Positions 1-64,000 of a stretch of 64,000 nt of DNA are shown in pieces. Each line of letters starts with the position of its first letter. Positions within the stretch are counted from its first letter, which is position 1. The translations under genes and the position numbers were made by a program. The notes below the pieces were generated by a model. It did no database searches and was not told the DNA's origin. It saw nothing but the letters and a program-made list of their open reading frames with translations. This DNA comes from Catellatospora paridis. GTDB lineage: Bacteria; Actinomycetota; Actinomycetes; Mycobacteriales; Micromonosporaceae. Location of the stretch: NCBI RefSeq assembly GCF_009720365.1, contig NZ_ML769315.1, forward strand, positions 341,621-405,620. Direction: 5' to 3'.

Positions 1-888
1 CGTGGACTCGCTGCTGGTGTCCAGGCCCAGGCGCGCGGCGATCACCGGGATCTGGTTGTACCGGTGGCCGTCGGCGAGGTTGCGGGCGCCGATCTCGGTG
101 CCCATGTACCACCCCGAGAACGGCGCGAGCGGGTAGTCGACCCCGCCGATCGACAGCCGCATGTTGGCGATCGCGGGCACGGCGTGCCAGCGCAGGCCGA
201 GCTCGGCGAACCAGCCGTACTCCGGGTGGGCCAGCGGCACCTCCAGCACGGCCGACTCGGGCAGTTCGTAGAGCCGGGGCTCGCCGTCGCCGGTCTGCAG
301 CACCAGTGGCAGCAGGTCGAACGCGCTGCCCTTGCCGGTCCAGCCGAGTCTGGTGACGGCCGAGGTGAAGTGCTCGTACTGCGGGTCGCCGGTCATGTCG
401 TCCCCGCTGCGGTAGCCGGCGTACCGGATGAGCTGGTCGTTCCACAGCCGGGTGACCGGGCGGCCCGGCACCGCCTGCCCGAAGATCGAGATGACCGCCC
501 GCAGCTTGCCCCGGTTGTGCCCCTCGCCCGTGGCCGTGTGCAGGTGGCTGACGAGGTCGTCGAAGATCTGGTCGGGCACGCGGTGCTGACGGCGGTCGAG
601 CACCGTGAGGCTGCGCCAGTACACCCGGCCGATGCAACGGCTGGCGTTGCGCCAGGCCATCCGGGCGCCGTGGACCAGCTCGGTGTGGGTGTGGGTGTAG
701 GTCCCCAGCGCGGCGATCTGTTCGCGCACCACGGCGAGCCGCGGCTCGACCGGGCCGAGCTTCGGCAGCTCGGCGTAGCAGGCACGCAGGAACTCCTCGG
801 CCTCGGCGAAGTCGACCGGCCGGTCCGGGTGCCAGTCGGTCAACGGAGCGTCACGGTATCCCGTAAGAGGTGTGTGAGGGGCGGTCAT
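1..888 (-). CDS. nos: Bacterial nitric-oxide synthase oxygenase (3'-truncated by window edge)
   Basis: Heme enzyme of the NOS oxygenase family, which oxidises L-arginine to citrulline and NO. Bacterial forms usually lack the fused reductase and borrow electrons from cellular flavoproteins. The minus frame is open from the ATG at 888 to base 1 (296 codons; bacterial NOS is usually about 360-400 aa, so the C-terminus lies outside the window). Direct evidence is WRNASRCIGRVYW at residues 79-91, with Cys85 as the expected heme thiolate, and GWYMGTEIGARNLAD at 259-273, with Glu265 as the expected arginine-binding residue. No good Shine-Dalgarno precedes the ATG. A 17-bp palindrome lies 35-51 nt upstream. 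The preceding same-strand gene (ACT-GNAT) ends 87 bp away, so this may be a separate transcript. Confidence 0.93.
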   Translation of the reverse strand, partial: MTAPHTPLTGYRDAPLTDWHPDRPVDFAEAEEFLRACYAELPKLGPVEPRLAVVREQIAALGTYTHTHTELVHGARMAWRNASRCIGRVYWRSLTVLDRRQHRVPDQIFDDLVSHLHTATGEGHNRGKLRAVISIFGQAVPGRPVTRLWNDQLIRYAGYRSGDDMTGDPQYEHFTSAVTRLGWTGKGSAFDLLPLVLQTGDGEPRLYELPESAVLEVPLAHPEYGWFAELGLRWHAVPAIANMRLSIGGVDYPLAPFSGWYMGTEIGARNLADGHRYNQIPVIAARLGLDTSSEST

Positions 889-922
889 GAGTGAAATGGT
901 GTGACGACCGCAAGTATGGCCA

Positions 923-939
923 TCGCACAATGTGTGCGA
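923..939. promoter_or_regulatory. 17-bp palindrome upstream of nos (candidate operator)
   Basis: Seven-base arms TCGCACA and TGTGCGA flank the spacer ATG. The site is 35-51 nt upstream of the nos start codon. On the minus strand it lies just upstream of a possible -10 (CATACT, 918-913), so it would overlap the -35/spacer region. The symmetry is visible; the operator function is inferred. It could instead be a short terminator of the gene ending at 976. Confidence 0.4.
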
Positions 940-975
940 CCGCCTACCAACGGTCGTTCACCTCACCCACCCAGG

Positions 976-2025
976 TCACACGGCCGCACGCAGCTCGGAC
1001 ACCGCTATCGTGGCGCTGATGAGGGTGCCGTCCCGATCCGTCCGGGCCGGATGTGGCAGCCGTTTCATCGTCCGCAGCATCGCATCGTTGTCGCAGTGCG
1101 TGTGCAGGGTGACCGACCGGAAGCCGGCCGGACCCGCCAGCGACAGCAGGCGGCGCAGCAGCGCCGTGCCGATGCCTCGCCGCTGCCAACCGTCCTCGAC
1201 CAGCAGCGCCACCTCGGCGGTCTCGCCCTCGCCGATCAGGTTCGCCACGGCCACGACACGGCTGCCCGCGGTGCCCGGGACCGTCGTCTCGGCGATCAGC
1301 GTGCAGCCGCGGGCGGGGGTCAGCAGCCGGGACAGCCGGCCACGGCTCGGGCCGCGGGTCCCGGCGAGGTAGCGCATGAACAGGCTGCGGTCGCCGCAGC
1401 GCCCGTGCATGTCGTCCACCGCGGACACGTCCGCCGAGCCCGCCGGGCGGAACGCGACCTCGGTGCCGTCGGGCAGCAGCGCGACCGCACTGGCCAACCG
1501 CCGGGTCAGCGCCGCACGGGCGACCTCGACCAGCGCCTGCGCGCGGGCGAACTCGGCCGGCGTGAAGGCCGGGGCGAGCCGGGTCACCACCAGCACGCCG
1601 TTGTCGACGAACGGGTCCGCCAGGCGCATCGTGGTGTCGGCGTGGCCGGTGACGGTCGCGCCACCCTGCTCCCGCCGCACCAGGCTGCCGCCGAGCAGGC
1701 CGGACAGCGCCCCGTGCAGGCCGTCGGGGTCGGCGGCGAGCCGCGCGGCCAGGCCCAGCGCCTGGGTCGGGGGATCGATCAGCCCGTACACGTCGGTGCG
1801 GCTGACCCAGGCGTCGCGCCCGCGGCCGCGTTCGATCGCGGCGACCAGCTCGTCCTCGGACAGCGCGTCAGGCGCGTCAACCAGGAAGTCGTCGACGGCG
1901 CCGGCCTCGGTGGTGTGCACCTGGACCGCGAGTATGTTGACCGATCGAAGGGCGAGACTCGCCGTCAGCACCGCCAGGAACCCAGGACGATCATCGACGG
2001 TCGCCCTCACTCGCCACAACGCCAT
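976..2025 (-). CDS. ACT domain / GNAT acetyltransferase fusion protein
   Basis: 349 aa. Residues 2-70 (VRATVDDRPGFLAVLTASL) look like an amino-acid-sensing ACT domain, residues 80-185 are a linker domain without a clear family, and residues 188-349 are a GNAT fold with the acetyl-CoA loop QRRGIGT at 281-287. ATG 2025 was chosen because GGAG sits 7-10 nt upstream; upstream in-frame codons lack a ribosome site. The ACT and middle regions resemble the neighbouring protein at 2194-2985, suggesting paralogy in which only this copy carries the acetyltransferase. An ACT-controlled protein acetyltransferase is plausible because ACT-GNAT lysine acetyltransferases are known in actinobacteria, but the substrate cannot be read from sequence. 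Confidence 0.85.
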   Translation of the reverse strand: MALWRVRATVDDRPGFLAVLTASLALRSVNILAVQVHTTEAGAVDDFLVDAPDALSEDELVAAIERGRGRDAWVSRTDVYGLIDPPTQALGLAARLAADPDGLHGALSGLLGGSLVRREQGGATVTGHADTTMRLADPFVDNGVLVVTRLAPAFTPAEFARAQALVEVARAALTRRLASAVALLPDGTEVAFRPAGSADVSAVDDMHGRCGDRSLFMRYLAGTRGPSRGRLSRLLTPARGCTLIAETTVPGTAGSRVVAVANLIGEGETAEVALLVEDGWQRRGIGTALLRRLLSLAGPAGFRSVTLHTHCDNDAMLRTMKRLPHPARTDRDGTLISATIAVSELRAAV

Positions 2026-2193
2026 GACCTGCTCCGTTTCTTGCGGCGGTACTGCCTGTCGATGGACGCTCCTCCATGATGAGGGCGGCCACCGACAGGA
2101 TTCAGGGTGCGCCTGGCGTGTTTCGGCTCGGTTACGCGGCCTTGTCAAGATCTCGCTATGCCCGAGCTCACACGGTAGAAACGATTGTGCAGG

Positions 2194-2985
2194 TCAGACC
2201 GCCGATGCCGGTGCTTCCGCCGAGCGCTCGGGCTCCCGCGGGGCGGGTGCCTTCGCCGCGTCCAGCCGGTCGCCGACGATCGCCGCGGCGGCCCGCACCA
2301 GCTGCGCCACCCGGTCGACCTCGGTCGCGTGGAACGCCGCCACCGGCAGCTCCGCGTCGGCCGAGCGGGCCACCACCAGCACCAGCCCCGCCCGCCCGAA
2401 GGGCGCGAGCGCGTAGCGGGTGCCGTCGGCACCGGTGATCGCGCGCGCTCGCAGCGGCGTGACCTCGGGCAGCTGGAGCTGTTCCGGGGCGCGCCAGCTC
2501 GAATACACCACCGGCGGCACCGGGCGCTTGCGCACCGCGCCCAGCACGGCCATGTCGTCCGCGCCGTGGCGCGCATCGATGCCCACGGAGCCGCGGGCGG
2601 CCCAGTCGGCAGGCACCCGCAGCGCCATCGCCCAGTCCGCGGCCAGCAGCGCGGGCACCGTGTCCACCAGCGTGGCCAGTCCCTCGTTCGGGTTCGAGGC
2701 CACCTGCGTCAGCAGCTCGGCGTCGAACGCACCGGCCACCGGCGCGCCGATCGCCCGCCAGATCCCGTCGACCCGCACCCCCGGCATCGCGCCCAGCCCC
2801 GCACGCAGCCGCTCGACTCCGGCTCCACCGGGCCACACCACGGTGAAGTCGTCGATGGCCCGCCCGCCGAGGCGTTCGAGCACCACCACCTGGACGATGT
2901 CCGCGCCGGCCACGCCCAGAGTCCGGGCCACCTGCCCCAGCGAGCCGGGACGATCGGGCAGGGCGACTCTGACCCTCAGCAGCAT
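2194..2985 (-). CDS. ACT domain-containing protein
   Basis: 263 aa. The N-terminus (LLRVRVALPDRPGSLGQVAR) is a typical ACT domain with the ligand-loop sequence DRPGSLG. The rest (about 75-240) has no catalytic motif I recognise and resembles the middle part of the ACT-GNAT protein downstream. The C-terminal 20 residues are Pro/Ala/Glu rich. Start 2985 has a strong GGAGAGGAG ribosome site. It probably acts as a small-molecule sensor or regulator partnered with the downstream ACT-GNAT gene, from which it is separated by 168 bp, so a second promoter is possible. The ligand is unknown. Confidence 0.75.
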   Translation of the reverse strand: MLLRVRVALPDRPGSLGQVARTLGVAGADIVQVVVLERLGGRAIDDFTVVWPGGAGVERLRAGLGAMPGVRVDGIWRAIGAPVAGAFDAELLTQVASNPNEGLATLVDTVPALLAADWAMALRVPADWAARGSVGIDARHGADDMAVLGAVRKRPVPPVVYSSWRAPEQLQLPEVTPLRARAITGADGTRYALAPFGRAGLVLVVARSADAELPVAAFHATEVDRVAQLVRAAAAIVGDRLDAAKAPAPREPERSAEAPASAV

Positions 2986-3166
2986 GGCGGCTCCTCTCCA
3001 CGACGGCACGCGGGCTTGTGCCGGAACTCTGCCCGACCTTGCCCTATTACCGTTTCGTACGCATTGCGACGCCGTATCCGCGGGAAACAATCTCCACCGC
3101 ATCCCCGCAGGTCAGCGCCGTCCTCACCGGTCCGGCGCCGCCATTGCCGCCACCCGGGACCTACCC

Positions 3167-3231
3167 ATGATCGCTGATCACAGGCAAATGGTGCGGTAAC
3201 ACCACACCATCGTCACGCAAACAACGATCAT
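3167..3231. repeat. Imperfect inverted repeat (ATGATCG-ended)
   Basis: The two 27-nt arms match at 17 positions: ATGATCG at the outer end and ATGGTG at the inner end, around a short centre. The ATGATCGCTG end is shared with the better-preserved palindrome at 13537-13603, so this may be a decayed member of that family. Confidence 0.4.
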
Positions 3232-3390
3232 ATTAAATGAATCACACCGCCCGACATGGGGCGGACTCATATCCTCCCCGCCCGCCCGCGCACCCGTCAA
3301 CGCGTGTCCATCCACCGGACGACGAATGAATTCTCCGCCACCCACCCACCACCCGCCAGCTCGGCTCCGGCATCGAACTCAGGCCCCTTG

Positions 3391-3455
3391 ATAGACGTTG
3401 GCCTATCTGGATGAGAATTTGTAGATCAAACTCATCCAGATAGGCCAACGTCTAT
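3391..3455. repeat. Perfect 25-bp inverted repeat, hairpin copy 1
   Basis: Arms 3391-3415 and 3431-3455 are perfectly complementary around a 15-nt loop. It lies about 80 bp past the 3' end of the LacI-type gene. A closely related hairpin is at 56379-56437. Both share the core GGCCTATCTG, differ by changes compensated in both arms, and are followed by TATGAAAA. No T-tract follows on either strand in the position expected for a classical intrinsic terminator. Confidence 0.85.
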
Positions 3456-3532
3456 GAAAAACAGGGCGAGCCGCGGCGAGCGCTGATTGGCGAGCCGCCG
3501 GACCACCGGAGGGTGGAGGCTGGGGATGCTGG

Positions 3533-4555
3533 TTACGCGGAGTTGCGGTGGACCAGGTGGGTGTCCAGGAGGACGTGGGTGGGCTGGTCCTCGCCGCGGA
3601 TGCGGCTGAGCAGCAGCCGGACCATGTGCCGGCCCATGTCCTCGACCGGCTGGTAGACGGTGGTGAGCGGCGGGTCGGTCTGCCGGGCGACGGGCGAGTC
3701 CTCGAACCCGATCACGGCGACGTCCTCGGGGATGCGGCGGCCGTTGTCGCGCAGGGCGCGCACCGCACCGGCGGCCATCAGGTCGGAGGCGACGAAGACG
3801 GCGTCGAGGTCGGGGCGGCGGGCCAGCAGCCGGCGCATGGCGTCGACGCCGCTGTACTCGCTGAAGTCGCCGAACTCGATCAGCGGCTCGACGGCGGCGT
3901 TCTGCACGGCGGCGCGGTAGCCGACGAGGCGGTCGACGCCGACGCCGAGATCCTGCGGGCCGGCGATGGTGGCGACCCGCTTGCGACCGGAGGCCAGCAG
4001 GTATTCGACCGCGGCGCGGGCCCCGTTGACGTTGTCCATGTCGACGTACGAGATCTGCGGGTCGACGTTGACGGGGCGGCCGCCGAGCACGGTGGGCAGG
4101 CCGCGCTGGCGCAGCAGCTGCGGCAGCGGGTCGGACTCGTGCAGCATGACGAGCAGCACGCCGTCGACGTGCTGGCTGGTGAGGTGGTTCTCGATGCGCT
4201 GGCGCTCGCCCTGGGTCTGCGCCATGGCCAGCCACAGCTGCAGGGACGTGTCGGCCAGGGCGGAGCTGATGCCGCGCACGATGCCGGCGAAGAACGGCTC
4301 GGTGAAGACGCGTTCCTGCGACTCGGACACGACCAGGGCGACGGAGTCGGTGCGCTGGGTGACCAGGGCCCGGGCCGCGCGGTTGGGCACGTAGCCCAGC
4401 TCCTTGATCGCCTCCTGGACGGCCGAGCGGGCCTCCGGGCTGACCTGGGGTGAGCCGTTGACGACCCGCGACACGGTGCCCCGGCCCACGCCGGCGAGCG
4501 CGGCCACCTCATCCAGCGTGGGCCGCCCCGCAGACCTGGTGCGCTGCGTCGTCAT
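3533..4555 (-). CDS. cebR: LacI-family transcriptional repressor (CebR-like)
   Basis: 340 aa, normal LacI length. Helix-turn-helix at 13-33 (PTLDEVAALAGVGRGTVSRV), hinge helix near 55-65 (YVPNRAARALV), and a periplasmic-binding-protein-like ligand domain from about 70 to the end. It is the last gene of a minus-strand cluster for beta-glucoside uptake and hydrolysis. Two palindromes matching the Streptomyces CebR box TGGGAGCGCTCCCA stand in front of the first gene of that cluster, so the likely role is a cellobiose-responsive repressor of its own operon. In Streptomyces cebR is usually at the other end of the cluster. Effector identity is inference. Confidence 0.88.
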   Translation of the reverse strand: MTTQRTRSAGRPTLDEVAALAGVGRGTVSRVVNGSPQVSPEARSAVQEAIKELGYVPNRAARALVTQRTDSVALVVSESQERVFTEPFFAGIVRGISSALADTSLQLWLAMAQTQGERQRIENHLTSQHVDGVLLVMLHESDPLPQLLRQRGLPTVLGGRPVNVDPQISYVDMDNVNGARAAVEYLLASGRKRVATIAGPQDLGVGVDRLVGYRAAVQNAAVEPLIEFGDFSEYSGVDAMRRLLARRPDLDAVFVASDLMAAGAVRALRDNGRRIPEDVAVIGFEDSPVARQTDPPLTTVYQPVEDMGRHMVRLLLSRIRGEDQPTHVLLDTHLVHRNSA

Positions 4556-4579
4556 CGATGCTCCTCGTTCTGGGCAGGT

Positions 4580-4606
4580 CCGGGGCCGGCCGGTGGCCGG
4601 CCCCGG
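4580..4606 (-). terminator. GC-rich hairpin between beta-glucosidase and repressor genes
   Basis: A 12-bp perfect stem (CGGGGCCGGCC and complement, plus one closing pair) with a GGT loop sits 13 nt after the beta-glucosidase stop and 24 nt before the repressor start. There is no T-tract. It may attenuate or separate repressor expression from the transport genes. Confidence 0.5.
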
Positions 4607-4618
4607 GTTGCTGTGCCG

Positions 4619-6033
<1,415 letters not shown>

Positions 6034-6037
<4 letters not shown>

Positions 6038-6945
6038 GCTTTTACAGCACCTTCCATGATGCCGCCGATGATCTGACGACCGAAGATAATGAAGATCACG
6101 AGCAACGGCACGACACTGAGCAGCGTACCCGCGAACACCTGGGAGTAATCGTTGTAGTAACCCTGCGAGAGGCGCTGCAGGGACAGCTGAACGGTCGGGT
6201 TCGTCGGGTCACCGAGCGCGATCTGCGGCCAGAGGAACGAGTTCCACTGCTCCATGAAGGTGAACAGGCCCAGCACCGCGATGGCGGGACGCAGCCCCGG
6301 CAGCACCACGTTCCAGTAGGTGCGGAACGTGCTGCAACCGTCCATGCGGGCCGCCTCGATGAGCTCGTCCGGCACGGCCTGGCTCGCGTACTGGCGCATC
6401 ATGAACACGCCGAAGCCACTGACCAGGAACGGCAGGATGATCGAGGGCAGCTTGTTGTGCAGGTCCCACTCGTACATCATCTGGTAGAGCGGCACGATGC
6501 CGAGCTGCGTCGGGACCATCATCGTGATCAGGATCGCCAGCATCATGCCGTTGCGGCCCTTGAACTGCAGTTTCGCGAAGGCGAAGCCGGCCAGCGACGA
6601 GAAGAACACCACGAACACGGTGACGACGGTCGCGACGACGGCGGAGTTCACCAGGCCGGTCATGAACGCGGCGCTGTCGTTGGACAGCAGGCGGTCGACG
6701 TTGCCGCCGATCTCGCCGCCCGGGGTCACCGGGGGCGGGGTCTGTCCGATCGCGTCGTTGGTGCGGGTCGCGATGACGAACATGTAGTACAGCGGGAAGA
6801 TCGACAGCGCCACCGCCGCCAGCAGGGTGACGTACGTCAGCGGGCTGGCCTGCCAGAGCCGCTCCGCGGCGCCCCCGCCCTTGCGGCGGCGGCGCTTCGG
6901 CGCAGGCGCGGGCGTGGTACCGGTCCGGACTGCGGTGGCGGTCAT
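6034..6945 (-). CDS. cebG: Carbohydrate ABC transporter permease (CebG/MalG type)
   Basis: 303 aa inner-membrane subunit of a CUT1 sugar importer. Basic N-terminus (KRRRRKGGG) then about six hydrophobic segments, the first near 38-59. The EAA loop that docks the ATPase is at 198-217 ([20 protein letters not shown]). It overlaps by 4 nt with both the upstream permease and the downstream beta-glucosidase. No ATPase gene is present in the cluster. In Streptomyces such importers share the genomically distant MsiK ATPase, and the same is likely here. Substrate (cellobiose or cello-oligosaccharides) is inferred from context. Confidence 0.92.
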
Positions 6946-7967
6946 CGCGTCACCTTCCTCTGCTTGGCCTTCCCGTCCGCCGACCGGAGGCTCCGAGTGA
7001 ACAGGAAGTTGATGATGCTGAAGATCATGATCAGGATGAAGAGCAGCCAGGCGACCGTGGCGGCCCGACCCAGCTCGAACTTCATGTAGAACTGCTCCAT
7101 CAGGAACATCGTCACCGTCTGCGACTGACGGTCCGAGCCGCCCAGCAGCGGGTTGCCGCCGCCGGTGAACAGCAGCGGCTCACCGTAGAGCTGCAGGCCG
7201 CCGATGGTCGAGATGATGGTCACGAAGATGATGGTGGGCCGCAGCATGGGCACGGTCATGGTCCAGAACTGCCGCCAGCCCGACGCGCCGTCGATCGACG
7301 CCGACTCGTAGATGTCGCGCGGGATGGACTGCATCGCGGCCAGGAAGATCAGCGCGTTGTAGCCGGTCCAGCGCCAGTCGACCATCGAGGAGATGGCTAC
7401 CCACGACGACCAGCTGCGCGCCGTCCAGTCGATCGGCTCGACGCCGACGAAGCCGAGCACCCAGTTGATCAGACCGAAGTCGCGGTTGTAGAGCTGGGTG
7501 AAGACGATGGAGACCGCGGCCACCGAGGTGATGTTCGGGATCAGCACGCCCATCCGCAGCAGCGTGCGGCCGCGCAGGCGCTTGTTGAGCGCGTTCGCCA
7601 GGATCAGCGCGAGGATCAGCTGCGGGATCGTGGACATCAGGAACATCGCGATGGTGTTGACGACCGAGTTCCAGAAGTCGGTGTCGCCGAGGAACATCGC
7701 GAAGTTGTCGAACCCGACGAACTTCGCGGTCTCGACGGTGGAGCCGAGATCCCAGTCGTAGAGCGACATCCGCAGCGTGTAGATCAGCGGCCAGAGGCCG
7801 AAGATGCCGAACACCACGAAGAACGGCGCGATGTAGAGGTACGGGGAGTATTTGATGTCGATCCGCCCGAGCACTCCCCTGCTCCGCTGCGATTCCATGG
7901 GCGGCTTCGACCCACCCCTGCGATGCCCCGGCGCGACCTCAGGTCGCGTGGAGGATTGCACTGTCAT
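6942..7967 (-). CDS. cebF: Carbohydrate ABC transporter permease (CebF/MalF type)
   Basis: 341 aa. The start was placed at 7967 because AGGAG lies 7 nt upstream, and the preceding in-frame extension is not hydrophobic or conserved-looking. First membrane segment about 43-66, with further segments to the C-terminus. The EAA-type loop IYESASIDGASGWRQFW is near 219-235. It forms the transmembrane pore with the overlapping next gene. It is separated from the binding-protein gene by 309 bp that include the anomalous G/C block. Long gaps with a stem-loop at this place are common in sugar operons and favour higher binding-protein levels. Confidence 0.92.
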   Translation of the reverse strand: MTVQSSTRPEVAPGHRRGGSKPPMESQRSRGVLGRIDIKYSPYLYIAPFFVVFGIFGLWPLIYTLRMSLYDWDLGSTVETAKFVGFDNFAMFLGDTDFWNSVVNTIAMFLMSTIPQLILALILANALNKRLRGRTLLRMGVLIPNITSVAAVSIVFTQLYNRDFGLINWVLGFVGVEPIDWTARSWSSWVAISSMVDWRWTGYNALIFLAAMQSIPRDIYESASIDGASGWRQFWTMTVPMLRPTIIFVTIISTIGGLQLYGEPLLFTGGGNPLLGGSDRQSQTVTMFLMEQFYMKFELGRAATVAWLLFILIMIFSIINFLFTRSLRSADGKAKQRKVTR

Positions 7968-8101
7968 GACCACTCCTGTGCTTGCCGGCCGGCGGAGTCC
8001 GCGATGCCGTCCGTTCGGTGGCCCCCGCGCGGAACGGAGAGGCACTGCCGATCAAGGGACTGCGGTAGCGGGCGACCCAGATGGTTGCGACTGCCATGAC
8101 C

Positions 8102-8258
8102 GGGGTGGGGGGGGGGGGGGGCCCCCCCCCCCCCCCCCCGCGGGGGGGGGGGGGGGGGGGGGGGGCGGGGGGGGGGGGGCGGGGGGGGCGGGGGCGGGCC
8201 CCCTGGGTGGTCCCCCCCCCCCCCGGGGGGGGGGGGGGCCCCCCCCCCCCCCCACCCC
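8102..8258. other. G/C homopolymer block (probable assembly or base-calling artefact in a hairpin)
   Basis: About 150 bases consist almost only of alternating long runs of G and C. The flanks are ordinary sequence and are mutually inverted: CCGGGGTGGGG on the left and CCCCACCCCGG on the right. This indicates a stem-loop whose interior was probably miscalled. It lies in the spacer between the binding-protein gene (stop 8277) and the permease gene (start 7967), where attenuating stem-loops are typical. No coding should be read here. Confidence 0.8.
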
Positions 8259-8276
8259 GGCTTCATCGGGCGTTAC

Positions 8277-9581
8277 TTACTGGGCGGCCTTCTTGCCGTC
8301 GGTGACGGCGGCGGTCCAGGCGTCGGCAGACTTCTTGGTGCCCTGCTCCACCGTGCGAAGCGCGTTCTCGACCGCGGTGCGCACCGGGGCGTTCTTCGCA
8401 CCCAGGTAGACCGGCTTGAGGTCCAGCGCGCCCTTGGCGAAGATGTCGCCGGTCGGAGCGCTGCTGAAGTACTCGTTCACGGCGGCCTTGACGGCCGCGT
8501 CGGCCAGCGCCTGCGGCGACGAGGGCAGGTTGCCCTTCGACTTGAAGGCGGCGGTCTGACCGGCCGGGTTGGTCAGGAACTTGACCAGCTCGGCGGCCTC
8601 CTTGGCGTGCTTGGACTGCTTCGGCACGGCGAGGAACGAGCCGCCCCAGTTGCCGCCGCCACCGGGCGCGGCAGCGATGTCCCACTTGCCCTTGCCGTCG
8701 GCGCCGTTCTGCTCGGTGATGTAACCGGTCATCCACGCCGGGCAGGCGATGGTGGCGAACTGCGCCTGCTTGAAGCCGTTGTTCCACTCCTGGGTCCAGG
8801 CCTGCAGCTTGGCCGACAGGCCCGCGTCCAGGATCTTGACCGCGAGGTCGTACGAGTCCTTGACCGCCGGGTTGGTGTCGATCGTCATCGCGCCGGACTT
8901 GTCGAAGTACGTGTAGCCCGCGCCCTGACCGGCCTTCTGCATCAGGATCGTGTTGTACGTGTTGGTCACCGCATCGATGAAGCCCGCGTCCTTGACCTTG
9001 CTCTTGAAGGTCTGGCCGGTCTTGATGTAGTCGTCCCAGGTCGGCCACAGGGCCGAGACCGCGGCACGGTCGGTCGGCAGGCCGGCCTTCTTGAACAGGT
9101 CGGTGCGGTAGCACATGGCCATCGAGCCCACGTCGGTGCCGAGGCCCAGGATCTTGCCGTCGGCGGTGGTGCCCTGCTGGAACTTCCACGGGATGAAGTT
9201 GCCCGCGAGGTCCTTGGCACCGTACTCACCGAGGTCGGTGAACAGGTTGGCCTTGTCCAGGTAGGAGATGATCACGCCCTCTTCGAGCGCGACGACGTCA
9301 CCCGCGCCGGCACCGGCGGCAAGCCGCTGGGTCAGCTGCTGGTTGTGCGCGTCCAGCTGGGAGCCGGTGCCACGCTCAACGATCTTCACGTTGGGGTGCT
9401 CCGCCATGTACTGCTTGTAAAGCTCTTCGTAACCGAAGTTGCCGAAGACATCCACATTCAGGGTGATCTGCTCGGTGGTGCCGGTGCCCGGCTCCTCCGA
9501 CGAGCAGGCCGCTGCGCCGAGCGTGACGGCGGCAGCGAGTGCGATCGCCGCGAAGGAACGGCGCCGCAGATTCGTGCTCAT
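8277..9581 (-). CDS. cebE: Sugar-binding lipoprotein of ABC importer (CebE-like)
   Basis: 434 aa extracellular solute-binding protein, family 1. Signal peptide RRRSF..LAAAVTLGAAAC ends in a lipobox with Cys26 as lipid-anchor residue, followed by an acidic linker. It delivers the sugar to the two permeases encoded downstream. First gene of the operon; ribosome site GGGGTCAGG before ATG 9581. A sigma-70-like promoter and two CebR-type operators lie upstream (9661-9728). Cellobiose/cello-oligosaccharide specificity is inferred from the GH1 and LacI partners, not from binding-site residues. Confidence 0.93.
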   Translation of the reverse strand: MSTNLRRRSFAAIALAAAVTLGAAACSSEEPGTGTTEQITLNVDVFGNFGYEELYKQYMAEHPNVKIVERGTGSQLDAHNQQLTQRLAAGAGAGDVVALEEGVIISYLDKANLFTDLGEYGAKDLAGNFIPWKFQQGTTADGKILGLGTDVGSMAMCYRTDLFKKAGLPTDRAAVSALWPTWDDYIKTGQTFKSKVKDAGFIDAVTNTYNTILMQKAGQGAGYTYFDKSGAMTIDTNPAVKDSYDLAVKILDAGLSAKLQAWTQEWNNGFKQAQFATIACPAWMTGYITEQNGADGKGKWDIAAAPGGGGNWGGSFLAVPKQSKHAKEAAELVKFLTNPAGQTAAFKSKGNLPSSPQALADAAVKAAVNEYFSSAPTGDIFAKGALDLKPVYLGAKNAPVRTAVENALRTVEQGTKKSADAWTAAVTDGKKAAQ

Positions 9582-9660
9582 CCTGACCCCTCTCAGGTCG
9601 TCGATGTGCGGTGGGGGTGAAAACTAGGGATCGGTCTCCCTGTGGCGTGGACCACATGGT

Positions 9661-9674
9661 CGGGAGCGCTCCCA
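9661..9674. promoter_or_regulatory. CebR-type operator O1
   Basis: CGGGAGCGCTCCCA matches the known CebR box TGGGAGCGCTCCCA at 13 of 14 bases. It coincides with the predicted transcription start of the binding-protein gene, so a bound repressor would block initiation. Confidence 0.85.
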
Positions 9675-9676
9675 TG

Positions 9677-9705
9677 AGATTGCCGTGAGGTTACGTGGGT
9701 GTCAA
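9677..9705 (-). promoter_or_regulatory. Promoter of the cellobiose-uptake operon
   Basis: On the minus strand a consensus -35 TTGACA (9705-9700) is followed after 17 nt by CAATCT (9682-9677). Transcription would start near 9670, inside operator O1, giving a leader of about 90 nt. Confidence 0.6.
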
Positions 9706-9714
9706 GGGACGTGA

Positions 9715-9728
9715 TGGGAGCGTTCCCA
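9715..9728. promoter_or_regulatory. CebR-type operator O2
   Basis: TGGGAGCGTTCCCA matches the CebR box at 13 of 14 bases. It sits just upstream of the -35, 54 bp centre to centre from O1. The pair brackets the promoter. Confidence 0.85.
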
Positions 9729-9861
9729 TTCTGTTACCTACGTCACTGGATGATCGAGAGAGCCCCACCAGGAAGGACGCGGCGGTTGTTGGCCGTTCGA
9801 CGATTATTAATTCGTTCATACGGTCAGGGTTGGACAGCTGATCGTCGGATACTCTCCGAGC

Positions 9862-10932
9862 ATGGCCGGGCTCAAGACCAAGAACGCCGCCGCTGTCGAG
9901 CGCGGGCAGATCAAGCTGCCCGAGCGCGAGATCGAGCCGGTCCGCCAGATCGGCCGGCGCGTCCTCTACGGCCTGGGCATCCTGGCCGCGGTCGTGTGCG
10001 TGGTGATGGCCGACAGCACCGGCTACAAGGACGGCGCCGACGGGCACATGAGCTGGCTGGACGCGCTCTACTACGCCACGGTGACGCTGTCGACGACCGG
10101 CTACGGCGACATCGTGCCGGTCAGCCCCACCGCCCGGCTGGTGAACGTCCTGGTCATCACCCCGCTGCGGATCGCGTTCCTGGCCATCCTGGTCGGCACC
10201 GCGTTCCAGGTGCTCACCAAGAACTACCGCGACCAAGTGCGGCGCGACCGCTGGAGGAAGACCTTGCGAGGGCACACCGTCGTCATCGGATACGGCACCA
10301 AGGGCGCCAACGCGATCCGCCAACTGCAGGCCTCCGGCACATCCCCGGAGCAGGTGGTGGTGGTCGACAACCGGCAGGAGTACATCGACGAGGCCAACCG
10401 CGACGGGTACGCCGCCGTGCTCGGCGACGCCACCCGGGCCGTGGTGCTGCGCCAGGCCTCGGTGCACACCGCCGCCCGCGTCATCATCGCCACCAACCGC
10501 GACGACACCGCGGTGCTGTCCACCCTCACGGTCCGCCAGCTCAACCCGAAGTGCCTGGTCGCCGTCGCGATCAGGGAGGCCGAGAACGAGCCGCTGCTGC
10601 TGCGCTCCGGCGCCGACGCGGTGATCACCTCGTCCGCGGCGGCCGGCCGGCTGCTCGGCGTCGCCGCCAAGTCGCCCCTGGTCAGTCAGGTTTTCTCCGA
10701 CCTGCTGGTGCACGGCGACGGCCTGGAACTCGTCGAGCGCCCGGTGCGGCCGGAGGAGATCGGCCGGACGCCGCGCGAATGCCCCGAGCCGGTGGTCGCC
10801 GTGCTGCGCAGCGGCAAGGCCCTGCCCTGGCAGGAGGTCGCCACGCTGGAGTCCGGCGACAGCCTGGTTGTCGTCGGCTGCCGCCCCCGCGCCCGTGACG
10901 GCGGCGTCACCTCGGTCATCGGCACGCCCTGA
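9862..10932 (+). CDS. Potassium channel with TrkA-N/RCK domain
   Basis: 356 aa membrane ion channel. Membrane segment about 36-50, pore with selectivity filter TTGYGD at 78-83, second membrane segment about 92-115, then a cytoplasmic Rossmann-type RCK domain starting at TVVIGYGTKG (about 139-148) and a TrkA-C-like tail. The order is that of 2-TM/RCK channels such as MthK. It is divergent from the cellobiose operon and shares the 280-bp intergenic region with it, but no functional link is apparent. Intact and of usual length. Confidence 0.92.
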   Translation: MAGLKTKNAAAVERGQIKLPEREIEPVRQIGRRVLYGLGILAAVVCVVMADSTGYKDGADGHMSWLDALYYATVTLSTTGYGDIVPVSPTARLVNVLVITPLRIAFLAILVGTAFQVLTKNYRDQVRRDRWRKTLRGHTVVIGYGTKGANAIRQLQASGTSPEQVVVVDNRQEYIDEANRDGYAAVLGDATRAVVLRQASVHTAARVIIATNRDDTAVLSTLTVRQLNPKCLVAVAIREAENEPLLLRSGADAVITSSAAAGRLLGVAAKSPLVSQVFSDLLVHGDGLELVERPVRPEEIGRTPRECPEPVVAVLRSGKALPWQEVATLESGDSLVVVGCRPRARDGGVTSVIGTP

Positions 10933-10963
10933 CCGGGGCGCGGCCGGCGGATAAAGTAGTCAC

Positions 10964-11083
10964 ATGATCTGCCAGGCGTGCCGGGAGCGGCGGCACCGCG
11001 AGTGCAAGGGCCGGTCGTGGTGCGACTGCCAGCACCGGCCGCAGCAGCCCACTCCCCCGGCCACCGGGGCGGCAGGCGAGTGA
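10964..11083 (+). CDS. Small Cys-rich protein translationally coupled to pyrimidine reductase
   Basis: 39 aa: MICQACRERRHRECKGRSW followed by CDCQHRPQQ and a Pro/Ala tail. Cys at 3, 6, 14, 20 and 22 with His at 11 and 24 suggest a small zinc-binding knuckle. Its TGA overlaps the GTG start of the reductase as GTGA, typical of real coupled genes. I believe small proteins of this CQxC...WCDCQH type occur beside reductases in related actinobacteria, but that is from memory. Function unknown. Confidence 0.6.
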   Translation: MICQACRERRHRECKGRSWCDCQHRPQQPTPPATGAAGE

Positions 11084-11799
11084 TCGCCGGGAACCTGGCC
11101 GCGCTGGACGACGACGACCTGGCGCGGCTGTATCCCCGCGCCGACGTCCCCTGGCTGCGGGCGAACTTCGTGTCGAGCCTGGACGGGGCGGTCGCCGTGG
11201 ACGGGCTGTCCACCGGGCTCTCCGGCGACGACGACAAGCGCGTCTTCCGGCTGCTGCGCAAGCTCTGCGACGGGCTGCTCGTCGGCGCGGGCACGCTGCG
11301 CGACGAGCGCTACCGCCCGCTCACCCTGGACCCGGCCCGGCGGACCTGGCGGGGCGAGCACGGGCTGCCCGCGTACCCCCGGCTGGTCGTCGTCTCGGGC
11401 ACGCTGCGCCTCGACCCCGCCGCACCGGCCCTGGCCGACGCACCCGTGCGGCCCTTGGTCCTCACCGGCCCCGCCGCCGACCCCGCCGCCCGGCGCGCCC
11501 TGGCCACGGTCGCCGACGTCGCCGACGTCCCCGACCTGGCAAGCGGCCTGCGCCTGCTGCACGAGCGGGGCCTGACCCAGCTGCTCTGCGAGGGCGGCCC
11601 GACGCTGCTCGGCTCGCTCGGCGACGAGGACCTGGTCGACGAACTCTGCCTCACCCTCTCCCCGCTGCTGGCCGGCCCCGGCTCCGGCCGCATCACCGCC
11701 GGCCCGCCCCACCCGCCCCGCCCCATGACCACCGCCCACGTCCTCACCACCGACGAGGGCTTCCTCCTCACCCGCAATGTAAGGAAGGGCACCTTCTGA
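11080..11799 (+). CDS. Pyrimidine reductase family protein (RibD C-terminal/DHFR-like)
   Basis: 239 aa. NADPH-dependent reductase of the RibD_C fold. WLRANFVSSLDGAVAVDG near residues 25-42 is the substrate/cofactor entry motif, DGLLVGAGTLRDERY follows, and LLCEGGPTLLGSL late in the protein is the glycine-rich NADPH loop. No deaminase domain is fused. The start is GTG 11080, set by the overlap with the small Cys-rich gene; the longer in-frame extension would be a shadow of that gene. The last five codons lie inside a short interspersed repeat. The exact substrate, riboflavin-type or other, is uncertain. Confidence 0.85.
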   Translation: MIAGNLAALDDDDLARLYPRADVPWLRANFVSSLDGAVAVDGLSTGLSGDDDKRVFRLLRKLCDGLLVGAGTLRDERYRPLTLDPARRTWRGEHGLPAYPRLVVVSGTLRLDPAAPALADAPVRPLVLTGPAADPAARRALATVADVADVPDLASGLRLLHERGLTQLLCEGGPTLLGSLGDEDLVDELCLTLSPLLAGPGSGRITAGPPHPPRPMTTAHVLTTDEGFLLTRNVRKGTF

Positions 11800-11830
11800 T
11801 CGCTATCCGTAGGGGAAGGGCACCTTCTTA
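11781..11830. repeat. Two tandem copies of a GAAGGGCACCTTCT repeat
   Basis: GGAAGGGCACCTTCT appears at 11783-11797 and, apart from its first bases, at 11815-11828. Each is near-palindromic. The first copy forms the reading-frame end of the reductase. A CCCTC-TAT-GAGGG mini-hairpin follows at 11832-11844. Similar AAGGxxCCCTTC elements are, to my recollection, abundant in Micromonosporaceae intergenic DNA. Confidence 0.6.
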
Positions 11831-11967
11831 ACCCTCTATGAGGGCTGACCTGCGGAAGAAGAGATGCCGCGGGTAGTTTCACGGGACCTGCGGGCAGCTC
11901 CGGGGCAGCAGGCAACCCCCTCGGTCGGCCGAGTGGTAGTACCGGCGACCGACACCCTGGAGGACCG

Positions 11968-12462
11968 GTGACGCACAGCGACACCTTCGCGGAGTTCGTG
12001 GCGACCCGCTCGCCACGGCTGCTCCGCACCGCCTACCTGCTCACCCACGACTGGGGACAGGCGGAGGACCTGCTGCAGACCAGCCTGGTCAAGGCATGGA
12101 GCGCGTGGCGGCGCATCGACGCCGACCCCGAGCCGTACGTGCGCCGCATCCTCGTCAACACGTATGCCACCTGGTGGCGGCGGCGCTGGCGGGGTGAACA
12201 GCCCACGGAGGTGCTGCCGGAACCGGCGGGCAGCGATCCGCACCTGGGCGTCGACGCTCGCGACGAGGTGTGGCGGGCGCTGGGTCGGCTGCCCCGCCGC
12301 CAGCGGGCCGTGCTGGTGCTGCGGTATTTCGAGGACCTCAGCGAGGCGCAGATCGCCGAGGCGATGGGGGTGTCCGTCGGCACCGTGAAGAGCCAGGCCG
12401 CCAAGGCGCTGGCCCGCCTGCGCCTGGACGAGTCGCTCACGATCGAGGGGGCCTTCGCATGA
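11968..12462 (+). CDS. SigE-family ECF RNA polymerase sigma factor
   Basis: 164 aa. Region 2 at about 5-75 (DTFAEFVATRSPRLLRTAYLL, then AEDLLQTSLVKAWSAWRRI) and region 4 at about 100-155 (LPRRQRAVLVLRYFEDLSEA and helix-turn-helix MGVSVGTVKSQAAKAL). It starts at GTG with GGAGG five bases upstream. It overlaps the next gene by ATGA, so sigma and membrane partner are made together. Its N-terminal two-thirds is clearly paralogous to the four fused proteins at 47.7-53.7 kb, but this copy ends after region 4. The regulon is unknown. Confidence 0.95.
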   Translation: MTHSDTFAEFVATRSPRLLRTAYLLTHDWGQAEDLLQTSLVKAWSAWRRIDADPEPYVRRILVNTYATWWRRRWRGEQPTEVLPEPAGSDPHLGVDARDEVWRALGRLPRRQRAVLVLRYFEDLSEAQIAEAMGVSVGTVKSQAAKALARLRLDESLTIEGAFA

Positions 12463-13529
12463 TCGACCTGAAGGAGCTGCTGGACGACCGGTCCGGCCCG
12501 CCCGCCGGGCTCGACCAGCACCTGCGGCTGGACGAGGTGCAGGGCCGGATCGCGACGCGCCGCCGCCGCCGGATGACCGTCGGCGGCGCGCTCGCCGCGG
12601 TGGTCGCGCTGGTCCTCATCGGGTACGGCGTGACGCCCGCCCTGCGCAGCGCGCCCCAGCCCGCGGTCACACCGAGCCCACTGCCCCGCCTCATCGAGGG
12701 CTTCCCCGAGTACGCCAACGGCGCCCGTGTCGTGGCCGCCGCGACGTCCGCCCCCGAGGCGACCTCGGTGACGATCACCTTCACCCCCACCACGACGGAC
12801 CTGCGGATCTTCGAGCGGTGCGGCCCGGCCACGACCGATGGGGCACTGGAGTACAAACTCACCATCAACGGACACGATTACGGCGGCGGCACCTGCAACG
12901 GGTCCAGCAGCCTCTACTGGCCGGATCATCCGGACGCAGCGGCAAGACTCGGCATCGAGGTCGGCAGACCCGTCACCGTCACGATGACCGCGAAGGCCAT
13001 GGTGATCTGGGGTGACGGGGCGGGCCGCAAGACGGAGAGCCGCCCGGTGCCCCCGACCGCCTGGCTGAGCGTCGCCGCCGGCGAGCACCTGCCGTTCGCC
13101 GACTATCCGCTGCCCCCGCGACCTGCCACCCTCAGCCCGGTCGAGTTCACCGACAGTCTGTCTATGGGCGGAGTGGAGCATGCGCCCGACGAGGAGCACC
13201 TGTGGCTGCGCAGCGACCCCGCCGACCCGCTGCGCCCGATGAGCGTCACCATCGTCTGGCAGGACCGCTACGACCTGCGGCTGCGGTCGCAGACCCCGGG
13301 AACGCTGCGCCTCGCGCTCAACGGCGTCGAGGTGGACTCCAGGTCGTGGTGGGACTTCGAAGCCAACGTGATCAACACCTACTGGCAGACCGGGACGTTC
13401 CGGCCGTACTCCTGGGTGACCGGCTTCACGACCCCCGCCCCAGGCTCGCTGGTCACGCTCACCGTCACCCCGCACGACGTCACCGGAGCCTGGGTCATCC
13501 GGGTCATCCCCGGCAAGGAGACCGCCTGA
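12459..13529 (+). CDS. Membrane-anchored partner of the SigE-family sigma factor (candidate anti-sigma/sensor)
   Basis: 356 aa. Short cytoplasmic segment 1-38 ending in RRRRR, one membrane helix at about 39-58, then a long extracytoplasmic domain. No zinc-finger anti-sigma motif is visible. The extracellular part shares landmarks with the C-terminal halves of the fused sigma proteins at 47.7-53.7 kb: HLPFADYPLPPRPATLSP (210-227), SQTPGTLRLALNGVEVDS followed by WWDF, and a final DVTGAWVIRVIP. The cytoplasmic segment aligns loosely with their juxtamembrane linker. Four-nt overlap with the sigma gene supports a regulator role. A role in sensing cell-envelope signals is inferred. Confidence 0.75.
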   Translation: MIDLKELLDDRSGPPAGLDQHLRLDEVQGRIATRRRRRMTVGGALAAVVALVLIGYGVTPALRSAPQPAVTPSPLPRLIEGFPEYANGARVVAAATSAPEATSVTITFTPTTTDLRIFERCGPATTDGALEYKLTINGHDYGGGTCNGSSSLYWPDHPDAAARLGIEVGRPVTVTMTAKAMVIWGDGAGRKTESRPVPPTAWLSVAAGEHLPFADYPLPPRPATLSPVEFTDSLSMGGVEHAPDEEHLWLRSDPADPLRPMSVTIVWQDRYDLRLRSQTPGTLRLALNGVEVDSRSWWDFEANVINTYWQTGTFRPYSWVTGFTTPAPGSLVTLTVTPHDVTGAWVIRVIPGKETA

Positions 13530-13536
13530 CCGACGC

Positions 13537-13603
13537 CATGATCGCTGTTCCGTGTCGAAAATCGAGGTCTGACCACACCTTTCGACACGAGACAGCGATC
13601 ATG
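13537..13603. repeat. Long palindrome downstream of the sigma-partner gene
   Basis: Arms 13537-13560 and 13580-13603 pair at 22 of 24 positions (CATGATCGCTGTTCCGTGTC vs complement) around a 19-nt loop, 7 bp after the stop at 13529. Related sequence occurs at 22170-22232 and more weakly at 3167-3231. It could terminate transcription; there is no T-run. Confidence 0.75.
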
Positions 13604-13721
13604 AACGGGGTGGGCGGTGGCCAGGCCCCGGTGTCGGGGTGGTGACACGGGGAGGGGGGCTGGTCACTGTGGGGACGTTGGAACGGTGGGTTTGTCGTTG
13701 GGGACCGCTAGGGTTCTGCGG

Positions 13722-15473
<1,752 letters not shown>

Positions 15474-15504
15474 GTCCCCCGAGCAGCGAGTTTAAGGACT
15501 GACG

Positions 15505-16668
15505 ATGCGGATTCTGCACACCTCCGACTGGCACGTCGGCAAGGTGCTCAAGGGCCGCTCCCGCACCGGGGAGCAGATCGCCGCACTGCACGCGGTGGTC
15601 CAGATCGCCCAGGCCGAGCAGCCCGACCTGATCATCGTCGCCGGCGACCTGTTCGACGTGGCCGCTCCCTCGCCGGAGGCCACGAAGATCGTGACCCGGG
15701 CGCTGAGCGCGCTGCGCGCCACCGGGGCCGAGGTCCTCGCGATCGCGGGCAACCACGACAACGGCGCGGCGCTGGACGCGCTGCGCTCCTGGGCCGACGC
15801 GGCGGGCATCATCCTGCGCGGCCGGATCAGCGACAACCCGGCCGACCACATCGTCTCGGGCACCACGAAGGGCGGCGAGGCCTGGCGCTGTGTCGCGCTG
15901 CCGTTCCTGTCCCAGCGCTATGCCGTACGCGCGCTGGAGATGTTCGACCTGACCGAGGCGGAGGCGCAGGCGACGTACGCCGATCACCTGGCGCGGCTGA
16001 TGTCGCGGCTGGCCGAGCAGGCGTTCGGCGACCCGAAGACGGTCAACCTGCTCACCGCGCACCTGACCGTGGTCGGCGGGACGATGGGCGGCGGCGAGCG
16101 CGACGCCCACTGCATCCTCGGCTATGCGGTGCCGTCGTCGGTGTTCCCGTCGAACGCGCACTACGTGGCGCTGGGACACCTGCACCGGGCGCAGCTGCTG
16201 CCCGGCGCGTGCCCGATCCGCTACAGCGGCTCCCCGATCGCGGTCGACTTCGGTGAGCAGGAGAACCGCCCCAGCGTGACCATGGTCGAGGTGACCGCGC
16301 AGACCTCCGCGCAGGCCCGCACCGTGGAACTGCCGACCGTCACCCCGCTGCGCACCCTGCGCGGCACCCTGGAGGAGCTGACCGCCCAGGCCGGGACCCA
16401 GGCCGAGGACGACGCCTGGCTGCGGGTCTACGTCGCCGAGCCGCCCCGGGCCGGCCTGCGAGAGCAGGTGCAGGAGCTGTATCCGCGGGCGCTGGAGATC
16501 CGGGTGGACTCGTCGATGCTGCCCGACGCGGCGACCCGCAGCGCCCGGCCGCAGCGCTCGGGCCGCAGCGCGCCGGAGCTGTTCGCCGACTACCTGACCC
16601 ACCGCGGGCACGCCGACACCGCGACGAAGTCCCTGTTCGATCGCCTCTTCACCGAGGTGGCCGGATGA
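15505..16668 (+). CDS. sbcD: Exonuclease SbcD (Mre11-type phosphodiesterase)
   Basis: 387 aa calcineurin-like metallophosphoesterase, nuclease subunit of the SbcCD/Mre11-Rad50 complex that opens and trims DNA ends and hairpins. All metal motifs are present: SDWHVGK (7-13), GDLFD (47-51), GNHD (82-85), LLTAHL and ALGHLHR. The C-terminal capping region (about 290-387) is less conserved. It starts 31 bp after the HerA-like gene. A 24-codon frame overlaps its stop and the SbcC start. Confidence 0.95.
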   Translation: MRILHTSDWHVGKVLKGRSRTGEQIAALHAVVQIAQAEQPDLIIVAGDLFDVAAPSPEATKIVTRALSALRATGAEVLAIAGNHDNGAALDALRSWADAAGIILRGRISDNPADHIVSGTTKGGEAWRCVALPFLSQRYAVRALEMFDLTEAEAQATYADHLARLMSRLAEQAFGDPKTVNLLTAHLTVVGGTMGGGERDAHCILGYAVPSSVFPSNAHYVALGHLHRAQLLPGACPIRYSGSPIAVDFGEQENRPSVTMVEVTAQTSAQARTVELPTVTPLRTLRGTLEELTAQAGTQAEDDAWLRVYVAEPPRAGLREQVQELYPRALEIRVDSSMLPDAATRSARPQRSGRSAPELFADYLTHRGHADTATKSLFDRLFTEVAG

Positions 16669-16739
16669 GCGGGCAGCTCGCCTCGGCCGGCACTGTGGCG
16701 CGACGGCACGAGGACACGACGAGGGAGGCCCGGCGATGA
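16665..16739 (+). CDS. Possible 24-aa linking ORF between sbcD and sbcC
   Basis: ATGA overlaps at both ends: its ATG overlaps the sbcD stop, and its TGA overlaps the sbcC start. The peptide MSGQLASAGTVARRHEDTTR continues with EARR. No family is recognisable. It may serve only to carry ribosomes to the sbcC start, whose own ribosome site GAGGGAGG lies inside it. Equally it may be chance. Confidence 0.3.
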   Translation: MSGQLASAGTVARRHEDTTREARR

Positions 16740-19213
16740 GGCCGTTGCGACTCGATCTGCGCGGGTTCACGGTGTTCCGGGAGCCGACCACGGTCGACCT
16801 GACCGACTGCGACTTCTTCGCGCTCGTCGGGCCGACCGGCTCGGGCAAGTCGACGCTGCTCGACGCGATCTGCTTCGCCCTCTACGGCACCGCGCCGCGC
16901 TGGGGCGGCGGCCGCAGCGTCGCGCACGCGCTCGCGCCGTCGGCGACCGAGGCCGCGGTGCGGCTCATCTTCGAGGCCGGCGGCACCCGGTACGCGGCGA
17001 CGCGGGTGGTGCGCCGGGACGGCAAGGGCCGCGCCGCGACCCGGGCCGCCGGACTGCAGGCGCTCACCCCGGGCTTCGACGCGTCCACGCTGGACGGCGA
17101 CGACCTGCTCGACGAGCTGGGTGAGGCGCTGGCGGGCACGCCGAGCGAGCTGGACCACGCCGTCGCGGACGTGGTCGGGCTGCCGTACGACCAGTTCATC
17201 AAGTGTGTGGTGCTGCCACAGGGCGAGTTCGCGGCGTTCCTGCACGCCCGGCCCGCGGAGCGGCAGGAGATCCTGGTCCGCCTGCTGGGCCTGGACGTGT
17301 ACGAGAAGATCCGGGAGAAGGCCGCCGCGCTGGTGGCCGAGGCCAACGCGAAGCTGGCCGCGACCGAGCCGGTGCTCAACGAGCTGACCGCCGCCGCCTC
17401 CGACGAGGCCGTCGAGGCCGCCGAGCGGCGGGTCGAGCAGGCCCGCGCGCTGGCCGCCGACGTCGACGCCGCGCTGCCGGAGCTGGTCGAGGCGCAGCGC
17501 CGGGTGGAGCAGGTCAGCACGGAGGCGACCGTCGCCGAGCAGCGGTTGCGCGTGCTCACCGCGGTCGCCGCACCCGCCGGGGTGACCACCCTGGCCGAGG
17601 CGGCCCGCACCGCCGCGGCCGCCGCGCAGGACGCCGCCATCGCGGTCGGCACCGCCGAGGAGTCCGAGGAGAAGGTGCGCGCCCAGCTGGAGGCCGCCGC
17701 CGACCCGACGGTGCTGCGCGGCCTGCTCGAAGCGCACGCCGAGTCGTCGCGGCTGGGCACCCAGCTGTCCGAGCTGGACGCGGCCGCGTCGCAGGCGCAG
17801 CAGTTGCACGACTCCGCGCTCGGCGCGCAGCAGGCGGCGGTGGGCCGGCTGGCACAGGCCGAGACCGCGCTGACCGAGGCGCAGCAGGCCCTGCAGGCGG
17901 CGCAGACCGCCGACCGGGCCGCCTGGCTGCGCCGGGACCTCCGGGCGGGCCACGAGTGCCCGGTCTGCACGCAGCACGTGACGACCGTGCCGGCCATGCC
18001 GGACCAGCCCGCGATGACCGCGGCGAAGAGGGTCGTCGAGCAGGCCGAGCAGGCCGTGTCCACCGCCCGGACCGGGCGCGAGCAGCTCGACCGCAAGGTC
18101 AACGAGGCGAGCGTGCGGCACGCGAAGGCCTCCGCGCAGCGCGAGCAGCTCGCGGTGCGCGCCGCCGAGGTCGCCCGATTGCTGCAGGGCGCCGCACCGG
18201 TGCCGAAGTTGCGGGAGCAGCTGACCGCGGCCGAGGCGCTGCGGCGCGAACTGACCGCGGCCACCGCCGCGCTGCGCACCGCGCGGGAGGCGCAGCGGCG
18301 CGCCGCCGCCGCCGCGCAGCAGGCCCAGGACCGGCTGAGCGCCGGTTGGCGTTCGTTCGACACGGCCCGCGACACGGTCGCCGCGCTGGCCCCGCCCGCC
18401 GCGGACCGCGACGACCTCGCCGCCGCCTGGCGCGCCCTGGACGGCTGGGCCCGCGAGCAGGCGAGCACGGCCCAGGCCGAGCGGGACGGCGAGCGTGCCC
18501 GCCTGACGCAGGCCCGCGAGCACGCGGCCGCGCTGGTGCACCGGCTCGACGAGCTGTTCGCCGCGGCCCAGCTGCCCCGGCCCGGGGTCGGGGAGCACCA
18601 GCGGGCCGCCGCGGTGACCGTGGAACGCATGGCCGCCGCCCGGGACACGCTGCTGGCGCGGCGGGCCCAGGCCGAGGCGCTGCGGGCGCAGCGGGCCGTG
18701 ATCGAGACCGACCGGCAGGTGGCCGCCGCGCTCGCCACCCACCTGCGGGCCAACAACTTCGAGGCCTGGCTGCTGCAGGAGGCGCTCGACGCCCTCGTGG
18801 ACGGGGCGTCGGCGATCCTGCGCGAGCTGTCCTCGGGGCAGTACGACCTGATCCACGAGGACCGCGAGTTCTTCGTGGTCGACCACCACGACGCCGGGCT
18901 GCGGCGCACCGTGCGGACGCTGTCGGGCGGGGAGACCTTCCAGGCCTCGCTGGCGCTCGCGCTGGCGCTGGCCGACCAGCTCGGCGGGCTGTCCCCCACG
19001 GCGAGCCTGGAGTCCATCATGCTCGACGAGGGCTTCGGCACCCTGGACGCGTCCACTCTGGACACCGTCGCGGCTACGCTGGAAAACCTTGCCGCGACCG
19101 GTGACCGCATGGTCGGCGTGGTCACGCACGTCCAGGCGCTGGCAGAGCGCATTCCGGTCCGCTTCGAGATCAGCAAGGACGCCCGCACCGCCCGCGTGGA
19201 GCGGGTCGGATAG
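16736..19213 (+). CDS. sbcC: SbcC/Rad50-type SMC-like ATPase
   Basis: 825 aa, ATPase partner of SbcD. Walker A GPTGSGKST at 32-40, Q-loop region near QGEFAAFLHARPAERQ, two long Ala/Glu/Arg-rich coiled-coil arms, and the zinc hook CPVC at 408-411 (HECPVC) near the centre. The ABC signature TLSGGETFQ and Walker B SIMLDEGFGTLD are in the C-terminal 110 residues. It is shorter than E. coli SbcC (about 1050 aa), consistent with shorter coiled coils. Four-nt overlap chain from sbcD; the NurA-like gene follows after 23 bp. Confidence 0.95.
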   Translation: MRPLRLDLRGFTVFREPTTVDLTDCDFFALVGPTGSGKSTLLDAICFALYGTAPRWGGGRSVAHALAPSATEAAVRLIFEAGGTRYAATRVVRRDGKGRAATRAAGLQALTPGFDASTLDGDDLLDELGEALAGTPSELDHAVADVVGLPYDQFIKCVVLPQGEFAAFLHARPAERQEILVRLLGLDVYEKIREKAAALVAEANAKLAATEPVLNELTAAASDEAVEAAERRVEQARALAADVDAALPELVEAQRRVEQVSTEATVAEQRLRVLTAVAAPAGVTTLAEAARTAAAAAQDAAIAVGTAEESEEKVRAQLEAAADPTVLRGLLEAHAESSRLGTQLSELDAAASQAQQLHDSALGAQQAAVGRLAQAETALTEAQQALQAAQTADRAAWLRRDLRAGHECPVCTQHVTTVPAMPDQPAMTAAKRVVEQAEQAVSTARTGREQLDRKVNEASVRHAKASAQREQLAVRAAEVARLLQGAAPVPKLREQLTAAEALRRELTAATAALRTAREAQRRAAAAAQQAQDRLSAGWRSFDTARDTVAALAPPAADRDDLAAAWRALDGWAREQASTAQAERDGERARLTQAREHAAALVHRLDELFAAAQLPRPGVGEHQRAAAVTVERMAAARDTLLARRAQAEALRAQRAVIETDRQVAAALATHLRANNFEAWLLQEALDALVDGASAILRELSSGQYDLIHEDREFFVVDHHDAGLRRTVRTLSGGETFQASLALALALADQLGGLSPTASLESIMLDEGFGTLDASTLDTVAATLENLAATGDRMVGVVTHVQALAERIPVRFEISKDARTARVERVG

Positions 19214-19236
19214 ACGAGAGCTGGTAGACAGATCTC

Positions 19237-20196
19237 ATGAAGTTCCATGTGGACGCCTGGGATCCCGGCTTCGGCGCCAGTCTCGACGGCGCGGACCGGG
19301 GGCCCGCCGAGGCCAGCAGCGCCAAGCTCGACGCCGAGATCGAGCTGCCGGCGGCGGCCTGGCAACCCCTGGACACCCCGCCGGGCGTACGCGCACCCGA
19401 CGTGGTGCTGCTCGTCGACGGCGTACGCCGCACCGACGCCCGGCTCTGGATCGAGGACCACGACGGAGTGACCCGCCCCGGCCTGGCCTGCTCATACGCG
19501 GCGGGGGTGGTGCGTTGCGAGCGCTCGTCCGGGGCCAGCGTCACCGGCGTGAAGGTCGAGCGCACCCTGTTCACCGCCGCCGAACGTCCCTCCGACGTGG
19601 ACGCCGGGCAGGCCGCCCGCTACCGCGCGGAGACCATCGTCGGCGCGGACGAGGGCGACCTGTCCAACGGCGTGCAGCGGGCGCTGACCGAGCTGGAGAT
19701 CGAGGTGTCCCGCCAGCTGCGCGAGGACGGCGATCTGCTGATCGTGGACGGGCCGCTGCGCAGCCGCGACGCGCTGCCGCGCACCCTGGGCTACATCAAG
19801 ACCCAGCAGAAGCAGTACCTGCCCGACCGCCTGATCAGCGTGGTCGCCGCGCTCCAGCCCGCGCAGCGCACCCCGGTCTTCCGGATCGCCGGTGTGTACG
19901 AGCGGCTCACCTGGTATCTGCGCCTGCCGCACGGCGGCAGCTCGCCCTGGGCGGGCATCGTGCGGGTGGAGTGCTCGGCCGAGGTGCCCGAGCACCAGGC
20001 CGTCGCGCTGGCCGAGCTGTCCACGGCGACGATCCCCCGCTTCGCGTCGCTGCCCTACAAGGACCCCCGCGCCCCGCAGAACCTGGTGCCCATCGCCGGC
20101 CTGGAGAAGAAGCTGCGCCACCTGCTCGGCGACGGCAAACTCCTGCACCGCTCCCTGGCGCTGGCCGCCCAGCGGGGCACCACGGTGGCCGGGTAA
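19237..20196 (+). CDS. nurA: NurA-like nuclease domain protein
   Basis: 319 aa. I identify it as NurA-like by three features in order: an early acidic strand VVLLVDGVRR (Asp61), a central LLIVDGPLR (Asp171), and YIKTQQK (Lys188), the arrangement of NurA 5'-3' nucleases with an RNase H-like fold. It is the fourth gene of an operon with HerA-like, Mre11-like and Rad50-like genes, the classical archaeal set. Together they would unwind and resect DNA ends. Primary-sequence similarity to archaeal NurA is low, so structural comparison would decide. Automated pipelines may call it hypothetical. Confidence 0.7.
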   Translation: MKFHVDAWDPGFGASLDGADRGPAEASSAKLDAEIELPAAAWQPLDTPPGVRAPDVVLLVDGVRRTDARLWIEDHDGVTRPGLACSYAAGVVRCERSSGASVTGVKVERTLFTAAERPSDVDAGQAARYRAETIVGADEGDLSNGVQRALTELEIEVSRQLREDGDLLIVDGPLRSRDALPRTLGYIKTQQKQYLPDRLISVVAALQPAQRTPVFRIAGVYERLTWYLRLPHGGSSPWAGIVRVECSAEVPEHQAVALAELSTATIPRFASLPYKDPRAPQNLVPIAGLEKKLRHLLGDGKLLHRSLALAAQRGTTVAG

Positions 20197-20253
20197 CAGT
20201 CTGGGCTCAGCCCATTGATCAGTATGGACGTGAGGCGTAAATTCATCTCTTAG

Positions 20254-20274
20254 TTAAGTTTCCTTATTGGAACT
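20254..20274. promoter_or_regulatory. Inverted repeat in the LPMO promoter region
   Basis: AAGTTTCC-TTATT-GGAACTT forms an almost symmetric element about 25-40 nt upstream of the LPMO start. Similar TTTCC/GGAAA elements precede polysaccharide-degradation genes in actinomycetes, as I recall. The role as operator is inferred. Confidence 0.4.
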
Positions 20275-20294
20275 TCCACAGAGAGGTGGAACGC

Positions 20295-21218
20295 ATGCGC
20301 GCCGCTTCCCGCGCTGCCCTCGCCACGACCCTGCTGGCCCTCGCCCCGACCCTCGCCGTGATCGCCCTGACCGGGCCCGCGTCGAGCCACGGCACCATGA
20401 CCACGCCCGCCAGCCGGGTCTACACGTGCTACCTGGAGGGTCCGGAGTCCCCGGACACGCCCGCCTGCCAGGCCGTCGTCGCCCTCGGCGGCACCCAGCC
20501 GCTCTACGACTGGAACGAGGTGAACATCGCCAACGCCGCCGGGCAGCACCGCAGCATCATCCCCGACGGCAAGCTGTGCAGCGCCAACCGCACCAAGTAC
20601 GCCGGGCTCGACCTGGGCCGCAGCGACTGGAAGACCACCACGCTGCCCGCGTCCGGGGCGTACACCTTCCGCATCCGCGCCACCGCCCCCCACCTGGGCA
20701 GCTGGCAGCTCTACATCACCCGGCCCGGCTACAACCCGGCCACCCCGCTGCGCTGGGGCGACCTGGAGGCCAGCCCGTTCCTGACCGTCACCAACCCGGC
20801 GGTCGTCGACGGCTACTACAGCCTCTCCGGGACGATCCCGTCCGGGCACCCCGGCCGCCACCTGATCTACATGATCTGGCAGCGCTCGGACAGCCCGGAG
20901 GCGTTCTACTCCTGCGCCGACGTGGTGATCGGCGGCACCGTCCCGTCGCCGTCGGTGTCGCCCTCCGCGTCGCCGCGGCCGAGCACGTCCCCGTCGGCCA
21001 GCGCCTCACCGTCGCCGAGCGTTTCGCCGTCGAAGTCACCGAGCACCAGCCCGTCGGCCAGCCCGACCGGGTCGTATCCGGCGTGGGCGCCCGGCGTCAG
21101 CTATGCCACCGGCACCCGGGTGACCTACCAGGGCGTCGTCTACTCCTGCCGCCAGGCGCACACGTCGCTCACCGGCTGGGAGCCCGCCACCACCCCCGCA
21201 CTGTGGCTCGCCGTCTGA
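20295..21218 (+). CDS. AA10 lytic polysaccharide monooxygenase with CBM5/12-like domain
   Basis: 307 aa secreted copper enzyme that oxidatively cleaves crystalline chitin or cellulose. Signal peptide 1-31 should expose His32 (SS|HGTMTTP), the first copper ligand; the second is His133 in TAPHLGSWQLYIT. The axial Phe is in AFYSCADV. A Ser/Pro linker (about 218-260) leads to a C-terminal carbohydrate-binding module with YPAWAPGVSYATGTRVTYQG and the ending GWEPATTPALWLAV. Start ATG 20295 has GAGAGGTGG upstream; GTG 20286 is an alternative. Chitin is the likelier target because CBM5/12 modules usually bind it. Confidence 0.92.
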   Translation: MRAASRAALATTLLALAPTLAVIALTGPASSHGTMTTPASRVYTCYLEGPESPDTPACQAVVALGGTQPLYDWNEVNIANAAGQHRSIIPDGKLCSANRTKYAGLDLGRSDWKTTTLPASGAYTFRIRATAPHLGSWQLYITRPGYNPATPLRWGDLEASPFLTVTNPAVVDGYYSLSGTIPSGHPGRHLIYMIWQRSDSPEAFYSCADVVIGGTVPSPSVSPSASPRPSTSPSASASPSPSVSPSKSPSTSPSASPTGSYPAWAPGVSYATGTRVTYQGVVYSCRQAHTSLTGWEPATTPALWLAV

Positions 21219-21237
21219 GCGTGGCAGATTCGATGCC

Positions 21238-22137
21238 GTGACCGAGCGACACGAGCTGCCTGAGCGATACGACATCGCCGGTACGCTCGGGCAGCTCAGC
21301 CTCGGCCGGCACGACCCGTGCGCACGCTGGGTCGACGGCGTCTACTGGCTGGCTGCCCGGACCCCGCAAGGTCCGGGCAGCCTGGCGCTGCGCTCCGCGG
21401 GCCGGTTCCTGCACGTCGAGGCGTACGGCGAGGGAGCGGGCTGGCTGGCCGAGCAGGCCGACGCCATCGCCGGGCTGCGCGACGACGTCACCGGGTTCGC
21501 CGCGCTGTCGAAGGCGCACCCGCTGGTCGCCCGGCTGGCCCGCGAGCACGCCGGGCTGCGCCTGCCGGCGACCCGCCTGGCGTTCCCCCGCCTGCTGCGG
21601 GCGGTGTGCGAGCAGAAGGTCACCGGCACCGAGGCGTACCGCGCGTACGCGGCGATCGTCCGCAAGCTCAGCGCCAAGGCCCCGGGGCCGGTGGACAACC
21701 TGTGGCTGCCGCCCGACCCGGACGTCGTCGCCGCCACCCCGTACTACGAGTTCCACCCGCTGGGCCTGGAGCAGCGCCGGGCCGACACGCTGCGGCGGGT
21801 CGCCGCCCAGGCCGGACGGCTGGAACGCCGCCCCGACAGCGCGGCGCTGACCGCGCACCTGCTCACCATCCGCGGCATCGGCCCGTGGACCGCCGCCGAG
21901 ACCGCGGCCGTCGTGTTCGGCGACCCCGACGCGGTCAGCGTCGGCGACTTCCACCTGCCGAACTTCGTCTGCTACGCGCTGGCCGGGGAGCCCCGCGGCA
22001 CCGACGCCAGGATGCTGGAGCTGCTCGCCCCATTCGCCGGGCAGCGCGGCCGGGTCTGCCACCTCATCGAGGTCTCCGGCATCGGCGCACCGAAATACGG
22101 CCCCCGCATGCCGATCCGCAACTTCAAGACGTTCTGA
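21238..22137 (+). CDS. AlkA-like DNA-3-methyladenine glycosylase (HhH-GPD)
   Basis: 299 aa. Base-excision-repair glycosylase of the HhH-GPD superfamily. Hairpin at 209-224 (LTIRGIGPWTAAETAA) and catalytic Asp237 in VSVGDFHLPN. The N-terminal AlkA_N-like region (about 10-100) is present, though short. No Ada domain is fused, unlike the second AlkA-type gene at 43701-45065, so the window carries two paralogous alkylation glycosylases. GTG start 20 bp after the LPMO stop, with no functional link implied. Confidence 0.9.
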   Translation: MTERHELPERYDIAGTLGQLSLGRHDPCARWVDGVYWLAARTPQGPGSLALRSAGRFLHVEAYGEGAGWLAEQADAIAGLRDDVTGFAALSKAHPLVARLAREHAGLRLPATRLAFPRLLRAVCEQKVTGTEAYRAYAAIVRKLSAKAPGPVDNLWLPPDPDVVAATPYYEFHPLGLEQRRADTLRRVAAQAGRLERRPDSAALTAHLLTIRGIGPWTAAETAAVVFGDPDAVSVGDFHLPNFVCYALAGEPRGTDARMLELLAPFAGQRGRVCHLIEVSGIGAPKYGPRMPIRNFKTF

Positions 22138-22169
22138 CGTGGCCAGGCAAGATCGCCGTCGCTAGGCAA

Positions 22170-22232
22170 GATCGCTGTTTCGTGCCATGATCTGCGCCCC
22201 GACCGCAGCTTCTGACACCAGACACACCGATC
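22170..22232. repeat. Degenerate palindrome between convergent genes
   Basis: GATCGCTGTTTCGTG at the left and an imperfect complement ending CACCGATC at the right. The left end matches the palindrome at 13537-13603. It lies between the convergent stops at 22137 and 22253, where it could act as a bidirectional terminator. A direct repeat AGGCAAGATCGC also occurs at its left edge. Confidence 0.45.
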
Positions 22233-22252
22233 CTCGGCCGCCCGGCGATACG

Positions 22253-24046
22253 TCACAGGTCGAGGGCCAGTTCGGAGGTCGGTTCGGAGCAGCAGATCAG
22301 CAGGTTGCCGTCGCCGGGCTCCTCGACGGGCTCGGGCGAGTACGCCACCTGCCCGGACAGCAGGCCGCTCACGCAGGTGTGGCACACCCCGGTCCGGCAG
22401 GACCAGCGCACCGGCACGTCGCACGCCTCGGCGAACTCCAGCAGGCTGGCATAGGCCGGGCTCCACGGCACGGTCAGCCCGCTGCGGACGAACGACACCG
22501 CCGGACCCGGTCCGGGCGCGCCGTCCGGCGGATGCGGCGGCGGAGCGGGCGCGGCGGCGATGCCGGGGGTCAGGCCGCCCTGCGCGCCGAACAGCTCGCT
22601 GTGCACCTGCGCGGGGCCCAGCCCCAGCTCACCGAGAGCGGCGGTGATCTCTCCCATGAACTCCGTCGGGCCGCACAGGTAGGCGGCCGTGTCCGGGGGC
22701 AGGTTCAGCCCGCGCAGCACCTCCGGAGTGATCCGTCCGGCGGTGGTGTAGTCGCGGTCCTCCGGGCCTGGTCGGCTGTAGCAGATGTACGCGTGCGCGT
22801 GCGGCAGCCGTCCCAGCAGCTCACGGCTCTCCGCCGCGAAGGCGTGCTCGGCGCCGTCCCGCGCGCCGTGCACCCACCACACCGCCCGGTCCGGCTGCGT
22901 CACGGCGAGAGCGTGCAGCATGGCCATCACCGGCGTCGCCCCGATCCCCGCCGACAGCAGCAGCACGGGCTGATCGCCGGGATCCAGGGTGAACGAGCCC
23001 CGCGGCGCGGCCGCCTCCACGGTCAGACCGGGCCGGGCGTTGGCGCGCAGGTATGTCCCGGCCGCGCCGTGCGGCTCCTGCTTCACGCTGATCCGGTACA
23101 CCGCGTCCCCGGGCGTGCCCGACAGCGAATAGCTGCGGATGAGCGGCCCGGCCTCGCCGGGCAGCCGCAGCGTCAGGAACTGGCCGGGCAGCGCCGCGGG
23201 CAGCGGGGTCCCGTCGGCGGCGGCCAGGTGCAGCGAGAAGACGTCGCGGGTCTCCTCGTCGAGCGCGGTGACGGTCAGCGGGCGAAACCCGGCCCAGGCG
23301 GGCGGGGCCGCGGCCGTCTCCAGGCCCGCATTGCCCTCCTGCCCGTCGGCCTGGTCCAGCAGCCCCTGCATCGAGGCCTGCCAGCCCGGGCTGAGCGCGG
23401 GGATCCGCAGCGCCCGCGCGGCGTCGTCGCGGGCGTGGCCCGGCAGGTAGAGCAGGGCGTCGAGTTCGGCGACGGTCATCGCCTCGGGTCCGGTGGACAG
23501 CTTCACGATCTCGTCACCGGCCCGCACCAGGCCCTCGGTCAGCACCCGCAGGTAGAAGCCGGGCCGGTGGTGGGCGACCATCAGCGCCGCCATGCTCGGC
23601 TCGTTGAGCCGCATCCCCACCCGGTAGCAGGTCACCCGCGGCTGCGTGACCTCCACGACGGCCTCGCCCACGCGGTAGCGGTCGCCGATGCACACCTCGT
23701 CGTCGGGCAGCCCGTCGACGGTGAAGTTCTCGCCGAACTGGCCCGGCACGAAGTCGTCGCGGCTCAGCACCTGCTGCCAGTAGCGGTAGGAATCCTGCTG
23801 GTACACCAGCACCGCGCGCTGCTCGCCGCCGTGCCCGCCGAGGTCGCCCTGGCCGTCGCCGTCGAGGTTGAGGCGGCGCAGCATCACCGGGCCGTCCACC
23901 GGCTGTTTCCACACCCCGGTGTGCACCGTCCGCCCGCGCCAGTCGACGTCCTTGGGCAGGCCTACGCTCACCGCCAGTAGGGTGGCCACCCGTCCGAAAC
24001 TACGCGCGACGGATACGCCCGGCAGTGCTTTGCCGATCTCGGTCAT
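22253..24046 (-). CDS. MOSC domain / FAD-NAD(P) reductase / [2Fe-2S] ferredoxin fusion
   Basis: 597 aa. The N-terminal MOSC domain (about 20-225) is the sulfur/molybdenum-cofactor-handling fold and keeps the conserved TCYRVGMRL cysteine. The middle (about 265-490) is a ferredoxin-reductase module with the FAD motif RSYSLSG and NAD site LLSAGIGATPVMAML. The C-terminal 85 residues are a plant-type ferredoxin with the cluster cysteines in SCRTGVCHTC and a final CC. It resembles YiiM-like MOSC proteins joined to a class-I oxidoreductase, perhaps reducing N-hydroxylated or molybdenum-linked substrates. Start ATG 24046; the much longer open frame upstream is not coding. Confidence 0.88.
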   Translation of the reverse strand: MTEIGKALPGVSVARSFGRVATLLAVSVGLPKDVDWRGRTVHTGVWKQPVDGPVMLRRLNLDGDGQGDLGGHGGEQRAVLVYQQDSYRYWQQVLSRDDFVPGQFGENFTVDGLPDDEVCIGDRYRVGEAVVEVTQPRVTCYRVGMRLNEPSMAALMVAHHRPGFYLRVLTEGLVRAGDEIVKLSTGPEAMTVAELDALLYLPGHARDDAARALRIPALSPGWQASMQGLLDQADGQEGNAGLETAAAPPAWAGFRPLTVTALDEETRDVFSLHLAAADGTPLPAALPGQFLTLRLPGEAGPLIRSYSLSGTPGDAVYRISVKQEPHGAAGTYLRANARPGLTVEAAAPRGSFTLDPGDQPVLLLSAGIGATPVMAMLHALAVTQPDRAVWWVHGARDGAEHAFAAESRELLGRLPHAHAYICYSRPGPEDRDYTTAGRITPEVLRGLNLPPDTAAYLCGPTEFMGEITAALGELGLGPAQVHSELFGAQGGLTPGIAAAPAPPPHPPDGAPGPGPAVSFVRSGLTVPWSPAYASLLEFAEACDVPVRWSCRTGVCHTCVSGLLSGQVAYSPEPVEEPGDGNLLICCSEPTSELALDL

Positions 24047-24146
24047 GCCGCCGCACCGGCCGCCCGCCGCGTTTCGCCGGTGGCGTGCGCTACTGCCCGG
24101 ACGCGGCCCCGTTGGGCGTTCCGGCCGGGCGTTTACGATGCCGACC

Positions 24147-24773
24147 ATGGCACTTCTGTACCGCGCGGACATCCGGCCGACCAAGCTCGAACTGATCGAC
24201 TCGTGGCTGCCCACCCGTTCCTGGTACCAGGGACCGGCGGAGCCCGGCGTGCACCGGGTGGCCGCGTGCCGCTTCGACGACCCCGACGGCGCGGTCGGCG
24301 TCGAGACGATCCTGGTCCAGGCCGGCGACGGCCCGCTGCTGCACGTTCCGCTCACCTACCGCGGCGCACCGCTGCCCGGTGGGGAGCCGTGGCTCGTCGG
24401 CACGACCGAGCACTCCGTGCTCGGCAAGCGCTGGGTGTACGACGCCACCGGCGACCCGGTCTACCTCCAGGCGCTCGCCACCGCGATCCTCACCGGCGGC
24501 GGCGAGGCCGAGGAGTTCGTCGACGTCGACGGTCGCCAGGAGAAGCGGGCCCCGGCCATGTCGCTGCGCGGCGGCGGCACCCCGGGCACCGCGATCCCCG
24601 TCGTCGGCGCGATCGAGCAGACCACCGACGCCGACCCGACCCGCATCGTCACCACCACTGTCGAACTGACCGTGCACCGCGTGCTCGGCTCCGCCGGCGG
24701 CGGTGCGCTCGTGCTGAGCGGCACCTGGGGCGGCGGCTCGCCGTCAGTCCTGGCCCAGGCGGCGCTGCGCTGA
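24147..24773 (+). CDS. Maltokinase N-terminal cap-like domain protein (stand-alone)
   Basis: 208 aa. The opening MALLYRADIRPTKLELIDSW resembles the N-terminal cap of actinobacterial maltokinases, which is normally followed by a kinase domain that is absent here. Gly-rich C-terminus, no signal peptide or membrane helix. Stand-alone cap-like proteins are known in actinobacteria without an assigned activity. ATG 24138, three codons earlier, is an alternative start. No glycogen or trehalose gene is nearby. Confidence 0.7.
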   Translation: MALLYRADIRPTKLELIDSWLPTRSWYQGPAEPGVHRVAACRFDDPDGAVGVETILVQAGDGPLLHVPLTYRGAPLPGGEPWLVGTTEHSVLGKRWVYDATGDPVYLQALATAILTGGGEAEEFVDVDGRQEKRAPAMSLRGGGTPGTAIPVVGAIEQTTDADPTRIVTTTVELTVHRVLGSAGGGALVLSGTWGGGSPSVLAQAALR

Positions 24774-24840
24774 CCCGATCCTCCGGATTCATCGCACGCG
24801 GGCGATGGCGCGTATCGCCCGCGTGCGGTATCCACAAGGG

Positions 24841-25392
24841 ATGACCGCGCCGGAGAACAAACCGTCCAAGCGCCCCTGGCGCGCCGCCCAGTGGACCTTC
24901 CTGGGGGTCGTGCTGGCCGCCCTCATCGGCGTGACCTTGGCGCTGCTCGGCCGGCCGTCGCCCGACGACTCCCCCGCCGCCACCGGCTCCGCGCCGCCAC
25001 CACCGACCGTCGCCTCGTCCGCGTCACCGTCGCCGTCCCCGGTCGGCTTTCAGTTGACCAGCGCCGCCGCCGTGCCGCAGTGCGCGGATCTCACCGGGCG
25101 CGGCAGCAAGCCGCCGGGCCGAGAGGTCGGGCTGTTCATCCAGCACCCGGGCGACCCGAAGTTCTACTGGGCGAAGCTCCTGACGTTCGCCGGGGACACG
25201 TGGCGGGCCGAGCGGGTGGTGATCGGCGCACCCGGCGACGCCGGCAAGGACTTCAACCTGGTCCTGGTGCCGATGTCGGTGCAGGCCGTGGTGGAGTTCA
25301 GCAAGCACGACGGCACCACGTACGCCGTCGAAAACCCACCCGTCGCCCCCCTCACCACCTTCCGCGTCACCCGCACCCCCGCCCCCTGCTGA
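24841..25392 (+). CDS. Membrane-anchored hypothetical protein with Pro/Ser linker
   Basis: 183 aa. Short basic cytoplasmic N-terminus, one membrane helix at about 19-36 (FLGVVLAALIGVTLALLG), a low-complexity Pro/Ser/Ala segment (about 40-70), then a compact extracytoplasmic domain of about 110 residues ending in Cys. AAGGG abuts the ATG. No family recognised. It ends just before a palindromic repeat that separates it from the convergent pectate lyase. Confidence 0.65.
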   Translation: MTAPENKPSKRPWRAAQWTFLGVVLAALIGVTLALLGRPSPDDSPAATGSAPPPPTVASSASPSPSPVGFQLTSAAAVPQCADLTGRGSKPPGREVGLFIQHPGDPKFYWAKLLTFAGDTWRAERVVIGAPGDAGKDFNLVLVPMSVQAVVEFSKHDGTTYAVENPPVAPLTTFRVTRTPAPC

Positions 25393-25399
25393 CCCTCCT

Positions 25400-25472
25400 C
25401 CCCGCGTTGATCATGAACCTATGGCACGGTTCGACGGCGCGTCGCGTCCACAAGTTCATGATCAACGCGGGG
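25400..25472. repeat. 73-bp palindromic repeat, family P copy A
   Basis: Outer arms of 19 perfect bp (25400-25418 with 25454-25472; core GTTGATCATGAAC). In reverse complement it aligns well with copy C at 31295-31361, including TTGTGGACGCGAC and CCGTGCCATA. It is placed between convergent genes and may terminate both. Confidence 0.8.
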
Positions 25473-25520
25473 GGTGGCCCCGGCCGGTGGGGCGGGCGGG
25501 ATGCCGCCCCACCGCCACCG

Positions 25521-27179
25521 TCAGATCCGTCCCACGCCGGCGCCCGCGGTCACGGCCGCGGGCACGGTGCCCGGGGCCGCCACGGTGTAGGCGTAGGACG
25601 TGCCGGGGTCGGCCACCGTGCCGGAGACCTCGCAGGTCCCGGAGCCGACGAACACGTTGTTGCGCTGGACGAGCCGGCCCGGGCCGCTGTCGGCGTAGCC
25701 GCCGGCCGAGAAGCAGGGGAACGGCACGTCCTGGAAGTAGTTGCCCTCCAGCAGCACGCCGCCGTCCTGGGTGGACGCGACGCCGTACAGCTCGTTGGCC
25801 AGGAAGTAGTTGTTGTAGACGTGGACCGGGTCGCCCCAGCGCACCCGCGGGTGGCGCTGGCGGCTGTGGTCGAAGAAGTTGTGGTGGATGGTCACCTTGA
25901 GGTGGCCGACGTCCTCGCTCGCGCTGCCGTCGGAGTGGCCGATCAGCATCGACTTGTCGGTGTGGTCGAAGTGGTTCCAGGACACGGTGACGTACTCCGC
26001 GCCGCGGACGATGTCGATCGAGCCGTCGACGGGGGCCACGAAGCGGTTGTGGTCGATCCAGACGTGGTGCGAGTTCTGGCCCACGTTGACCGCGTCGTCC
26101 TCGGCGTTGGTGAAGGTCAAATTCCTGACGATCACGTTGTACGAGCGGTAGAAGTCGAACCCGCCCCCGCTGATGACGGCGTTGGAGCCGAGCCCGACGA
26201 TCGTCTTGTGCGGGCGTACTCCCCGCTTGCTGTCGATGGTGATCGTGCCCTGCACCTGGATGACCATCGGCCCGATCGTGTCGATGGCGGCCAGCAGCTC
26301 GGCGGTGGTGTCGACGACGACCGTCGGCCCGCCGACCCCGCCGTAGGTGCCGTTCTGGCCGAGCGCGTTCACGCTCGCGAAGCCGTCGGCCTGGTTCGGC
26401 GGCACCGGCCCCGGGCTGGTGCTGGGCGACGGGCTCGGCGGGCGGGACGGCGACGTGCTCGGGCTCGGGTTGCTGGGGCTCGGTGACGCGCTCGGGCTGC
26501 TGCTCGGGCTCGGTGACGCGCTCGGGCTCGCCGAGGGCGACGGCCCAGGGCTGGCGCTCGGGCTCGGCGGTGTGCCGGTGCCGGACTCCACGGTGACGTC
26601 GTCGAACAGTGCGCTCGTGTACGACGCCACCAGGCCGATCCGACCCGTGGCGAACGTCGTGTCGCTGGCGCTGACCAGCGCGGTCCCATTGACCGACCCG
26701 GTCAGCTGTGACCCGGACACCCGCAGCGCGAGTGTGTACCAAGTGCCGGTGGACACGCTCACCGGCGCGCTCGCCAGCGTGGTGGTGCCGCCGCCGGAGA
26801 CCCGGCGCAGCTGCGCCGTGCCGGAACCGGCCAGCACCAGCGCGTAGAAGCTGGTCATGTTCTGGGCGCGGGCGGTGATCCCCGCCGCGCGGGTGCTGTT
26901 GCCGAAGGCCACCGGCTGCACCCGTGCCTGCACCGTGTAGTCGGTCCACGAGGCCGTGCCGACCTGCGCTTTCGCGTCCGCGCCGGTGCTCGACTGGCGG
27001 TAGTTCTGGCCGGAGACCGACCAGCTGCCACCGGAGGTCGACCAGCCGCTCGCGTTGCCGTCGTTGAAGTCGTCGCTGAACAGGCTGGCGGCGTCGGCCC
27101 GGCTGACCGCGACGGCGCTGACCGCCACCGTCGTAGCGAGCACCGCCGTGGCGACCCACGCCCGGTGTGCTGTCCTCAT
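25521..27179 (-). CDS. Secreted pectate lyase (PL1) with N-terminal LamG-like domain, downstream copy
   Basis: 552 aa. Cleaves polygalacturonate by beta-elimination, extracellularly. Signal peptide about 1-30, concanavalin-like domain starting SLFSDDFNDGNASGWS (about 31-195), Ser/Pro linker (about 200-255), then a right-handed beta-helix with HHVWIDHNRF, YVTVSWNHFDHTDK and RQRHPRVRWGDPVHVYNN (catalytic Arg region). GAGGGGG precedes ATG 27179. It lies 11 bp behind its upstream paralogue, so both are probably cotranscribed from the promoter at 28948-28977. The very long open frame that continues upstream in this frame is a shadow of that paralogue. Confidence 0.93.
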   Translation of the reverse strand: MRTAHRAWVATAVLATTVAVSAVAVSRADAASLFSDDFNDGNASGWSTSGGSWSVSGQNYRQSSTGADAKAQVGTASWTDYTVQARVQPVAFGNSTRAAGITARAQNMTSFYALVLAGSGTAQLRRVSGGGTTTLASAPVSVSTGTWYTLALRVSGSQLTGSVNGTALVSASDTTFATGRIGLVASYTSALFDDVTVESGTGTPPSPSASPGPSPSASPSASPSPSSSPSASPSPSNPSPSTSPSRPPSPSPSTSPGPVPPNQADGFASVNALGQNGTYGGVGGPTVVVDTTAELLAAIDTIGPMVIQVQGTITIDSKRGVRPHKTIVGLGSNAVISGGGFDFYRSYNVIVRNLTFTNAEDDAVNVGQNSHHVWIDHNRFVAPVDGSIDIVRGAEYVTVSWNHFDHTDKSMLIGHSDGSASEDVGHLKVTIHHNFFDHSRQRHPRVRWGDPVHVYNNYFLANELYGVASTQDGGVLLEGNYFQDVPFPCFSAGGYADSGPGRLVQRNNVFVGSGTCEVSGTVADPGTSYAYTVAAPGTVPAAVTAGAGVGRI

Positions 27180-27190
27180 CGCGTACCCCC

Positions 27191-28879
27191 TCAGATCTTT
27201 CCGACGCCCGCGCCCGCCGGGACGATCGTCGGCACGGCGGCCGGGTCGTCCACGGTGTACGGGTAGAAGGTCGCCGGGTCGGTGACGGTGCCGCGCACCT
27301 CGATGGGGTGGTTGCACTCGACGAGGATGTTGTTGCGCTCGACCATCCGCCCCAGCGGGCCGCTGAACTCGACCCGGCCCGGGTTGTTCACGCTGAAGAA
27401 GTAGTTGCCCTCCACGAACAGGCCGGACTCGTTGGTCGACGCGATGCCGTAGCTGTTGTCGAAGTAGTAGTTGTTGTAGACGTGGACCAGCGGGGAGAAG
27501 CGCACGCGCGGGTTGCGCTGGTCGGAGCGGTCGAAGAAGTTGTGGTGGTAGGTCACCCGCAGCCGGCCGGTGTCCTGCGCGCCGTTGGCGTCGTCGTGGC
27601 CGACCAGGGTCGTCTTGTCGTGGTCGTGGAACCTGTTCCAGGACACCGTGAGCAGGTCGGAGCCGCGCTTGATGTCGAGCGCGCCGTCGCCGCCGTCGGA
27701 CAGGTCGTTGTGGTCGATCCAGATGTGGTGCGAGAACATCTGCACGTTGATCAGGTCGTCGGTGGCGCCGCTGATCGACAGGTTGCGGATGATGACGTTG
27801 TGCACGGCGTTCGCGGGCGGCGAGGTCACCGCGTCGCTGACCGGCAGGCCGATGTTCAGGCCCCCACCGACCAGGCGCGCGGTCGAGCCGAGGCCGACGA
27901 TCGTCTTGTCGGAGCTGACGTTGTGCATGCCGTCGGTGGTGCCGGTCGGCAGCGTGATCGTGCCCGACACCTGGATCGTGTACGGCCCGGTGCGCGCGAT
28001 GTAGTCCAGGAACTCCTCGGTGGTGTCTACGGTGACGACCGGCCCGCCGGCCCCGCCCGTGGTGGTGGCCTGGCCGTATCCGGCAACGGTCGCGAACCCG
28101 TCCGGCTGCCCCGGCCCTGGCGGGTTCGGCGGCGGGCCGCTCGGGCTCGGACTGGGGCTTGTGCTCGGACTGGGGCTCGCGCTCGGGCTGGGGCTGCTGC
28201 TCGGCCGCGGGCTGGCGCTCGGGCTGCTGCTCGGGCTCGCCGACGGGCCGGTGCTCGGGCTCGGCGACGGGCCGACCGCGTCGGCGACGAGCACGTCGTC
28301 GAAGTTCGCGGCGGCGTTGTAGGTGGCCACGCCGATCTGGCCGGTGGCGAACTGACCGTCCGTCGCGGACACCGTGACGCCGCCGTCGACGGCGCCCTGC
28401 AGGCTGCTGCCGCTGACCTTGAGGCTCAACGTGTACCAGGCGCCGGTGGTCACCGTGACCGCCGCGCTGGCCAGGGTCGTGGACGAACCGCCGACCAGCT
28501 TCTTCAGCTCGACCGTGTTGTTGGTGCGCAGAGCCAGGTAGTAATAGCTGGTGTTGGACTGAGCCCTGGCCAGCAGCGCGGCGAACCGGTTCGTGCCGTT
28601 GACCGCGGTCAGCTTCACTCGCGCGGTGACGGTGTAGTTCGCCCAGGCAGTCGAGCCCGCCCGGGCGCGGGCGTCGGAGCTGGTGCCCGCCTGCCGCAGC
28701 ACGGACGTGCCGTCGGCGCTGACGGACCAGGTCCCGCCGGACGTGGTCCAGCCGGACGAGTTGCCGTCGTTGAAGTCGTCGTTGAACAGCGTGGCGGCGT
28801 TGGCGGTGCCCGCGTACAGCATCGCCGCGGCCACCGTGGCCGCCACCGCGGCGGTGGCGAGCCGGGAACGTACCTTCAT
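27191..28879 (-). CDS. Secreted pectate lyase (PL1) with N-terminal LamG-like domain, upstream copy
   Basis: 562 aa, same architecture as the adjacent downstream copy: signal peptide about 1-28 (ending GTANA), jelly-roll domain ATLFNDDFNDGNSSGWT onward, a (Ser-Pro) rich linker, then a PL1 beta-helix with HHIWIDHND, LTVSWNRFHDHDKT and QRNPRVRFSPLVHVYNN. Strong ribosome site AAGGAAGG before ATG 28879; the in-frame extension to 29029 crosses the promoter and is not coding. The two lyases differ considerably, so the duplication is old or has diversified for pectins of different methylation. Confidence 0.93.
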   Translation of the reverse strand: MKVRSRLATAAVAATVAAAMLYAGTANAATLFNDDFNDGNSSGWTTSGGTWSVSADGTSVLRQAGTSSDARARAGSTAWANYTVTARVKLTAVNGTNRFAALLARAQSNTSYYYLALRTNNTVELKKLVGGSSTTLASAAVTVTTGAWYTLSLKVSGSSLQGAVDGGVTVSATDGQFATGQIGVATYNAAANFDDVLVADAVGPSPSPSTGPSASPSSSPSASPRPSSSPSPSASPSPSTSPSPSPSGPPPNPPGPGQPDGFATVAGYGQATTTGGAGGPVVTVDTTEEFLDYIARTGPYTIQVSGTITLPTGTTDGMHNVSSDKTIVGLGSTARLVGGGLNIGLPVSDAVTSPPANAVHNVIIRNLSISGATDDLINVQMFSHHIWIDHNDLSDGGDGALDIKRGSDLLTVSWNRFHDHDKTTLVGHDDANGAQDTGRLRVTYHHNFFDRSDQRNPRVRFSPLVHVYNNYYFDNSYGIASTNESGLFVEGNYFFSVNNPGRVEFSGPLGRMVERNNILVECNHPIEVRGTVTDPATFYPYTVDDPAAVPTIVPAGAGVGKI

Positions 28880-28947
28880 GCGCCTTCCTTCCGCGAGACC
28901 GGGTCGTCGAGCGTTCGAAACATCGACGAAACTCGACGTGGTCTCCG

Positions 28948-28977
28948 AGCATAGGAAAGCGCTTTCCATGCATGCAA
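28948..28977 (-). promoter_or_regulatory. Pectate-lyase promoter with LacI-type operator in its spacer
   Basis: Minus strand: -35 TTGCAT (28977-28972), 18-nt spacer, -10 TATGCT (28953-28948). The spacer contains the perfect 14-bp palindrome GGAAAGCGCTTTCC (28954-28967), the central-CG type of site bound by LacI-family repressors. Occupancy would exclude RNA polymerase. The cognate repressor is not identified in the window. Confidence 0.75.
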
Positions 28978-29034
28978 GGTTATCGATGTGCAGGTTTGTT
29001 GCAGCCCACCGGTCGCCCACCGGTCGCACACTTT

Positions 29035-29095
29035 GATGATCATGAACTTATGGGCAGGTTCGGCGGCGTGTCGTCGGCCCAACCTCATGATCATC
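29035..29095. repeat. Palindromic repeat, family P copy B
   Basis: Outer arms of 11 perfect bp (GATGATCATGA at 29035-29045 with 29085-29095) and an interior GGCGGCGTGTCG matching the reverse complement of copy C. It lies in the divergent region between the pectate-lyase promoter and the SDR gene, 54 bp before the SDR start. Confidence 0.7.
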
Positions 29096-29148
29096 GGAGG
29101 CGGGTGGCCGATTGACCTCAAGTGCGGTGGAGGTGGTGGAATCTCGGC

Positions 29149-29877
29149 ATGATCTTCGAGGGACTGCGGGTGGCGGTCACCGGCGCGGGGCGGGACACCG
29201 GGCGGCTGCTCGCCGCCGACTTCGCGGCCCGAGGCGCGCACGTGTACCTGTCCGCCCGAGACGCCGGTGCTGCTACTGCCACCGCGGACCTGATCAACAG
29301 AGACGGGCCCGACCGCGCCGAGGCGTTCCCGTGCGACCTGTCCGACCCCGACGCGGTACGCGGGTTCGCCGCGGCGCTCGCCAAGCGGACCGGCCACCTC
29401 GACGTGCTCGTCAACAACGCAGCCGCGTACGCAAAGGGGCCAGGTCTGGAGGACGCCCCCGACGACGTCATCGTGTCGATGATCAGCGGGGCGGCGACCG
29501 GGACGACGCTGCTGATCAAGCACCTGTTGCCACTGCTGCGGGCATCGGCCCGACCTGACGTCGTCAACCTGATCTCCGGTTGCGGCGAGACCGGCCACCA
29601 CCGCTCGACCGCCCATCCGGCCTTCTACGCCGCCAAACACGCGCAGGCGGGGCTGGCCGGCATCCTGTCGCACCGGCTGCGCCCCGAGGGCATCCGGGTG
29701 ATCTCGCTGTACCCGCCGGACTTCGTGCAGGACGGGCCGCGTACCGCCGGGGCGATGCTCACGGCGCGCTCGGTCGCCGACTGCGTGCTGTTCGCGGTGG
29801 GCCAGCCACGGGACTGCTTCATCCGCGAGTTCCGGTTCGAGCAGGAGCAGGCCGCTCCCGGCCCGGCCACCGTGTGA
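29149..29877 (+). CDS. Short-chain dehydrogenase/reductase (SDR)
   Basis: 242 aa Rossmann-fold NAD(P)-dependent oxidoreductase. Cofactor motif TGAGRDTGR near residues 10-18, VLVNNAAAY near 88-96, catalytic Ser in LISGCGE and YAAK near 159-162, all in the classical SDR order. Substrate not predictable. ATG 29149 preferred over the 9-codon longer frame because that extension overlaps no ribosome site. Followed by a strong hairpin between convergent genes. Confidence 0.88.
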   Translation: MIFEGLRVAVTGAGRDTGRLLAADFAARGAHVYLSARDAGAATATADLINRDGPDRAEAFPCDLSDPDAVRGFAAALAKRTGHLDVLVNNAAAYAKGPGLEDAPDDVIVSMISGAATGTTLLIKHLLPLLRASARPDVVNLISGCGETGHHRSTAHPAFYAAKHAQAGLAGILSHRLRPEGIRVISLYPPDFVQDGPRTAGAMLTARSVADCVLFAVGQPRDCFIREFRFEQEQAAPGPATV

Positions 29878-29919
29878 CACGACGGCGGCGAAGCACCGAC
29901 CAGCCTGTGTCGGCCGCGG

Positions 29920-29966
29920 CACGACGGGCGCGCCCCGGTCCCATCGCCGGTGGCGCGCCCGTCGTG
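29920..29966. terminator. Bidirectional terminator hairpin between convergent genes
   Basis: A perfect 15-bp stem (CACGACGGGCGCGCC with its complement) encloses a 17-nt loop that itself contains CCGG/CCGG. It lies between the SDR stop (29877) and the stop of the membrane protein (29975). Confidence 0.8.
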
Positions 29967-29974
29967 GGCGGGGC

Positions 29975-30661
29975 TCAGCCGACCAGTGACCAGCCCGGCA
30001 GTTGGGCCAGGGTCAGCAGCTGCTCCACGGTGAAAGCCGTCCCGCCGGTGGCGGTGACCATCACCGCGGTGTCGTCGAGCCGGTAGTTCTCCGCCTGGCG
30101 GGACGGCGCCGCCCCGGCGCCCTCCGTGACGACGTAGTTGACCGAGCCGTCGGCGCCCTCGGTGCGCTCGCAGGACATGTCCGGGCCGTTCTTGGCGCAG
30201 CCGTCCTCCTGCGGGATGAGCGCCCGCCGCACGATGATCGCCAACTGGACGCCGCCGGAGGACCAGCGGGCCACGTACCAGTAGCCGTCCGACGCGGCGC
30301 CCCACTCGCCCCGCTCGACGGCGAACACCGTGCCGGCGGGGACCCCGAACTCCGGACCGAGCTCCCGCAGTTGCACAGTGAGGCGCGCGGCCATCAACTC
30401 CTGCCGCGGATCGGCGGAGGCCGGCGGTCGGGGCACGAGTTGGGTCGCGCCGTTCTCGGGCCGGTGCCGAGCGCCGTCGTCCAGCGTGGTCAGGCCGGCG
30501 GCGGCGACCGCCACGGTCACCGCGAGTCCGAGACCGCCGACGCCCACGGCCCAGCGCGTCGACACCTGCCTGCGGCGTACCCGCTGGGTCAGGTCGTCGA
30601 GGTCGATGTCCGACGGCGGCGGGTCGGCCACGGCGGTCTTCAGCATCTCCTGCAGGTTCAT
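29975..30661 (-). CDS. Membrane-anchored partner of ECF sigma factor (candidate anti-sigma)
   Basis: 228 aa. Cytoplasmic N-terminus about 1-37 (MNLQEMLKTAVADPPPSD, ending in a VRRRQ basic patch), one membrane helix at about 40-60 (VGVGGLGLAVTVAVAAAG), then an extracytoplasmic domain of about 165 residues with two Cys (near the middle). The cytoplasmic opening resembles that of the partner at 12459-13529 (IDLKELLDD), but the extracellular domain is unrelated to it. ATGA overlap with the sigma gene. No zinc-binding anti-sigma motif. Confidence 0.7.
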   Translation of the reverse strand: MNLQEMLKTAVADPPPSDIDLDDLTQRVRRRQVSTRWAVGVGGLGLAVTVAVAAAGLTTLDDGARHRPENGATQLVPRPPASADPRQELMAARLTVQLRELGPEFGVPAGTVFAVERGEWGAASDGYWYVARWSSGGVQLAIIVRRALIPQEDGCAKNGPDMSCERTEGADGSVNYVVTEGAGAAPSRQAENYRLDDTAVMVTATGGTAFTVEQLLTLAQLPGWSLVG

Positions 30662-31167
30662 CGCGCTGCCTCCTCGGCGGTCTCCGGAACGTGGACGAGC
30701 GCCGCGCGCAGGGTGTCCAATGCGCGCGACGTCTGGCTCTTGACCGTGCCCGTGCTGCAGCCCAGCACCGCAGCGGTCTCCTCGACCGACAGGTCGTCGT
30801 AGAAGCGCAGCACGATGACCGCCCGGCGCCGGGCGGGCAGCGCGGCGAGGTGGCCCATGATGGCGAGGCGCTCGTCCACCACCCGGTCGGCCGCGGCGAC
30901 GGCCCGCACCGGCAGCACTGCCGTCGCCCACTCCCGCCGCCACGGGCGACGCCGCTCGTCCAGCCAGGTCCGCAGCAGCACCTGGCGGGCGTACGAATCG
31001 ACGTTCTCCAGCTCACGGATGCGCCGCCAGTGCCGCATGAGCTTCATGATCGCGGTCGACGTGACGTCGTCCGCGGCGTGCCAGTCCCCGCACAGCAGGT
31101 ATGCCGTCCGGCGCAACTGGTCGAGCCGGGCCGTCACGTACTCGCGGAAATCGGAGTCATCCGGCAT
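30658..31167 (-). CDS. SigE-family ECF sigma factor
   Basis: 169 aa. Region 2 (FREYVTARLDQLRRTAYLLC through MRHWRRIRELENVDSYARQV) and region 4 (LPARRRAVIVLRFYDDLSVE, helix-turn-helix LGCSTGTVKSQTSRALDTL). ATG 31167 was selected for its GAGGGGTGAGG ribosome site; a 9-codon longer start at 31194 is possible. More divergent from the other sigma factors in the window than they are from each other. Cotranslated with its membrane partner. Its promoter region contains a CCCAG microsatellite and palindrome copy C. Confidence 0.92.
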   Translation of the reverse strand: MPDDSDFREYVTARLDQLRRTAYLLCGDWHAADDVTSTAIMKLMRHWRRIRELENVDSYARQVLLRTWLDERRRPWRREWATAVLPVRAVAAADRVVDERLAIMGHLAALPARRRAVIVLRFYDDLSVEETAAVLGCSTGTVKSQTSRALDTLRAALVHVPETAEEAAR

Positions 31168-31254
31168 CGCCTCACCCCTCTCGGTCGCCGTCAAAACGGC
31201 GGCTTCGGGCGGGCAGGTTGCTCGGCCGGACCAACCAGTTCACCGGCGGCCCGG

Positions 31255-31294
31255 CCCAGCCCAGCCCAGCCCAGCCCAGCCCAGCCCAGCCCAG
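31255..31294. repeat. (CCCAG)8 microsatellite
   Basis: Eight perfect tandem copies of CCCAG, 88 bp upstream of the sigma gene start and directly abutting palindromic repeat copy C. Copy number could vary by slippage and alter spacing in this divergent promoter region. Confidence 0.9.
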
Positions 31295-31361
31295 CCCGAC
31301 GATCATGAAGTTGTGGACGCGACACGCCGACGAGCCGTGCCATAAGTTCATGATCAACGGG
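31295..31361. repeat. Palindromic repeat, family P copy C
   Basis: Fifteen-nt arms with two mismatches (CCCGACGATCATGAA vs complement of TTCATGATCAACGGG) and interior TTGTGGACGCGACACGCCG nearly identical to copy A in reverse complement. It is located between the divergent sigma and ligase genes. Confidence 0.75.
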
Positions 31362-31431
31362 AAAGGTGAGAAGGGGCTGGGAAAACGGGGGGATTGGCGC
31401 GGGGTGGGCGGTTTGCTGGTTGACTGGTGGC

Positions 31432-32496
31432 ATGGATCTGCCGGTGAACCCCCCTGTGGAACCGATGCTGGCCAAGCCGGTGTCGAAGATTCCCGATGCG
31501 CCGGGTATGACGTTCGAGCCCAAGTGGGACGGCTACCGCTGCATCATCTTCCGTGACGGCGACGAGGTCGAGCTGGCCAGTCGCGGCGGCAAGACGCTGA
31601 CCCGATACTTCCCCGAGGTGGTGACCCTGGCGCTCAAGCAGTTCCCGGCCCGGTCGGTGATCGACTGCGAGCTGGTCTGCATCCGCCGCGACGCCGACCG
31701 CATCCCCCGCCTCGACTTCGACATGCTCAACCAGCGCATCCACCCGGCGGCCTCCCGGGTGAACAAGCTGTCCGTGGAGACCCCCGCCGACGTCATCGCG
31801 TTCGACCTGCTGGCGCTGGGCGACCGGTCGCTGATGGACCAGCCGTACGCCCAGCGCCGTGCGCTGCTGGCGCAGGCCCTGGCCCACGTCGAGCCGCCGG
31901 TGCACCTGACCCCGGTCACCACCGACGCCGACACCGCCCGGGAGTGGTTCACCGCGTTCGAGGGCGCGGGGCTCGACGGGCTCATCGCGAAACCGGCCGA
32001 CATGCCCTACTCCCCCGGCAAGCGGCTGATGTTCAAGATCAAACACGCGCGCACCGCGGACGTGGTGGTGGCCGGATTCCGGTACCACACCTCCGGGCCG
32101 GTGGTCGGTTCGCTGCTGCTCGGCCTTTATGACGAGCACGGCGTCCTGCACCACGTCGGCGCGAGTTCGGCGTTCACCGCGGCACGCCGGGCCGAACTGC
32201 TGGACGAGCTGGCGCCCTACCGCAACCCCGGCGAGCACACGTGGGGGTCGGCAACGGAGGGTCAGCGGGTGCCGGGTGCGCCGAGCCGATGGAGTGGGGG
32301 GAAGGACCTTGGCTTCGAACCGCTACGCCCCGAGCTCGTGGTCGAGGTCGGCTACGACGCGATGGAGGGCGACCGCTTCCGGCATACCGCCCAGTTCAAG
32401 CGCTGGCGGCCCGACCGCGACCCCCGGTCCTGCACCTATGACCAGCTCGACCGTCCTATCAGCCTCAACGTCGACGAGGTACTGCGTACCCCGTAG
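31432..32496 (+). CDS. ligC: ATP-dependent DNA ligase (LigC-like)
   Basis: 354 aa, the size of mycobacterial LigC: nucleotidyltransferase plus OB domain and no additional modules. Motif I KWDGYR with the adenylated Lys31, motif III region DCELVCI, motif IV GLDGLIAKP, motif V MFKIKHART. It seals nicks using ATP. Mycobacterial LigC acts with Prim-PolC in gap/excision repair, and a PrimPol gene lies 3.3 kb downstream on the other strand. ATG 31432 fits the family N-terminus (MDLPVNPPVEPMLAKP); the upstream extension does not. Confidence 0.93.
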   Translation: MDLPVNPPVEPMLAKPVSKIPDAPGMTFEPKWDGYRCIIFRDGDEVELASRGGKTLTRYFPEVVTLALKQFPARSVIDCELVCIRRDADRIPRLDFDMLNQRIHPAASRVNKLSVETPADVIAFDLLALGDRSLMDQPYAQRRALLAQALAHVEPPVHLTPVTTDADTAREWFTAFEGAGLDGLIAKPADMPYSPGKRLMFKIKHARTADVVVAGFRYHTSGPVVGSLLLGLYDEHGVLHHVGASSAFTAARRAELLDELAPYRNPGEHTWGSATEGQRVPGAPSRWSGGKDLGFEPLRPELVVEVGYDAMEGDRFRHTAQFKRWRPDRDPRSCTYDQLDRPISLNVDEVLRTP

Positions 32497-32522
32497 GCTC
32501 GGGCGGATCCGTTCCGGGGGGA

Positions 32523-34070
32523 GTGAACACGCTCGTGCGACTCAGGCTTGACAAGAAGGTGGTGCGCGCCGTCGTCGCGCTGGCGGCCTCGGCACTGACC
32601 ACCACCGGGTGCATACTCCCGCTACCTGACTTCGGCCGCCGTCCCGAGGCCGCCGCCGTCAGCCCCGAACCGGGCTGGCGGCTGTGCCCTGAGATCGCCG
32701 CTGACCTGCTCGGCAAGGCGCCGTCCGGCTACACCTTCGAATGCAAGATCGTGAAGGTGCCGCAGAACTGGCACAAGCCCGACGACGGCCAGACCTTCGA
32801 CATCGAGGTCATGCGCGCCCGGGCCACCGACCAGCGCGACCGCATCGGCGCGCTCATGGTCAACCCGGGCGGTCCGGGCGCGTCCGGCGTCGACCTCGCG
32901 GCATACCTCACGCTGGGCCTGCCCGCGGAGATCACCCGGCGCTTCGACATCGTCGGCTTCGACCCGCGCGGCGTCGGCCGCTCCACCCCGGTCGACTGCT
33001 ACACCGACGCCGACCTCGACGCCACCTTCGCCAGCGAGCCCGATCCGGTGACGCAGGAGGAGTTCGACGAGGTCCTGGCGCTCACCAAGAAGATGGCCGA
33101 CGGCTGCAAGGCCAAGTACGGCGACCGGCTGGGCCTGTTCGCCACCGAGCAGGCCGCGCGGGACATGGAGGCCATCCGGCTGTCGCTGGGCGAGGGCAAG
33201 ATGAACTACCTCGGCTACTCCTACGGGACACTGCTCGGCGCGGTGTACGCGCAGCTGTACCCGAAGGAGATCCGGGCCATGGTCCTCGACGGCGCGGTCG
33301 ACCCGTTGCAGAGCTCGATCCAGTCGTCGGAGAGCCAGGCGATGGGCTTCGAGCGCGCGTTCGACAACTTCTCGGCCTGGTGCGCGAAGAACAAGACGCA
33401 GTGCCCGATCGACGGCGACGCCCGCGCGGTCGTGGAGAAGCTGATGCAGGAGGCCGACACCAACCCGGTCGGCAACCCCGACGGCCGCAAGGCCACCGCC
33501 GGCTGGATCTTCTGGGGCGTGGTGTCGTCGCTGTACACCCAGGCTCGCTGGCCGGATCTGGGCCAGGCCCTGGCGGATCTGCAGGACGGCAAGTCCGAGG
33601 CGATCTTCGCGCTGGCCGACTCCTACGCCGACCGCGACGCCAACGGCCAGTACACCAACCTGTTCGACGCGAACGCCGCGGTGAACTGCGCCGACGACGG
33701 CAAGCCGGCGACCGTGGAGGACATCCGCCGGCTGCAGTCGGAGTGGCGGGTGAAGTACCCGCTGTTCGGCGCGCCGCTGGCGGTGGGCATGCTCACCTGC
33801 TCGGTCTGGCCCGCCCAGCGCGACCCGTACCCGACCGGCAAGGCCGAAGGGGCGCCGCCGATCCTGGTGGTGGGCACCAAGGGCGACCCGGCCACGCCGT
33901 ACGAGCAGACCCAGAAGCTCGCCGACATGCTCGGCGTGGGCGTCGTGCTCACCTGGGACGGCGAGGGCCACACCGCCTACCCGGAGACGCGCTGCATCAA
34001 CAAGCACGTCAACGACTTCCTGATCAACCTGGTGGTGCCGCCGCCTGGCACGGTGTGCCCACCGCAGTGA
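32523..34070 (+). CDS. Secreted lipoprotein alpha/beta hydrolase (tripeptidyl-aminopeptidase type, S33)
   Basis: 515 aa from GTG 32523; GTG 32535 is also possible. Signal peptide with lipobox TTTGC (Cys30), so anchored to the outer face of the membrane. Alpha/beta-hydrolase core: oxyanion region MVNPGGPGASG, GFDPRGVGRS, nucleophile Ser233 in GYSYGT, and a C-terminal TAP-like part with the Asp in GTKGDPATPYEQ and His in GEGHTAY. It resembles Streptomyces SlpD/SlpE and Tap proteases that trim peptides outside the cell. Monocistronic, ending at a strong terminator. Confidence 0.9.
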   Translation: MNTLVRLRLDKKVVRAVVALAASALTTTGCILPLPDFGRRPEAAAVSPEPGWRLCPEIAADLLGKAPSGYTFECKIVKVPQNWHKPDDGQTFDIEVMRARATDQRDRIGALMVNPGGPGASGVDLAAYLTLGLPAEITRRFDIVGFDPRGVGRSTPVDCYTDADLDATFASEPDPVTQEEFDEVLALTKKMADGCKAKYGDRLGLFATEQAARDMEAIRLSLGEGKMNYLGYSYGTLLGAVYAQLYPKEIRAMVLDGAVDPLQSSIQSSESQAMGFERAFDNFSAWCAKNKTQCPIDGDARAVVEKLMQEADTNPVGNPDGRKATAGWIFWGVVSSLYTQARWPDLGQALADLQDGKSEAIFALADSYADRDANGQYTNLFDANAAVNCADDGKPATVEDIRRLQSEWRVKYPLFGAPLAVGMLTCSVWPAQRDPYPTGKAEGAPPILVVGTKGDPATPYEQTQKLADMLGVGVVLTWDGEGHTAYPETRCINKHVNDFLINLVVPPPGTVCPPQ

Positions 34071-34087
34071 GCCCGTCCTGACACGAC

Positions 34088-34120
34088 GATGCCCCGCCAC
34101 CCACTCGGTGGCGGGGCATC
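34088..34120. terminator. Bidirectional intrinsic terminator hairpin
   Basis: Perfect 14-bp stem (GATGCCCCGCCACC with complement) and a 5-nt loop, 18 bp after the peptidase stop and 42 bp from the convergent aldo/keto reductase stop. Confidence 0.88.
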
Positions 34121-34161
34121 TCGGTCACCGGCTCCCCCGCCCCGGGCCCGAAGTCGGCCGA

Positions 34162-35004
34162 TCAGCCTCGCAGATCGACCAGGTCCTGGTCGGTGAGGTC
34201 GAGGTTGCCCGCCGCGAGGTTCTCCTCCAGGTGATCGAGTGAACCGGTGCCCGGGATGGCCAGCACCGACGGCGAGGCCGCCAGCAGCGCCGCGATCGCG
34301 ACCTGGGCCGCGGTGGCGCCAAGGCGGGCCGCGACGACGCCCAGCCGGTCGGCGTCGAGCCGCTGGGCGCCGCCGCCGAGCGGGAAGTACGGCACGTACG
34401 CGATGCCCGCCTGCTCGCACTCCGCCAGCAGCCCCCGGTCACCGCTGTGCCGGTTCTGCACCGCCGCGACAGGTGCGATCCCCCGAGCCTCCGCGAGCTG
34501 TGCCCCGTCGACGTTGCTCACCCCGAGGTGCCGGATCAGCCCTTGCGAGCGAAGCTCGGCCAGCGCCGCGAACCGGTCGGCGATCGACTCGCCGCCCGGC
34601 CCGGCCATCCCGCCGACCCGCAGGTAGACCAGGTCGAGCCGGTCCAGCCCGAGCGCCCGCAGGTCTGCCTCGACCAGACCACGCAGCTGCCCGGGCGTCG
34701 CCTGCTCGCTCGGCGCGCCGGTCGGCCCCGGCAGCGGCCCGACCTTCGTGGCGATCACCAGGTCGTCCCGGTACGGGGCCAGCGCCGTACGGATCAGGTC
34801 GTTCGCCCGCACCTCTCCCCGGCCGTAGAACCCGGCCGTGTCGATGTGGTTCACGCCCAGCTCGACTGCCCTTCGGAGCACCGCGATGCCGCTCTCCGCG
34901 GGTCGGGACGGGCCGTCGAAGGTGCCCATCGCCAGCCGCATCGCGCCGAAACCGAGCCGCCTGACGGGCAGGTCCCCGCCGAGCGAGAAGTTCGTGATCG
35001 TCAT
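34162..35004 (-). CDS. Aldo/keto reductase
   Basis: 280 aa TIM-barrel NADPH oxidoreductase. Catalytic residues in order: Asp in HIDTAGFYG, Tyr in the same motif, Lys in VIATKVG; HLGVSNVDG and IPGTGSLDHLEENL (cofactor pocket) follow. Substrate undefined. Divergent from a helix-turn-helix regulator with 66 bp between starts, a layout that often means local regulation. The longer open frame extending to 35577 on this strand is a shadow of that regulator. Confidence 0.9.
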   Translation of the reverse strand: MTITNFSLGGDLPVRRLGFGAMRLAMGTFDGPSRPAESGIAVLRRAVELGVNHIDTAGFYGRGEVRANDLIRTALAPYRDDLVIATKVGPLPGPTGAPSEQATPGQLRGLVEADLRALGLDRLDLVYLRVGGMAGPGGESIADRFAALAELRSQGLIRHLGVSNVDGAQLAEARGIAPVAAVQNRHSGDRGLLAECEQAGIAYVPYFPLGGGAQRLDADRLGVVAARLGATAAQVAIAALLAASPSVLAIPGTGSLDHLEENLAAGNLDLTDQDLVDLRG

Positions 35005-35070
35005 GCACCCATGGTGTCCGGCCCCCCGGGGGTCGGCGAGCTCCTGGCCACTTGCTGCCACACTGGCAGG

Positions 35071-35736
35071 ATGCGCAGCGAACAGGTGGTCTCGATCCAG
35101 GGGGACGCGGAGCTGATCGCGCGGGCCGGCCATCTCTTCGAGTCCGCCCGGACCGAGTTCGTGTGCGCCGCCCGGGACATGCGGACCTGGTCGCAGCCGG
35201 AGGCCATGGCCGCCATCCGCAACCGGGTGCGCGCCGCGGCTTCGTCCGGCTTCACCTGTCGCAAGCTGCTCAGCCCGGTTGCGCTCGCCGACGAGCAGGC
35301 CCGGGTGCACCTGCGCGAGGTGCAGCGCAACGGCACCCTCGTCCGGATCAGCAGCTCGCCGCTCCCGCACGAGACCATCGTCATCGACCAGCGGGTGATG
35401 ATCCTCGCCGGCCGGGAGACCCCGGGTGGCCGCGAGTACACCGTGACGACCTCGCAGGTTCTGGTCGACGGCGTCCACTCGCTGTTCCGGGCCGTCTGGG
35501 ACAGCGCCGTCGAGCTCGACGCCTACCTGCGCGACGACGTCCCCCACCTCGACGCCGACAGCCGCATGATCCTCCAAGCGCTCGGTTCAGGCGCCACCGA
35601 CGAGTCGGCGGCCAGGCGGCTCGGCGTCTCGCTGCGCACCTATCGGCGTCGCGTGGCCGAACTGATGACCAAGCTTGAGGCCGATTCGCGGTTCCAGGCG
35701 GGGATGCGCGCAGCCGAGCTGGGCCTACCCGCTTGA
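35071..35736 (+). CDS. TrmB/LuxR-like helix-turn-helix regulator
   Basis: 221 aa. The N-terminal 150 residues resemble the phospholipase-D-like effector region found in TrmB-type regulators (FESARTEFVCAARDMRTWSQ, IVIDQRVMILAG). The C-terminal 60 residues form a LuxR-like helix-turn-helix (ILQALGSGATDESAARRLGV, SLRTYRRRVAELMTKLEA). Probable transcriptional regulator of the divergent aldo/keto reductase; inference from position only. Ends 13 bp from the convergent PrimPol gene. Confidence 0.82.
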   Translation: MRSEQVVSIQGDAELIARAGHLFESARTEFVCAARDMRTWSQPEAMAAIRNRVRAAASSGFTCRKLLSPVALADEQARVHLREVQRNGTLVRISSSPLPHETIVIDQRVMILAGRETPGGREYTVTTSQVLVDGVHSLFRAVWDSAVELDAYLRDDVPHLDADSRMILQALGSGATDESAARRLGVSLRTYRRRVAELMTKLEADSRFQAGMRAAELGLPA

Positions 35737-35749
35737 GTACCGCGCCGGG

Positions 35750-36784
35750 TCAGCCGTCGGCTTGCTCGACGGGGTCCTTGGCGCGGCTGGGCTGCACCCG
35801 CATCGGTTCACCGGGCATCTTCGGATAGTCCGGCGGGTACGGCATCTCGCCGAGCTTGCGGTCGCGCTCGTCGCGGTCCCACCACTCCAGCAGCGTGCCG
35901 AGGTCGTGCCGCACGTCGTCCATGCCCGCGTAGAGGTCGCCGACCTCGGCCAGCCGCGGCGGCACGGTGCGCAGGTCGAAGTCGTTCGGCTCGACCTGGG
36001 TCAGCTCCTCCCAGGTGACCGGGGTGCTGACGGTGGCGCGGGGGTTGGCGCGCAGGGAGTACGGCGCGGCGATGGTGCGGTCGCGGGCCATCTGGTTGTA
36101 GTCGATGAAGACCTGCTCGCCGCGCTCCTCCTTCCACCACGCCGTGGTGATCAGCTTGGGGTCGCGCCGCTCCAGCTCCCGGGCGAACGCGATCGCCGCC
36201 CGGCGCGCCTCGACGAACGTCCAGTCGGGCTTGATCCGCACGTAGATGTGGATGCCCCGGCCGCCGGAGGTCTTCGGGAAGCCGACCAGGCCCGCGTCGT
36301 CGAGCACCGTGCGGGCCAGGCCCGCCACCTTCACCGCGTCGGCGAAGTCGGTGCCGGGCTGGGGGTCGAGGTCGATGCGCAGCTCGTCGGGGTTCTCGGT
36401 GGCGGGGGCGCGCACCGGCCACGGGTGGTACACGACGGTGCCCATCTGGGCTGCCCAGAGCAGGGCACCGGGCTCCTTCGGACACAGCTCGTCGGCTTTG
36501 CGCCCGCTCGGGAACTTGATCTCCGCGGTGGTGATCCAGTCGGGCACGCCGCGGGCCGGCACCCGCTTCTGAAAGAACATCTCCCCGCCGATGCCGTCGG
36601 GGAAGCGCTGCAGCATGGTGGGCCGGTCGCGCATGTACCGCAGCATGGGCTCGGACACGGCCAGGTAGTACTCGAAGACGTCCTGTTTCGTGAAACCGCG
36701 CTCCGGGAAGTAGATCTTGTCCGGGCTGCTGAGTCTTACGGATCGGTTACCGACCTCGTACTCGAGCGCTGGGGCCTTGGGCAT
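35750..36784 (-). CDS. Stand-alone LigD-type polymerase/primase (Prim-PolC-like)
   Basis: 344 aa AEP-superfamily polymerase, homologous to the polymerase domain of LigD but without ligase or phosphoesterase domains. Metal-binding DLD in LRIDLDPQPG (Asp138, Asp140), nucleotide-binding KTSGGRGIHIYV at 171-182, third acidic residue in VFIDYNQMARDR. In mycobacteria Prim-PolC fills short gaps and works with LigC; a LigC-like gene is present at 31432-32496. No Ku gene is in the window, which argues against a local NHEJ cassette. Confidence 0.92.
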   Translation of the reverse strand: MPKAPALEYEVGNRSVRLSSPDKIYFPERGFTKQDVFEYYLAVSEPMLRYMRDRPTMLQRFPDGIGGEMFFQKRVPARGVPDWITTAEIKFPSGRKADELCPKEPGALLWAAQMGTVVYHPWPVRAPATENPDELRIDLDPQPGTDFADAVKVAGLARTVLDDAGLVGFPKTSGGRGIHIYVRIKPDWTFVEARRAAIAFARELERRDPKLITTAWWKEERGEQVFIDYNQMARDRTIAAPYSLRANPRATVSTPVTWEELTQVEPNDFDLRTVPPRLAEVGDLYAGMDDVRHDLGTLLEWWDRDERDRKLGEMPYPPDYPKMPGEPMRVQPSRAKDPVEQADG

Positions 36785-36813
36785 GGCCCGACGCTACCGC
36801 GTACGGTCGAGGC

Positions 36814-37218
36814 ATGGAGCAGAACGTGAGCCAGCTGAGCGAGCAGGAATGGCGCGTGCGCCTCAACCCCGAGGAGTTCCGGGTGCTCCGCCAGGCGGGC
36901 ACCGAGGCCCCGTGGAGCGGCAAGTACGTCGAGACCAAGACCCCGGGCACCTACCGTTGCCGGGCCTGTGGCGTGGCACTGTTCGACAGCGTGACGAAGT
37001 TCGACAGCCACTGCGGGTGGCCGTCGTTCGACGAGGCCATCCCGGGGACCATCAGGTACATCGAGGACCGGTCGATGGGCATGCTGCGCGTCGAGGTGCG
37101 GTGCGCCAGTTGCGACTCGCACCTGGGGCACCGGTTCGACGGTGAGGGCTTCACGCCCAAGGACGCCCGCTACTGCATCAACAGCGTCTGCCTCGACCTC
37201 GAAGAGCAGCCGAAGTAG
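36814..37218 (+). CDS. msrB: Peptide-methionine (R)-S-oxide reductase MsrB
   Basis: 134 aa cytoplasmic repair enzyme that reduces methionine-R-sulfoxide. Zinc-site CxxC pairs RCRAC and RCASC, WPSFDEAI substrate motif, SHLGHRFDGEGF and catalytic Cys in ARYCINSVCLDL. Full length. Divergent from PrimPol with 29 bp between starts. Confidence 0.96.
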   Translation: MEQNVSQLSEQEWRVRLNPEEFRVLRQAGTEAPWSGKYVETKTPGTYRCRACGVALFDSVTKFDSHCGWPSFDEAIPGTIRYIEDRSMGMLRVEVRCASCDSHLGHRFDGEGFTPKDARYCINSVCLDLEEQPK

Positions 37219-37357
37219 CCCACCGCGGCGAAGCATCCGTGACAGTCCGGCCTTGGCGCGGCTTCCGGCGCGTTAGCGGCGTGTGAGCGGAATCGTTCAC
37301 CGCCTGCTAACGCGACCTCCGGATACTTGCCCAGGTCAGTCTGGCGAGGAGGGTGTA

Positions 37358-37789
37358 ATGCGGGTGCTCGTGGTGGACGACGAGGAACTGATGGCCGCGG
37401 CCATTGCCGAGGGTCTGCGGCAGGAGGCGTTCGCGGTGGACGTCGCGCACGACGGGGCCGAGGCGCTGGAACGGCTCGCCGTCGACGGATACGACGTGTT
37501 GATCCTGGGTCTGCCCCGGGTGCGCGGCGGCGAGGTCTGCCGCCGGATCGTGGCCGCGGGCACCGGCGTGCGCGTGCTGATGTTGAGCGTCTTCGTCTCC
37601 GATGCCGACCGGGTTGCCGGGCTGACCGTGGGGGCCGACGACCACCTGGCCAAGCCGTTCGCGTTCGCCGAGCTGGTGGCCCGGGTGCGGGCGCTGGGGG
37701 GCCGGTCCGGCGTGTCGGCGTCCACGGGCGTCCACGGGCGGCCGCAGCTCGTCGAGCCGGTGCACGCCTCGGGGCACCACCTGCCATGA
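37358..37789 (+). CDS. Degenerate response-regulator receiver (no phospho-acceptor Asp, no DNA-binding domain)
   Basis: 143 aa. Receiver fold is evident: VLVVDDEELM with the acidic pair, LMLSVFVSDAD, GADDHLAKPF with Lys99. But the phospho-acceptor position reads YDVLILGLP, with Gly51 (codon GGT) where OmpR-family proteins have Asp. The protein stops after the receiver with an unrelated tail (SASTGVHGRPQLVEPVHASG), so the expected winged-helix domain of about 100 residues is missing. Its TGA overlaps the start of an intact histidine kinase. It is either a decaying regulator or an unphosphorylated adaptor; loss of both features favours decay. GAGGAGGG precedes ATG 37358. Confidence 0.8.
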   Translation: MRVLVVDDEELMAAAIAEGLRQEAFAVDVAHDGAEALERLAVDGYDVLILGLPRVRGGEVCRRIVAAGTGVRVLMLSVFVSDADRVAGLTVGADDHLAKPFAFAELVARVRALGGRSGVSASTGVHGRPQLVEPVHASGHHLP

Positions 37790-38943
37790 GGGGTTCGTGG
37801 CACGGCAGCCTGCGGGTGCGCCATACGCTCATGTTCGGGCTGATGTTCCTGTTGGCGGGTAGCGCGGTGCTCGGCGGCGTGATGATTTTGGTCCAGAACA
37901 CCATGGACTACAGCCTGTCGGTGGCACTCACCAGCAAGTTCGAGAAGTACCCGGGTGAAGACCCCCAGGTGGCCAACCTGATCACCACCCAAGAAGTCTC
38001 CAAACAGATCATCATGGACTCGATGCGGGACAACCTCCTGACCAAAGGAGGGTCGACCGTGCTGGCGGTATGCCTGGTGGCGACCGCGGCGGCCTGGTGG
38101 CTGTCCGGGCGGCTGCTACGCCCGCTCAACATGATCACCGACACGGCGCACCGGATCGCCGGACGCACCCTGCACAAGCGAATCGAATTGGATGGTCCGC
38201 CGAGCGAGGTGAAGAGCCTGGCCGACTCGTTCGACAGCATGCTCGACCGGCTCGACGAGGCGTTCGCCGGGCAGGGCAGGTTCATCGCCAACGCCGCCCA
38301 CGAACTGAAGACCCCGATCGCGCTGAACCGCACCCTGCTCGATGTGGCGATGGCCCGTCCGGACAGCCCGCCGCAGATGCTGCGACTCGGCGAGAACCTG
38401 CTCGCGGTCAACCTGCGCCACGAACGGCTGATCGACTCGCTGCTCACCCTCGCCAGGGCGGAGGACGCGGTCACCGATCGGCGGCCGGTCGACCTGGCAC
38501 AGCTGGCGGGGTATGCCCTCGACGTCACCGCGAAGGCGGCCGCGGAACAGCGCGTGCAGGTCCAGGCGGGACTCGCGGCGGCACCGGTGGTCGGCGACCC
38601 GGTCCTGCTGGAGCAGCTGATCCGCAACCTGGTCGACAACGCGGTCCGCTACAACCACCCGCACGGCTTCGTGTGGGTGCAGACCCTGGCCGAGGTCGGG
38701 CAGGCCGAGATCATCGTGACCAACACGGGCGCGCTGATCTCGCCGCACGAGGTGCCCGTGCTGTTCGAGCCGTTCCGCCGGCTCACCGACCGGGTGGGTT
38801 CGGCCCGGGGCAGCGGGCTGGGCCTGTCCATCGTGCGTGCGGTCGCCCAGGCGCACGGCGGCGACGCGCTGGCCATCCCGCGTCCCGACGGCGGCCTGTC
38901 CGTGCGCGTGATCCTGCCCCGCGGCGACGCCCCCCGGTCCTGA
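37786..38943 (+). CDS. Sensor histidine kinase
   Basis: 385 aa membrane kinase. Membrane helices at about 13-36 and 91-110 flank a short extracytoplasmic sensor (about 40-88), HAMP about 106-160, phospho-acceptor His172 in NAAHELKTPIAL, N-box LIRNLVDNAVRYNH, and G-boxes including GSGLGLSIVRAVAQAHGG. All catalytic motifs intact, unlike the overlapping response regulator. Upstream of a lipoprotein-MFP-ABC operon of the type often controlled by envelope-stress or antimicrobial-peptide sensing. If the adjacent regulator is dead, the kinase must signal to another one. Confidence 0.93.
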   Translation: MRGSWHGSLRVRHTLMFGLMFLLAGSAVLGGVMILVQNTMDYSLSVALTSKFEKYPGEDPQVANLITTQEVSKQIIMDSMRDNLLTKGGSTVLAVCLVATAAAWWLSGRLLRPLNMITDTAHRIAGRTLHKRIELDGPPSEVKSLADSFDSMLDRLDEAFAGQGRFIANAAHELKTPIALNRTLLDVAMARPDSPPQMLRLGENLLAVNLRHERLIDSLLTLARAEDAVTDRRPVDLAQLAGYALDVTAKAAAEQRVQVQAGLAAAPVVGDPVLLEQLIRNLVDNAVRYNHPHGFVWVQTLAEVGQAEIIVTNTGALISPHEVPVLFEPFRRLTDRVGSARGSGLGLSIVRAVAQAHGGDALAIPRPDGGLSVRVILPRGDAPRS

Positions 38944-39156
38944 ACCCGCGCCCGCCCCAAGAGTCCGCTATCGATCCACTTCGGATGATGTTAGCGGAAT
39001 GTAGAAAATTTCATTAACTGCCGGTTAACAACTCATTTGGTGGACTGTGTGCCGAGACGGCGGGGAACCCCTCGCCGTCCAGGACAGGCACGCGGCGACG
39101 TTCCGGAACGGACACGTCGTACGCGATGCGAAACCCAGCCCCCGAAGGAGAAGTAG

Positions 39157-39738
39157 ATGCCGATCGACGGCAGACGTGTGGGCCGCCGTTCAAGGCGTGG
39201 CATCCGGTACGCGGCACTGGCGGCATGCGGGCCGCTGCTGGTGGCGGTGTTGACGGCCTGCGGGCCGGACAAGTCGGAGACGACCACGGGCGCGGCGTCG
39301 GACACCGGCACCGCCGGCCTGTGGGACGCCTACGACAGGCAGAAGGAGAACCTTGCGACGTGCCTGAACGAGACGGGCCTACAGGTCCGCTACCTCGGGC
39401 ACGACAAGCTGGCGGACTTCTCGGGCATGCCGGAGGGCGATTTCACCCCCGAGATGATCGGATGCTTCGAGAAGTGGCCCGCGCTGGACGCTCCGGTGAT
39501 GGACACCCCCGCCAAGCCGTCCGAGGAGCAGCTGCGCGAGGGCCGGGAGGTCGCGAAGTGCATGCGCGCGAACGGCGTGCCCGACTGGCCCGACCCTGAT
39601 CCCGACCCCGCACCGGTCGACGGGGCCACCCTGCGCCGCCTGAAGGACGAGCACAAGGCCAAGATGCAGCAGCCCGCGGTCAAGGCCGCGGCGAAGATCT
39701 GCATGCCCGACACCAGCGACCTGACGGGTGTCGGATGA
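39157..39738 (+). CDS. Lipoprotein of an ABC-export operon (hypothetical)
   Basis: 193 aa. Basic N-terminus, hydrophobic segment, lipobox LTAC (Cys35), then a polar extracytoplasmic domain with Cys pairs and the motif CMRANGVPDWPDPDPDP, seen repeatedly in actinobacterial lipoproteins next to MacB-like exporters. AAGGAGAAG precedes the ATG. It overlaps the membrane-fusion gene by ATGA, so it is very likely part of the same export system. Function unknown. Confidence 0.8.
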   Translation: MPIDGRRVGRRSRRGIRYAALAACGPLLVAVLTACGPDKSETTTGAASDTGTAGLWDAYDRQKENLATCLNETGLQVRYLGHDKLADFSGMPEGDFTPEMIGCFEKWPALDAPVMDTPAKPSEEQLREGREVAKCMRANGVPDWPDPDPDPAPVDGATLRRLKDEHKAKMQQPAVKAAAKICMPDTSDLTGVG

Positions 39739-40787
39739 GCGGCCGGTGGCGCCGGGTGCTGTTCGGCGTCGTCGCCGCCGCGGTGGTCGCCACCGCGGCG
39801 GCGATGTCCGCCGGGGTCTTCACCGGCGGCGGGAACGACAGGCCCGTCGGCGCTCCGACGGTCGACACGGTCAAGGTGACGCGGACCACGATCACAGCGG
39901 CCAAGGTCGTCGAAGGCGAGATCGGCTACGGCCGGCCGTCGGCGGTCACCTCCAAGGCAGTCGGCACCCTGACCTGGCTCGCCGCGGTCGGCAGCACGGT
40001 GGCGCGGGGACAACCGCTGCTGCGGGCGGACAACAACCCGGTCGTGCTGCTCTACGGCGAGCTGCCGTTCTACCGGCTGCTCGCCGACGGGGTCAAGGGT
40101 CCGGACGTCGCCCAGCTCGAAGCGAACCTGACCGCGCTGAAGTACACCGGTTTCGAGACCGACACCGCCTACTCCGCGTCGACCGCGGCCGCGGTGAAGC
40201 GGTGGCAGAAGGATCTGGGGCTGCCCGTCACGGGCACCGTGGCGCCGACGGACGTGATCGTCGCGCCCGGTCCGCTGCGGATCGCCGCCCATTCGGCCCG
40301 GCTCGGGGCACCGGCCGCCGGTGACGTCGTCACCGCCGGTCCGACCACCCTGGTCGTCACGGCGAAGGTGCCGGCCGCCGAACCCGACCTGGCCAAGAAG
40401 GGCGCCAAGGCCACCGTGACGCTGCCCGACGGCGCACCGGCGGAGGCGACCGTGCTCGGCGTGGTGACACCCACCGACGGGGCGCCCGCCGGCCAGACGC
40501 CCGAGCAGGGCGCGCCGACGGTCACCGTACAGCTGGTCCTGAAGGCCGGAACCGAGCCGGAGCCCGGGCCGGTACGGGTCCGGTTCGTCACCGCCGAGCA
40601 CGCCGACGTGCTCGTCGTGCCGATCCAGGCCCTGGTCGCCGTCGGCGAGCGCGGCTACGGCGTGGAGGTGCGCGACGGCGCGACCAGCCGGATCGTGCCT
40701 GTGCAGACGGGGCTGTTCGCGGGCGGCAAGGTCGAGATCAGCGGCGACGGCATCGCCGAGGGCGTCACCGTGGGGGTGGCGCAGTGA
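39735..40787 (+). CDS. Membrane-fusion/periplasmic adaptor protein with peptidoglycan-binding domain
   Basis: 350 aa. N-terminal membrane helix (about 8-28), lipoyl/barrel-hybrid strands typical of HlyD-type adaptors ([26 protein letters not shown]), an inserted PG_binding_1-like domain at about 119-168 ([20 protein letters not shown]...[15 protein letters not shown]), then beta-barrel and membrane-proximal domains. It links the MacB-like permease to the cell wall. Overlaps both neighbours by 4 nt. Confidence 0.88.
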
Positions 40788-41497
40788 ACGTGGTCGAGCT
40801 GACGGACGTCACCAAGGCCTACCCCGGCGGGGTACGGGCCGTACGCGGGGTCAGCCTCGACATCGGATACGGCGAGGCGGTCGCCGTCGTCGGGCGGTCC
40901 GGATCGGGCAAGTCCAGCCTCCTCAACCTGATCGGCACCCTGGACCGCCCCACCAGCGGCCAGGTCCGCATCGGCGGGCACGACGTGGCGGCGCTGTCCG
41001 ACCGGCAGCTGTCCGGGCTGCGGGCCGCCACGATCGGCTTCGTCTTCCAGCAGTTCCACCTGACCCCGGGCGTCGCGGTGCGGGCGGCGGTGGCCGACGG
41101 CCTGCTCTACGCGAGCGTGGCCGCCCGGGAGCGGCTGCGGCGGGCCGACGCCGCGCTGGCGCGGGTCGGCCTGGGCCACCGGCTGCACCACCGTCCGCAC
41201 GAGCTGTCCGGCGGTGAGCGGCAGCGGGTGGCGATCGCCCGGGCGCTGATCGGCGATCCGCCGCTGCTGCTGGCCGACGAGCCCACCGGCAACCTCGACT
41301 CCGCCTCCGGCGAGACCGTGCTGCGCCTGCTGACGGAACTGAACACGGCCGGCACCACCGTCGTGGTCATCACCCACGACCGGGAGCTGTCCGCACGGCT
41401 GCCGCGGCGGGTCGAGGTCTCCGACGGGCTCATCGTGCGCGACGAGCGCGAGCCCGGCGTGGTGCCGTTCGCCGCCCGGATCGGGGCGGCGCGGTGA
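40784..41497 (+). CDS. MacB/LolD-type ABC transporter ATPase
   Basis: 237 aa. Walker [10 protein letters not shown] at 37-45, Q-loop FVFQQFHL, signature [10 protein letters not shown] at 141-150, Walker B LLLADEP and D-loop NLDS, H-loop [11 protein letters not shown] start overlapping the adaptor stop. It energises the FtsX-type permease encoded next; mechanotransmission-type exporters of this class act on extracytoplasmic substrates or drugs. Confidence 0.95.
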
Positions 41498-42696
41498 GCG
41501 CCCCACCCCGCCCCGGGCGGCTGTCGCCGGGTGACGTGCTGCGCGTCGGCGCGGCCGGGCTGCGCTCACGCCGACTGCGGGTGTTCCTGTCCGCGCTCGG
41601 CATCGCGATCGGCATCGCCGCGATGATCGCCGTGGTCGGCATCTCCAGCTCCAGCCAGGCCGAACTGGACCGGCAGCTGGACGAGCTGGGCACCAACCTG
41701 CTGGCGGTCGAGGCGGGCAGAACGCAGGACGACAAGCCGACGCAGCTGCCGAACGAGGCGATCGGCATGATCGCGAGGATCGCGTCGGTGGAGGCGGTGT
41801 CGGCGGTCGGGCGGCTGCCCGACGTGCACGCGTACCGCAACGAGCACGTCCACCCCGCGCAGACGGGCAGCCTCACCGTGTACGCGGGCCGCCTGGACCT
41901 GCCGGAGACGGTCGGGCTCAGCCCGGTCAGCGGGCGCTGGCTGAGCCTGCCCACCGCCGACTTCCCGACGGCCGTGCTGGGCTGGACCGCGGCGCAGCGG
42001 CTCGGCGTCGACGACGCCACGGCACAGCCACAGATCGTCGTCGGCAGCCACCGCTTCACCGTGGTGGGCGTGCTGCGGCCGGTGCCGCTGGCCGAGGACC
42101 TGGACCGAGCGGTGTTCGTCGGCTGGTCGGCCGCGGCGGCCTACCTCGGCTTCGACGGGCACCCGACGACCGTCTACACGCGTACGGCTGAGGACTCGGT
42201 GGTCCAGGTGCGCAGAGCCCTGCCTCGCACGGTGAAGCCGGGGGCGCCCAGCGAGGTGCTGGTCTCGCAACCGTCCGACGCGCTGGCCGCCAAGTCGATC
42301 ACCGAGCACACGTTCGGCGGCCTGCTACTGGGTCTCGGCGCGGTGGCGCTGCTGGTCGGCGGGATCGGCGTCACGAACACGATGGTCATCTCCGTGCTCG
42401 AACGGCGGTCGGAGATCGGCCTGCGCCGGGCGCTCGGGGCCACTCGCGGCCAGATCCTGCTGCAGTTCCTGGTGGAGTCGCTGCTGCTGTCCGCGCTCGG
42501 CGGCCTCGGCGGCCTCCTGATCGGCACCGTCGTGACCGGCGGGTACGCGGCCACCCAGGACTGGCCCGCCGTGGTGCCGCTGTGGGCGACGGCGGGCGGG
42601 TTCGCCGCGACGCTGCTGATCGGCGCGGTGGCGGGGCTCTACCCCGCCGTGCGGGCCGCCCGGCTCACGCCGACGGAAGCGCTGGCGGGCGTCTGA
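41494..42696 (+). CDS. MacB-like ABC transporter permease (FtsX family)
   Basis: 400 aa. One membrane helix near 28-50, a large extracytoplasmic MacB core (about 52-270), then three C-terminal helices (about 275-300, 325-350, 365-390) with the [18 protein letters not shown] motif of FtsX-type permeases. ATGA overlap with its ATPase. Last gene of the kinase-lipoprotein-adaptor-ABC cluster. Confidence 0.93.
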
Positions 42697-42825
42697 GCCG
42701 CCTGGCCGGCGGCGACCCGCTCGGGGTCGCCGCCGGCCGCAGGCGGCTTCTGTCGGCTAACTCCATCGCCGCTGGCCCAGGAACCCGTTGCGTGCCACCA
42801 TCATCGGGACTTCCAGGAGGACGCG

Positions 42826-43305
42826 ATGGCGGACGGCACGGCGCAGGGCATCTGGTGGCAGCGGCTCACCTCACCGGGCGGCGCGCAGCTGCCGATGAGC
42901 GTGCAGGAACGGCTGCTGTGGTACTCGAAGCAGGTGCGCCGCCAGCGGATCGCCAACTACACGGTGGAGGGCGTGACCGTCGTGATCGCCGCGAGTATCC
43001 CGGCCGCGGCCGCGCTCGGCGCGTCCACCGCCGTCACCGCGGTGCTCGGCGCACTGGTCGCCGTGCTGGCCGGGCTGCGGCAGCTGGTCCGGCCGGGTGA
43101 GAGCTGGATCCGGGCCAGCGCGACGCTGGTCGCGATGCAGCGCGAGGCGGTCGTGTGGAGCGCGGGCGCGGTCCCCTACGACGGCGAGCGCGCCGACACC
43201 CTGCTCGTGGAGAACGTGGAGAGCCTGGTCGCCGCGGAGACGTCGCAGTGGGCCGAGCAGCGCACGGTGCGCCGCTCGGAGCCCGAGCAGCAGCCGGTCA
43301 GCTGA
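42826..43305 (+). CDS. DUF4231-like small membrane protein
   Basis: 159 aa. Two adjacent hydrophobic segments (about 47-84: GVTVVIAASIPAAAALGAS, AVTAVLGALVAVLAGLRQL) flanked by charged helices; the pattern RERLLWYSKQVRRQ...Y plus paired helices followed by ASATLVAMQREAVVW fits DUF4231/SLATT-type proteins. These are suspected pore-forming effectors in some conflict systems, but here it stands alone. GGAGGA ribosome site. Overlaps the convergent gene end by 8 bp. Confidence 0.72.
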   Translation: MADGTAQGIWWQRLTSPGGAQLPMSVQERLLWYSKQVRRQRIANYTVEGVTVVIAASIPAAAALGASTAVTAVLGALVAVLAGLRQLVRPGESWIRASATLVAMQREAVVWSAGAVPYDGERADTLLVENVESLVAAETSQWAEQRTVRRSEPEQQPVS

Positions 43306-43651
43306 CGTACCAGTCGAACAGCTCCCAGCCGGGCGGGGTGGCCATCACCAGCAGCATCAGCACGGCGGCCACCCCGGCGACGGCCAGCAGCCGGCGGGTG
43401 AACGCGTCGGCGCGCACCTGCGGCGAGCGCCACGCTCCCCAGGCGAGCACCAGCAGGACCGCCGCGGGCACGAAGCCGAACATGGTCACCAGCACGGCCG
43501 GCCAGGACCAGCCGGGCGGGGACTGCTCGGGGAAGTACGACGCGTCGCTGACGAGGTAGGCGACGGCCCCGTAAAGGTAGGCCAGCACCAGGAACAGCAG
43601 TGCCGCGCTGAGCGATCCGGCAGTGCCGCGACTGATCGACGTCTCTCGCAT
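43298..43651 (-). CDS. Small membrane protein, three predicted helices
   Basis: 117 aa. Hydrophobic segments about 14-34, 48-68 and 84-104, separated by short polar loops. No family recognised. ATG 43651 begins MRETSISRGTAGS. Stop overlaps the stop of the convergent DUF4231-like gene. Confidence 0.6.
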   Translation of the reverse strand: MRETSISRGTAGSLSAALLFLVLAYLYGAVAYLVSDASYFPEQSPPGWSWPAVLVTMFGFVPAAVLLVLAWGAWRSPQVRADAFTRRLLAVAGVAAVLMLLVMATPPGWELFDWYVS

Positions 43652-43700
43652 CGCCGCACCGTAACCCGGACCGCCGCGTCCCGCCAAGACGCCGTTCCGG

Positions 43701-45065
43701 TCACCCGGCCAGGTGTCCGAAGGCGTACGCGCGCCAGGGCCGCCACCGCTCGGCCGGCTCGCCGTGCGGCCCGGTCCCCGGCCAGGCGTCGGGATCGCCG
43801 AGGGCGCGCATCGCGATGAACTCCACGGTGGACTCGTCCAGTCCGGGCAGTTCCCGCAGCCGCTGCCGGGCCACCGCCCAGTCGGCGCCGACACCGAGGT
43901 CCAGCGCATCCGCGACGACCGCCGCGACGAGCGCGAGGAACGCCTTCTCGGCCCGCTCCGGGACCTCCAGCACCGCGGGGTCGGCTGCGGCCAGTGCGGA
44001 CACGTCGGGGAACACCTGGGTCAGGCCGCCGTCCGGGTCGTCGATCGGTTCGCCGTACGCCGTCACGAGCCGTGCCGCCGCGTCCGGCCCCAGCACCGCG
44101 CGCACCGCCAGCTCGACCCCGTCCACGGCCCGCGGCACCCGCCGCCCTGGCACGGCCGCGACCAGCGGCGCGAGCAGCGGGTCGGCGGCCAGCGCCGCGT
44201 CCACGGCGACCGGGTCGGCGTCCAGGTCGAGCAGCCACCGGCAGCGGTTCACGGCGCTGCCGAGGTCGCGCAGGTCGGCCAGGGACAGCCGGCACTCGAC
44301 GTGCCCGGCGGCGGGACGCAGCGCGACGACGCCGGTGCCGTGAGGCAGTCGCAGGGTGCGCCGCAGCGCCCCGTCGCGCCACTCCTCCACCCCGGGCAGC
44401 GCGTCCGCGGACAGCTGCGCGAACAGCTCGTCGGCGGCCAGCGGCGCCCGGTACGGCAGGCGGACCGTGACGGTGCCCGGCGCGGCCTGTGCCCGCGCCC
44501 CGCGACCGGCCCGTTCGCGCAGCTCGCCGGGGGTCAGCCCGAACACCTCGCGGACGGTGTCGTTGAAGGTGCGGATGCTGCCGAACCCCGCCGCGAACGC
44601 GATGTCGCCCATGGGCAGGGTGCTGGTCTCGATCAGGGTGCGGGCCGCCTGGGCGCGCTGCGCGCGGGCGACCGCCAGCGGGCCCGCGCCCAGTTCGGCG
44701 AGCACGTGCCGCTGCACCTGCCGGGTGCTGTAGCCGAGCCGGTGGGCCAGGCCGGGCACGCCCTCCCGGTCGACGACCCCGTCGGCGATGAGCCGGACCG
44801 CGCGGCCCACCAGGTCGGCGCGCGCGTTCCACTGCGGCGAGCCGGGGCTGGCGTCGGGGCGGCACCGTTTGCAGGCCCGGAACCCGGCCTGCTGGGCCGC
44901 GGCGGCGCTGGGCAGGAAGGTCATGTGCCGCACCTGCGGCGGCGGCACCGGGCAGCTGGGCCGGCAGTAGATGCGCGTACTGGTCACGGCCGTGAAGAAC
45001 CAGCCGTCGAAGCGGGCGTCGCGGGAGTGCACCGCTCGGACGCAGCGTTCGAAGTCCTCGTACAT
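43701..45065 (-). CDS. Ada-AlkA fusion: methylphosphotriester sensor / AraC HTH / 3-methyladenine glycosylase
   Basis: 454 aa adaptive-response protein. N-terminal Ada zinc domain with Cys34, Cys38, Cys65, Cys68 (YCRPSC and CKRC); Cys34 is the expected methyl acceptor. AraC-type helix-turn-helix about 85-185. AlkA-like N-domain about 195-290 and HhH-GPD domain to the end, with hairpin LRELPGLDESTVEFIAMRAL and catalytic Asp in GDPDAWPG. It both senses alkylation and excises 3-methyladenine. No O6-methylguanine transferase is adjacent. Confidence 0.95.
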   Translation of the reverse strand: MYEDFERCVRAVHSRDARFDGWFFTAVTSTRIYCRPSCPVPPPQVRHMTFLPSAAAAQQAGFRACKRCRPDASPGSPQWNARADLVGRAVRLIADGVVDREGVPGLAHRLGYSTRQVQRHVLAELGAGPLAVARAQRAQAARTLIETSTLPMGDIAFAAGFGSIRTFNDTVREVFGLTPGELRERAGRGARAQAAPGTVTVRLPYRAPLAADELFAQLSADALPGVEEWRDGALRRTLRLPHGTGVVALRPAAGHVECRLSLADLRDLGSAVNRCRWLLDLDADPVAVDAALAADPLLAPLVAAVPGRRVPRAVDGVELAVRAVLGPDAAARLVTAYGEPIDDPDGGLTQVFPDVSALAAADPAVLEVPERAEKAFLALVAAVVADALDLGVGADWAVARQRLRELPGLDESTVEFIAMRALGDPDAWPGTGPHGEPAERWRPWRAYAFGHLAG

Positions 45066-45186
45066 GCCCCCACCGTAGCCAGGGCGGGGACCCGGTTACT
45101 CGCGAGAAAGCGACATCGCGGTCGCCGGTGACGCCGGCGTCGTTTTCCTGCCAGCCGCTGTCAGCAGCCCGTGGTGGACTGGGCCC

Positions 45187-45984
45187 ATGACGATCGACAA
45201 GTACGCCGCCTTTCGCGCCCTGCACCAGCCGGGCACCCCGCTCCTGCTCGCCAACGCCTGGGACGTGGCCAGCGCCCGGCTCGCCGAGCAGGCGGGCTCG
45301 GCGGCGGTCGCGACGACCAGCGCCGGGGTGGCCTGGAGCCTGGGCGCGGCCGACGGCGACGTGCTGGACCGTGACCGCGCGGTCGACCTGGTGGCCCGGG
45401 TCGCGGGCGCGGTGGCGGTGCCCGTGACCGCCGACATCGAGGGCGGGTTCGCCACCGACGCGGCCGGGGTCGCCGAGACGGTCCGGCTGGTGGTCGCGGC
45501 CGGTGCGGCGGGCGTCAACCTGGAGGACAGCGACCGCGTCGGCCCCGCGCCGCTGCTGCCGGTGGACGAGGCCGCCCGGCGGATCGCCGCCGCCCGCGCC
45601 GCCGCCGGGGCGGGCCTGTTCATCAACGCCCGGGTCGACACGTTCCTGCGCGGCGGTGACGTCGCGGACGTGCTCACCCGGGCCCGGGCCTATGTCGCGG
45701 CGGGCGCGGACGGCGTCTTCGTGCCCGGCACGGCCGACCCCGCGGTGATCGCCGAGCTGGTCGCCGGGGTGGGCGCGCCGCTGAACATCCTGGCCGGACC
45801 GGGCTCCCCGACCGTCGCCGAGCTGGCCGCGCTCGGGGTGGCTCGGGTGAGCCTCGGCTCGTCGGTGGCCGAGGCGGCGTACGCGGTGATGCGCCGGGCG
45901 ACCGAGGAGCTGCTGGCCAAGGGCACCTACGACGCACTGGCCGGCGCGGTGAGCTACGGCGAGCTGAACAAGCTGCTGGCCTGA
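45187..45984 (+). CDS. PEP-mutase/isocitrate-lyase superfamily protein
   Basis: 265 aa TIM-barrel C-C or P-C lyase/mutase. VTADIEGGFATDAAG corresponds to the metal-binding strand, GVNLEDS and INARVDTF are superfamily motifs. The catalytic cysteine loop of isocitrate lyases is absent, so it is of the oxaloacetate-hydrolase/carboxyphosphonate-type subgroup; reaction undetermined. Ends 1 bp from the convergent transporter stop. Confidence 0.85.
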   Translation: MTIDKYAAFRALHQPGTPLLLANAWDVASARLAEQAGSAAVATTSAGVAWSLGAADGDVLDRDRAVDLVARVAGAVAVPVTADIEGGFATDAAGVAETVRLVVAAGAAGVNLEDSDRVGPAPLLPVDEAARRIAAARAAAGAGLFINARVDTFLRGGDVADVLTRARAYVAAGADGVFVPGTADPAVIAELVAGVGAPLNILAGPGSPTVAELAALGVARVSLGSSVAEAAYAVMRRATEELLAKGTYDALAGAVSYGELNKLLA

Positions 45985-45985
45985 G

Positions 45986-47209
45986 TCACCGCGCCAGCAG
46001 CAGGGTGGCGGTCCCGGCGGCCAGCGCGGCGGCCCCGGTGACCGCCCCCGTCGCCGCGAACCTGCCCCAGCCGATGCGCACCCCGGCGGCCTGGCAGCGC
46101 TGCGCCCACAGCAGCGTGGCCAGCGACGCCCACGCGGTGACCAGCGGGGCGACGTTCGCCCCGAGCAGCAGGCCGAGCAGCTGGTCGCGGTGTCCGGCGG
46201 CGACCACGGCCTCGCCCGCCACGTACGCGGGCAGATTGTTGACGGCGTTGGCGAGCAGCCCGCTGGTGACGGCCGCCCGCACGACGCCCACCGCGCCGGG
46301 GTCGACGCCGATCATGGCACTCATCAGGTCGGCCAGGCCTAGCCGCCCGACCGCCTCGACGGTCAGGAACAGGCCGGTGACCAGCACGAGCAGCCGCCAC
46401 GGCAGCAGGCTCCAGCGCAGCGCGGCCCGGTCCCAGCGGGCGTACGCGGCGACCAGGACCAGCGCGCAGACCGCCGACACCAGTTCCAGCCGCTCGCCCC
46501 ACAGCACGCCGACCAGGAACACCGTGCAGGCGGCGGCCGCGGCCAGCAGCAGCCGGCGGTCGCGCGGCCGCATCGGCGCGGGCGGGGTGTACCGGGCCGG
46601 GTTGCCACGCCAGTAGAAGATCCACAGGCAGCCGCCGACCGCGACCAGCACCGCCGCCTGCGGCAGGACCATCGCCCCGGCGAACCCGCCCACCGACAGC
46701 CCGATCCGGTCCGCGGCCAGCAGGTTCGTCAGGTTCGACACCGGCAGCAGCAGGCTCGCGCCGTTGGCCAGCCAGATCGTCGTCATCGCCAGGGGCAGCG
46801 GCGGCACGCCGGCCCTCGCCGCCATGGCCAGCATCACCGGGGTGAGCAGCACCGCCGTCGTGTCGAGGTTGAGCAGCACGGTGGTCGCCGCGGCGAAGGC
46901 GAAGCACAGCGCGAACAGCGCGACGTTGCGCCCGCGCGCCCAGCCGGTCAGCCGCGTGGCGATCACGTCGAACAGCTCGGCCCGCGCGGCGAGCTCCGCC
47001 AGCACGATCACCGTGCCCAGGAAGATCAGGATGGGCAGGATGCGGCGGCCGCTCGCCAGCGCGCCGGCGGGCGGCACCAGCCGGGTCGCCACCGCGAGCA
47101 GCCCCGCGCCGAGCAGCGCGAACGCGAGCAGGTCGAGCCCGCTGAACCTGTTCCGGGCACGCGTGGGCCCGGTCCCGGCGGCCTCCGCCGGGACGACTGC
47201 CTGTGCCAT
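45986..47209 (-). CDS. ArsB/NhaD-type ion transporter
   Basis: 407 aa, about 10-12 hydrophobic segments with few charged loops. LNLDTTAVLLTPVMLAMAARAG and GLLANAVNNLPAYVAGEAVV are the paired re-entrant motifs of the ArsB/CitM ion-transporter superfamily. Start ATG 47209 follows the ArsC-like stop by 1 nt, so the two are surely cotranscribed, suggesting arsenite or another oxyanion export. No ArsR gene is adjacent. Confidence 0.85.
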   Translation of the reverse strand: MAQAVVPAEAAGTGPTRARNRFSGLDLLAFALLGAGLLAVATRLVPPAGALASGRRILPILIFLGTVIVLAELAARAELFDVIATRLTGWARGRNVALFALCFAFAAATTVLLNLDTTAVLLTPVMLAMAARAGVPPLPLAMTTIWLANGASLLLPVSNLTNLLAADRIGLSVGGFAGAMVLPQAAVLVAVGGCLWIFYWRGNPARYTPPAPMRPRDRRLLLAAAAACTVFLVGVLWGERLELVSAVCALVLVAAYARWDRAALRWSLLPWRLLVLVTGLFLTVEAVGRLGLADLMSAMIGVDPGAVGVVRAAVTSGLLANAVNNLPAYVAGEAVVAAGHRDQLLGLLLGANVAPLVTAWASLATLLWAQRCQAAGVRIGWGRFAATGAVTGAAALAAGTATLLLAR

Positions 47210-47210
47210 G

Positions 47211-47600
47211 TCAGTCGGTGGTCGGGGTGGAGAGGGCCTGCGCCAGTGCCTCGGGGGTGCGCGCCACGATCGCGGTTCCGTCGTCGAGCAGCAGGATCGG
47301 GCGCTGGATGAGCTGCGGATAAGCCACCATCGCCGCGATCCAGCGGGGGCGGTCGACCGCGTCCCGGCTCCAGTCCGCCAATCCCAGCTCGGCGGCGGCC
47401 GGCTCGCCCAGCCGGCAGATCTCCCACGGCTGCGCGCCAAGCCGGTCGAGCACGTCGGCCAGCTCGGCGGCGGTCGGCGGCGCGTCCAGATACGGCCGCA
47501 GCGTCACCGGCACCTGGTTGAGCTCGAACGTCTCCCGGGCGGTGGCGCACTTCGAGCACGAGGGGTTGTTCCACATCTCCACCCCGCTATCCTCACCCAT
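47211..47600 (-). CDS. arsC: ArsC/Spx-family arsenate reductase-like protein
   Basis: 129 aa thioredoxin-fold protein of the glutaredoxin-coupled ArsC family. NNPSCSKCATARE (Cys15, Cys18) is the active-site strand-helix; LGEPA and QRPILLLDDGTAIVARTPE match the family C-terminus with its Arg residues. ATG 47600 is used; GTG 47582 gives the family-typical VEMWNNPSCSKC start and may be real. Reduces arsenate for export by the downstream transporter, if the pairing is functional. Confidence 0.85.
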   Translation of the reverse strand: MGEDSGVEMWNNPSCSKCATARETFELNQVPVTLRPYLDAPPTAAELADVLDRLGAQPWEICRLGEPAAAELGLADWSRDAVDRPRWIAAMVAYPQLIQRPILLLDDGTAIVARTPEALAQALSTPTTD

Positions 47601-47646
47601 CCCCGGATCTGCTCGGACATCGGTTCAACCTGACCCGCCGGTCAGG

Positions 47647-47679
47647 CGGTACCAGTTGCTGACCGGGACGATCAGGAGG
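47647..47679 (+). promoter_or_regulatory. Conserved 33-nt leader upstream of tethered sigma gene 1
   Basis: Begins CGGTA and ends GACGATCAGGAGG; aligns without gaps to the leaders at 50722-50754 and 52255-52287. AGGAGG is the ribosome site. The rest may hold a shared promoter or RNA element, or simply reflect duplication. Confidence 0.5.
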
Positions 47680-47687
47680 CGACGGGG

Positions 47688-49169
47688 ATGGCCGAGACGG
47701 CGACGTTCGACGAGTTCGTGGTGACGCGGTCGCGGCACCTGCTGCGGGTGGCGTTCCTGCTCACCGGTGACCACGCGCTGGCCGAGGACCTGCTGCAGAC
47801 CGCCCTGGCCCGCTCCTGGCCGGCCTGGCGGCGGATCGACGGCGACCCCGAGCCGTACGTACGCCGGGTGCTGGCCAACACGTACAACTCCTGGTGGCGG
47901 CGGCGGTGGCACGGCGAGCGCCCCACCGAGACGCTGCCCGAGCACCCCGCGCCCTCGGCGCACACCGCCGTCGACGACCGCGACCAGCTCCGCCGAGCCC
48001 TGGCCAGGCTCCCCCGGCAGCAGAAGGTCGTCCTGGTCCTGCGCTACTTCGAGGATCTCAGCGAGGCGGAGATCGCCCGGACCCTCGGCATCTCCGCGGG
48101 CTCGGTGAAGACGCACGCATCGAAGGGGCTGGCGAAGCTGCGGCTGGACCCGAGCCTGCGGGAGCTGCCGCAGCCCGACGACGACGGGCCGGTGGGCAAC
48201 GACCGGCTGTCCGCGGTGCGCACCCGGATCGCCGGGAACCGCCGCCGAAGCGTCGCCGGGGTCGCGACGGCCTGCCTGGTCGCGCTGGCACTGATCGCCG
48301 CGTACGCGCTGCTGCCGCACCTGCGCGCACGGGCGCTGCCGGAGCCCGCGTTCCCGATCGAGGTGCCGCAGTTCGCACAGAGCAGCCCGGCGTTCGCCGA
48401 CGTCGACTACTACCGCCTGACCGCCTCCGCCCAGCACGGCTACACGCCCCACCTGGACCCCGCGCTCACCTGGACACCCAGCGGCCGCCCGGAGGCGCTG
48501 TTCATCGGCTGCCGGCACCTGGGGGAGCACAAAGTGCTCACCGCACGCGTCAGCGTGAACGGGTGGCGGCCGGCGGGCACGGGCATGGACACCTGCACCG
48601 GCGACACCGACATGGGCTTCGACGGCTTCTTCACCGCGCTGGACCCGGCGGCACTGGGCCTGGTGGCGGGCCGTCCCGCCACCGTGACGTTGGACCTCGA
48701 ATTCGGGCAGAACGGTGACGATCCGCTGCCTGAGGGCACCGTCGCCGTCGCGATCGGTGAACCCGCGTCCTACGCGGAGCTCCCCTGGCCGGGCACGGCC
48801 CCGTCCCGCGCGCCGCTGGATCGGACGCCGCAGGACGCCGTCGACCCGGCCACGGTGACCATGCTGGAGTCCGGGGGCGCGCACAGCACCACGCTCACGT
48901 GGACCGGTCCGCTGGTGTTGTCGGCGAACGCGCAGACACCCGGCCGGTTGCGCATCCTCGTCGACGGCGCGCTGGCGACCAACCTGGACTTCGGCACGCC
49001 CTTCCTGCAGCTGGAACACGGCAGCCGCGCCGTGCTCGACCCCGCGGGCCGCTACGGCTACGGCTTCCGCTTCGCGCCGCGCCCCGGCTCGAAGATCACG
49101 ATCACGGTCGTGCCCGAACGCCTGGTCGGCGACTGGTACGTGGCGATCTATCCCCAGCAGCACAGCTGA
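47688..49169 (+). CDS. Membrane-tethered SigE-family sigma factor, array copy 1
   Basis: 493 aa. Sigma region 2 at about 7-75 (FDEFVVTRSRHLLRVAFLL, AEDLLQTALARSWPAWRRI), region 4 at about 104-155 (LPRQQKVVLVLRYFEDLSEA, LGISAGSVKTHASKGLAKL), linker 156-186, membrane helix 187-209 (SVAGVATACLVALALIAAYAL), then 280 extracytoplasmic residues. The C-terminal part keeps AQTPGRLRILVDGALATN and LVGDWYVAIYP but lacks the WWDY motif of the other copies, making it the most divergent. Compare the separate sigma and partner genes at 11968-13529. How the sigma domain acts while membrane-bound, or is released by proteolysis, is unknown. Confidence 0.9.
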   Translation: MAETATFDEFVVTRSRHLLRVAFLLTGDHALAEDLLQTALARSWPAWRRIDGDPEPYVRRVLANTYNSWWRRRWHGERPTETLPEHPAPSAHTAVDDRDQLRRALARLPRQQKVVLVLRYFEDLSEAEIARTLGISAGSVKTHASKGLAKLRLDPSLRELPQPDDDGPVGNDRLSAVRTRIAGNRRRSVAGVATACLVALALIAAYALLPHLRARALPEPAFPIEVPQFAQSSPAFADVDYYRLTASAQHGYTPHLDPALTWTPSGRPEALFIGCRHLGEHKVLTARVSVNGWRPAGTGMDTCTGDTDMGFDGFFTALDPAALGLVAGRPATVTLDLEFGQNGDDPLPEGTVAVAIGEPASYAELPWPGTAPSRAPLDRTPQDAVDPATVTMLESGGAHSTTLTWTGPLVLSANAQTPGRLRILVDGALATNLDFGTPFLQLEHGSRAVLDPAGRYGYGFRFAPRPGSKITITVVPERLVGDWYVAIYPQQHS

Positions 49170-49265
49170 CCGCGGCACGCCAGAATCTTGCGCATCGCGC
49201 GCAACCCCGGCGGCGGCCCAGGTCGTACAGGATCTCGACACCGCAGACGGAAAGGCACGGGGAGT

Positions 49266-50669
49266 ATGGCCGACACGGCGACGTTCGACGAGTTCGTGAC
49301 GGTGCGCTCGCGCCACCTGCTGCGCATCGCGTACCTGCTCTCGGGCGATCACATCCTCGCCGAGGACCTGCTGCAGACCGCGCTGGCCAAGTCGTGGACG
49401 GCGTGGAAGCGGATCCAGGGCGACCCCGAGCCGTACGTGCGCCGCGTGCTGGTCAACACGTACAACTCATGGTGGCGGCGGCGCTGGCACGGCGAGCGGC
49501 CCACCGAGACGCTGCCCGAGCACGCCGGGCCGTCGCCGCACAGCGCGGTCGACGAGCGCGACCAGCTGTGGCGCGCACTGGACCGGCTGCCCCGCCAGCA
49601 GCGCGTGGTGCTCGTGCTGCGGTACTTCGAGGACCTCACCGAGGCGGAGATCGCGCGGACCATGGACATCTCAGCGGGCGCGGTGAAGGCGTACGCCTCC
49701 CGGGGCCTGGCCACCCTGCGCCTGGACCCCTCGCTGCGCGCACTGCCGCAGCCCGACGACGACGCGCCGGTGGGCAACGAGCGGCTGGTCGCGGTCCAGC
49801 GGCGGATCATCCAGCGCCGCCGCACCCGGCTGTCCGCGGCGGCCGCGGCCTGCCTGATCGTCATCGCCGCGATCTCGGGTTACGCGCTCGCGCCCGGCCC
49901 GGATCGCGGCGACGTCGCCGACCTGCCCGAGCTCTACCGCGGGCACCGCATCGTGGCCCGGCTGCAGGCGAACTTCTCCCAGGGCACGGCGGAGCTGGTG
50001 TGGACACCGGGCAGCACCGACGTGACCCTGTTCCCGGCCTGCGCCACCGGCCTGCTGCCCGCCGAGGTCGAGCTGAGCGTCAACGGCGCCTACATCGCGA
50101 CGGTCACCTGCGGCACCCGGATGGAGTTCACCCTGGCCCGCACCATGAACGCGCGCACCGCGGCGGCCCGCAACCTGCGCGTCGGCGAGCCTGCCCGGAT
50201 CACGCTGAGCGCCGTCGGCGCGGCGGTCGACACCCGGCAGCGGACCGCCGACGACGGCGTGATGGCGGTCGCCGTCGCCGAGCGGCTGCCGTTCGACGAG
50301 TACCCGCTGCCGTCGCGACCGGCGAGCCTGGACCCGCTGCCGAGTCCCGACGCGAAACCGGGACGGATCCGGCTCTACGGCCCCGAGGCCCAGGTCACCA
50401 CGGTGGAGTGGCGCGGCTCGCTGACGTTGCGGGCCCGGGCGCAGACCCCGGGCAGCCTGCTCGTCTCCGTCAACGGCATCGCGGTGGAGAACTTCGGGTG
50501 GTGGGACTACCAGCAGGACAACCGGGCCGGTTTCCTGGACGTCGACACGACCGACGCGGCGCGGCTGGGACTGCCCGCCCTCGTCACCGGCCAGACCGTG
50601 GTCATCACCGTGGAGCCCGAGTTCATGACGGGCGACTGGTGGCTCACCGTCGACCAGCCCGGCACGTAA
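49266..50669 (+). CDS. Membrane-tethered SigE-family sigma factor, array copy 2
   Basis: 467 aa. Region 2 (FDEFVTVRSRHLLRIAYLLS, AEDLLQTALAKSWTAWKRI), region 4 (LPRQQRVVLVLRYFEDLTEA, MDISAGAVKAYASRGLATL), juxtamembrane RRIIQRRRTR, helix about 188-206 (AAAACLIVIAAISGYALA). Extracytoplasmic landmarks: RLPFDEYPLPSRPASLDP, AQTPGSLLVSVNGIAVEN plus WWDY, and FMTGDWWLTVDQ. ATG 49266 follows GGGGAG; the longer frame to 49188 is unsupported. Its leader is less similar to those of copies 1, 3 and 4. Confidence 0.9.
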   Translation: MADTATFDEFVTVRSRHLLRIAYLLSGDHILAEDLLQTALAKSWTAWKRIQGDPEPYVRRVLVNTYNSWWRRRWHGERPTETLPEHAGPSPHSAVDERDQLWRALDRLPRQQRVVLVLRYFEDLTEAEIARTMDISAGAVKAYASRGLATLRLDPSLRALPQPDDDAPVGNERLVAVQRRIIQRRRTRLSAAAAACLIVIAAISGYALAPGPDRGDVADLPELYRGHRIVARLQANFSQGTAELVWTPGSTDVTLFPACATGLLPAEVELSVNGAYIATVTCGTRMEFTLARTMNARTAAARNLRVGEPARITLSAVGAAVDTRQRTADDGVMAVAVAERLPFDEYPLPSRPASLDPLPSPDAKPGRIRLYGPEAQVTTVEWRGSLTLRARAQTPGSLLVSVNGIAVENFGWWDYQQDNRAGFLDVDTTDAARLGLPALVTGQTVVITVEPEFMTGDWWLTVDQPGT

Positions 50670-50721
50670 CCTACGGACGAGATTTTCTCGCGACACCACC
50701 CCACCGACGCCGCCGTCCAAC

Positions 50722-50754
50722 CGGTACGTGTTGCTGACGGCGGCGATCAGGAGG
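50722..50754 (+). promoter_or_regulatory. Conserved 33-nt leader upstream of tethered sigma gene 3
   Basis: CGGTA...GCGATCAGGAGG, same length and largely the same bases as the leaders of copies 1 and 4. Confidence 0.5.
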
Positions 50755-50764
50755 CTTGCGGAGC

Positions 50765-52204
50765 ATGGCCGGCACGGCGGAGTTCGACGAGTTCGTGATG
50801 GCGCGATCGCGGCACCTGCTGCGTATCGCGTACCTGCTCACCGGCGACCACGCGCTGGCCGAGGACCTGCTGCAGACCGCGTTGGTCAAGTCGTGGGCGG
50901 CGTGGCGGCGCATCCACGGCGACCCGGAACCGTACGTGCGGCAGGTGTTGCTCAACACGTACCGCTCCTGGTGGCGCCGCCGGTGGAACGGCGAGCGCCC
51001 CGCCGAGTCGCTGCCCGAGCAGCCGATCGCGGCGCCGCAGGCGGCCGTCGACGAGCGCGACGAGGTGTGGCGGGCCCTCGGCCGGCTGTCCCGCCAGCAG
51101 CGGGTCGTGCTGGTGCTGCGCTACTTCGAGGACCTCAGCGAGGCCGAGATCGCCAAGGCGCTGGACATCTCGCCGGGCTCGGTGAAGAGCTACGCCGCCA
51201 AGGGATTGGCCCGGCTGCGGCTCGACCCCGACCTGCAGCCGATGCCCGCGATCGACGAGGACGCCCCGGCCGGCAACGAGCGCCTGGCGGGCGTACGCCG
51301 GCGCATCGTGCAGCAGCGCCGCGGCCGGCTCGCCTCCGCCGCGGCGGCGCTCGCGGTGGTCCTGGCCGGCATCACCGGTTACGTCATCGCGCCCGGCCGC
51401 GAGACCGACGGGCTGGCCGGCGTGCCCGACTTCCACCAGGGCTACCGCATCACCGAACGCGCGCAGGCCACCTTCGCCGAGGAGACCGGCGAGATCACGT
51501 TCACCCCGTCCACTCTCGACCTGGCGTTCTTCCCCGCCTGCACGCACTCCGGGTACGAGGTGCCGCTCGAGGTCAGGGTGTGGGTCGGCGGCAACTCGCT
51601 CGGTGCGGTGGACTGCCAGACCGGCGGCCTGTCCTTCGACAGCCGGGTCACCGCCGCCGCGGACACCCTGCGCGCCGCCGGCGTCGAGGTGGGCAAGCCG
51701 GTCACGGTCACCTTCGCACTGGACGTGGCGTACGTCTATACGGGTTCCTCGACCCCGCTCACCGAACCGAAGTCCGAGGTGCCCGCGGACGGTGTGCTCG
51801 CGCTCCTCGTCGGCGAGTCGGCCGGGTTCGACACCGTCGACCTGCCCGAGCGGCCGGCGACCCTCACGCCGCTGGACCGGCCCGCGTACGCGACGGGCAC
51901 CAGCGTGCTGCTCACCGCGGACGGCCCGCGCACCGCCACGCTCGACTGGCGCAGCGGCGCGGTGCGCATCATGGCCCGCTCGCAGACGCCGGGCGTGCTG
52001 CGGTTGCGCATCAACGGCGTGCTCGTCGACGTCAAGACCTGGTGGGACTACGACCAGCAGACGTGGCAGTCGGAGTTCGCGCCCGCCGGTGACGACGCGA
52101 AGGCGCGCGGGCTGAGCGCCCAGTATCCGGATCAGCTCACCATCACCGTCGAGCCCGAACACCTGACCGGCGACTGGTGGCTGGCGGTGATGCCCGCGGG
52201 CTGA
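50765..52204 (+). CDS. Membrane-tethered SigE-family sigma factor, array copy 3
   Basis: 479 aa. Region 2 (FDEFVMARSRHLLRIAYLLT, AEDLLQTALVKSWAAWRRI), region 4 (LSRQQRVVLVLRYFEDLSEA, LDISPGSVKSYAAKGLARL), RRRIVQQRRGR before a helix at about 184-204 (ASAAAALAVVLAGITGYVIA). Extracytoplasmic domain with SQTPGVLRLRINGVLVDV, TWWDYDQ and HLTGDWWLAVMP. A stretch of roughly 75 bp in region 2 is identical to copy 4, indicating recent duplication or gene conversion. ATG 50765 chosen; a TTG three codons earlier is less likely. Confidence 0.9.
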   Translation: MAGTAEFDEFVMARSRHLLRIAYLLTGDHALAEDLLQTALVKSWAAWRRIHGDPEPYVRQVLLNTYRSWWRRRWNGERPAESLPEQPIAAPQAAVDERDEVWRALGRLSRQQRVVLVLRYFEDLSEAEIAKALDISPGSVKSYAAKGLARLRLDPDLQPMPAIDEDAPAGNERLAGVRRRIVQQRRGRLASAAAALAVVLAGITGYVIAPGRETDGLAGVPDFHQGYRITERAQATFAEETGEITFTPSTLDLAFFPACTHSGYEVPLEVRVWVGGNSLGAVDCQTGGLSFDSRVTAAADTLRAAGVEVGKPVTVTFALDVAYVYTGSSTPLTEPKSEVPADGVLALLVGESAGFDTVDLPERPATLTPLDRPAYATGTSVLLTADGPRTATLDWRSGAVRIMARSQTPGVLRLRINGVLVDVKTWWDYDQQTWQSEFAPAGDDAKARGLSAQYPDQLTITVEPEHLTGDWWLAVMPAG

Positions 52205-52254
52205 CCTCGGGCAGAATCACTGCGCCATCGTGTCAACCGGCGCGCCGGCCCGCC

Positions 52255-52287
52255 CGGTAGGAGTAGCCGACCGGGACGATCAGGAGG
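52255..52287 (+). promoter_or_regulatory. Conserved 33-nt leader upstream of tethered sigma gene 4
   Basis: CGGTAGGAGTAGCCGACCGG then GACGATCAGGAGG; the last 19 nt are identical to the end of the copy-1 leader. Confidence 0.5.
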
Positions 52288-52296
52288 CGCACGGGG

Positions 52297-53739
52297 ATGG
52301 CCGGCACGGCGGAGTTCGACGAGTTCGTCACCATGCGATCGCGGCACCTGCTGCGTATCGCGTACCTGCTCACCGGCGACCACGCGCTGGCCGAGGACCT
52401 GCTGCAGACCGCGCTGGCCCGGTCCTGGTCGGCGTGGCGGCGCATCCACGGCAACCCGGAGCCGTACGTGCGGCGGGTGCTGGCCAACACGTACAACTCC
52501 TGGTGGCGCCGCCGCTGGCACGGCGAGCGACCCACCGAGACACTGCCCGAGCGCCCTGCGCCCTCGCCGCACACCGCCGTCGACGACCGCGACGAGGTCT
52601 GGCGGGCCCTGTCGAAGCTGCCCCGGCAGCAGAAACTGGTGCTGGTGCTGCGCTATTTCGAGGACCTCAGCGAAGCCGAGATCGCGCAGACCCTGGGCAT
52701 CTCCCCCGGCTCGGTGAAGACGCACACCTCCCGTGCGCTGGCCAGCCTGCGCCTGGACCCGGGGCTGCGCACCCTGCCGCTGCCCGCGGACGACGACGTG
52801 CCCGCGGGCAACGAGCGGCTCACCGCGGTCCGGGGGCGCATCACGCAGCGCCGCCGCAACCGGATCGCGGCCGCGTTCCTGGCGCTCGCCTCCGCCACCG
52901 CCGGGTACCTGCTGGCCGCGCCGGCCGTGCCCTACGACGTGGCCGACTTCCCCGAATTCGATGACGGTCAGCACATCGTCCTGCGGGGGCAGGCGACCTT
53001 CGGCGACGCCCCGGCCGGTTTCCGGTGGACTCCGACGAAGCTCGACGGCAAGGTCCAGGTGGCCTGCGCGCATACGGAGAAGGAGCTAAGCCTTTACGTC
53101 TCCGTCTTGATCAACGGCAAAAAGATCTACGGAACCGGCTGCGACACCGACGGCGAGATCGGGTTCTCGGGCAGCGCCCGGCTCACCGAGACCTCGCTGC
53201 GCAGCGCCGGAGTCTCGATCGGCAGGCCGGCCACCGTCACGCTGATCGTCGAGGAACCGTCGACCTTCCTGGAGGACCCCGCTCCGAGCGGCCCGTACGC
53301 CGCCCCGGGCGGCACCGTGCCCGCCGACGGCGTCATGGTGGTCGTGCTCGGCGAGTCGGTGCCGTTCGACGAGTACCCGCTGCCCGCCCGGCCGGACGAG
53401 CTGGAGACGCTGTCCCGCCCCAGTTCGGCCTGGCTCGTCGGCTCGGTGCTGGTCGAAGCCGCCGGCCCGCACACCGTCACCATGCCGTGGCGCGGCGGGC
53501 CGCTGCAGGTGGCCGGCCTGTCGCAGACACCTGGGATCATGCGCATCAAGGTCAACGGCCGGCTGGTCGACACGAAGACCTGGTGGAACTACACGCTGGT
53601 GGAGCGGATCGCCGAGGTGAGCGCGGAGAGCCTGGCGGAGCTGGGAGTGGACCCCCTGCTCAACGAACCGGTCACCATCACGGTGGAGACGGAGCACATG
53701 ACCGGCGACTGGTGGCTGCGCGTCTCCCCACCGAGCTGA
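52297..53739 (+). CDS. Membrane-tethered SigE-family sigma factor, array copy 4
   Basis: 480 aa. Region 2 (FDEFVTMRSRHLLRIAYLLT, AEDLLQTALARSWSAWRRI), region 4 (LPRQQKLVLVLRYFEDLSEA, LGISPGSVKTHTSRALASL), RGRITQRRRNR, helix about 188-207 (IAAAFLALASATAGYLLA). Extracytoplasmic domain carries two Cys (VACAHTEK, GTGCDTDG), SVPFDEYPLPARPDELET, SQTPGIMRIKVNGRLVDT plus TWWNY, and HMTGDWWLRVSP. The first 90 residues are nearly the same as copy 3, whereas the extracellular domains diverge, as expected if they sense different signals. Confidence 0.9.
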   Translation: MAGTAEFDEFVTMRSRHLLRIAYLLTGDHALAEDLLQTALARSWSAWRRIHGNPEPYVRRVLANTYNSWWRRRWHGERPTETLPERPAPSPHTAVDDRDEVWRALSKLPRQQKLVLVLRYFEDLSEAEIAQTLGISPGSVKTHTSRALASLRLDPGLRTLPLPADDDVPAGNERLTAVRGRITQRRRNRIAAAFLALASATAGYLLAAPAVPYDVADFPEFDDGQHIVLRGQATFGDAPAGFRWTPTKLDGKVQVACAHTEKELSLYVSVLINGKKIYGTGCDTDGEIGFSGSARLTETSLRSAGVSIGRPATVTLIVEEPSTFLEDPAPSGPYAAPGGTVPADGVMVVVLGESVPFDEYPLPARPDELETLSRPSSAWLVGSVLVEAAGPHTVTMPWRGGPLQVAGLSQTPGIMRIKVNGRLVDTKTWWNYTLVERIAEVSAESLAELGVDPLLNEPVTITVETEHMTGDWWLRVSPPS

Positions 53740-53860
53740 CCGGGCCGGCCCGGTCAGTCGACCGGGTCGGCGTGTGGCAGCAGCAGGTCCGTGGGGGCCG
53801 AACATGGACAGGGTGGAGATCCGGCGCAGGCGGGCGGGACGGGCCGGTTAGGGTCGGGCT

Positions 53861-54289
53861 GTGGCGGAGCAGTCGGACTGGCGCGCGCAGCGCGATCATG
53901 CGGTGGCGCAGCATGCGCTGGCCGAGCAGCGCCGCCGGGCGGCCGAGACGGCGCAGGCGATGGAGCTGGTGACCCGGTTCGCCCGCGAGGCGGCCGCGCG
54001 CGGCCTGCGCACCACGGCGCTGACGGCGTTCGCCTACGACGGCGGCGGCCGCTACCGCACCGACCTGCGCGGCTGGTACGTGCACCGCAACCACACCCTC
54101 GCGATCACCGAGGACGGCCGCTACTACGTGCTCGGCGTGCCGTCGTCGCTGCGGGCGCGCCTGCGCGGCGCGCAGGTGCCGCCCGCCGACCCGCCGCTGA
54201 TCGTCGGCCGGGGCGCGCGCGACGGTGAGTCGATGCCGCTGGCGACGCTGCTGCAGCGCCGCCTGGACGCGGGCGACGACTGGCCCTAG
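53861..54289 (+). CDS. Hypothetical protein, 142 aa
   Basis: Soluble. An Ala/Arg/Gln-rich N-terminal helix (about 5-50), then a compact domain with GRYRTDLRGWYVHRNHTLAI and EDGRYYVLGVPSSLRARLRG. No catalytic motif or family recognised. GTG start. Its stop overlaps the stop of the convergent next gene (CTAG shared). Confidence 0.6.
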   Translation: MAEQSDWRAQRDHAVAQHALAEQRRRAAETAQAMELVTRFAREAAARGLRTTALTAFAYDGGGRYRTDLRGWYVHRNHTLAITEDGRYYVLGVPSSLRARLRGAQVPPADPPLIVGRGARDGESMPLATLLQRRLDAGDDWP

Positions 54290-55056
54290 CCCGCCTGCTC
54301 GGCCAGGGCGAACTCCAGCTGTTCCACGGCCATCCGCACCCCGTCGTCGAGGGCATCCCGGTATTGGTGCTCCAACGACCAGGGCACGGCCTGGTGCGGT
54401 CGGTGGCCGAGCAGGGTGAGGCGCAGCGGCCCGACCCGTTCCTCGTGCTTGTCCAGGGCGGCGTGCGCGGCCGCGACCGCGAGGTCGGGAATCCGCGCCA
54501 GGTCCGCCGCATCCAGCCGGGGTGCGTTGACGCCGGCGGCAAAATCCTCGGCGAGCACGACGGCCCGCTCGGCGGCGGGCGTGACCTCGACGAAGACCTC
54601 GGCGTCCGTGACGCCGACCTCGGGGTCGACCGGGTTGGCCAGCCGCACCACGGGACCGGCCGGAGTGAACGTGACCCAGTCGCACACCATGCGGTGCGGG
54701 AGCTGGTCGATCGCGGCCCGCACCGCCCGGGACGCGGCTGCCTGCACGGCCCCGTAGCCGGAGTCGACGATGTGCAGGTAGTGCTTGACCAGCACCACGC
54801 GCAGCGGCCCGGTGCGGTACTCGTACCGCATGAGCGCCGAGCGCACGCCCCGCAGCGCGCCGGTGGTCAGCTCCGCCACCCACTGCTCGTTGGCGAGTTC
54901 CTCGCGCATGTACTCGTCGTCGCGGTCGCGGTCACGCAGGTCGATGAAATCGTCGGCGACGTGGATGCTGCGCTCGGCGGCCGGTTCGACGTCGAGCGTG
55001 ACCTTCACCCCGGCGAAGCAGCTGCCGGTCATGGTCCTGTTCGTCACCCGCACCAT
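54286..55056 (-). CDS. Hypothetical protein with two tandem related domains
   Basis: 256 aa, no signal or membrane helix. Residues about 18-125 and 148-252 appear homologous: each begins with a strand of type VTLDVEPAAERSIHVADDF / VFVEVTPAAERAVVLAEDF, and continues to RTGPLRVVLVKHYLH / RVGPLRLTLLGHRPH and a final amphipathic helix. The fold slightly recalls EF-G domain IV but I do not assign it. Function unknown. Start ATG 55056. Confidence 0.65.
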   Translation of the reverse strand: MVRVTNRTMTGSCFAGVKVTLDVEPAAERSIHVADDFIDLRDRDRDDEYMREELANEQWVAELTTGALRGVRSALMRYEYRTGPLRVVLVKHYLHIVDSGYGAVQAAASRAVRAAIDQLPHRMVCDWVTFTPAGPVVRLANPVDPEVGVTDAEVFVEVTPAAERAVVLAEDFAAGVNAPRLDAADLARIPDLAVAAAHAALDKHEERVGPLRLTLLGHRPHQAVPWSLEHQYRDALDDGVRMAVEQLEFALAEQAG

Positions 55057-55178
55057 GGCCGGCAGCGTAGCAACGCGCGGCGCGCGCCTTCACTCCGTTT
55101 CGGAGCGCCCATGATCGGCCGACGTGGATCATTTCCCCCGAGTGTCGCGGCGACCGCGATGGCACTACGCTCTCGCGA

Positions 55179-55952
55179 ATGAGTGACGCGCGCACCCAGG
55201 GCCTCATGTTCGGCGAGATCGCCGAGGAGTTCGACCGGATCCGCCCCGGTTACCCGGAAGGGCTCGTCGACGACGTGCTCGCGTACACCGGGATCGGGGT
55301 GCAGGCGCTGGAGGTGGGCGCGGGCACCGGCAAGGCCACCACCGCGTTCGCGGCGCGCGGCCTGCAGATCACCGCGATCGAGCCGGACCCGAAGATGGCC
55401 GCGCTGCTCTCGGAGCGGCTGTCCGGGCAGTCCTCGGTGCGCATCGTGGTCGCGCTGTGGGAGCAGTACGAGCCCGACCTCGCCTTCAACCTGCTGTTCT
55501 GCGCGCAGGCGTGGCAGTGGACCGACGGCTCGCAGCGCTGGCGGCGGGCCGCGGCGGCGCTGGCCCCCGGCGGCACGATCGCGCTGTTCTGGAACTTCGA
55601 CCGCATCGCCGACGACGACCTGCGCGCACTCGTCCGCGAGGTGCACGCCGGCCACGCCCCGCACGCGATGATCGACGAGGAGCCCGCGGACGGCGCCGAC
55701 CTGTCGGCGTACTGGCCCGGGCCGGACCTGGCCGCGCTGCCCGAGTTCGGCGAGCTCGCCGAGCGGCTCTACACCTGGGAGCGCACGCTGTCGGCCGACG
55801 ACTACGTCTCCTACCTGTCGACCCAGCCGACGTATCGCATCCTGCCGGAGGCGACCCGCGAGGCGCTGTTCACGGCGCTGTTGCAGCGGCTGCCCGAGAA
55901 GGTGACGCTGGCCGTGGAGACGCTGCTCTACCTCGGCCGTCGCACGGCCTGA
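55179..55952 (+). CDS. Class I SAM-dependent methyltransferase
   Basis: 257 aa. SAM-binding motif I ALEVGAGTGKATTAFAARG at about 43-61, acidic motif II TAIEPDPKM, motif near NLLFCAQAWQWTD, and post-motif LAPGGTIALFWNFD. The N-terminus FGEIAEEFDRIRPGYP is typical of this family of small-molecule methyltransferases. Substrate not predictable. Convergent with a small gene 14 bp away. Confidence 0.9.
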   Translation: MSDARTQGLMFGEIAEEFDRIRPGYPEGLVDDVLAYTGIGVQALEVGAGTGKATTAFAARGLQITAIEPDPKMAALLSERLSGQSSVRIVVALWEQYEPDLAFNLLFCAQAWQWTDGSQRWRRAAAALAPGGTIALFWNFDRIADDDLRALVREVHAGHAPHAMIDEEPADGADLSAYWPGPDLAALPEFGELAERLYTWERTLSADDYVSYLSTQPTYRILPEATREALFTALLQRLPEKVTLAVETLLYLGRRTA

Positions 55953-55966
55953 GCCGGGGCCGTCGC

Positions 55967-56230
55967 TCAGGCGATCCGGCGGCGCAGCGAGTAGGTGCAG
56001 GCGTGCAGGCGGTAGGGCTCGGTGTGCAGGAACACCGAGTCCCGGTCGTACGCCTGCCAGCCCGACTCACCGGCCCGGTTGAGGTGGCGCAGGTCGTCGA
56101 ACCGCTCGTCGGTGCCCCACCGCTCGACGCCGTCGGGGCCGTGGAAGACCGCGTCCCAGTCCATGAAGCGATCCGCGCCCAGGGTGCCCGCCGATCGGTA
56201 TTCGAGCCGTGCGTACTGCCAGCGCGTCAT
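55967..56230 (-). CDS. Small hypothetical protein, 87 aa
   Basis: MTRWQYARLEYRSAGTLGAD opens a Trp/Tyr-rich soluble protein; RWGTDERFDDLRHLNRAGES and GWQAYDRDSVFLH suggest a compact beta-rich domain similar to small DUF4177-like proteins (WQYxxLxx). The longer frame upstream is not supported. Function unknown. Confidence 0.6.
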   Translation of the reverse strand: MTRWQYARLEYRSAGTLGADRFMDWDAVFHGPDGVERWGTDERFDDLRHLNRAGESGWQAYDRDSVFLHTEPYRLHACTYSLRRRIA

Positions 56231-56378
56231 GCGGCCATTGTGCCGCAGGGGCGAGCGGCCTGTCCAAACGCGACCACGCACCGTCGCCACACCCACGACC
56301 ACGCGCAACCGAACACCGCCGACCCGCACGTCCGGCCACGCCTGCCCCGTCGCGCCCGCCGCTCCGCGCCCACACAAC

Positions 56379-56437
56379 GACGCTGGCCTATCTGATCGAG
56401 TTCGATCTACGAAAACTCGATCAGATAGGCCAGCGTC
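56379..56437. repeat. Perfect 24-bp inverted repeat, hairpin copy 2
   Basis: Arms 56379-56402 and 56414-56437 are perfectly complementary with an 11-nt loop. Homologous to the hairpin at 3391-3455; the differences (GTTGG/GCTGG and GGATGAG/GATCGAG) are matched in both arms. It lies 28 bp beyond the helicase stop and, on its right side, is followed by TATGAAAA as in copy 1. Confidence 0.85.
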
Positions 56438-56464
56438 TATGAAAATCGGGGTCGGGCAGCGCGG

Positions 56465-57874
56465 TCAGCGCGACCGGCGGCCCCGCCGGGAACGGCTGGA
56501 GCGGCGGGCGGCCTGCCCGTCCTCCGAGGTGGCTGCCGCGGGCGGAGCCGGCAGCACGGCCGGGGTGCCCGACGGCGTGCGTGCCCCGGTGATCCGGGCC
56601 AGCTCCTGGTCGTGCGGGCGGACCGCGGTGGTCCGGGCGGCGACGCCCGCGGCGGCGACCAGCCGCGCGGTCTCCCGGCGCTCCTCGGCCACCACCAGGG
56701 TGACGACCGTGCCGGTGCGCCCGGCGCGGGCGGTGCGGCCGCCGCGGTGCAGGTAGTCCTTGGCGTCGTTCGGCGGGTCGTAGTTCACGACCAGGTCGAG
56801 GTCGTCGATGTGGATGCCCCGCGCCGCGAGGTCGGTGGCGATCAGCGCGTTGACCGCGCCCGACTTGAACTGGTCGAGGATGCGGGTGCGCTGCGGCTGC
56901 GACTTGCCGCCGTGCAGCGCGGCCGCGGTGACCCCGCTGGCCAGCAGCCGCCGGGCGACCCGGTCCGCGCGGTGCTTGGTCTTCACGAACATGATCACCC
57001 GACCGTCGCGCGCCCCGATGTGCGCCGTGGCGGTGTCCTTGTCTGCCGCGTCGACGTGCAGCAGGTGGTGCTCCATGGTGGTGACCGCGCCGGCCGGCGG
57101 GTCCACCGAGTGCCGGGCCGGGTTGCTCAGGAAGCGCCGGACCAGCCGGTCGACGTCGCCGTCGAGGGTGGCCGAGAAGAGCATGCGCTGCCCGCCCGGC
57201 GCGGTGGCCGTCAGCAGCGAGGTGACCTGGGGCAGGAAGCCCATGTCGGCCATCTGGTCGGCCTCGTCGAGCACCGTGATGTCGACCTGGTCGAGCCTGC
57301 AGTCGCCGCGGTCCAGCAGGTCGTTGAGGCGGCCCGGGGTGGCGATGACGATCTCCGCACCGGCGCGCACCTGGTCGGCCTGGCGGCCCAGGGACAGCCC
57401 GCCGACGACGGTCACGGTACGCAGGTTCAGTGCGGTGGCGTACGGGGTCAGCGCGGCGGCGACCTGGGCGGCGAGTTCCCGGGTGGGGACCAGCACCAGG
57501 GCCAGCGGCTGGCGGGAGCGGGCGCGGCGGCCCGCCAGGCGGGTCAGCATCGGCAGCCCGAAGGCGAGCGTCTTGCCCGAGCCGGTGCGGGCGCGGCCGA
57601 GCACGTCGCGACCGGCGACGGCGTCGGCGATGGTGCGCGCCTGGATCGGCGACGGCACGGTCAGACCCTGCTTGGCCAGCACGCCGGCCAGCGAGAGGTG
57701 GAGCGGAAGTTCGGTGAAGCTCGTCGCCACCGGGCCGGTGAACTCCGGCTCCGCCGTCACCGGCGTGGGGGTGGGGGTCGCCTTGGCGACGGCCTGCTGG
57801 CCGGTCTGCGTGGGGCGGCGACGGGGACGACGGCGCACGGGGTGGGCCGACGAATGGTGTACTGCGGCGGTCAA
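56465..57874 (-). CDS. DEAD-box RNA helicase
   Basis: 469 aa if started at TTG 57874; the open frame continues upstream to 58015 but that part is leader-like. RNA-dependent ATPase that unwinds short duplexes, typical of cold adaptation. Motifs in order: Walker A RARTGSGKT, PTRELA, TPGRL, DEAD in VLDEADQMADMGF, SAT, then helicase C with ATDLAARGIHIDDL and HRGGRTARAGRTG. The C-terminal tail is Arg/Ser-rich (RRSSRSRRGRRSR), probably for RNA binding. It lies 177 bp behind a cold-shock protein gene on the same strand, a common pairing. The start codon is uncertain. Confidence 0.9.
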   Translation of the reverse strand: MTAAVHHSSAHPVRRRPRRRPTQTGQQAVAKATPTPTPVTAEPEFTGPVATSFTELPLHLSLAGVLAKQGLTVPSPIQARTIADAVAGRDVLGRARTGSGKTLAFGLPMLTRLAGRRARSRQPLALVLVPTRELAAQVAAALTPYATALNLRTVTVVGGLSLGRQADQVRAGAEIVIATPGRLNDLLDRGDCRLDQVDITVLDEADQMADMGFLPQVTSLLTATAPGGQRMLFSATLDGDVDRLVRRFLSNPARHSVDPPAGAVTTMEHHLLHVDAADKDTATAHIGARDGRVIMFVKTKHRADRVARRLLASGVTAAALHGGKSQPQRTRILDQFKSGAVNALIATDLAARGIHIDDLDLVVNYDPPNDAKDYLHRGGRTARAGRTGTVVTLVVAEERRETARLVAAAGVAARTTAVRPHDQELARITGARTPSGTPAVLPAPPAAATSEDGQAARRSSRSRRGRRSR

Positions 57875-57974
57875 ATTGGAGCCTCTCGCTGTCGGCACGC
57901 CGCGCGAAGGCTCTCGAACCCGGTGATGCCGGGGAGAGTCGACAGGTAACGAACCGAATGGTGGGGTTGTTGCA

Positions 57975-58006
57975 CCCGGTTCCGCGGCGTCGCCGCCACG
58001 GAACCG
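57975..58006 (-). terminator. Strong hairpin between cold-shock and helicase genes
   Basis: Fourteen-bp stem with one mismatch (CCGGTTCCGCGGCG with CGCCACGGAACCGG), 4-nt loop. It could terminate the cold-shock transcript or structure the helicase leader. No T-tract. Confidence 0.55.
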
Positions 58007-58023
58007 GACAATCAAGCATGCCG

Positions 58024-58045
58024 CGCCACGCTCAGGGGCGTGGCG
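58024..58045 (-). terminator. Hairpin directly after the cold-shock gene
   Basis: Eight-bp perfect stem (CGCCACGC/GCGTGGCG) with a 6-nt loop, 6 nt after the cold-shock stop codon. Confidence 0.5.
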
Positions 58046-58051
58046 AGGGGG

Positions 58052-58255
58052 TCAGACGAGGCGTACGGCCTCAGCCTGCGGGCCCTTCGGGCCCTGCACG
58101 ATCTCGAACTCGACGCGCTCGTTCTCGCGCAGCTCGCGGAAGCCGTCGAGCTGGATGACCGAGTGGTGGACGAAGACGTCCGCGCCACCGCCGTCAACGG
58201 TGATGAAGCCGAAACCCTTGTCGGCGTTGAACCACTTCACGACACCAGAAGCCAT
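58052..58255 (-). CDS. cspA: Cold-shock protein (CspA family)
   Basis: 67 aa single cold-shock domain that binds single-stranded RNA/DNA as a chaperone. RNP1 KGFGFI and RNP2 VFVHHS are intact, and [10 protein letters not shown] opens the domain. Ribosome site GAGGAG before ATG 58255. A long untranslated leader of about 150 nt or more is likely upstream, as for other csp genes. Confidence 0.97.
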
Positions 58256-58420
58256 TGTGTTCTCCTCTACGGATGGGCCACGCTCGCTGCGAGGCCCGGA
58301 TGGGCCGTCTCGAGCAGCGGTAAACCCACGGTGATCCGGAAGGAGAACCGATCCCGGTGTACTGAAACCAGGCAGGTGAAGCAACCACAAACAAGAAACT
58401 GTCTCTCCACCATACACGTC
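58256..58420 (-). other. Probable long 5' untranslated region of the cold-shock gene
   Basis: No ORF of merit; less GC-rich than the surroundings with T-rich stretches (TTTCTTGTTTGTGG on the minus strand). Long structured leaders controlling translation are typical of csp mRNAs. A TATGGT near 58412-58407 on the minus strand could be the -10. Inferred. Confidence 0.4.
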
Positions 58421-58427
58421 GTGACGC

Positions 58428-58447
58428 CCCCGGACGGGTGTCCGGGG
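58428..58447 (-). terminator. Hairpin after the small membrane-protein gene
   Basis: Perfect 8-bp stem (CCCCGGAC/GTCCGGGG) with a GGGT loop, 20 nt beyond the stop at 58468 on the minus strand. Confidence 0.55.
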
Positions 58448-58467
58448 TCCGCGTCGGTGTGTCCTGG

Positions 58468-58740
58468 CTAACCCAGCTCCATCGCGACGAGCAGGAATAC
58501 GGCCAGGCCGGTGATCATCCCGAGGCCCATGGCCAGCGGCAGGCCGGCCCCGAAGAAGGTGGCGACGAAGGTGGCCAGGCCGCCCGGCACGGCGAAGAAG
58601 CCGACCGCCTGCGGGGGTTTGCGCCGCGCGTAGGACACCGCGGCCTTGCCCACGAACTTCGCCACGATGCCGACGAAGGCCAGGACGGCCAGCGCGGCCA
58701 GCCCGAGCAGCACCCAGAGCACGACCTCACCGGCAGACAT
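58468..58740 (-). CDS. Small membrane protein, 90 aa
   Basis: Two or three hydrophobic segments (about 6-30, 46-62, 67-87) with a basic loop SYARRKPPQ between the first two. No family recognised. Intact, own terminator-like hairpin downstream. The start [14 protein letters not shown] is only 9 residues before the first helix. Confidence 0.6.
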
Positions 58741-58789
58741 GCGACCGAAGGTAGCCGCTGCGCGGCGCTGGGGCCAGTGACGGGCGTGG

Positions 58790-59362
58790 CTATTTCACGA
58801 CGCGGTATCGCAGGTGCGTGACGTGCGGCGACGGCGCGACGTCGAGCTGTTCGAGTTCGATGTGGTCGGTCCCGAGGTGGTCGAACAACCGCCGGCCGCC
58901 GCCCAGCAGCACCGGCGCGAGCTGCAGGTGGATCTCGTCGAGCAGCCCGGCCCGCAGCACCTGCTGGACGACGTCCGCGCCCATCAGCGTCACCGCCCGC
59001 TCCCCCGCCGCCGCGACGGCCAGGTCCAGCGCGTCGGACAGGCCGGTGTGCACGAACGTGAACGTGCCGCTGCGCTCGGTCCGGTCCGGCGCCGGGTGAT
59101 GGGTCAGCACGAAGCACGGCACCGCGTACGGGGTGTCGCCCCACTGGCCCACCCCGACGTCGAAGGTGCGCCGGCCCAGCAGGACCGCCCCGGTCAGCGC
59201 GAACTGCCGCCGCACCGCCGCGGAGTCCACCTCGCTCGACCCATCGAAGATCCATTGGTGCAGCCGCTCGCCGCCGCGGCCCATCGGGTGTGCCACGCCC
59301 ACGTCGGGCCCGGCCATGAAGCCGTCGAGCGACATCGTCACGTGCGCGATCACCGGTGCCAT
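58790..59362 (-). CDS. Dihydrofolate reductase-like (RibD C-terminal) family protein
   Basis: 190 aa. VIAHVTMSLDGFMAGPD at the N-terminus, LLGRRTFDVGVGQWG, then the NADPH loop ERAVTLMGADVVQQVLRAGL and DEIHLQLAPVLLGGGRRLF, all characteristic of the YyaP/YwjB-type DHFR-like family. Physiological substrate unknown. Start 59362 chosen for its AGGGATGG ribosome site; ATG 59377, five codons earlier, is the alternative. Confidence 0.9.
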   Translation of the reverse strand: MAPVIAHVTMSLDGFMAGPDVGVAHPMGRGGERLHQWIFDGSSEVDSAAVRRQFALTGAVLLGRRTFDVGVGQWGDTPYAVPCFVLTHHPAPDRTERSGTFTFVHTGLSDALDLAVAAAGERAVTLMGADVVQQVLRAGLLDEIHLQLAPVLLGGGRRLFDHLGTDHIELEQLDVAPSPHVTHLRYRVVK

Positions 59363-59451
59363 CGCCATCCCTGTCATCGAGAGCCGTTCATACCGCCTTC
59401 ATGCTGCCACGATCCACAGCAGACGGCGCGGCTCGGTTCCGGGGATCGGGC

Positions 59452-59970
59452 TCAGGCGAGCAGTTCGGCCTCGACGTCCTCCAGGAAGGTCAGGTCGGCG
59501 GTGACGTGCCGGGCGGCGGCGGCCAGCAGCAGGCGCACCACCGTCTCGCGGGCGGGGTCGCGGCGCAGCGTCTCCAGGTTGCGCAGCTCGCGCAGCAGGT
59601 GGGCACGCTGCGCGGCGAGCACATCGGACACCGTGCCGGGGTCGCCGGTGCGGGTCGCGGCGACCACCTTGAGGAACAGGTCGTCGCGGAAGCCGGCGGT
59701 GCGCGGGCTGGGCGAGGTCATCCAGTCGCCGAGTTCGCGCTGCCCGGCGTCGGTCATCCGGTACACCACGCGGTCGGGTTTGACCTCCTGCGCCAGCCGG
59801 CTGGAGTCGACGAACCCGTCGCGGGACAGGCGGTCGAGCACCTGGTAGAGGTGCCCGATGTTGAGCGCGCCCCACTGCGGTCCGACCGCGGACTCGAACG
59901 CGCTCTTCAGCTCATACCCGTGGCTCGGCCCTTCACGCAGCAGGGCCAGCACTGCATGCTGGATCGGCAT
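59452..59970 (-). CDS. PadR-family transcriptional regulator
   Basis: 172 aa. N-terminal winged helix (AVLALLREGPSHGYELKSAF, IGHLYQVLDRLSRDGFV) and C-terminal dimerisation helices. Strong GGGAGGG ribosome site. Divergent from an ABC-FtsX exporter with 93 bp between starts; PadR proteins commonly repress such exporters and respond to drugs. The palindromes at 59997-60006 and 60031-60043 are candidate operators. Confidence 0.92.
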   Translation of the reverse strand: MPIQHAVLALLREGPSHGYELKSAFESAVGPQWGALNIGHLYQVLDRLSRDGFVDSSRLAQEVKPDRVVYRMTDAGQRELGDWMTSPSPRTAGFRDDLFLKVVAATRTGDPGTVSDVLAAQRAHLLRELRNLETLRRDPARETVVRLLLAAAARHVTADLTFLEDVEAELLA

Positions 59971-59996
59971 GGCACACCACCCTCCCCTCTCGACAT

Positions 59997-60006
59997 CACA
60001 GCTGTG
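59997..60006. promoter_or_regulatory. Palindrome CACAGCTGTG in the PadR/ABC intergenic region
   Basis: Perfect 10-bp palindrome 27 nt upstream of the PadR start. Possible autoregulatory site; inference from symmetry and position. Confidence 0.35.
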
Positions 60007-60030
60007 TCACAACCGCCCGAACGGTCCTTG

Positions 60031-60043
60031 CATTGTGACAATG
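60031..60043. promoter_or_regulatory. Palindrome CATTGTGACAATG, candidate PadR operator
   Basis: Perfect 13-nt palindrome 21 nt upstream of the ABC ATPase start, followed by TAACA. PadR operators are usually A/T-richer inverted repeats of this kind. Confidence 0.5.
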
Positions 60044-60063
60044 TAACACCGACAGTGGCCACC

Positions 60064-60819
60064 ATGACCGATAGCACGACGGGGGCCGGCGCCACGGTGC
60101 GCGTGGCCGAACTGGCCAAGCACTACCAAAGCGGCGACGTGCGGATACCCGCTGTAGCCGGGGTGTCGCTGGAGTTCGCTCCGGGCACCATGACCGCGAT
60201 CACCGGCCCCAGCGGGTCCGGCAAGTCCACCCTCCTTCACCTCGTCGGCGCGATCGAGGCGCCCGATGCGGGCACCATCACGGTCGACGACGTCGAGATC
60301 ACCTCGGTGAAGCGCCGCCACCTCACCGCATACCGCCGCCGGGTCGGCTTCGTCTTCCAGCGCTACCACCTGCTGCCCGCGCTCACCGCGCTCGACAACG
60401 TCATCGCGCCCGTGGTGCCGTACCGGGTGAAGTTCGACAAGGCCGCCCGCGGCCGGGAACTGCTCGCCGCCGTGGGGCTCGCGGGTCGCGAGAACGCGCT
60501 GCCCTCGCAGCTGTCCGGCGGGCAGCAGCAGCGCGTCGCCATCGCCCGCGCGCTGGTCGGCGCGCCCAGCCTGCTGCTGGCCGACGAGCCCACCGGCAAC
60601 CTCGACTCCCGCACCGGCACCGAGATCCTGGATCTGCTGGCCGCGCTGCGCGCCGAGCACCCCATGACGGTGCTGGTAGCCACGCACGAGCAGCACGTCG
60701 CCGCGGCCTGCGACCGGCTCATCCGGCTGCGCGACGGCGAGGTCGTGCAGGACGTGTCGCTGGCCGGAGGCGAGGAGCCCGAGCAGACCCTGAGCAGGCT
60801 GGGCGGTTCCCGTCTGTGA
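60064..60819 (+). CDS. ABC transporter ATPase (LolD/MacB type)
   Basis: 251 aa. Walker A GPSGSGKST at 48-56, Q-loop FVFQRYHLLP, signature LSGGQQQRVA at 150-159, Walker B LLLADEP, D-loop NLDS, H-loop VLVATHEQH. ATG 60064 lies close behind the putative operator without a clear ribosome site, so the mRNA may be nearly leaderless. Overlaps the permease start by GTGA. Confidence 0.95.
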   Translation: MTDSTTGAGATVRVAELAKHYQSGDVRIPAVAGVSLEFAPGTMTAITGPSGSGKSTLLHLVGAIEAPDAGTITVDDVEITSVKRRHLTAYRRRVGFVFQRYHLLPALTALDNVIAPVVPYRVKFDKAARGRELLAAVGLAGRENALPSQLSGGQQQRVAIARALVGAPSLLLADEPTGNLDSRTGTEILDLLAALRAEHPMTVLVATHEQHVAAACDRLIRLRDGEVVQDVSLAGGEEPEQTLSRLGGSRL

Positions 60820-63599
60820 TCACCATGATCTGGTCGCAGCTGCGCCGCCGGCTGTGGCGCAGCAGCGCGCTGTTCGCCGCGATCCTGCTGGCCACGACCG
60901 GCTTCACCGTGCTCACCGGCACCGTCAACACCTCACGGCTGCAGGTCACCGGCGAGGTGAACGCGAACTTCCGCGGCGCGTACGACATCCTCGTCCGCCC
61001 CAAGGGAGCGCGCACCGCGACCGAGGGCGAACGCGAGCTCGTCGCGCCGAACCAGCTCTCCGGCACGTACGGCGGTATCACCCTCGACCAGTACCGGGCC
61101 ATCCAGGAGATCCAGGACGTCGAGGTCGCCGCGCCGATCGCCACCCTGGGCACCACGATCGTCGTCGACTGGGCGCCGGTGGACATCACCGATCTGGTGG
61201 ACCGGTCGAAGACCCGGCAGCTGATCCGGCTCGACCCGGCCTTCCTGGCTGACCGCGGACTGTCCCGCTCGACCCGGGTCAGCCACTACGTGTACATCAC
61301 TCAGCGCCCGCTCATCGCGATGGAGTCCGCAGACGGCGGCGGCGTGCGATTCCGCGACGGCACGGTGCTCAAGGACGAGGCGCACTGCGGCCTCTACCCG
61401 ATCGAGGTGGCCGAGGACGGGACGAAGCGTCGCCTGTGCGGCGCAGGCCTGCCCCACACCGGGGGCAGTCAGATCACCGACGACAAGGCACCGGAGTTCA
61501 CCGTCTTCCGCCTCCTGCCTGACGGCCGGTTCCTGCAGGCCGCGCACACCGGCGGTGGCGGCCTGCACACCCAGGACTTCCCGGCGCAGGACCGGCTGCT
61601 GGTGGGCATGTTGTGGCCGACCACCGCAGGGGTGGCCGCGATCGACCCGGAGCCGGAGGCGCGGCTGCTCGGCCTGGACGGGGCCGTCGTATCGGGTCGC
61701 TATCTGCGTCCCGGCGACACCTCCTCGGCCAAGGCCGGCCAGCTGCTGGTGCCCGCGCTGACCGCCCGGCAGCCACAGATCGACGAGACGCTCTCCGTCG
61801 CCGCTTCCGTGGTCGACGACGCCCTCACCAGCGGGCTGCCGGGGACCACTGCCGACATCCTGTATCACCGCCTCGGGTCGGCCCGACGAGCCGGACTCGG
61901 CACCGTCCGGGTCGACGCGCAGCCGCTGCAGCCGGACGTCGTCAACGGCGTCCGCGGCATCGCGACCGCCGTGCTGGTGCACAACGCGCCGCCGCGGTAC
62001 GAGCGCTCGCCGGACGGCGCACTGCGTCCGGCCGCCTCGGCGCCGCAGCCCGACCAGTGGACGAACGACTTCCGCTTCGGCAGGGGCGTGTGGTCCGGCT
62101 TCATCCACGACACGGCGTTCCGCGCGGCGACGCCGGCGAACGCCGGGGAGACGAGGCTGCTGATCGACCCGGTCGGCGTCTTCGATCCGCAGCGGCTCGC
62201 CGAGTTCTCGCAGCTCAGTCGAGTGCCACTGGAGACGTATCAGGCACCCGGGGCAGCCGGGGCAGACGCCGCGAGCCGCGAACTGCTCGACGACCGTCCG
62301 CTCGCCCCGTCCAGCAACCCGCAGGGTTACCTGGCACCTAGCCCGCAGATCCTCACCACGCTGGACGCACTGCCCGGCATCATCGGCCCGCAGCGGGCCC
62401 GCGACGCGATCTCCGCGGTGCGGGTGCGGGTCGGCAACGTGCACACCCTGGACGAGCTGACCCGCGAGCGCATCCGGCGCATCGCCGAGGAGATCAGCAC
62501 CACCACCGGCCTCGACGTCGACATCACCGTCGGCTCGTCCCTGCAACCGCAGACCGTCGAGCTGGCCGCCGGCACGCTCGGGCGGCCCGAGCTGCGGCTG
62601 ACCGAGCTGTGGACCCGCAAGGGCGTGGCAGTGGCGATCATGGAGGCGATCGACCGCAAGAGCGTGCTGCTGTTCGGCCTGATCCTGGTCGTGTGCGTGC
62701 TCTTCCTGGCCAACGCGACCACGGCGGCGGTCCGCGACCGCAGACGCGAACTCGCCGTGCTCGCCTGCGTCGGCTGGCCACGGCACCGCCTGGCCGCGCT
62801 GGTCTCCGGGGAGGTCGCGCTGGTCGGCCTGGCCGCCGGGCTGGTCTCGGCGGGACTCGCGCTGCCGCTGAGCCGGGCGGTGGACGTCCCGGCGGGAACG
62901 GCGCAGGCGCTGGCGGCGGTGCCGCTGGCCCTGCTGCTGGCCGTCGTGTCGGCGGTCGTCCCGGCGATCCAGGCGGCCCGCGCCCACCCGGGCACCGCGC
63001 TGGCTCCGCTGGTCTCCCCCGTACGCCGGGCGCGGCGCTCGCGGACCGGGCACACCGTGCTGTCCGCCGCGCTGCGCAACACCCGGCGCAGGCCGGGCCG
63101 CACGCTGCTGGCCGCCGCCGCGGTCGCGCTCGGGGTCGGCGCGTTCACCACGCTGCTGACACTGACCTGGGTGTTCCACGGCAACGTCACCGGCACCCTG
63201 CTCGGCGACGCGGTCTCGCTGCGGGTCCGCGCCGTGGACACCGTCGCGGTCGCGGCCACGCTGCTACTGGCCGTGCTGGCGCTGGCCGACGTGCTCTACC
63301 TCAACGTGCGGGAGCGTTCGGCCGAGCTGGCGACACTGCAGGCGGCCGGATGGAGCGACGGGGCGCTCACCCGCCTCATCGCGTACGAGGGAGTGCTCAT
63401 CGGCGCCGCGGGCGCGCTGCTCGGAGCGGGTGTCGGGCTGTTCTTCGTCGACCGGTTCGCTGCCGCCGTGCCCGCGACGGCCGTGGCGGTCACCGCCGCC
63501 GCGGCACTGGCCGGGGTGGCCCTGTCCGGGCTCGCCGCGGTGCTGCCCGCCCTGTCCGTACGCCGACTGCGCCTGTCGACGCTGCTCGCCCAGGAGTAG
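60816..63599 (+). CDS. FtsX-like ABC transporter permease, large form
   Basis: 927 aa. N-terminal helix (about 13-33), a very large extracytoplasmic domain (about 35-610), then two FtsX-like membrane bundles: helices around 617-645, 665-690 and 700-725, and a second set from about 765 to 925 (LLAAAAVALGVGAFTTLLTL, TVAVAATLLLAVLALADVLY, AAALAGVALSGLAAVLPAL). The sequence RRRELAVLACVGWPRHRL and RERSAELATLQAAGWSDGAL are the two coupling motifs. Works with the overlapping ATPase, probably in export or envelope remodelling under PadR control. Confidence 0.93.
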   Translation: MITMIWSQLRRRLWRSSALFAAILLATTGFTVLTGTVNTSRLQVTGEVNANFRGAYDILVRPKGARTATEGERELVAPNQLSGTYGGITLDQYRAIQEIQDVEVAAPIATLGTTIVVDWAPVDITDLVDRSKTRQLIRLDPAFLADRGLSRSTRVSHYVYITQRPLIAMESADGGGVRFRDGTVLKDEAHCGLYPIEVAEDGTKRRLCGAGLPHTGGSQITDDKAPEFTVFRLLPDGRFLQAAHTGGGGLHTQDFPAQDRLLVGMLWPTTAGVAAIDPEPEARLLGLDGAVVSGRYLRPGDTSSAKAGQLLVPALTARQPQIDETLSVAASVVDDALTSGLPGTTADILYHRLGSARRAGLGTVRVDAQPLQPDVVNGVRGIATAVLVHNAPPRYERSPDGALRPAASAPQPDQWTNDFRFGRGVWSGFIHDTAFRAATPANAGETRLLIDPVGVFDPQRLAEFSQLSRVPLETYQAPGAAGADAASRELLDDRPLAPSSNPQGYLAPSPQILTTLDALPGIIGPQRARDAISAVRVRVGNVHTLDELTRERIRRIAEEISTTTGLDVDITVGSSLQPQTVELAAGTLGRPELRLTELWTRKGVAVAIMEAIDRKSVLLFGLILVVCVLFLANATTAAVRDRRRELAVLACVGWPRHRLAALVSGEVALVGLAAGLVSAGLALPLSRAVDVPAGTAQALAAVPLALLLAVVSAVVPAIQAARAHPGTALAPLVSPVRRARRSRTGHTVLSAALRNTRRRPGRTLLAAAAVALGVGAFTTLLTLTWVFHGNVTGTLLGDAVSLRVRAVDTVAVAATLLLAVLALADVLYLNVRERSAELATLQAAGWSDGALTRLIAYEGVLIGAAGALLGAGVGLFFVDRFAAAVPATAVAVTAAAALAGVALSGLAAVLPALSVRRLRLSTLLAQE

Positions 63600-63602
63600 C
63601 GC

Positions 63603-63809
63603 TCAGCCGCGACAGAACGGGTAGACGTCGCCCTCGACCCGGCGCGTCTGCCCGTTCGGCGACTGCACGAAGAAGGCGCTGCCCTGCACCCAGGTGCGCT
63701 GCCCCGGGCGGACCATCACCGTCTCGGACAGCTCCATCACGTATTCGCCGATGGTCAGCACGCTGACCAGCAGTAACCGGTCGGCGACGACGGGCTCGGT
63801 GGCAGGCAT
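63603..63809 (-). CDS. Small hypothetical protein, 68 aa
   Basis: MPATEPVVADRLLLVSVLTI opens a short, beta-rich soluble protein ending RRVEGDVYPFCRG. GGAGAG precedes ATG 63809. Stop is 3 bp from the convergent permease stop. No family recognised. Confidence 0.6.
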   Translation of the reverse strand: MPATEPVVADRLLLVSVLTIGEYVMELSETVMVRPGQRTWVQGSAFFVQSPNGQTRRVEGDVYPFCRG

Positions 63810-63954
63810 GGAACTCTCCGGGGGGCGGGGGAGCGCCCACGTTACCGCCGCACCCGCAGCCGCGGGAAGGGGCGCTGATCGATACGTGCGCCACACCACC
63901 GTCCTTCTTTCGTGCCGAGGGTGTCGATTCGGGCGGACGCTGTACGTATAGAGG

Positions 63955-64000
63955 GTGAGAGGCCGCGACGCCGGCGGCCGTGAAGACGAGGAGCGCCGCC
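63955..64000 (+). CDS. Possible start of a gene running off the window
   Basis: GTG 63955 with GAGG directly before it opens a frame of 15 codons without stop to the end (VRGRDAGGREDEERR). A TACGTAT at 63943-63949 could be a -10. Too short to identify; the charged N-terminus would suit a sigma factor or regulator but this is speculation. Confidence 0.25.
   Translation, partial: MRGRDAGGREDEERR

Follow-up and report, generated by a model that had tools for sequence, protein, structure and literature searches.

The locus described here raises the question of how four neighboring ECF sigma factors came to be part of membrane proteins with large outside domains, and how a sigma factor in this form may be controlled. 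The window, i.e., the whole stretch of 64 kb that was analyzed, belongs to the genome of Catellatospora paridis (8.97 Mb, 35 contigs), and the four genes lie in a row on one strand (Table 1), separated by 96, 95, and 92 nt from copy 1 to copy 4. An earlier note, made from the sequence alone, had described the four as sigma factors fused to a membrane helix and an ectodomain, and the fusions turned out to be real, as all four reading frames are intact. For copy 2, the start was placed at the ATG at 49266 by homology, and the TTG at 49188 chosen by the ORF lister was set aside. Pfam found sigma-70 regions 2 and 4 above the cut-off in all four copies, and the SigE-family model TIGR02983 matched residues ~3–156 of each with 187.9–195.6 bits (cut-off 141.55, i.e., a margin of 46–54 bits). 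Sigma region 4 is followed by an acidic, proline-containing linker (a flexible Pro/Asp stretch of 6–12 residues), a basic helix, one hydrophobic helix, and an ectodomain of roughly 260 residues. The presumed membrane helix is supported by hydropathy, with one strong hydrophobic 19-mer per copy at position 190/191 (Kyte–Doolittle 1.87–2.35); the AlphaFold model of copy 3 also has a helix at 188–207, but with a pLDDT below 50. In this full-length model, the sigma part has a pLDDT below 70, and for the juxtamembrane and the majority of the transmembrane residues the value is under 50, so that the model lends no support to any docking; the copy 3 ectodomain modeled alone had a mean pLDDT of 87. 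The previously noticed QTPG and [TV]GDW[WY] motifs are both present in 4/4 copies. The note had suggested Pfam as a way to identify the C-terminal domain; the search assigned no family to it, neither in the four copies nor in the further members scanned, among which there was also no Pfam match to PA14. Fold comparisons, in which PA14 and CBM6-like carbohydrate-binding folds were considered, gave middling matches only.

Table 1. Genes and promoter-like sites of the fused array and of the related split pair (positions in the window).
Feature	Position	Strand	Description	Size or location
Copy 1	47688..49169	+	SigE-family ECF sigma, basic juxtamembrane helix, TM, ectodomain	493 aa
Copy 2	49266..50669	+	Same layout as copy 1	467 aa
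Copy 3	50765..52204	+	Same layout as copy 1	479 aa
Copy 4	52297..53739	+	Same layout as copy 1	480 aa
Split sigma gene	11968..12462	+	GTG start; 65% identical to sigma half of copy 4	164 aa
Split membrane partner (P0005)	12459..13529	+	N-terminal motif MIDLKELLDDRS, basic helix, TM, homologous ectodomain	356 aa
Promoter-like site	47626..47651	+	CAACC-N17-GGTA	36 nt before copy 1
Promoter-like site	49202..49227	+	CAACC-N17-CGTA	38 nt before copy 2
One-base variant	50701..50726	+	CCACC-N17-GGTA; strict pattern unmatched	38 nt before copy 3
Promoter-like site	52234..52259	+	CAACC-N17-GGTA	37 nt before copy 4
Promoter-like site	11913..11938	+	CAACC-N17-GGTA	29 nt before split sigma gene

The origin of these proteins can be approached from a second locus in the same window. 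Copy 4, used as a query against the host genome, had 69 matches; one of them is a stand-alone sigma factor gene, and the open reading frame that directly follows this gene matches residues 169–478 of copy 4. The two genes overlap by four bases (ATGA), the start ATGATC of the membrane partner running into the TGA stop of the sigma gene. The ectodomain of the partner has two Cys residues, the QTPG strand, and a GxW end, and together with the four copies it makes up the five full-length members of this ectodomain family in the host genome. Its cytoplasmic part comprises ~38–43 residues and consists of a motif segment and the basic helix. Such overlapping junctions are the rule among the 23 split pairs that we collected, with ATGA in 19 and GTGA in three, although one of the latter (L057) reflects a broken sigma frame and is no true junction. 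The N-terminal motif of the split partners has the form M[IN]xL[KR]xLLDERS or one close to it. It was detected by a strict pattern in 16/23 split partners and in 0/42 fused proteins, and by the relaxed pattern L[RK]x[LVF][LMF]xx[RQ][SG], which was defined after the misses of the strict pattern had been seen, in 22/23 and 0/42, respectively. The basic juxtamembrane helix (RL..VR.RI..RRR) is retained in both the split and the fused forms, and no other part of the extension is as well conserved: its mean top-residue share is 0.63, followed by the hinge (0.60), the transmembrane helix (0.51), and the two outer domains (0.38 and 0.42).

In the family of the host, a profile of the ectodomain matched 37/150 genomes and 14/44 genera (threshold 1e-5). 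From 60 fetched regions and the window we obtained 83 matching open reading frames, 69 of them full-length: 42 fused, 23 split, and four ectodomain-only members. These come from 28 genomes, of which 17 have the fused form, 22 the split form, and 11 both. At the level of the order, 28/298 genomes had any match, and misses are likely because just seven candidates per genome were scored; the full-length members added by this search were nearly all from the same family, and the full-length proteins at the order-level loci examined were split in 10/10 cases, six of them in genomes outside the first set. Broken copies also occur in relatives. In a careful sigma tree of 80 sequences (65 members and 15 other SigE-type paralogues of the host genome), all 42 fused proteins fell on one side with a support of 98/93 and in 99% of 200 bootstrap trees, whereas the 23 split pairs formed one side in 0% of the bootstrap trees. 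A quick sigma tree, drawn with the paralogues outside, placed the fused clade within the split pairs (inner supports 82–90). The careful ectodomain tree (65 sequences) gave the same division more weakly (84/90, 81% of bootstraps), and a quick ectodomain tree that included the four ectodomain-only proteins needed two changes as opposed to one. Since the fused proteins form one sigma clade and the split pairs do not, the trees speak best for a single fusion event, and it is most likely that the split pair is ancestral and was fused once in the family of these genes. Outside this family, the 15 next-best SigE-type loci of the host genome were examined, and nine of them also encode a long extension with one transmembrane helix and unrelated outer parts, and their positions at no fewer than two other places of the quick sigma tree indicate that sigma–membrane fusions arose repeatedly.

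The split partner is probably the anti-sigma factor of its sigma factor, and its short inner part recalls the class II anti-sigma factors. In CnrY, the cytoplasmic part has less than 50 residues and forms two helices, the first on sigma4 and the last on sigma2 (PMC7406223; PMC4598750), and a line at 50 residues is used to separate class I from class II anti-sigma factors (PMC7406223). Residues 1 to ~43 of P0005 would lie inside, which places the partner below that line, a likeness of length; the class I (ASDI) four-helix domain of 101 ± 33 aa (PMC7406223) is not found in the ~38–43 residues that precede its transmembrane helix. Unlike CnrY-type proteins, the fused form does not have the first segment. 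By analogy, we infer that the motif segment may contact sigma4 and the basic helix sigma2, and that the fusion may have exchanged the first contact for a covalent bond.

One-piece membrane ECFs as such are a known kind of protein, and the statement of the earlier note that ECF groups with membrane extensions exist is correct (PMC8999054). ECF48, ECF52, and ECF53 combine an ECF sigma factor with one or more C-terminal membrane helices, with proteolytic release being expected, and ECF52 (e.g., SCO4117 of Streptomyces coelicolor) has a proline-rich stalk and an outside carbohydrate-binding domain (PMC8999054; PMC5826349). The array proteins resemble these groups in being actinobacterial and in their C-terminal fusion to an outside part and a membrane helix, the latter as judged here from hydropathy and a low-confidence model. 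However, in ECF48/52/53 a zinc-finger anti-sigma domain (Hx3Cx2C) lies between sigma and membrane, whereas the corresponding stretch between region 4 and the transmembrane helix has ~30 residues in the fused copies; there is no His or Cys in residues 156–190 of the four copies, and the Pfam scan gave no zinc-finger family. Because this zinc domain is missing, we set the array apart as a variant and not as a member of these groups, and its sigma part belongs to TIGR02983; the version without the zinc domain is new. In IutY of Pseudomonas putida (ECF243), sigma factor, membrane helix, and outside part are likewise joined in a single protein, which is activated by intramembrane proteolysis (PMC8999054), but IutY belongs to FecR-type iron signaling with an outer-membrane receptor, whereas the host of the array is Gram-positive, and no FecR family match was found by Pfam in the four copies at an E-value of 1. 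Fused membrane ECFs are widely predicted, and according to one review the activation route is demonstrated for IutY alone (PMC8999054). Multiple sensors that are alike inside and different outside are also seen in the SigI/RsgI banks of cellulosome clostridia, which are paralogous and autoregulated with overlapping regulons, and in which the outer parts of RsgI bind polysaccharides, the tandem PA14 of RsgI3 binding pectin (PMC4711584; PMC12203970). The SigI/RsgI systems differ from the array in consisting of two separate proteins, and SigI does not belong to the ECF family found here. No description of the fused family of the array was found in the literature searched, the ECF classification papers lying outside that search.

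How the array may be wired is indicated by its upstream regions. The signature CAACC-N16/17-[CG]GTA precedes fused as well as split genes, mostly 29–38 nt before the start codon, and occurs in 36/50 non-redundant upstream regions (14/50 do not have it in its strict form), with a mean of 0.12 and a maximum of 2 in 200 shuffles and no occurrence on the other strand. In the whole window, counted on both strands, it is found only four times, namely before copies 1, 2, and 4 and before the split sigma gene, and the one-base variant of copy 3 is kept in those of its orthologues that were listed. That the whole array and the split pair carry the same promoter type speaks for a common output as opposed to four separate pathways, and the shared putative signature argues for autoregulation and a common output of the array. 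As had been noticed before, the sigma halves remain similar, in contrast to the divergent outer halves: the ectodomains of the four copies are 29–40% identical to each other, and 72–92% identity is seen among orthologues in close relatives. The closest loci to the copy 3 ectodomain are in five named Catellatospora species (65–92% identity); for copy 4, the best ectodomain match in the genomes sampled reaches 45%, with no close orthologue there. As promoter type and sigma part are common and the outer parts divergent, the signature suggests several inputs with one output, and the copies probably act in this way, as a natural sensor bank. In the host genome, the pattern had 36 sites and its reversed form 16. 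Of the 36 sites, 30 were examined; most of these are within open frames or have no well-placed start, and no clean intergenic target was seen among them, apart from two array sites ending in GTAC. Two relatives gave 28 sites versus 18 and 34 versus 18 for the reversed pattern, with no clear common target, and these pattern scans of the host and two relatives revealed no regulon beyond self-regulation. Several other fusions of the host genome have a different form of the signature, AACC-N15/16-GCGT.

We propose that the copies are one-piece transmembrane signaling sigma factors that arose when a sigma gene and its overlapping partner gene were fused once, followed by duplication to an array, and we assign this reading a probability of roughly 60%. 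Its basis is the architecture, the surviving split pair, the single fused clade, the loss of the motif, the retention of the helix, and the shared promoter signature, all of which are features of the sequences. In the resting state, the sigma part would be membrane-bound and withheld from RNA polymerase, and the basic juxtamembrane helix may rest on the sigma domains. When the two-domain ectodomain perceives a ligand or a change in the envelope, the protein could be cut within or close to its membrane helix by regulated intramembrane proteolysis, and the freed sigma factor would transcribe from CAACC-N16/17-[CG]GTA promoters, those of the array first, in a positive autoregulation. The release step is proposed because of the analogy to IutY and because of what is expected for ECF48/52/53 (PMC8999054). 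Site-2 proteases are encoded in the host genome, but this says little since they are also present in 14/14 control genomes. A further-reading version, which we offer tentatively as a possibility short of an even chance, regards the genes as a new sub-family in which the fusion replaced the sigma4-binding segment of a ~38-residue anti-sigma factor by the bond to sigma4, and in which duplication resulted in a divergent sensor bank that drives one self-amplifying promoter; the ancestral pair, 36 kb away and with the same promoter type, would then perhaps be wired together with the younger generation.

Other explanations have to be weighed against the proposed release of a membrane-held sigma factor. 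The extension could be a positive cofactor that the sigma part needs, with control being mainly transcriptional via the shared promoter. The extensions of ECF41/42 have regulatory roles beyond simple inhibition, which speaks for this reading; their SnoaL_2 domain was not matched here by Pfam, and a single TPR_12 match below the cut-off (E 0.67) lies in the sigma half of copy 4. With ~30 residues, the cytoplasmic extension also falls well short of the class I anti-sigma domains (101 ± 33 aa, PMC7406223). However, the split homologues consist of a free sigma factor beside a membrane partner, which is the usual sigma/anti-sigma layout, and it is difficult to see why a cofactor would have a membrane anchor, so that we consider this reading unlikely. 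It is similarly improbable that the tethered sigma factor works uncut, i.e., that a ligand changes its conformation or oligomerization and RNA polymerase is recruited to membrane-near promoters. One-piece regulators of the ToxR/CadC type do act while tethered to the membrane, the array proteins share the one-piece layout, and the flexible linker of 6–12 residues could give reach; however, sigma factors have to associate with core polymerase and usually depart after initiation, and IutY, the one characterized fused membrane ECF, is freed by Prc and RseP (PMC8999054). More doubtful still is the idea that the partner, like the fused extension, serves as a mere anchor or wall-binding tether, which localizes transcription or stores the sigma factor while the ectodomain senses nothing. 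No ligand is known, Pfam assigns the ectodomain to no family, and its fold matches are no better than middling, but an ectodomain that is 29–40% identical between copies and yet kept at 72–92% among close-relative orthologues is what would be expected of separate specificities. Finally, relatives do have broken copies, but the assumption that sequencing or assembly errors or pseudogenes simulate a fusion of really separate genes has a negligible chance and was rejected, and out-of-frame artefacts are excluded, because the GC content at third codon positions is normal in the sigma half as well as in the transmembrane and ectodomain half of each copy (0.94–0.97) and the fusion is conserved in orthologues (42 fused members in 17 genomes, with up to 92% ectodomain identity between fused orthologous copies), and the trees agree.

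With the signaling reading, a single window displays the state before and after a sigma/anti-sigma fusion, and this permits a testable claim on how a very short membrane partner can control its sigma factor, and on the contact that becomes dispensable upon fusion. New elements are the persistence of the likely ancestor, the loss of the motif, and a promoter common to a multi-input array. The array can help to find out which signals are detected by surface sensors of actinobacteria, and it may supply parts for synthetic one-component sensors.

The sigma halves of the array have their own history. Over alignment columns 1–157, their proteins are 75.2–84.7% identical, the closest being copies 1 and 4 (84.7%). 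The sigma halves of copies 3 and 4 had been regarded as near-identical, which holds for the first 180 nt (92.2%) and has to be limited to this 5' end, because nt 181–471 are only 77.7% identical, as are the proteins (77.7%). A gene conversion between the sigma halves of copies 1–3 was considered and found no support, as these halves are closer to their orthologues in other species (95–99%) than to any neighbor in the array (at most 84%). A local conversion could account for the 92% identity that copies 3 and 4 show over their first 180 nt.

Members of the array of four tandem sigma–TM–ectodomain fusion genes are broken or present as remnants at several loci in relatives (L062/L146 in C. coxensis, L067, and L069/L149 in C. 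bangladeshensis), and at L057, likewise in a relative, the broken frame is that of a split sigma gene, encoded separately from its membrane partner. These sequences indicate that copies are both gained and lost.

The ectodomain family also occurs in three membrane proteins that lack the sigma part, each with a fused copy a few kb away (Table); perhaps these act as co-receptors or decoys. The own genome holds a second set of tandem SigE-type sigma–TM fusions, whose outer parts are unrelated, and PD40 (beta-propeller) matches were obtained in two of the three, both under Pfam's cut-off.

Away from the array, the promoter pattern CAACC-N16/17-[CG]GTA is found in a 27-mer that is identical in C. 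paridis and another species and precedes a short ORF in each, with 44 nt between the site and a downstream GTG in C. paridis; it is a possible target outside the array.

Table. Coordinates of features at and beyond the array (G000, C. paridis; G087, another species).
Feature	Position	Strand	Remark
Ectodomain-only membrane protein	L086:1135-2085	-	
Ectodomain-only membrane protein	L100:5167-6111	+	
Ectodomain-only membrane protein	L101:5755-6711	+	
Three tandem sigma–TM fusions	G000:C16:56675-60733		L010, L011, L017
Promoter-pattern site	G000:C3:812104-812130		
Promoter-pattern site	G087:C12:18668-18694		
ArsC-like and ArsB/CitMHS-type transporter genes	window 45986-47600	-	divergent from copy 1
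ORF adjoining array end	window 53861-54289	+	
ORF adjoining array end	window 54286-55056	-	

Neither ORF immediately past the array had a Pfam match at E 0.001. Elsewhere in the window, a single protein (43701-45065, minus strand) carries an Ada metal-binding domain together with an AraC-type HTH and an AlkA N-terminal domain, and another (22253-24355, minus strand) combines MOSC, YiiM, FAD/NAD-binding and 2Fe-2S domains.
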